Below are positions 1 through 20,910 of a stretch of 20,910 bases of DNA, piece by piece. The stretch spans positions 1 through 20,910 of the IMG/VR virus record IMGVR_UViG_3300033985_000058. One strand, given 5' to 3'. Origin of the DNA: a virus. The notes under the pieces were generated by a model. That model was not told the origin of the DNA. It made no database searches and worked only from the letters and a program-made list of their open reading frames with translations. Numbering within the stretch: position 1 is the first letter of the stretch; the number at the start of each line of letters is the position of its first letter. The translations under genes were made by a program, and so were the position numbers.

Positions 1-660
1 ATTGTAAAAGAATTATCTTGGTATGAAGTATTAGACATGCTCAATACTGGAAGAGGTAATTCAGGCATTTCGAATAGCGGAGACTGTAATAGTGGAAACG
101 AGAATAGCGGAAACAGAAATAGCGGAAACAGAAATAGCGGAAGCTGTAATAGTGGAAACTGGAATAGCGGAAATTGGAATAGCGGAAATTGGAATAGCGG
201 AAATTGGAATAGTGGAGACAGAAATAGTGGAAACTGGAATAGTGGAGACTATAATAGTGGAGATTGGAATAGTGGAGACTATAATAGTGGAAACTGGAAT
301 AGTGGAGATTGGAATAGTGGAAGCTATAATAGTGGATTTTTCAACAGTATAACCCCTAAAAAAATTCTGGTATTTAATAAAATATGCGACCGTGATGTTT
401 GGGAACAAGCAAAAAAACCAGATTTTATTTATTATGTCTCTTTAGCACAATGGATTAATTTTGATGACATGAGCGATGAAGAGAAACTACAACACCCCGA
501 TGCTGAAATACGGGGAGGATATTTAAAGACACTAACGTATAAAGAGGCTTGGGAAACAGCATATGCAAGAGCAACAAAAGAAGATATTGAATTACTAAAA
601 AGACTACCAAACTTTAATGCTGATGTTTTTGAAGAAATAACAGGAATTAGGATAAAATAA
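1..660 (+). CDS. Asn-Ser-Gly pentapeptide-repeat protein (5' end outside window)
   Basis: The frame is open from base 1, so the ATG at 37 is probably internal and the true start lies upstream. After a short lead (IVKELSWYEVLDML) come 19 tandem pentapeptides of form N-S-G-x-x (nt 58-342), with x-x mostly NW, DY, DW, NR or SC, then a non-repetitive C-terminal domain of about 100 residues rich in aromatic and charged residues. The pattern fits the XNXGX class of pentapeptide repeats (Pfam Pentapeptide_2, best known from mycobacterial PPE-MPTR proteins), not the A(D/N)LXX class. The 15-bp DNA unit is nearly exact (AAT-AGY-GGA plus two variable codons), which suggests recent expansion. No signal peptide can be judged without the N-terminus. 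The function is unknown; a structural or surface-binding role is only a guess. Confidence 0.85.
   Translation: MVKELSWYEVLDMLNTGRGNSGISNSGDCNSGNENSGNRNSGNRNSGSCNSGNWNSGNWNSGNWNSGNWNSGDRNSGNWNSGDYNSGDWNSGDYNSGNWNSGDWNSGSYNSGFFNSITPKKILVFNKICDRDVWEQAKKPDFIYYVSLAQWINFDDMSDEEKLQHPDAEIRGGYLKTLTYKEAWETAYARATKEDIELLKRLPNFNADVFEEITGIRIK
58..342 (+). repeat. Tandem 15-bp repeat array, 19 copies
   Basis: Nineteen head-to-tail 15-bp units encode NSGxx. The first nine bases (AATAGYGGA) are nearly invariant after the first copy; the last six vary. The low complexity keeps two other frames open here (one on each strand), so those apparent ORFs are artefacts. Slippage or unequal recombination could change copy number. 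Confidence 0.9.
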
Positions 661-708
661 AAGCTGTATGATTTACTGCTTCTGATACTATATAAAAAGG
701 AGGACAAT

Positions 709-1200
709 ATGAGAAGTTTAAGACATTTTTTGAGGTATGAAGTTAGGGTTAACGTAATTAATAGTAAAGATTTTAATTACGTTGAATTAGTGGATTTGGT
801 TACTTCAGGAAAATTCAAATTTGAGGACAGTAAAGAAATAGCCGAAATGCAGTTAAAAGATATTTCAAAATTTATTACAGATATTAATACTGTAATAAAT
901 TCTCTTGATGGCGATAGCGATTTCAAACAATTGGCTGAAAAGATGTTTGAAGTATTGCCTGATATTTTTTACAAAAGAGATTTCGTATTTGATTTATTAA
1001 CATTGCGAAATCATTTCTATTCTACGTATGTTTGGATGATTACGGAAAAAGGCACACATTTATATTCAGTTACAACCGCACTCGAAATGGTAAGTATAAT
1101 AGGCAAAGTGGTTGACGTATATATAATAAGCAGAGGAGGAATATATGAAAGCGATATTTTTTCTGTTAGCAACATTAATCGCATCGGAACTACTAATTAG
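709..1200 (+). CDS. Unrecognised phage protein, 163 aa
   Basis: The start is supported by AAGGAGG at about 699-705. I do not recognise the family. The N-terminus is basic (MRSLRHFLRYEVRVNV) and the rest is an even mix of predicted helices with hydrophobic spacing (residues 20-110), without Cys/His clusters, P-loop or membrane segment. The last 56 bases overlap the next gene in another frame, and the ribosome binding site of that gene lies inside this one, so the two are probably translationally coupled. It is first in a series of small same-strand genes after a 48-bp spacer. Confidence 0.75.
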   Translation: MRSLRHFLRYEVRVNVINSKDFNYVELVDLVTSGKFKFEDSKEIAEMQLKDISKFITDINTVINSLDGDSDFKQLAEKMFEVLPDIFYKRDFVFDLLTLRNHFYSTYVWMITEKGTHLYSVTTALEMVSIIGKVVDVYIISRGGIYESDIFSVSNINRIGTTN

Positions 1201-1360
1201 TAATTTCTTTAATGAAAAGCTGAAAGTGTATAGAACTATATACACAATTCAGCAGGAGAAGATAGCAAAGATAGAGCTAAACAGTAAAGACGATATAGAG
1301 TTATCGGAAAATGCACATAAGTATATTAATAATATTAAAAATTCTAATAAAGGAGAATGA
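1145..1360 (+). CDS. Small membrane-anchored or exported protein, 71 aa
   Basis: A strong AGAGGAGGA (1132-1140) precedes the ATG, supporting a real gene despite a 56-base out-of-frame overlap with the preceding gene. Residues 1-20 (MKAIFFLLATLIASELLISN) form one hydrophobic helix after a single Lys, which could be a membrane anchor or signal peptide; no clear signal peptidase site follows. Residues 22-71 are polar, Lys/Glu-rich and probably helical (coiled-coil-like IQQEKIAKIELNSK). This architecture is common among phage miniproteins acting at the membrane (Rz-like, superinfection exclusion), but nothing identifies a specific function. Confidence 0.65.
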   Translation: MKAIFFLLATLIASELLISNFFNEKLKVYRTIYTIQQEKIAKIELNSKDDIELSENAHKYINNIKNSNKGE

Positions 1361-1361
1361 T

Positions 1362-1604
1362 ATGAAGAAAGATATAAAAACCTGCACAAATTGTGGAAAT
1401 GAGTTAGAGTGTTGTATAATAGTAAATTATGATGATGTAGATATGTCTACAGTTTTAAATTGTATAAAATCTGAAGATTTTTCAGACTTATACATTAAAG
1501 AAACCATTGAAAAAGACACTTTAATAATTAAATGCTCTTGTGGTAAGCCTTCCATATCTAAAGAATTAAAAAATAAAATATTTGATTATTTTAAAATAAT
1601 CTAA
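1362..1604 (+). CDS. Small zinc-ribbon-like protein, 80 aa
   Basis: I chose the ATG at 1362 because AAAGGAGAATGAT lies directly before it; an in-frame upstream codon at 1311 has no ribosome binding site and would overlap the preceding gene. The protein has CTNCG near the N-terminus (residues 8-11), two further Cys at 16-17, and a CSCG pair near residue 63, so two Cys pairs could hold one zinc ion across a short domain. No catalytic motif is visible. Such single-zinc-ribbon proteins in phage early regions often bind nucleic acid or a host protein; that is inference. Confidence 0.7.
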   Translation: MKKDIKTCTNCGNELECCIIVNYDDVDMSTVLNCIKSEDFSDLYIKETIEKDTLIIKCSCGKPSISKELKNKIFDYFKII

Positions 1605-1616
1605 AAGGAGAATGAT

Positions 1617-2147
1617 ATGAAAATACCAATCAGTGAAAAAAATATGTTAGAAACATTAGGAAAATATAATAGTAATGACTATTATCTATATAATGAAAAT
1701 GATGAATATGAAGCTTATGATGAATTAGGAAGCTCTGAAGATATGAAATATCTAATGGATGAATTTGATAGTATAGTTAATAGTTATTGGCTAATAACAG
1801 GCTCTGCTGGAACTTGGATGGGTAGAAGAGAAATACGTGATGGTTATGCTTATAAATTCAAAAGCTTTATTAAAAGAATGAGAGGTATTGATGAGCTTGA
1901 ATTTGGTTATGATAATAAAGAGAAAGCTATAATAATACGTGGATTTCATCACGATGGTGTTAATATGTATGAAATACGTAAACCTGAATGGTTTACTAAA
2001 ACTGAAATAATAGACATAATGAGAGCAATTGAAACAAGAAAAGAAATAAATAAATGGGCTAAAGAGCGTTTCGATAAACCATTATCAAAACTAACAAAAA
2101 ATGAACTTATCGAAATACTTAAAGATTATTTAGAAGATTATAATTAG
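1617..2147 (+). CDS. Unrecognised phage protein with GTWMGRR and FHHDG motifs, 176 aa
   Basis: The start is supported by AAAGGAGAATGAT, nearly the same leader as the preceding gene. An acidic N-terminal part (residues 1-55) is followed by a central segment with SAGTWMGRREIRDG (about 63-76) and GFHHDGVNMYEIR (about 107-119), then a helical Lys/Glu-rich C-terminus. From memory, the pairing of a GxWxGRR element with a later HHDG..xYxIR element recurs in hypothetical phage and plasmid proteins of low-GC hosts, with no known activity. The His-His-Asp cluster could bind metal, but there is no confirmed enzyme family. Confidence 0.75.
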   Translation: MKIPISEKNMLETLGKYNSNDYYLYNENDEYEAYDELGSSEDMKYLMDEFDSIVNSYWLITGSAGTWMGRREIRDGYAYKFKSFIKRMRGIDELEFGYDNKEKAIIIRGFHHDGVNMYEIRKPEWFTKTEIIDIMRAIETRKEINKWAKERFDKPLSKLTKNELIEILKDYLEDYN

Positions 2148-2156
2148 GAGGATAAT

Positions 2157-2693
2157 ATGAAATATAAAATTAGAGTAACAATAACTGAGAAAACAGTTTC
2201 TGATTATAGTTATACGGTAGAGGCTAATAGCGGGGATGAGCTTGCGGGAATAATTCAAGAGATATTAGAGGGTAGCATCGGCGGTTACGTCGCAGACGAT
2301 GTAGAAGATATTGAAAGTTATATTGATAATGTTGAATTAAACTCTGTAGAAAGAATAGATGGGGTAGACACTACCAAAAACAAACCAAAGTTAATAACTA
2401 CAGAAGATTTCTATTGTAAAGACTATGAAGAAGAAAAGAAAAACTATTTTCTAATAACAATGAACTTTTGTTCTGGGGACGAGTATGAGTCTTTTTATAT
2501 ATTAGCTCATTGCTCAGATGCAAAAGTGATAGACCAAATAAGTGATTACTTCAACTATGATTTTGAAAAAGATAATTTTTATCTTACGCCATACGGTAAC
2601 GCATATAAATTTGCAGGCTATCAAACTATATCTGAAGAAGATTTTAATGTGTTATCAAAATACTTGGACGTTATAGGAGGACGTTATGAATAA
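2157..2693 (+). CDS. Unrecognised acidic phage protein, 178 aa
   Basis: The ATG at 2157 follows TTAGGAGGATAAT. Residues 1-66 (MKYKIRVTITEKTVSDYSYT then an acidic stretch ending NSVERIDG) resemble the beta-rich DpnD/PcfM-like small proteins of mobile elements, a weak resemblance by eye. The C-terminal half (about 80-178) is acidic and aromatic, with no metal or nucleotide-binding motif. Its last 8 bases overlap the next start, whose ribosome binding site (ATAGGAGGACG) lies inside this gene. Bases around 2270-2300 are more GC-rich than the surroundings and encode GSIGGYVADDVED. Confidence 0.7.
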   Translation: MKYKIRVTITEKTVSDYSYTVEANSGDELAGIIQEILEGSIGGYVADDVEDIESYIDNVELNSVERIDGVDTTKNKPKLITTEDFYCKDYEEEKKNYFLITMNFCSGDEYESFYILAHCSDAKVIDQISDYFNYDFEKDNFYLTPYGNAYKFAGYQTISEEDFNVLSKYLDVIGGRYE

Positions 2694-2961
2694 TACAGAA
2701 CTTATTAAATATTTTTTAACTAAGCAACCTTGCAACAAGAAAAATAAAACTAAGAATTTATATATTAAAGACAATATATTATATAGCTACGGGGAACACT
2801 ATCCTTTAGCGTATAAAGAAGATAATTATATATATCTTAATAATTCGAAATATTCAGTAACCACTACACGGCATATGAATTTGTGTAAAAGGTTAGCAGA
2901 AGAACACGGGTATGTAGTTATACATAGTAGAAAAAAACTATACGAAAAATTAAATCTATAA
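2686..2961 (+). CDS. Unrecognised basic small protein, 91 aa
   Basis: The ATG overlaps the end of the preceding gene by 8 bases and has TAGGAGGACGTT before it. The protein is Lys/Tyr/Asn-rich with predicted basic charge (LTKQPCNKKNKTKNLYIKDN, then YLNNSKYSVTTTRHMNLCKR). It has three Cys/His in the last third but no paired knuckle. It could bind nucleic acid through charge alone; the function is unknown. Confidence 0.65.
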   Translation: MNNTELIKYFLTKQPCNKKNKTKNLYIKDNILYSYGEHYPLAYKEDNYIYLNNSKYSVTTTRHMNLCKRLAEEHGYVVIHSRKKLYEKLNL

Positions 2962-2983
2962 AAAAATCAAAAGGTGGTGATGT

Positions 2984-3079
2984 ATGAAATGGGCAGTATT
3001 ACTATTAGGGTTGTTACCGTTAATTTTAATACTAATAGAAACATTTAAAAAAAGTAATAATAAAAATAGGAGGAAATAA
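2984..3079 (+). CDS. 31-residue single-span membrane miniprotein
   Basis: A short ORF starts at an ATG placed 6-7 bases after AAGGTGGTG. It encodes MKWAVLLLGLLPLILILIET followed by FKKSNNKNRRK, a single hydrophobic helix of about 18 residues with a Lys/Arg-rich C-terminal tail, as expected for an N-out, C-in membrane peptide. The stop lies 2 bases before the next ATG, and the next gene's ribosome binding site (TAGGAGGAAAT) encodes its final residues, so the genes are packed as a real cistron pair. Holin-like, toxin-like or regulatory roles are all possible; none is shown. Confidence 0.6.
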   Translation: MKWAVLLLGLLPLILILIETFKKSNNKNRRK

Positions 3080-3081
3080 CT

Positions 3082-3768
3082 ATGACAACAAAAGCAAAAA
3101 CTAAAACAGTAGCAAGTAACAAAAAGGTTGTAACCAACAAACAAAAGGGGAAAGAACCTGATATTAGAGAAAGAATTACAGAATTAAGAGAAACTATCGA
3201 ACAGAGTTGGTTTGAAATATCTATATTACTTAAAGAGATTTATGAAAATAATATGTTTGAAGAATGGGGTTACAGTTCTTTTGAAGATTATGTGAAATCA
3301 GAATTAGATTTGGAATATAGAAACGCTATGTATAGAGTTAAAATAGGACAAACTATTTCTGAATTAGAGATTTCAAAGGAACAAATAGCAGGACTCGGTT
3401 GGACTAAATTTAAAGAGATTATCCCTATACTGATGGATGAAAAACTCGGACTCACAAAGAGTAAAATAAATAAAATTATAAAAGCTGTTGAACCTATGAG
3501 CTTTAGAGAAACAAAAGAATTAGTCAGCAAGATTAAGGAAGAGCAGAAGAATGGAAAAACTGCTGATGTAAAAGAGATTTCCAAATCTAATAAAGTCAAA
3601 TTTTCTTTCAATGATGAGCAACTACAAGTAGTAAAAGAAGCTATCAGCGTAGCAAAAGAAATGATTGATACAGATAATGATAGCTTAGCACTTGAATATA
3701 TATGTGCTGAATGGTTGGCTCAACAAATGGGAGAAGATGAAGAAGAAATTGATATTGATATAGATTAG
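3082..3768 (+). CDS. Putative HTH-type phage regulatory protein, 228 aa
   Basis: AGGAGGAAATAACT precedes the ATG. Residues 1-25 are Lys/Thr-rich and disordered. Residues 28-105 hold a helical domain with WFEISILLKEIYENNMFEEW, GYSSFEDYVKSELDLEYRNA and MYRVKIGQTI. From memory this arrangement (F.eWGy.sFedYv..eL.l....Ayr...ig) is found in phage/plasmid proteins with a helix-turn-helix-like core. Residues 140-180 are basic and coiled-coil-like; the C-terminus is strongly acidic (GEDEEEIDIDID). A terminator hairpin begins within its stop codon, so this gene ends a transcription unit. It could be a DNA-binding regulator or host-takeover protein; family assignment is by eye only. Confidence 0.7.
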   Translation: MTTKAKTKTVASNKKVVTNKQKGKEPDIRERITELRETIEQSWFEISILLKEIYENNMFEEWGYSSFEDYVKSELDLEYRNAMYRVKIGQTISELEISKEQIAGLGWTKFKEIIPILMDEKLGLTKSKINKIIKAVEPMSFRETKELVSKIKEEQKNGKTADVKEISKSNKVKFSFNDEQLQVVKEAISVAKEMIDTDNDSLALEYICAEWLAQQMGEDEEEIDIDID

Positions 3769-3792
3769 AGAGAGGGCTTCCTCTCTCTTTTT
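3767..3792 (+). terminator. Rho-independent terminator
   Basis: A perfect 9-bp stem (AGAGAGAGG, 3767-3775, with CCTCTCTCT, 3780-3788) closes a GCTT loop and is followed by TTTT. The 5' arm overlaps the stop codon of the preceding gene. It is the best intrinsic terminator in the window. Confidence 0.85.
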
Positions 3793-3806
3793 AAGAGAGG
3801 TGAGAG

Positions 3807-4247
3807 ATGTTAAAATTTAAAATAAGAAAAGGGGAAATACGAAACAACGGAGATACTTTTATAATTATGTTTAGCGGGATGTTACCTAACAACAAGGAAG
3901 TTGCACTTAATAAGTGTAAAATATTAAATAAAATATATAATGATTGCAAACTAAATGAAACCCCAACAGGACACAGAGAGCGTATAGAATGTTACTCTAT
4001 CAACGGAACTTTCACATTGTTGTTTAATATTTTAAATATATCTAAAGGTAAATTAATTAATAATTGGAAAGGTAAAATTACTCTCTCTACGGACGCAGTT
4101 AAGATAAGAGTTATAACTCCTGTTGGAATTATATTTGAAGGAAAAGGGTTTATAGATATGCCTAAATCCGCAAGCAAATATATTACATTTGAAACTGTTG
4201 CTGAAGAACATACTAACAGTAGAAAAATATTAATTGAGCAGGAGTAG
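3807..4247 (+). CDS. Unrecognised phage protein, probably beta-rich, 146 aa
   Basis: The start follows AAGAGAGGTGAG just after the terminator, so transcription must come from read-through or from a promoter overlapping the hairpin; none is obvious. The sequence alternates hydrophobic and polar residues in short strands (FIIMFSGMLP, FTLLFNILNI, KIRVITPVGIIFEGKGFIDM), suggesting a small beta domain. It has no conserved catalytic residues or Cys clusters. The next gene starts 3 bases after its stop. Confidence 0.65.
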   Translation: MLKFKIRKGEIRNNGDTFIIMFSGMLPNNKEVALNKCKILNKIYNDCKLNETPTGHRERIECYSINGTFTLLFNILNISKGKLINNWKGKITLSTDAVKIRVITPVGIIFEGKGFIDMPKSASKYITFETVAEEHTNSRKILIEQE

Positions 4248-4250
4248 TTT

Positions 4251-4547
4251 ATGTATTTTACTATAGCAAAATTAATTAAAAAATTAGACTTTAGAAGAGG
4301 TGTGAGATTAGCAATAGCAGTGAAAACGTTTTCAAAAACAGATAAAAGATGGGAAGAAGTAACACCTGTAAATTGTGATTTAGGAGATATAAATATCACA
4401 TTATTCACAATAGGTTGGAATTGTGTAGATGTGTATATAAAAGAGAAAGAGATATTAGAAGAGTTGAGGTGTTACGATGAAGAAGATAGAACTATTGCGG
4501 AAGAAGATATTGAAGCACTTAGAGAAGCAGCAGGACTCAGGGAATAG
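4251..4547 (+). CDS. Unrecognised phage protein, 98 aa
   Basis: The ATG lies 3 bases after the previous stop, with GAGCAGGAG as ribosome binding site inside that gene. The protein has a basic first third (MYFTIAKLIKKLDFRRGVRL), a central segment with hydrophobic strands (ITLFTIGWNCVDVYI) and an acidic helical end (EEDIEALREAAGLRE). An exact copy of the 14-bp palindrome TGAAAACGTTTTCA sits at 4321-4334, read as V-K-T-F-S. Its last 71 bases overlap the next gene in another frame. Confidence 0.65.
   Translation: MYFTIAKLIKKLDFRRGVRLAIAVKTFSKTDKRWEEVTPVNCDLGDINITLFTIGWNCVDVYIKEKEILEELRCYDEEDRTIAEEDIEALREAAGLRE
4321..4334. repeat. Dispersed 14-bp palindrome, exact copy
   Basis: TGAAAACGTTTTCA, a perfect dyad and a match to the CcpA/LacI-type consensus TGWNANCGNTNWCA. 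It is read in the codon phase K-T-F-S. Confidence 0.75.
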
Positions 4548-4716
4548 GTGTTACGTATGTGGTAGTAAGAGAAAGAAAGATAGTGTAGATATAGGACAAG
4601 GTAAATTTAGATGTGCAGATTGCTATGCAGGAAGTAAGAAATGGAAAAAACATAGAAAAAAAAGTAAACTATATAAATACTTTAAGGAGGAAACTAATGA
4701 AGAAATTGTTAATTAA
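4477..4716 (+). CDS. Small zinc-finger protein, 79 aa
   Basis: TTGAGGTG seven bases before the ATG supports this start even though the gene overlaps the previous one by 71 bases. Two Cys pairs, CYVC (about 25-28) and CADC (about 46-49), separated by 17 residues, make a treble-clef or zinc-ribbon knuckle. The rest is extremely Lys-rich, including KKWKKHRKKSKLYK after the second pair. This suggests an RNA- or DNA-binding mini-protein. The ribosome binding site of the next gene (AAGGAGGAAACTA) is inside its C-terminal codons. Confidence 0.7.
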   Translation: MKKIELLRKKILKHLEKQQDSGNRCYVCGSKRKKDSVDIGQGKFRCADCYAGSKKWKKHRKKSKLYKYFKEETNEEIVN

Positions 4717-5080
4717 TTTTAGTAATCACCCAGCAGTTACTTGGACATCAGCACAACGAGAAGGATGGGATGAGATAGTAGATTTGGAGTTCCCATTCAT
4801 AAGCCCGAATGAGTCTATAGAAAATATACGAAATATTGTAAATAACTTTGTAGATATTATACAAAATCAAATTGAAATTAATCCTGGATACAAAGTGTAT
4901 ATACACCTCAGCGGAGAATATACTTTTTGTTTTTTAATGTATGAGAAAATAAAAGAATTAAATATACCTTTAGCAATATCTACATCAGAAAGAAAAACTA
5001 CATTTCAAATTGATAGTAAAGGTAGAACAGTATCTAAAAAAATATTTCAATTTTCTGGTTGGAGAATACTTGCACCGTAG
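4697..5080 (+). CDS. Rossmann-like small protein resembling CRISPR type III ancillary (Csx15/16/20-like) proteins, 127 aa
   Basis: I chose the ATG at 4697 (after TTAAGGAGGAAACTA) over an upstream in-frame ATG at 4613 that lies deep inside the previous gene and has no ribosome binding site. The protein opens with a strand and NFSNHPAVTW, then TSAQREGWDEIVDLEFPFI, a helical middle, the strand KVYIHLSGEYTFCF, and LNIPLAISTSER before a closing beta segment (KIFQFSGWRIL). The order strand - NHP..W..Q - GE.TF - GIP..TSER - F.F..WR recalls small CARF-like families near type III CRISPR loci (Csx15, Csx16, Csx20), some of which cleave cyclic oligoadenylate. In a phage this would suggest a counter-defence ring nuclease. 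The resemblance is from memory, not a search; an unrelated Rossmann-fold protein is quite possible. A small GTAG hairpin overlaps its stop. Confidence 0.55.
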   Translation: MKKLLINFSNHPAVTWTSAQREGWDEIVDLEFPFISPNESIENIRNIVNNFVDIIQNQIEINPGYKVYIHLSGEYTFCFLMYEKIKELNIPLAISTSERKTTFQIDSKGRTVSKKIFQFSGWRILAP

Positions 5081-5092
5081 TCTGACCTACGG
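5075..5092 (+). other. Short hairpin over stop codon
   Basis: CCGTAG (5075-5080) pairs with CTACGG (5087-5092) across a TCTGAC loop and covers the stop codon of the preceding gene. No T-run follows, so termination is unlikely. CTGACC (5082-5087) and TATACT (5106-5111), 18 bases apart, form a weak sigma70-like pair that could start transcription towards the gene at 5130. Confidence 0.35.
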
Positions 5093-5129
5093 ATGCAGGG
5101 TGTGTTATACTTAGCGAAAGGAGGACGAT

Positions 5130-5444
5130 ATGTTGTTAGAAACAGATAAGGTTTACGTGATAAACTCTTTCTCAGACTTCGTGGTTACTTTTAGAAATCA
5201 TATAGAAGTAAAGAAGAGTTTAAGACTTAAATTAGAAAGATACTTTGGCAAGACAGGAGCTAAAATATTATTTGAACTTAGTAATAAACAAGACATAGAT
5301 ATGTATGCAATAAAAACTATACGTGATATGTCATTATTATACTTCATTAAGGAAGTTCTTTCTACTTCTTATGGCTTCTGGAGAGTAGAGGAAACTGAAG
5401 ATAATTTTAAAGTTCATATGTTATATGATATTACACTAAACTAA
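5130..5444 (+). CDS. Unrecognised phage protein, 104 aa
   Basis: The ATG follows a strong GAAAGGAGGACGAT. The sequence begins MLLETDKVYVINSFSDFVVT, continues with a basic helical stretch (KKSLRLKLERYFGKTGAKIL), and ends with mixed strands (GFWRVEETEDNFKVHMLYDI). No family is recognised and no catalytic or metal motif is present. It sits alone after a 49-bp spacer and could be the first gene of a short unit ending at the UUCG hairpin. Confidence 0.65.
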   Translation: MLLETDKVYVINSFSDFVVTFRNHIEVKKSLRLKLERYFGKTGAKILFELSNKQDIDMYAIKTIRDMSLLYFIKEVLSTSYGFWRVEETEDNFKVHMLYDITLN

Positions 5445-5454
5445 GGAGGTTGTT

Positions 5455-5868
5455 ATGAGAACAACAAAAGTAATCAAAACAAAAGAAACAACAAGGGCAA
5501 CAGCAACAAAAAACAAACTTACCTTAACAGAGCTTATTGATAAGCTCGGAACTCTTAACGACAAACGTAAAGAGTTAGAAACAGAAGAAAAGAAACTAAA
5601 AGAGAAAATCAATGAGCTTGTTGAAGAGGGTAAGTTGGAGCTTGGTAATAAGTATAAGGGTAATAATTATGAAATGTCTGTATCAGAAGTTACTACACAG
5701 GTATACGACCCAGCTATAGTATACGCTAAATTAAAAGACAAAAATAAGTTTCTTGATACTGTTAGTGTGGTAGCTACTAAACTTAAACAAGTAATGTTAC
5801 CAGCGGATATGGAAGAATGCGTATCTGGAGTTAAATCTTATAATAAAATCAATATAAAAAAGATGTAG
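5455..5868 (+). CDS. Coiled-coil phage protein, 137 aa
   Basis: TAAGGAGGTTGTT precedes the ATG. After a Thr/Lys-rich disordered start (residues 1-22), residues 23-58 form a heptad-like coiled coil (LIDKLGTLNDKRKELETEEK and onwards), followed by a small domain with YEMSVSEVTTQVYDPAIVYA and a hydrophobic helix pair. The arrangement of coiled coil followed by a beta-hairpin and YDPa.vy.kL recurs in phage early-region proteins of unknown role. The stop codon is inside the 5' arm of a UUCG hairpin. Confidence 0.7.
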   Translation: MRTTKVIKTKETTRATATKNKLTLTELIDKLGTLNDKRKELETEEKKLKEKINELVEEGKLELGNKYKGNNYEMSVSEVTTQVYDPAIVYAKLKDKNKFLDTVSVVATKLKQVMLPADMEECVSGVKSYNKINIKKM

Positions 5869-5885
5869 ACTTCGGTCTACATCTT
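5860..5885 (+). promoter_or_regulatory. Stable UUCG-tetraloop hairpin between two genes
   Basis: AAGATGTAGAC (5860-5870) pairs perfectly with GTCTACATCTT (5875-5885) around a C(TTCG)G tetraloop, an 11-bp stem. There is no T-run after it; AGGAGG of the next gene follows immediately (5886-5891). It is therefore better read as an mRNA processing, stability or translation-insulating element than as a standard terminator. Confidence 0.75.
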
Positions 5886-5896
5886 AGGAGGTTGCT

Positions 5897-7441
5897 ATGT
5901 TTGAAGGGTTGATAAGAGGAAAGATACCAATAATAATAGTAAATACAGTAGAAGTTTTAAGATTTTATAGGCTACTTAAAAATGAATTAGATAATATAAA
6001 TAATAAGTTAGATAAACTAAATATTGATGATGATTATATTAAGACTCACGGATACCAGATATTCACCTTTGATGCCATCTATGGTTTCAAAATTGAAAGT
6101 AACTGTATAGATTACCCAGAAAGATTACTCATAACTAAAGGTGATTCTGATGTGCATACTATGTTAATATCTATATTTACAGACGCCCCTTCAGGAGTAT
6201 ACGTAATACCTATGGCGCACCATATATTTGAGAATTACTATTCAGCAACACTTATGATTGATGCTTGTAGAAAATTTGAAGCTGAAAACAAATATATAAT
6301 ATTGTTAGGTGATGCCTCACAAATGCCATTAGAAATAAGAAACTTAGCAGTAACTGTGGACTTAGGCTTTCCTGATAAGAATGAAATAGCTTTACTTGTT
6401 AAAGAACTTTTAAAAATCAATGAAGTAAAGGTAACAAAAGAACAATTTAAAAAGATAGTAACAGCTATTACAGGAATTAGTTATAAGGAAGCAGAGAATG
6501 GGTTAAAGAAATGGTTAGTAGATATAAACGGTAAAGTAAAAGATGAAGATATTAAAAAATTATTTGGAACTAAAGCAGAATTAGTAAAGAATAGTGGATT
6601 GTTAGAGGTAGTAGAAACAAGTGATACTTTGGAAGATATAGGAGGTATGAATAATCTAAAGAAATGGTCGGAAGAAATAAGTTACATATACAATAGATTA
6701 GATGAAGCTATAGATTTTGGAATAACAATACCTAAAGGATGCTTATTAACAGGCATTTCTGGATGTGGTAAAACATTATTCGCTAAAGCTATAGCAAATA
6801 AATTAGGATTTCCTTTATACAGATTAGATATAGGTAGGTTGTTAGGCTCTCTGGTGGGGGAAACAGAGAGAAACACAAGGGAACTTTTAAAGATGTTAGA
6901 TAGTATAAGCCCTTGTATAATACTATTAGATGAGATTGAAAAGATGTTTTCAGGTATTAACAGTAGTGATAGAACAGATGGAGGTGTAGTATCAAGATTG
7001 ATAGGTAATATGTTATACTATATGGAAGAAAGAAATAAGCCAGCATTCTTTATAGCAACTGCTAATGATATATCTGCACTACCACCAGAGCTACTTAGGA
7101 AAGGCAGATGGGATGAGATTTGGTTTATAGATTTACCGACAGAACAGGAGATTAAAGACATCCTCAGAATACATATTAATAAAAGAGGATGCTCAAAAGA
7201 TAGCACACTGTTTACCTTTATGATTAGAGATGCTAAAAATTTAGTAGGGTTTACAGGTGCTGAGCTTGAACAGATTGTTGAAAACGTTTTCAGAAAACTT
7301 TTTATCTATAAGGATACGGTGCATTTAGCAGATGCCTATAAAGAAATAGTAAGTAATAGTAGTAAGATGGTAGAAAGTAGAAAGAAATATATAGAAGAGC
7401 TCAGAAACTGGGCGTCTATATCAACAAAAAAAGCTAATTAA
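5897..7441 (+). CDS. AAA+ ATPase, Ycf46/SpoVK-like, 514 aa
   Basis: The C-terminal module (about 240-500) is a classical AAA+ domain: Walker A GISGCGKT (286-293), Walker B ILLDEIEK with D345-E346, sensor 1 ATAND (387-391) and arginine-finger region LLRKGRWDE (R401, R404). The N-terminal 240 residues resemble the degenerate ATPase half of Ycf46-type proteins: ILLGDASQMPLEIRN then VDLGFPDKNEIALL, with no P-loop. The family (COG0464) remodels protein complexes; the target here is unknown. AGGAGGTTGCT before the ATG fixes the start. A copy of the 14-bp palindrome lies at 7279-7292. Being just before the origin block, it may act on replication or host proteins, which is inference. Confidence 0.9.
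   Translation: MFEGLIRGKIPIIIVNTVEVLRFYRLLKNELDNINNKLDKLNIDDDYIKTHGYQIFTFDAIYGFKIESNCIDYPERLLITKGDSDVHTMLISIFTDAPSGVYVIPMAHHIFENYYSATLMIDACRKFEAENKYIILLGDASQMPLEIRNLAVTVDLGFPDKNEIALLVKELLKINEVKVTKEQFKKIVTAITGISYKEAENGLKKWLVDINGKVKDEDIKKLFGTKAELVKNSGLLEVVETSDTLEDIGGMNNLKKWSEEISYIYNRLDEAIDFGITIPKGCLLTGISGCGKTLFAKAIANKLGFPLYRLDIGRLLGSLVGETERNTRELLKMLDSISPCIILLDEIEKMFSGINSSDRTDGGVVSRLIGNMLYYMEERNKPAFFIATANDISALPPELLRKGRWDEIWFIDLPTEQEIKDILRIHINKRGCSKDSTLFTFMIRDAKNLVGFTGAELEQIVENVFRKLFIYKDTVHLADAYKEIVSNSSKMVESRKKYIEELRNWASISTKKAN
7279..7292. repeat. Dispersed 14-bp palindrome, exact copy
   Basis: TGAAAACGTTTTCA inside the AAA+ gene, in the codon phase E-N-V-F. Confidence 0.75.
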
Positions 7442-7515
7442 AAGGAAAATTAATTATAAAGATAATGTATGTGATGCTTTAGATTAATTATTAATTATCA
7501 ATAATTTATATGTTG
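7442..7515. other. AT-rich intergenic segment with inverted repeats
   Basis: Almost pure A+T, containing AATTATT/AATAATT (7486-7492 and 7500-7506). TTAATTATAA at 7450-7459 is the reverse complement of TTATAATTAA at 7521-7530. The repeats flank the promoter and may be regulator sites or UP-element-like DNA, but base composition alone makes such matches cheap. Confidence 0.4.
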
Positions 7516-7544
7516 TTGACTTATAATTAAAATAGTGGTATAGT
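7516..7544 (+). promoter_or_regulatory. Sigma70-type promoter for the replication operon
   Basis: TTGACT (7516-7521), a 17-base spacer and TATAGT (7539-7544) make the best vegetative promoter match in the window, in the only sizeable intergenic gap and directly ahead of the initiator gene. The predicted start is near 7551, inside a 13-bp dyad. It probably drives the co-directional genes from 7597 onwards. Confidence 0.8.
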
Positions 7545-7576
7545 ATAAGTCCAAGCTGTGGCGAGCTTGGACTTAT
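7545..7576 (+). promoter_or_regulatory. 13-bp inverted repeat at transcription start
   Basis: ATAAGTCCAAGCT (7545-7557) and AGCTTGGACTTAT (7564-7576) are perfect complements around GTGGCG. The dyad abuts the -10 box and covers the expected start, the classic place for a repressor operator. In RNA starting near 7551 only the inner CCAAGCU/AGCUUGG would remain as a 5'-end hairpin. The full stem followed by TTATTT could instead terminate read-through from the AAA+ gene. Confidence 0.65.
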
Positions 7577-7596
7577 TTAAAAGATAGGAGAGGATT

Positions 7597-7671
7597 ATGT
7601 TTAGAATGTCTACAAGTACTATACTCAATTTTATATTTAAATCAATAGCTAATTCTCTATATAAGGAGTAA
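7597..7671 (+). CDS. Possible 24-residue leader peptide
   Basis: ATAGGAGAGGA is well spaced before an ATG that opens MFRMSTSTILNFIFKSIANS LYKE. The stop overlaps the ribosome binding site (AAGGAGTAA) of the initiator gene, whose ATG is 4 bases later, so translation of the leader could feed or gate initiator synthesis. The GGAGAGGATTATG....AGAATGTCT start region recurs before the gene at 17075, hinting at a copied leader segment. It may be non-functional. Confidence 0.4.
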   Translation: MFRMSTSTILNFIFKSIANSLYKE

Positions 7672-7675
7672 AGCT

Positions 7676-8656
7676 ATGGATATATTTTATCTAATACTAC
7701 CACATTTCATAAGAAATAAATTTTCTAATTCTACGGAAACAATACTATACTGCACAATACTTTATTGGTGCGGCGGCTCTAATGAAGATGATATGTCTTG
7801 TTTTATAACAAGAGAATTTCTAACAGGGATAATACCAGAAATAAAATCTACTAAACAAATAACAAGATTATTAACAAGGTTTAAGGAAGCAGGTATAATA
7901 GATATTAATAGAAAATCTAATGGTTTATTTTTAAGAATAACTGCACAAAATTTAACCACTTTAGGATTAACACAGTATGAAATGGAGGCGATTATGAAAA
8001 CATTTTCAAAGAAAAAGAAGGTACTTTTAGAATGCAGCGACGAAGAGAGAAGGGACATTTTGTCCCTAGAGAAGGGACATTTTGTCCCTAGTGAAGGGAC
8101 ATTTTGTCCCCACAGAAGGGACATTTTGTCCCCTGCTTATTATATAAAAAATAAAGAAGAAAAAATAAGAAGTATAAAAAAAGAAGAAAAGACAGAAATT
8201 TCTTACGAAATTTCTGAAGATTACCTTAACCGAAACAAAGTTTCTTCTGTTAAAGCAAAACAAAATACTTTAAGAAAACCAAATATTACTCGGCTGCTGA
8301 AGGAGTATTCAGAATTATATCAAAAATACTTTAACAAGATACCTGATATTTCTAATAGTTATAAAACTAAAAAAGCTTTTGCAGGTATTAGAGCTAACCT
8401 ATTAGAAAAGTATACTTGGGCTGAGTATATAGAGTTCTGCTTTAATAATTGGAGTAAATTAAAACAGGTATTAGTTTGGGAAGATAGCGGTAAACAAAAA
8501 TTAGCAGACCATCCTAACCTATTTGAAATAACTATGGGATATAAACAGATAATGCAATGTATGGAAGAGGGTATGCCTGATACTAATAGTGATAAAGCTA
8601 AGGATAAGTTAGAATCATTAGGTATAAAGATAGTTAAAGTTAAGGAGGGTATATGA
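7676..8656 (+). CDS. Replication initiator (O/DnaD-like) containing origin iterons, 326 aa
   Basis: Residues 1-100 look like the winged-helix module of phage replication initiators (MDIFYLILPHFIRNKF, FITREFLTGIIPEIKSTKQI, RLLTRFKEAGIIDINRKSNG). The middle (about 120-205) is encoded by four iterons followed by a Lys/Glu-rich, low-complexity linker from the AT-rich purine tract. The C-terminal domain (about 205-326, YSELYQKYFNKIPDISNSYK, YIEFCFNNWSKLKQVLVWED) probably contacts the loader or helicase. Direct repeats inside an initiator gene just ahead of loader, helicase and primase genes is the lambda-O arrangement. The start follows AAGGAGTAAAGCT. The palindrome variant TGAAAACATTTTCA is at 7995-8008. 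The family is assigned from context and the wHTH pattern, not from a diagnostic motif. Confidence 0.75.
   Translation: MDIFYLILPHFIRNKFSNSTETILYCTILYWCGGSNEDDMSCFITREFLTGIIPEIKSTKQITRLLTRFKEAGIIDINRKSNGLFLRITAQNLTTLGLTQYEMEAIMKTFSKKKKVLLECSDEERRDILSLEKGHFVPSEGTFCPHRRDILSPAYYIKNKEEKIRSIKKEEKTEISYEISEDYLNRNKVSSVKAKQNTLRKPNITRLLKEYSELYQKYFNKIPDISNSYKTKKAFAGIRANLLEKYTWAEYIEFCFNNWSKLKQVLVWEDSGKQKLADHPNLFEITMGYKQIMQCMEEGMPDTNSDKAKDKLESLGIKIVKVKEGI
7995..8008. repeat. Dispersed 14-bp palindrome, one mismatch
   Basis: TGAAAACATTTTCA, 41 bp before the iteron array, in the codon phase K-T-F-S. Confidence 0.55.
8049..8132 (+). repeat. Replication origin iterons, 4 x 18 bp at exact 22-bp period
   Basis: GAAGGGACATTTTGTCCC occurs without change at 8049-8066, 8071-8088, 8093-8110 and 8115-8132. 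Each holds the dyad GGGACA-TTT-TGTCCC. The 22-bp period is about two helical turns, placing sites on one face. Because 22 is not a multiple of 3, successive copies are read in different frames (RDILS, GHFVP, GTFCP, RDILS), so selection must be on the DNA. The position inside the initiator gene marks this as the probable origin. Confidence 0.88.
8133..8215 (+). other. Probable DNA unwinding element beside iterons
   Basis: Immediately after the iterons lies a run that is almost all A/T with strong strand asymmetry (purines on the + strand, about 8147-8197), as in the lambda origin. It ends in AGAAATTTCT (8194-8203) and a second GAAATTTCT (8207-8215). This is the expected first-melted segment. 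Confidence 0.6.
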
Positions 8657-9111
8657 GAAATTATTTAGCTTCGGCAGGGTTTAGCTATAATATGCTGGAT
8701 AAGCACGATGAGTTTAATCCTACTGAGCAGCATATAACATTACTAAAGGAAATCTATGACAACTTAAAAGATAGGAACATCGTTATCTTTTTAGGAACTG
8801 AGTTAGAGATGATGTATATTTTATCTATAGAATTAGCACAAGCTACAATATCTAACAAAAGAACGGTAGAAGTTTTAACTTTAAATGATGACTATACATT
8901 GGCAAGTAAATCTTATTTAACAGTAATAGATGATGCTTTCTTAGCTAACGATAAACAGAAAGTAATTATTCAAAGAATACTATTTGAAAAATTTAAAAAT
9001 AATAATCCTCTAATAATGTTTTTTCTGGACACCGCAGACATAACAAGAGTGCTGGGTAATATGTTGGATGCTTGTAAGAGTAAGATACAAACTATACAGA
9101 TAGGAGAATAA
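8653..9111 (+). CDS. Helicase-loader-like protein without P-loop, 152 aa
   Basis: The start overlaps the initiator stop (ATGA), with AAGGAGGG before it. The order strand-helix-strand around NIVIFLGTELEMMYILSIEL and LTVIDDAFLANDKQ recalls the Walker A and Walker B regions of DnaC/IstB-like AAA+ loaders, but the P-loop Gly-Lys-Thr is absent (GTELEMM in its place) while a DD pair remains. Residues 110-150 add a further strand and helix (NPLIMFFLDTADITRVLGNM). Its place between initiator and DnaB-like helicase is where phages carry a loader. A degenerate or ATP-independent loader is the likeliest reading; the homology is unproven. Confidence 0.6.
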   Translation: MRNYLASAGFSYNMLDKHDEFNPTEQHITLLKEIYDNLKDRNIVIFLGTELEMMYILSIELAQATISNKRTVEVLTLNDDYTLASKSYLTVIDDAFLANDKQKVIIQRILFEKFKNNNPLIMFFLDTADITRVLGNMLDACKSKIQTIQIGE

Positions 9112-9113
9112 TT

Positions 9114-10364
9114 ATGGCTATAGGTGCTGACTTATTATTTAAAATAGTTAAAGAAAAAAAGTTATCTTATTTTACAAGATTAAACAAAGAATGGTTTTAT
9201 GGTTACGATAGAGATGTGTTTATAGCTATAGAAAAAGTATTCAATACATACAATATGCTTCCATCTTTTGAGGAGTTATCTGATAAGTTTGGATATGATA
9301 AAGCATTAGAGATGCCTCTTAACTATTACATCAATGAATTTACAGAATTTGTTATAGAAAAAAATATAGAGAACACTGCCGAAGATGTTAATAAAATATT
9401 GAAGAGTACCACCCGCTCAAGAAAGGACGCCGTATTAGCCCTAAAACGGCTCGTAGAGAGCACGAAGGAAGTGGAGAGTATAATCACTAGCGAAATAAAA
9501 ACTATCGCTGAGATTGGCTCTGATTACCTTTTAGAGGTATATAACAATAGAGTTATGGAAGCAGGTATAACTACGGGGTGGAAAACACTAGATAAATATA
9601 CTAATGGGCTACAAAAAGGAAACATATTTGCTGTGCTTGCTAGAGTTAAGATGGGTAAGACTGCTGTTATGTTGCATATGGCTAACGCAGCTATGGAATC
9701 AGGGTATAAAGTTATGTTTATAAGTATGGAGATGACAGAAAAAGAAATATTTGATAGATTGTTTGCTTTAAGAAATAAGCTATCAGCCACTCATCTTCAT
9801 ATTAATCAAGTTTCTGATTTTGCACTTAATAAGATTAAACAAGATAATGAGAATTTAAAAAATAAAAATTTCTTATTTTTAGAAGGTAAGTTTAATACCG
9901 ATATAGATAGTATATTAAGTTTAATATTAACACATACACCAGATATAGTTTTTATAGACGGAGCATACCTTATAAAAGAGCAGAGTAATAAAAATAAACA
10001 GATATGGGAACGTATAGGCGATGTAATAGAAAGATTAAAAAGATGCTCTATGTCTATGAATATACCTATAGTGCTTAGCTATCAGTTAAACAGAACAGTA
10101 AGTAGAAATAAATCATCTTTAAAAGATAAGGCATTTGAAGCTATACAGTTATCAGATGCTATATCACAAATAGTATCTACAGGTATAACAATAACTAAAC
10201 CTGAAAAAAGTTATGATGATGTAAGGATACTTGAATTAATAGGCGGTAGAAGAGGTGAGGAAGGTGCTGTTGTTATTAATTGGAAATGGAATCCTATGGA
10301 TTTAAGCGAGTTACCACAAGAAATACAGTACTCAATACTAAGAGAGGAGGGTATTTATGGATAA
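9114..10364 (+). CDS. dnaB: Replicative DNA helicase, DnaB/RecA-fold, 416 aa
   Basis: It unwinds DNA at the fork as a hexamer. An N-terminal helical domain (about 1-130) precedes a RecA-type motor: TTGWKTLDKYTNGLQKGN, Walker A ending in G181-K182-T183, SMEMTEKEIFDR (the SLEM-like motif with E206), Walker B DIVFIDGAYLI (D282), then LSYQLNR and ISQIVSTGI as in DnaB motifs 4 and 5. The P-loop reads ARVKMGKT, so the usual first Gly is Ala. Length is slightly short for DnaB. The ATG is 2 bases after the previous stop with TAGGAGAATAATT. The end overlaps the primase start by 8 bases. Bases 9408-9480 are noticeably richer in G+C than their surroundings. Confidence 0.92.
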   Translation: MAIGADLLFKIVKEKKLSYFTRLNKEWFYGYDRDVFIAIEKVFNTYNMLPSFEELSDKFGYDKALEMPLNYYINEFTEFVIEKNIENTAEDVNKILKSTTRSRKDAVLALKRLVESTKEVESIITSEIKTIAEIGSDYLLEVYNNRVMEAGITTGWKTLDKYTNGLQKGNIFAVLARVKMGKTAVMLHMANAAMESGYKVMFISMEMTEKEIFDRLFALRNKLSATHLHINQVSDFALNKIKQDNENLKNKNFLFLEGKFNTDIDSILSLILTHTPDIVFIDGAYLIKEQSNKNKQIWERIGDVIERLKRCSMSMNIPIVLSYQLNRTVSRNKSSLKDKAFEAIQLSDAISQIVSTGITITKPEKSYDDVRILELIGGRRGEEGAVVINWKWNPMDLSELPQEIQYSILREEGIYG

Positions 10365-11289
10365 ATTAGTAGCTATAGAAATAGCTAAACTATGTAATGC
10401 TAAGTCTATTAACGATAATGAAGAGTATATTATGTTTAATTGTCCTTTTTCCGAAAAGTTACATCCGAAAGGTACAGATAGAAAACCTTCTTTTGGATTA
10501 AACTTTGTTGAAAATGTTTTCAATTGTTTCACTTGTGGTAAGAAAGGGAAAGTAGATATACTCCCTTTTCTATTAATAGAATTGTACGGAGAGAGTGAAG
10601 CCTATTCACAAATGATAGACGTTATAAATAACAATAGAGTTATAGAGTTTAAGATACCTGATAAAAATGTTGATAAAATAAAACCATTACCGTTTAAAAT
10701 TCTACAAGAGTTTGAACCACTTGATGAAACTATAAAATTTATAACTCCTGCTATGGCAGAAGAACATTTGATATTTAAAAATAGCTTGACAACAAAATTA
10801 TTTTTTGCTATATTAGATGGTAACAAAAACTTAGTATCCATCCTAGCTAGACGTATAGATTCTGGTGATAGATATTATGTTACGCATATAAAGAATATGC
10901 AATTGCCAGGTAATAAGCCTAAGAAGGCAGGAGTATGGTACGGTATGTATGATAATAATATTTCAAAGCCTTTAGTTTTAGTTGAAGGAGAAAGGGACAG
11001 AGTTCTATTAAGAAAATATTATGATAACGTATGGGCTGCATTAGGCAGTCAAATAACAGAGCAAATGCTGCAAACATTATCTAAGGTTAGTAATAGGCAT
11101 ATTATACTTTTCTTTGATAATGATTTAGCAGGGCATAAAGCTAAAAAGGAGGTGAGTAAATACCTACGTAATACGCATTGTCTTAGAACAATAAGGGATT
11201 ATAAGGGTTGTAAAGACCCCGCTGAAGCCTGCGAGAAAGGCATAATCAAAGACGTACTGTCTAAAAATAACTTGGAGGTAGTTCTATGA
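10357..11289 (+). CDS. dnaG: DNA primase, DnaG-like, 310 aa
   Basis: It makes RNA primers for the fork. The N-terminal zinc domain reads C29-PFSEKL-H36 ... C57-FT-C60, a CHC2-type site in which the His of the canonical CPFH is replaced by Ser and a later His probably serves. DRKPSFGLNF matches the CHC2 signature. The TOPRIM core follows: LVLVEGERD (E210) and HIILFFDNDLAGHKA (D254, D256). At 310 residues it lacks the long helicase-binding C-terminus of bacterial DnaG, as is common in phages. AGAGGAGGGTATTT precedes the ATG, which overlaps the helicase gene by 8 bases. A one-mismatch copy of the 14-bp palindrome is at 10509-10522. Confidence 0.9.
   Translation: MDKLVAIEIAKLCNAKSINDNEEYIMFNCPFSEKLHPKGTDRKPSFGLNFVENVFNCFTCGKKGKVDILPFLLIELYGESEAYSQMIDVINNNRVIEFKIPDKNVDKIKPLPFKILQEFEPLDETIKFITPAMAEEHLIFKNSLTTKLFFAILDGNKNLVSILARRIDSGDRYYVTHIKNMQLPGNKPKKAGVWYGMYDNNISKPLVLVEGERDRVLLRKYYDNVWAALGSQITEQMLQTLSKVSNRHIILFFDNDLAGHKAKKEVSKYLRNTHCLRTIRDYKGCKDPAEACEKGIIKDVLSKNNLEVVL
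10509..10522. repeat. Dispersed 14-bp palindrome, one mismatch
   Basis: TGAAAATGTTTTCA in the primase gene, in the codon phase E-N-V-F. Confidence 0.55.
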
Positions 11290-12026
11290 GTTGGTTTCAA
11301 AAAGGCGATGAAGGCTTAAAGAAAAAGAAAATGCTTGATAAGCAGAATGAATTAAGGAAAGAAAAAGTAGCCCAAAGATTTTGGTTAAAGCCAGGAGAGA
11401 AAGCAAGAATAATATTTGTTGATGATGATGCGTTCTTTTGCCATATCCACCAGCTTAATATTGGTGGTAGTTGGAATAATTATGTTACGTGTACTGCTGA
11501 TTGGAAGCGTTGTCCTGTTTGTGAAGACGGGCATAGAGCTACATATACAGCACACTACACTATCCTAGATTTAAGAAAGTATGAAAAGAAAGATGGTACT
11601 AAAGTTAATTATAGTAAGAAGTTATTACCTGCAAAATCCTCAGCAATTATGAGGCTACACGATTTAAAGAAAAAATATGGCTCACTAAAAGGACTTTGTT
11701 TTGAAGTTACCAGATACGAAAATGACCCTAACTGTGGTGGTTCTTTCGATTATATTGGTAAAGTAAACGGGTATACTACTAAGTTTAATAAGGAAGATAG
11801 AACTCCTTATGACTATGAGAAAGTATTAGCTCCACCTACTAAAGAAGAATTAATAGCTTTAGGATTTAGTATATTTGATGATGGGTATATGGAAGAAGCT
11901 GTGCTTGGTGCTGATGACCAGTTAGATGATATAGACATTGATAATGAAGACTCTGTAGACAATTCCGTAGACATTGATGAAGTGTTAGAAGAAGATGATG
12001 ATGAGGAAGAATTGGAGTTAGACTAA
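11286..12026 (+). CDS. Phage ssDNA-binding protein with zinc site, 246 aa
   Basis: It coats single strands and recruits partners in replication and recombination. A Lys-rich N-terminus (GLKKKKMLDKQNELRKEKVA) leads into an OB-like core with ARIIFVDDDAFFCHIHQLNI, a zinc motif C69-x6-C76-x2-C79-x3-H83 (CPVCEDGH), and VTRYENDP near 140. The last 40 residues are almost all Asp/Glu, the protein-contact tail typical of SSB and gp32. The set CPVC in the core plus acidic tail is found in many gp32-like phage SSBs. It overlaps the primase stop by 4 bases (ATGA) and adjoins an SF2 helicase and a RecA-like gene, as expected for a recombination-replication partner. Confidence 0.85.
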   Translation: MSWFQKGDEGLKKKKMLDKQNELRKEKVAQRFWLKPGEKARIIFVDDDAFFCHIHQLNIGGSWNNYVTCTADWKRCPVCEDGHRATYTAHYTILDLRKYEKKDGTKVNYSKKLLPAKSSAIMRLHDLKKKYGSLKGLCFEVTRYENDPNCGGSFDYIGKVNGYTTKFNKEDRTPYDYEKVLAPPTKEELIALGFSIFDDGYMEEAVLGADDQLDDIDIDNEDSVDNSVDIDEVLEEDDDEEELELD

Positions 12027-13330
12027 TGGAAACCCTTAGGTGTATAAACTCTATGGCAGTTGTGCAGTCGGATAACCCGACTGCACTTATCAATAAGTGC
12101 ACAATACAGGTTAGAAATTTTGATGGTGGTATAAAACCTCTACAATTGTATAGAAGAAATGGTAATTTTATTGAGATTCCAAGAGCGTTGGTTAAACCTA
12201 AGAATTTAGATTACTACTTAGACATACCTACTCCAGAAAAAATAGATATTAAGTTTACTTCTGAGTTAAAACCTCATCAAATTTCTATAGTTAATAAAGT
12301 TATAAATTCTTATAACAATAAAGATTTAGGAGGTATACTTAAAGCAGGCACAGGCACAGGGAAAAGTGTAATGGCATTATATATAGCTGCATACTTAGGA
12401 ATAAAAACTATAATAATTGTTCCGCTTAAAAGAATTGTGCAGCAATGGAAAGATATGGTGCTTAAATTTACTGATATTAAAGAAGAAGAAATAGGGATAG
12501 TAGAGCAGAATAGGTGTGAATATAAAGGTAAGAAGATAGTGATAGCTATGCTTCCTTCTCTTGCTGCGAGGAAAGATGAAGGATATCCTAAAAACTTATA
12601 TAAAAGTTTTGGGCTAACTATATGGGATGAAGGGCACGTATTAGGTGCTGAAACTTTTAGTAAGGTAGTACCTCTATTTCACGATAGGTATAGACTAATG
12701 TTATCTGCAACACCTCGTAGAAAAGATGGTGCTGAAAACGTTTTCAAATTCCATATAGGAGATGTTGTAGCTGAATTTGACAGAGTAATGCTAACACCAA
12801 AAGTAATTGTGGTTGTAAATAAAGCATTAAAATACTCTGGTGTAAATTTTGTATGGAATAAGAAGTTTATGAGAAGTAGGTATCTTAATTTCTTATCCAA
12901 AGATTTAGAGAGAAATACTCTTATAGCTAATTATATTAAAAAACTTATAGCTAAAGAGCGTAACGTTATTGTTATGAGTGATAGAATAATACAATTAAAG
13001 ACTTTAGCTAAGCTAGTTAATATACCACACGGAAGATGTTATGAAAACTATAAAGAGCTTGATAAGAACTTAGTGTTTTCTACTTATGGTAGTATGGGTA
13101 TGGCTGTGGATGCCCCACACTTTGATACTATAATATTAGCAACACCAAGAAGTGATGTTGAACAGGCAGTAGGTAGAGTTCTTAGAGAAGCAGAAGGAAA
13201 GAAGAGCCCAGTAGTTATAGATATTTTAGACTATTCTTGTATAGATATGAAAAAATCATTTAAAGGCAGGAATAAATACTATAACAAAGTAGGGGCTAAA
13301 ATAGTAAACGTTAGAGGAATAGGAGGATAA
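12026..13330 (+). CDS. SF2 DNA helicase (UvsW/RAD25-like), 434 aa
   Basis: It probably unwinds or branch-migrates recombination intermediates. Motif Q-like FTSELKPHQISIVNKV, motif I AGTGTGKS (107-114), Ia IIIVPLKRIVQQW, motif II DEGH (201-204), motif III SAT (227-229), motif V STYGSMGMAVDAP and motif VI QAVGRVLR (Q380, R384, R387) are all present. DEGH is typical of RAD25/UvsW-type SF2 helicases. The length is usual. The start codon shares one base with the SSB stop (TAATG). Two overlapping hairpins lie 36-75 bases after the ATG. A second in-frame Met at 12053 is possible but lacks a better ribosome binding site. An exact palindrome copy is at 12733-12746. Confidence 0.9.
   Translation: METLRCINSMAVVQSDNPTALINKCTIQVRNFDGGIKPLQLYRRNGNFIEIPRALVKPKNLDYYLDIPTPEKIDIKFTSELKPHQISIVNKVINSYNNKDLGGILKAGTGTGKSVMALYIAAYLGIKTIIIVPLKRIVQQWKDMVLKFTDIKEEEIGIVEQNRCEYKGKKIVIAMLPSLAARKDEGYPKNLYKSFGLTIWDEGHVLGAETFSKVVPLFHDRYRLMLSATPRRKDGAENVFKFHIGDVVAEFDRVMLTPKVIVVVNKALKYSGVNFVWNKKFMRSRYLNFLSKDLERNTLIANYIKKLIAKERNVIVMSDRIIQLKTLAKLVNIPHGRCYENYKELDKNLVFSTYGSMGMAVDAPHFDTIILATPRSDVEQAVGRVLREAEGKKSPVVIDILDYSCIDMKKSFKGRNKYYNKVGAKIVNVRGIGG
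12062..12101 (+). promoter_or_regulatory. Two mutually exclusive hairpins early in helicase gene
   Basis: GTGCAGTCGG (12062-12071) pairs with CCGACTGCAC (12077-12086). TGCACTTAT (12082-12090) pairs with ATAAGTGCA (12093-12101). The arms share TGCAC, so only one stem can form at a time. Both are perfect and much more GC-rich than the surrounding DNA. No T-run follows. They could act as a translational switch or as adjacent DNA-binding dyads. Confidence 0.55.
12733..12746. repeat. Dispersed 14-bp palindrome, exact copy
   Basis: TGAAAACGTTTTCA in the SF2 helicase gene, in the codon phase E-N-V-F. Confidence 0.75.
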
Positions 13331-13331
13331 A

Positions 13332-13691
13332 ATGGCAGGTAAAGTTAAATCTAAAAAAGTTATAAGTAAAAGAGTTGAGGATGCACTTAATCTTATACTA
13401 TCTGATAGTTTATACGAGAAGGCTAATGTTGATGATAATATAAATATAACAACAGGTATGTCTGTAACTATCAACATAGGAAATTATGAAAGTATAAAGT
13501 ACACAGTTAATGCAGGTATGTTGTGTAAACATAAATATGCAAAGGAAGTTAAAGAAGAATTGGATAAGTATGTTGAATCTGAGATTAAAAAGAAATACGA
13601 AGAAATTAAGAGTAATAGTATAGACAACACTGATATTGTAGAATCTAATATTGATTTAGAAGATGATAAGACAATAGAAATAGATTTTTAA
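13332..13691 (+). CDS. Small phage protein with INIGNYES motif, 119 aa
   Basis: It starts one base after the helicase stop, with ATAGGAGGATAAA before the ATG. A basic head (KVKSKKVISKRVEDAL) is followed by a beta segment MSVTINIGNYESIKYTVNAG, a long charged helix (YAKEVKEELDKYVESEIKKK) and an acidic end (DLEDDKTIEIDF). The ..N.GNYES.k..V.. strand followed by a helix pair is, from memory, frequent in uncharacterised phage proteins encoded near recombination genes. Placed between SF2 helicase and RecA, it may be an accessory to them. The protein at 16380 shares this beta-then-helix outline without clear identity. Confidence 0.7.
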   Translation: MAGKVKSKKVISKRVEDALNLILSDSLYEKANVDDNINITTGMSVTINIGNYESIKYTVNAGMLCKHKYAKEVKEELDKYVESEIKKKYEEIKSNSIDNTDIVESNIDLEDDKTIEIDF

Positions 13692-13700
13692 GGGGGCTAT

Positions 13701-14714
13701 ATGGCGAATAAATTAAAACCTATACAAGCCTCTAAGTTTAAAACAACGGTAAAGCGTATACCATCTGGAGTATTTTCTTTTGATGTGCTTACAGGTGGTG
13801 GGATACCTGTAGGTAAAGTAACTATATTTGAAGGTAATAAGTCATCAGGTAAAACCACACACTCACTTAGAATAATAGGTAATTATTTAGCAGAGTTTGA
13901 AAATAAGAAAGTACTATATGTAGATTTCGAGAATAGCTTTGATGCTGAATGGACAAGTAGATTTGTAGAAGATAGTGATATGGATAGGATACTGTTAATA
14001 GAGCCGTTGTATGCAGAAGAAGGTATAGATGCTATAGTAGATATTCTTAATAACGATAAAGATGTTGGTATGTTATTTGTGGATAGTCTTGCTAATATGA
14101 TACCTATTGCAGATGCTGAAAAGAGTGCTTATGAGGATACTGTAGGTGCTCAGGCTAAAGTAATTAATAAAATGTTTAGAAAAATATTACCTATTATGAG
14201 TTCTATGAGAAGAGAAGATAGAGAATTAACAGTATTACTTATAAACCAACAAAGAGTTAAGATAGGTGCTACTGCGTTTACTTCAGGAATGACTAAACCA
14301 GGAGGAGTGTATCAGGATTTCATAGCTTCATTGGATATAAAGTTCTCCTACATAGGCAATGTTGAATCAAAGAGTGTTACAATAAAAACTAAACATCAAT
14401 TTAAAGTTGAGAAATCTAAAATAGCTAGAGCAGTGCCTTATAGGAAAGGAGAATTTTCTATAGTATTGGTGGAGCATAATGGTTTATCCGTAGGGCAGAG
14501 TGATGATTATACTACTATAATAAATTCAGCTAAAAGATGTGGGGTATTAGAACGTGATGGAAACAAATGGAAGTTTGGTGAAAACGTTTTCAAAACGTTA
14601 GCAGAAGTAGAGGACGCAGTTAGGAATGATGAAGCACTTTATATCACTCTATATGAAAAAACTAGAGATTCCTTAATTGATAATCTGCTGGTGGGAGATG
14701 ATGATGCTAATTAA
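13701..14714 (+). CDS. RecA/UvsX-like recombinase, 337 aa
   Basis: It forms filaments on ssDNA and drives strand exchange. IPSGVFSFDVLTGGGIPVGK leads to Walker A GNKSSGKTT (45-53), then YVDFENSFDAEW, Walker B MLFVDSLANMI (D128) and loop 2-like LLINQQRVKIGA with FTSGMTKPGG. These are RecA hallmarks; the length matches UvsX/RecA. It is preceded by TAAGGGGGCTAT, an unusual G-only ribosome binding site. Acidic residues end the protein (VGDDDAN). An exact palindrome copy lies at 14579-14592. The nuclease gene that follows begins within its last codons. Confidence 0.92.
   Translation: MANKLKPIQASKFKTTVKRIPSGVFSFDVLTGGGIPVGKVTIFEGNKSSGKTTHSLRIIGNYLAEFENKKVLYVDFENSFDAEWTSRFVEDSDMDRILLIEPLYAEEGIDAIVDILNNDKDVGMLFVDSLANMIPIADAEKSAYEDTVGAQAKVINKMFRKILPIMSSMRREDRELTVLLINQQRVKIGATAFTSGMTKPGGVYQDFIASLDIKFSYIGNVESKSVTIKTKHQFKVEKSKIARAVPYRKGEFSIVLVEHNGLSVGQSDDYTTIINSAKRCGVLERDGNKWKFGENVFKTLAEVEDAVRNDEALYITLYEKTRDSLIDNLLVGDDDAN
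14579..14592. repeat. Dispersed 14-bp palindrome, exact copy
   Basis: TGAAAACGTTTTCA near the 3' end of the RecA-like gene, in the codon phase E-N-V-F. Confidence 0.75.
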
Positions 14715-15198
14715 TTGTTATAACTGCAATTCACAAATAATAATGAATAAGTTTAAAGGTGTTAATAAAACTTTTATACCTTGTTCTTTTGAATGCTTTA
14801 TAGAAACTTGCAAGCAAGTAGGAAAACCTATATCTATGATTGATATGAAAGTTAATAAGAATAAAGGTGTAAAAGTTTTCAGAAGTCAGTTAGAAAAAGA
14901 GTTTAATGATTATATGATAAGTAAGGGGGTTAGCTGTTACTTTGAGCCGTATTTTTTTACAATGGAAATAAAAAGTAAGAAAAGATATTACCTTCCTGAT
15001 TTCTTTCTACCTGAATACGAAGTGTTTATAGAAATTAAAGGGGATATATGGGGAGATGGTGCATATTCTAAATACAAAGAGTTCTCTAAATATATCCCAG
15101 TAATACTAATCAATAACAGTATGTTTAAATTAATAAAAATAAATAACAAATCTAAAGGTGAGTTCAGTATAAAAGGAGAGATAGATGTCGGTAAGTGA
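14704..15198 (+). CDS. PD-(D/E)XK nuclease with N-terminal zinc knuckle, 164 aa
   Basis: Three in-frame ATGs stand in a row (14698, 14701, 14704); 14704 is best spaced from GGTGGGAG and overlaps the recA-like gene by 11 bases. An in-frame TTG at 14677 is possible but unsupported. The N-terminus has CYNC, then CSFECF, a likely four-Cys zinc site. The core has QLEKEFNDYM, then YLPDFFLPEYEVFIEIKGD: D99-x10-E110-x-K112, the classical nuclease signature, in a form (PDFfLp...iEiKG) seen in Vsr/TnsA-like and DUF559/DUF1064-type endonucleases. Repair, junction resolution or restriction of host DNA are all possible. Confidence 0.75.
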   Translation: MLINCYNCNSQIIMNKFKGVNKTFIPCSFECFIETCKQVGKPISMIDMKVNKNKGVKVFRSQLEKEFNDYMISKGVSCYFEPYFFTMEIKSKKRYYLPDFFLPEYEVFIEIKGDIWGDGAYSKYKEFSKYIPVILINNSMFKLIKINNKSKGEFSIKGEIDVGK

Positions 15199-16006
15199 AT
15201 GTAAGAATATAATAACTATGATTAGAAAATCTATAAGGGATGACATAAAAAGCGGTAGAAAAGAAAATAATAATTATAGAATACACGCATCAAGTGTATA
15301 TGATTTCTGTGCTTATAGATTATATATAGCAAATAAGTTAAAAGTAAACTACTCACCAGAACAACCTTTAGATACAGGCAGAGCTTTTACATTTAAATTA
15401 GGTAGAAAGATTCAGGATATAATAACTGACTCTATTATATCCTACGCACCAGAGTATGTGTTAGGCAATTTTAAGTGTACTTGTTGTGGTTATTCTGTTA
15501 TAAGTACAGCCGATAATTGTACTTGTAAAGAGTGCTCAAAAACTATGGTATATGATGAGATAGTTTTAGAGTATAACATACCGAATACCAAATATTTTAT
15601 AAGCGGGAGCGTTGATTGTTTCATAGCGGGTGCTGAAACTTTTACACCTGTAGAAATAAAAGGATTAAGACAAGAGGATTTTATTGGAGAGCCTATTTTT
15701 AAATATGAGATTCAAGCAGGTATATATAGTTGGTTAGTAAATAAATCAACAACAATTAAGGAGTTAGAAAACAAAGGTTTTAAGTTTAATAAAGAAGGCT
15801 CTTTACTATTATATGTTGCTAAACAGCATAACCAAAACCCTATTAGAGGTTTCTTTGTAAAAAGGAATAAGACAGTAGTTAATATACTAAACAAACTTAT
15901 ACAGGATGTAATAGCTTTAGAAGCAGGAGCACCTAAGAAAGTTTGTAATAGTAAAGCCTCTATATTGGCTAAAAGTTGTCCATTTAAAAAAGAATGTTGG
16001 GGGTAG
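15185..16006 (+). CDS. Cas4/RecB-family nuclease with Fe-S site and zinc ribbon, 273 aa
   Basis: H35 and C42 (YRIHASSVYDFCAYRLYIAN), then GSVDCF (D144), VEIKG (E157, K159) and YEIQAGIYSW form the RecB/Cas4 catalytic set H...D...ExK...QxxxY. C254, C265 and C271 (ILAKSCPFKKEC) with C42 match the four-Cys 4Fe-4S arrangement of Cas4/AddB, which encloses the nuclease domain. An inserted segment near residues 97-117 (CTCCGYSV...CTCKEC) adds a zinc ribbon not normal in Cas4. Such phage proteins are probably 5'-3' exonucleases for recombination. The start (AAAGGAGAGATAG before ATG) overlaps the previous nuclease gene by 14 bases. No CRISPR array is present here. Confidence 0.85.
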   Translation: MSVSECKNIITMIRKSIRDDIKSGRKENNNYRIHASSVYDFCAYRLYIANKLKVNYSPEQPLDTGRAFTFKLGRKIQDIITDSIISYAPEYVLGNFKCTCCGYSVISTADNCTCKECSKTMVYDEIVLEYNIPNTKYFISGSVDCFIAGAETFTPVEIKGLRQEDFIGEPIFKYEIQAGIYSWLVNKSTTIKELENKGFKFNKEGSLLLYVAKQHNQNPIRGFFVKRNKTVVNILNKLIQDVIALEAGAPKKVCNSKASILAKSCPFKKECWG

Positions 16007-16008
16007 TT

Positions 16009-16224
16009 ATGAATGAGAAATTGTTTGAACTATTTAAAAGCAACTGTGTAACTTGTACTAAGAGTAGAAGAACGCCTGATTTTTTACGAAAGACAGATGG
16101 TAATTATATATTCATCTGTCTTAATCTTTCGTGTGAAATATCAAAGAGTTTTGGGTTTGAAGATGCTTTAGAATTTACAAGAGAGGAGGCACTACAGTAT
16201 GGAAAACAAATGGGTATGGACTAA
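16009..16224 (+). CDS. Small zinc-finger protein, 71 aa
   Basis: I chose the ATG at 16009 (GGGGGTAGTT before it, 2 bases after the previous stop) rather than an in-frame codon at 15994 inside the preceding gene. CVTC (about 13-16), then CLNLSC (about 37-42), gives four Cys for one zinc. The rest is helical and charged (FGFEDALEFTREEALQYGKQ). It overlaps the next gene by 26 bases. No catalytic motif; nucleic acid or protein binding is likely. Confidence 0.65.
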   Translation: MNEKLFELFKSNCVTCTKSRRTPDFLRKTDGNYIFICLNLSCEISKSFGFEDALEFTREEALQYGKQMGMD

Positions 16225-16387
16225 AGATAAGTTTAAAGAACAAGTAAAGAAGGATGTCTTAGCAGCTATGGCAACAGCTAAAATATCCGTATGTGCAAGG
16301 GATGCTGCAATCAAATATTTTAGTATACTATTTGATGGAACGTTAGAATCAGCTAAAGAAATTTTTAAGGAGAAAGAAGATGAGTAA
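16199..16387 (+). CDS. Small helical protein, 62 aa
   Basis: GAGAGGAGG at about 16182-16190 is a strong site though spaced slightly far from the ATG. The product, starting MENKWVWTKDKFKEQVKKDV, is predicted all-helical, with a hydrophobic middle (AAMATAKISVCARDAAIKYF) and a charged end. It overlaps both neighbours (26 and 8 bases), typical of this cluster. Not recognised. Confidence 0.6.
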   Translation: MENKWVWTKDKFKEQVKKDVLAAMATAKISVCARDAAIKYFSILFDGTLESAKEIFKEKEDE

Positions 16388-16739
16388 TAACAGTGCTAGA
16401 ATAATGACAAACGAAGTATTAATTAGGGAGTTTAAATTTGACGATATCGAAGTAGAAGGCTTAATAGCTATTAAAGTTAAATACGCTGACATAGAGCAAG
16501 CTGATGATAAAGGAAACTATACTATAAAAACTTCTACAGATTTTGTAGTTAATGTTAAAGCTGGGTTAGAAGATGACAATGTAGTAATTAAAGAAACTAA
16601 AATAGAAGTAGACAGAATAAAGCAGGAAGTATCAAAAGCTATAGAGGATACTGTTAGAGATAGAATACAAAAGGCGTATGATAAAATGCTAGAGAGTGTT
16701 ATGAAAGACGAAGGTAAGATAAATGGGGTTATGAATTAG
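16380..16739 (+). CDS. Unrecognised phage protein, beta-strand plus helix, 119 aa
   Basis: The ATG lies in the last codons of the previous gene, with AAGGAGAAAGA upstream. Residues 12-65 alternate strands (VLIREFKFDDIEVEGLIAIK, DFVVNVKAG); residues 75-115 form one long charged helix (KIEVDRIKQEVSKAIEDTVR onwards). The outline resembles the 119-residue protein encoded at 13332, equal in length, but I see no convincing alignment. Possibly a recombination accessory; function unknown. Confidence 0.65.
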   Translation: MSNNSARIMTNEVLIREFKFDDIEVEGLIAIKVKYADIEQADDKGNYTIKTSTDFVVNVKAGLEDDNVVIKETKIEVDRIKQEVSKAIEDTVRDRIQKAYDKMLESVMKDEGKINGVMN

Positions 16740-16747
16740 GGGGCATT

Positions 16748-17059
16748 ATGAAAACAGGAACTAAGACTAACAGACAAAGAGGAAAAAGACATCAGAAAGA
16801 AGTAGCTAAATTATTTGGTGGTATTGATGTTGGTATTAAAGGTGGAGAAGATGTTTTCCACAGTAAGTTTAGCATAGAATGTAAAAGTGTGTTGAAATTT
16901 GTTGTGGATAAATGGTATCAACAGGCAAGTAATAATAACCCAGATAAAGATAAACGTAAAAATATGGTGGTGGTGCACCTTAAAAATAAGAGTTATCTAG
17001 ATGATTATGTCATACTTAAAGCTAAGGATTTTATAGAAATGTTTAATGAAATAATATAG
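16748..17059 (+). CDS. Small PD-(D/E)XK nuclease, Holliday-resolvase-like, 103 aa
   Basis: RQRGKRHQKEVAKLFGG (E17 within), D35 in GGEDVFHSKF, E44-C-K46 in SIECKS and a trailing KWYQQAS helix form the compact E...D...ExK...Q nuclease core typical of phage resolvase-like or VRR-type endonucleases. It would cut branched DNA left by the RecA-like protein and SF2 helicase. The size is minimal for the fold. TTAGGGGGCATT precedes the ATG. It is the third PD-(D/E)XK gene within 2.4 kb, so the roles are probably distinct. Confidence 0.75.
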   Translation: MKTGTKTNRQRGKRHQKEVAKLFGGIDVGIKGGEDVFHSKFSIECKSVLKFVVDKWYQQASNNNPDKDKRKNMVVVHLKNKSYLDDYVILKAKDFIEMFNEII

Positions 17060-17074
17060 AATAAGGAGAGGATT

Positions 17075-17476
17075 ATGACTACCAGAATGTCTGTTTATTG
17101 TAGTTTAGAAATAGCTTCTGCCTTAGTAGAAGTAATAGATATATCTGTGTTAAACAATATAGTTTCTTTAATTAAGAAAGCCTCAGATATAGTATCAAAT
17201 AAACTTACTGATAGGCAAAAAGCTATATGCCACAGGAGAGTGCTTAATCTAAATTATCCTAACGGTAATGGTTTTATAATGCTTGCTATGGCTCTTGAAC
17301 TTCTAAGTTATGCTACTGTAACTATAAAAGAAGGGGGTAATGAAAAAGATAAGAAAGCACTTAAATTGATTAATCTAAGCAGAGGAAAGATAGTAGATTA
17401 CTTAGTAGATTTAGATGAGGAGATATATAGCGAAGGTGTGCATTATGCCAACGAATTACTTGGGGGGTTAGTATGA
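17075..17476 (+). CDS. Unrecognised helical phage protein, 133 aa
   Basis: AAGGAGAGGATT precedes the ATG. The sequence is helical throughout, with MTTRMSVYCSLEIASALVEV at the start, a central HRRVLNLNYPNGNGFIMLAM and an acidic helix near the end. There is no metal or nucleotide motif. Its first 30 bases resemble the leader ORF at 7597 (GGAGAGGATTATG then AGAATGTCT). It overlaps the next gene by ATGA. Confidence 0.65.
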   Translation: MTTRMSVYCSLEIASALVEVIDISVLNNIVSLIKKASDIVSNKLTDRQKAICHRRVLNLNYPNGNGFIMLAMALELLSYATVTIKEGGNEKDKKALKLINLSRGKIVDYLVDLDEEIYSEGVHYANELLGGLV

Positions 17477-17862
17477 TTAGTATTAAATTAACACAGGATG
17501 CTTTAGAAGTATTTGAAAACGTTTTCAAAACTCTTACTCCTAAAGATGTATTAGAGATATCTAAAAAGTTAGGGTATGAAACTAGAACTACTTTATGGTG
17601 CTTTTTAAATGGTACGCAGTCTTTACCTTTGGATAAGTTTTTAAAACTTATGGAATATGTCGAGTATGAAAATACTGTAATATTAGAAGCCTCAGCTAAG
17701 CGTAGGTATGAAGGGGTTATAAAAGATTCTACAATAGAAATACGGGATACAGAATTGCGTAATCTCTTAATACAAGAGTTATTAGTTAATGGGGAAGAGG
17801 TTGTAAAAAATATATTTGATTTAGGTAAGAGATTATATTTTGGTTATGAGGTGCAAAGATGA
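17473..17862 (+). CDS. Possible HTH-type protein, 129 aa
   Basis: Residues 23-62 (TPKDVLEISKKLGYETRTTL then a turn FLNGTQSLPLDKFLKLMEYV) have the spacing of an XRE/Cro-like helix-turn-helix, where LNGTQSLPLDKF matches the region after the recognition helix. The C-terminal half is an acidic/basic helical domain. GGGGGGTTAGT precedes the ATG (overlap ATGA with the previous gene). An exact palindrome copy sits 41 bases after the start, at 17514-17527. It could be a small regulator, perhaps of the polymerase gene that overlaps its stop; this is speculative. Confidence 0.6.
   Translation: MISIKLTQDALEVFENVFKTLTPKDVLEISKKLGYETRTTLWCFLNGTQSLPLDKFLKLMEYVEYENTVILEASAKRRYEGVIKDSTIEIRDTELRNLLIQELLVNGEEVVKNIFDLGKRLYFGYEVQR
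17514..17527. repeat. Dispersed 14-bp palindrome, exact copy
   Basis: TGAAAACGTTTTCA near the start of the HTH-like gene, in the codon phase E-N-V-F. Confidence 0.75.
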
Positions 17863-20800
17863 CTTGTGAAGGTTGCCCTTATAATGGGGCTAAAAAAATA
17901 AAATATAGATTAGTAGAAAATACTGACATTATGATAATTCAAGAAGCTCCTACAAGAGAGGAGCTTCTGAATGGGAAGTTGCTATGCGGCAGGAGTGGGC
18001 AGCTCCTGAAACAGTTAATAACTAAGTATCAACTTAATAATTATAATATTAGTTTTGTGTATTCTTGCAAGTGTGAAATAAATAAACAAGATAAAAAAGA
18101 AGCTAACGCTGCTGTAAAAATATGTAAGCCTAATGTATTAGAAGCAATTAATAAAGTTAAGCCTAAGATTATTGTTACCTTTGGTGAGTTAGCGTCTAAG
18201 CAGTTATTAGGTAGTAAAATATCTGGTGGTATATTAGCAAACAGAGGGAGAATAATACATAATGATGAGTTAGATGTTGATATATTTATAGCTGTACACC
18301 CAGAATATGTTCTTAGAGGCTGTTCTAATAACTACCCTAATAAACCGTACGAACTTATGAGTCCTAAAGAAAGAATGATATTTGATGATATATCACTTCT
18401 ACAAAAAGTTTGTGAAAACGATTTCAAATCTTTAGGGATAAATACTGAAAACTATAAAGAAGCAACCTTAAAAGATTTAGAAGATATATCCAAGTCTAAA
18501 GTGGTAGCTGTGGATATAGAAACTACAGGCGTAGGTATAGGAAACAATATTAAAATATTATCTATATCTTTTAGTTGTAAGCCAGAGCATTCCAGAGTTG
18601 TATTGCTTAAAGATGGGGATATTCAAGATATTAATATAAAGAGTAAAGTTAATGAAATACTAACTAATGAGAATATAAGTAAAGTTGTAGCTGGTAGACC
18701 TTTTGATGAAAATATGTGGAAGAAGAAGCTAGGTGTAGAATGGAAAGGCAACATACACGATGTACTTGTTATGGCTCACCTAGTAAATGAAAACTTACCT
18801 AATGGGTATAACTTAGAAAGTGTAGCAGAAACATTTGCACATATGAGAAACATAAAAGATGTTGCTAAAGGTAAACGAAAATGTCTAACAGAAGAAGATA
18901 AAGATATATTGATTAGATATAATGGTGTAGACTCTGATGCAACTATAAGAGTATATCTAAAATTGAAAGAAGAACTTAGTAAAGATAAATTACTATTAAG
19001 ATACTATATGAAGTTCTTAAAGCCAGTACTTGATATGTATGCAGACATAGGTTTCTATGGGTTTCCACTTAATATAAATGACATTAAAGACTCAGAGAAT
19101 AATTTATCAGTATTAGCAGAAGAATTACACAACTCATTAATAGATGAGCTACCTACTTTAATAAAAGTTATGCACGAAAAAAAAGGTTTGAAACTTAGCC
19201 GTTCAGACTTAATTTTAGATTATATGTTTGGCAATAAGAAATTTACACTAGGGCTGAAGCCTAAAAAATTTACTAATAAGACTATGAAACCTGCAACAGA
19301 TGAGAAACATCTTAAAGAATTTTCAAATATAAAATGGGTTAGTGGACTGCTTAGGTGGAAGAAAGCTAACAAATTACTAACAACATATTATCCGCAATTG
19401 TATAGTGCTATAAATGATGATGGGTGTATATACCCTACTACATTGTTTACAAATACTGTTACAGGAAGGACAGTAGTTCTCAATCCTACTATACAAACAA
19501 TACCACAGAGAGGGGAATTTGCTGGGTATATAAAGAAAATATTTAAAGCTCCTGATGGTTGGAAATTATGTACCAGAGATTTAGCACAATCAGAGCTACG
19601 TATTATAGGTTGGATGGCTAAAGATAAAAACATATTGGATGCTCTTAATAAAGGTATAGACTTGCACACAAAAACAGCGGCTATTGTTAATAACATAGAC
19701 GTATCAAAAGTAACTAAAGATATGAGGCAAAAAGCAAAACCTGTAAACTTTGGTTTCTGTTTAACACCAGATACTATGATAACTACAGATAGAGGTTTGA
19801 TTCCTATAACTTGTGTTAGAGTAGGGGATAAAGTATATACTCATAAACATAGGTGGAAACGAGTTACAGCTCTCCAAAAATTGCACGCTGATATTATATT
19901 AGAGATAAGGACTAATACAGGCAAAGTAGTTAAATGCACAAAAGACCATAAATGGTTGACTGTTCTTCCTGCTGGTAATCATAAAAAAAATACTTATGTG
20001 TTTAAAGAAGCTTGTAAGTTAACTGTTGGGGATAATTTAGTATTTGGGGGTATAAGGGACGAAGTGCCTACTGAGATAGATAATGATTACTTAGTATTAG
20101 GGTGGTTTTTATCAGAAGGTAGTGTGTTCTGTAAAAAAGGAGTAAATGTTACTATAAAACAACATATTTATAAGAATAAAGATGTGTTTGATAGAATGAA
20201 GAAAATACTACCTGATTATGATTTTACTTGCTATATAGATTATGAATTTAAAATAGCATCTTTTATAGCTTATAATAAGAAAAGTAGGATATACAATCTA
20301 TTAGATTCTAAGTTATATGAAAAGTATAGTTATAGTAAAGACAAGAGCACAAAAGGATTGGATATTCATTCTCTGGATACTAAAAAAGTAATAAGTCTGC
20401 TGGCAGGTTTATATGATGGAGATGGTTGTATTACCATGAGTAACAATAGATTGAATATTGTATATATTAGTAAAAGCGAATATCTGATAAAAGATGTTCA
20501 AACACTTTTATTAAGAGTAGGGATAAATTCTAAGATATATAAATACGACAATAGAAATGTTTTTGAATTATATGTGGTTGGCAGCAATAGTAAGTTAAGA
20601 TTCTTAAAAATAATACCTACTATTAAAACAAAAAGAGTAAATTACAACCCAAAGAAAATGTTTGTGGATAAAGAAAAAATAATATCCATAAAGGAAATCA
20701 AATATAACGATTATGTTTATGATTTTACTGTAGAAGACGACCATAGCTTTGTGGCTAATGGTTTGTTTAGTCATAATTGTTATGGGATGCAAGCTAAATC

Positions 20801-20910
20801 TTTTGTAACCTATGCTAAAGATTATTATGGAGTTGATTTCACCTTAGAAGAAGCAGAAAATGTAAGAAAGAATTTCTTTGCGTACCCAACAGGTTATTAT
20901 AAATTACCAG
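17859..20910 (+). CDS. polA: Uracil-DNA-glycosylase-like / 3'-5' exonuclease / family A DNA polymerase fusion with intein (3' end outside window)
   Basis: This is the replicative polymerase. It starts in the overlap ATGA with the previous stop and stays open to the window edge. Residues 1-170 resemble family 4/5 UDG: C3, C6, C72, C89 (Fe-S spacing), QEAP (E29), CGRSGQLL, and HPEYVLR (H147). Residues 210-370 are a DEDDy exonuclease: DIET (D219, E221), RPFDEN (D283), Y354-xxx-D358. The polymerase follows: motif A DLAQSELR (D574, E579) and motif B R623-x3-K627-PVNFGF, resuming CYGM after the intein; motif C lies beyond the window. UDG-like domains fused to family A polymerases occur in SPO1-like phages. 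GGTGCAAAG precedes the ATG, a weak site, so coupling to the upstream gene is likely. The UDG domain may detect uracil or only tether the enzyme; its catalytic residues differ (QEAPT rather than GEAPG). Confidence 0.9.
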   Translation, partial: MTCEGCPYNGAKKIKYRLVENTDIMIIQEAPTREELLNGKLLCGRSGQLLKQLITKYQLNNYNISFVYSCKCEINKQDKKEANAAVKICKPNVLEAINKVKPKIIVTFGELASKQLLGSKISGGILANRGRIIHNDELDVDIFIAVHPEYVLRGCSNNYPNKPYELMSPKERMIFDDISLLQKVCENDFKSLGINTENYKEATLKDLEDISKSKVVAVDIETTGVGIGNNIKILSISFSCKPEHSRVVLLKDGDIQDINIKSKVNEILTNENISKVVAGRPFDENMWKKKLGVEWKGNIHDVLVMAHLVNENLPNGYNLESVAETFAHMRNIKDVAKGKRKCLTEEDKDILIRYNGVDSDATIRVYLKLKEELSKDKLLLRYYMKFLKPVLDMYADIGFYGFPLNINDIKDSENNLSVLAEELHNSLIDELPTLIKVMHEKKGLKLSRSDLILDYMFGNKKFTLGLKPKKFTNKTMKPATDEKHLKEFSNIKWVSGLLRWKKANKLLTTYYPQLYSAINDDGCIYPTTLFTNTVTGRTVVLNPTIQTIPQRGEFAGYIKKIFKAPDGWKLCTRDLAQSELRIIGWMAKDKNILDALNKGIDLHTKTAAIVNNIDVSKVTKDMRQKAKPVNFGFCLTPDTMITTDRGLIPITCVRVGDKVYTHKHRWKRVTALQKLHADIILEIRTNTGKVVKCTKDHKWLTVLPAGNHKKNTYVFKEACKLTVGDNLVFGGIRDEVPTEIDNDYLVLGWFLSEGSVFCKKGVNVTIKQHIYKNKDVFDRMKKILPDYDFTCYIDYEFKIASFIAYNKKSRIYNLLDSKLYEKYSYSKDKSTKGLDIHSLDTKKVISLLAGLYDGDGCITMSNNRLNIVYISKSEYLIKDVQTLLLRVGINSKIYKYDNRNVFELYVVGSNSKLRFLKIIPTIKTKRVNYNPKKMFVDKEKIISIKEIKYNDYVYDFTVEDDHSFVANGLFSHNCYGMQAKSFVTYAKDYYGVDFTLEEAENVRKNFFAYPTGYYKLP
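17942..17968 (+). other. Intragenic 10-bp hairpin in UDG-like domain
   Basis: AGAAGCTCCT (17942-17951) pairs with AGGAGCTTCT (17959-17968) around a 7-base loop. It encodes the EAPTREELLN stretch at the catalytic motif. It may slow or regulate early translation of the polymerase, or be chance constrained by codon choice. Confidence 0.4.
18413..18426. repeat. Dispersed 14-bp palindrome, one mismatch
   Basis: TGAAAACGATTTCA in the polymerase gene, between the UDG and exonuclease domains, in the codon phase E-N-D-F. Confidence 0.55.
19758..20777 (+). mobile_element. Intein with LAGLIDADG homing endonuclease in Pol motif B, 340 aa
   Basis: The reading frame is continuous, but NFGF and CYGM of polymerase motif B are separated by 340 residues with all splicing blocks: C1 and block A CLTPDTMITTDRG, block B CTKDHKW (Thr/His), block F YDFTVEDDHSFVANG, and block G LFSHN followed by Cys +1 of the C-extein. 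Two endonuclease motifs are present, LVLGWFLSEGS (from 112) and LAGLYDGDG (215-223), each with an acidic residue, so homing activity is probably intact. Splicing would restore K627, F631 and Y635, the equivalents of E. coli Pol I K758, F762 and Y766. Boundaries are set by the block residues and the repaired motif. Confidence 0.95.

Follow-up and report, generated by a model that had tools for sequence, protein, structure and literature searches.

Four iterons inside a putative phage initiator gene: a probable lambda-O/SPP1-gp38-type replication origin in an uncultivated virus

Why would a phage carry, in the middle of a coding sequence, four identical copies of an 18-bp palindromic unit? The question is raised by the uncultivated virus IMGVR_UViG_3300033985_000058, whose full record of 20,910 bp (31% G+C, almost all genes being on the + strand) is the stretch of DNA analysed here, called the window. 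A first-pass annotation, made from the sequence alone, had read these units as the iterons of a replication origin lying inside the gene of its own initiator. The elements concerned are the following.

7676..8656, + strand: putative initiator gene, 326 aa (ORF, AF2 model, C-terminal profile match, wHTH fold matches)
8049..8132, + strand: iteron array, four copies of GAAGGGACATTTTGTCCC with a 22-bp period and a GGGACA-TTT-TGTCCC dyad in each unit
8133..8192, + strand: purine-rich A+T tract, candidate DNA unwinding element (composition, low duplex stability)
8193..8216, no strand: inverted repeat with 10-bp arms and a 4-bp loop, holding two GAAATTTC palindromes (repeat search)

The GAAGGGACATTTTGTCCC units occupy positions 8049-8066, 8071-8088, 8093-8110 and 8115-8132, mid-ORF and about 370 bp into the gene: they are identical at 18/18 bp, their period is exactly 22, and the dyad is perfect in all four. 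Repeat mapping and TRF, which returns 8046-8132 as 22 x 4.0, thus bear out the first description of the array. The window holds no further copy of GAAGGGACATTTTGTCCC, even allowing 3 mismatches, and 100 shuffles gave a mean of 0.14 matches. The open literature searched does not contain the exact iteron strings.

Are the copies kept for the protein or for the DNA? Relative to the ORF 7676-8656, the frame offsets of iterons 1 to 4 are 1, 2, 0 and 1, and the encoded peptides are RRDILS, KGHFVP, EGTFCP and RRDILS. The earlier statement that the copies encode different peptides in turn thus holds for copies 1, 2 and 3, which are read in three frames; copy 4 returns to the frame of copy 1. The companion claim, that the array is kept for its DNA, stands: the four copies are identical across three reading frames, and the best 18-mer repeat in the gene scores 18/18, versus at most 14/18 in codon-shuffled versions. 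Conservation in the array acts on the DNA, not on the peptide. That the array is a protein-level repeat, or a neutral tandem duplication without function in the DNA, is highly improbable: slippage can create tandem repeats, and the genes at the corresponding place in two other loci (L078 and L092) have repeats that look protein-level, but a 22-bp period is not divisible by 3, identical copies yield different peptides, and arrays lie at the corresponding site in many relatives.

Directly 3' of the iterons, positions 8133-8200 are 82% A+T and 76% purine, a purine content above the 99.9th percentile of the window. The duplex stability of the A+T tract falls in the lowest 0.3% of 50-bp windows (99.7th percentile at 8136), without being the single lowest, and the Lys/Glu/Asn-rich linker that it encodes could be a partial cause of its A+T richness. 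The palindrome GAAATTTC has exactly two sites in the window, at 8195 and 8207, both within the inverted repeat 8193-8216; the asymmetric purine-rich tract and the two palindromes noted at first pass are thus both recovered. The GC skew that had been proposed as a check does not deliver one: skew is positive over the whole window, without an inflection near 8.1 kb, and is neither a help for the origin reading nor a refutation of it.

Four genes around the array frame the argument.

5897..7441, + strand: AAA+ ATPase, before the initiator gene and in the same order in distant relatives (PF00004 E=5e-28, phrog_8638, synteny)
8653..9111, + strand: 152-aa ORF in the helicase-loader position, the slot of lambda P and SPP1 gp39 (position)
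9114..10364, + strand: DnaB-family replicative helicase (PF03796 E=2e-29, phrog_19 E=2e-49)
10357..11289, + strand: DNA primase with Toprim and CHC2 zinc finger (Pfam/PHROG matches)

The product of the 152-aa ORF is homologous to that of the ORF in the corresponding slot of L055, a related locus described below (phmmer E=8e-6), and its position suggests a helicase loader. After the primase come an SSB-like protein, a DEAD helicase, a UvsX/RecA recombinase, a Cas4-like exonuclease and a family A DNA polymerase.

The polymerase, encoded by the ORF 17859-20909, has an N-terminal uracil-DNA-glycosylase domain and a 3'-5' exonuclease, and at 19758-20777 a 340-aa in-frame intein with a LAGLIDADG domain is inserted at NFGF/CYGM in its polymerase domain. 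Elsewhere in the window, positions 37-660 encode a 207-aa protein with about 18 pentapeptide repeats of the NSGNW type (Pentapeptide_2 E=2e-20), themselves encoded by a 15-bp tandem repeat at 72-336.

What kind of protein does the array-bearing gene encode? Comparison of the putative initiator with Pfam, PHROG and NCBIfam gives no convincing family match, and direct sequence homologues were found neither in IMG/VR nor among phages and plasmids. Against Phage_rep_O (PF04492), with its curated score as the threshold, the window protein has no match; nor does it look like a Rep_3/RepA initiator of iteron plasmids, since it has no Pfam or NCBIfam initiator match and its array is inside the gene. 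An AF2 model built from 21 proteins of this gene slot (mean pLDDT 67) predicts an N-terminal wHTH at aa ~1-130, a low-confidence linker at aa ~129-199 and a confident helical C-terminal domain at aa ~200-315; a single-sequence run recovered the wHTH alone. It is the linker codons that hold the origin-like DNA: the iterons are codons 125-152 and the A+T tract is codons 153-180. In the predicted structure the N-domain resembles the wHTH of CRP (Z 8.2, 1.8 Å over 67 aa) and, less closely, the DnaD N-terminal domain (Z 7.0, 4.3 Å over 92 aa) and RepA-type initiators (Z 7.5 and 6.9), all Z values being in the range typical of common folds. The C-terminal domain is barely covered by structure matches.

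A predicted wHTH fold like that of MarR/CRP regulators could equally belong to a repressor, and the array would then be an operator at which the protein represses or roadblocks transcription of its own gene or operon; a promoter-like 11/12 match at 7871-7899, upstream of the array, goes in the same direction. But such an operator would lie deep inside the gene, and the array has no second site in the window; after it come a DUE-like tract and then the helicase gene; moreover, relatives hold the position of the array and not its sequence, and several homologues match replication-initiation families. We thus regard an operator in place of an origin as unlikely. Initiators often autoregulate too, and the two roles may coexist.

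Do other phages keep such a gene, and such an array, in the same place? Matches to the ATPase, DnaB and UvsX lead to large siphophages of Vibrio, Aeromonas, Rhizobium, Rhodobacter and Pseudomonas, in which the recurrent order is ATPase … initiator-slot ORF, ~190-aa ORF, DnaB: it is found in Aeromonas HJ05, Rhizobium L338C, Rhodobacter RcDurkin/RcZahn, Vibrio and Pseudomonas PA_L9 phages. Existing annotation calls the slot ORF helix-turn-helix in RcDurkin, RcZahn and Vibrio 1.215. The slot protein of HJ05, gp70, reaches 5.6e-5 against Phage_rep_O (PF04492), with a score of 24.0 that is below the cut-off of 28.7, and replication initiation 'O-like' families are matched by those of L055 (phrog_678, 1.1e-5) and L338C (4.6e-7).

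A profile of the C-terminal domain, derived from the slot proteins of these distant phages, retrieves the window initiator with E=3e-6, the best of 2000 shuffled versions giving only 0.41; the profile was made without the window protein, but its columns come from an alignment that includes it, which leaves a small circularity. With an N-terminal profile from the relatives, the window protein does not rise above shuffled controls, and its homology consequently rests on the C-terminal domain, the synteny and the model.

In several of these phages the slot gene has an array at the corresponding relative place, in the linker region. Repeats are GGGACACTGGTGTCC x2 at 23 bp in Aeromonas HJ05, CCAAAATTTGG x2 at 22 bp in Pseudomonas PA_L9, GGTGCAGATATGCACC x3 at 23 bp in RcZahn, a GATC-N3-GATC type at ~22 bp in Vibrio KarBoss, CTGACAAATTGTCAGG at 22 bp in V-YDF132, and GGGACATTGTGTCCC, with a less regular spacing, in Rhizobium L338C. 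The slot genes of RcDurkin, Vibrio 29Fa.3, Vibrio 1.215 and TM16 have no clear array: the array is thus either not universal or diverged past detection.

Scanning IMG/VR with DnaB or the AAA+ ATPase as single proteins brought up no relatives of the window initiator; ten aligned DnaB proteins, used together, fetched 80 IMG/VR loci, in which an array was defined as an 18-bp repeat with at least 16/18 identity and 19-26 bp spacing, and upstream ORFs as those within 3.5 kb of dnaB. Near dnaB, arrays occur in 25/265 upstream ORFs versus 1/440 downstream, counts in which some contigs are near-duplicates and the upstream matches in L078, L092 and L121-123 look protein-level; among distinct slot ORFs, 17/39 have an array. 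Its sequence is usually specific to the phage among related slots. When spacings from 12 to 90 bp are searched, the best one is 21-24 bp or its double in 18/22 arrays, and codon shuffles yield almost no arrays. Within the gene, the A+T content of the 50 bp flanking an array has a median percentile of 0.89 just 3' versus 0.45 just 5'. The slot proteins of these IMG/VR relatives are 10-19% identical to the window initiator. The closest relative is L055, with 43% identity in DnaB: its initiator of 325 aa contains 22-bp iterons AAGGGTMGCRAAACACTACC, built on another core and followed by an A+T tract.

These relatives also bear on whether the element acts as RNA, the dyads folding into hairpins in the mRNA and so controlling translation or termination within the gene. 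The array does fold, at -54 kcal/mol (z -7.5 versus shuffles), as is expected of any perfect dyad array. It also contains terminator-like matches, which we set aside as evidence, since perfect dyads yield hairpin-terminator matches anyway. However, the clustering of the relatives' periods at 21-24 bp or twice that corresponds to helical phasing, the units of L057 and L058 have weak dyads or none, and staphylococcal plasmids have similar 22-bp iterons without the full dyad, upstream of the Rep gene. A function in the RNA is thus very unlikely.

Could the repeats instead be a partition or packaging site, parS or pac-like, that lies in the initiator gene by chance? Repeats of this size can act as parS, and in mycobacteriophages parS repeats adjoin repA (PMC7157519). 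But it is in the initiator slot upstream of dnaB that arrays recur, and the neighbours scanned, a subset of the ORFs, include no ParA/ParB-like gene; we give this reading hardly any credence.

The iteron motif of the window reaches beyond this clade, into unrelated initiator genes of the wHTH/O-like kind. Pairs of GGGACA-N3-TGTCCC are found on 8 IMG/VR contigs, versus 0 for a control of the same composition, and also on 15 genome contigs. In L006, L008, L009, L012, L014, L015, L023, L024 and L027 the array is inside an ORF matching a replication-initiation, O-like or DnaD-like PHROG, and a later scan added the GGGACA-array loci L129/L133, L131, L138 and L139, all HTH_36 proteins. Plasmids of Staphylococcus, Enterococcus and Acinetobacter have sequence-related 22-bp iterons starting AAAGGGACATTTTGT or AAGGACATTTTGTC; in NC_007171.1 (L028:321-430), CP130870.1 (L029) and NZ_AP024808.1 (L030), the 22-bp iterons start A(A)AGGGACATTTTGT or AAGGACATTTTGTC.

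The same searches met the motif in other settings. Initiator-like HTH_36 + DnaA_N proteins at L138:3926-5005 and L131:5570-6898 have GGGACA iterons between both domains. At L127:8506-8554, L132:5299-5347 and L134:10293-10341, a gene that we named by eye as a RecB/Cas4-like exonuclease begins with a GGGACA dyad pair, and a short HTH-like ORF adjoins it; this pair is possibly an operator rather than an origin. A Tannerella MAG has 23-bp GGGACAC..TGTCCC tandem repeats on at least 5 contigs (L017, L018, L020, L021, L026), intermixed with other palindromic tandem repeats; these are not in initiator genes and were left out.

If initiators bind these arrays, the iterons might be reflected in the wHTH. 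The first-pass annotation had proposed comparing iterons with the matching N-termini in related phages. GGGACA iterons tend to be accompanied by a recognition-helix signature with K/R at position 3 and R at position 7. In the defining sets the signature is present in 11/14 proteins with GGGACA-type iterons versus 2/12, and in contigs fetched later in 4/4 (three independent) versus 4/24 with other or no detected iterons; recognition helices were assigned by eye and phylogeny confounds these counts, which are thus exploratory. The window initiator has the signature, as STKQITR. It is conceivable, at somewhat less than even odds, that in a broad phage clade the initiator gene works as a lock-and-key cassette that evolves fast: the origin would stay fixed in the linker codons while the iterons and the wHTH recognition helix change together, giving near-private origins.

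Three features of a lambda-O/SPP1-gp38-type origin can be recognized in the window: iterons within the initiator coding sequence (ORF 7676-8656), an A+T tract of low duplex stability adjoining them (8133-8192), and an initiator with a predicted N-terminal winged helix and a separate C-terminal domain. Of the expected helicase and loader neighbours, DnaB (9114-10364) is clear, and the ORF 8653-9111 is a candidate loader by its position and its L055 homologue. Since this anatomy and gene order are those of lambda ori and SPP1 oriL, the locus is most probably a theta origin within its own initiator gene, a reading to which we assign a probability of about 0.86. The initial origin proposal is thus supported by the synteny, the common C-terminal domain, the iterons in slot genes, the GGGACA arrays in O-like and DnaD-like genes, and the lambda and SPP1 precedents. 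In such an origin, the wHTH of the 326-aa protein would bind the four GGGACA-TTT-TGTCCC iterons; since these are two helical turns apart, the bound protomers would sit on one face of the DNA and wrap it. The complex would then melt the adjoining purine-rich A+T tract, the C-terminal domain and the 152-aa product would load the DnaB encoded alongside, and the primase would begin synthesis.

In-gene origins are textbook matter for lambda and SPP1, and the one proposed here is thus not a new principle. A sequence-orphan gene gains an assigned origin and initiator role, and the in-gene arrangement recurs across diverse phages with their own DnaB, where the slot genes are mostly annotated 'hypothetical'. 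What matters most is the collection, across the clade, of iteron–initiator pairs that change rapidly: with iterons and wHTH locked in one gene, each pair could help to reveal the DNA-recognition code of winged-helix initiators. The arrangement also provides a simple rule for locating phage origins in metagenomes.

How does the locus compare with known systems? Rep iteron plasmids such as pSHaeC share 22-bp iterons related in sequence, but those of pSHaeC precede the rep gene instead of lying within it and are without the full palindrome, and its RepB/RepE-like initiator belongs to another family. The large siphophages share the AAA+ ATPase, the wHTH protein with an in-gene array, the ~190-aa ORF and DnaB, with a common C-terminal domain, but their iteron sequence changes in nearly every phage.

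The lambda origin, experimentally established, consists of 4 iterons with an A+T tract and is placed mid-way in the O gene (PMC7466680); the first-pass annotation, too, had pointed to lambda-type phages. The window shares this layout, the N-terminal DNA-binding domain and a gene for a putative helicase-loading partner next in line; it differs by its iteron sequence, its exact 22-bp period, and by encoding DnaB and primase itself. Sequence comparison does not link the window protein directly to lambda O: the likeness is architectural, and homology passes through relatives such as HJ05, whose gp70, in the corresponding slot, matches Phage_rep_O below the cut-off. SPP1, the other experimentally established precedent, has a second origin, oriR, outside gene 38; at oriL, gp38 binds direct repeats inside gene 38, beside an A+T unwinding element, and the genes for the loader gp39 and the helicase gp40 follow (PMC6316719). 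The window presents the elements of this 38-39-40 cassette in the same order: an initiator gene with direct repeats and a candidate DUE, a small gene in the loader position, and a DnaB-family helicase.
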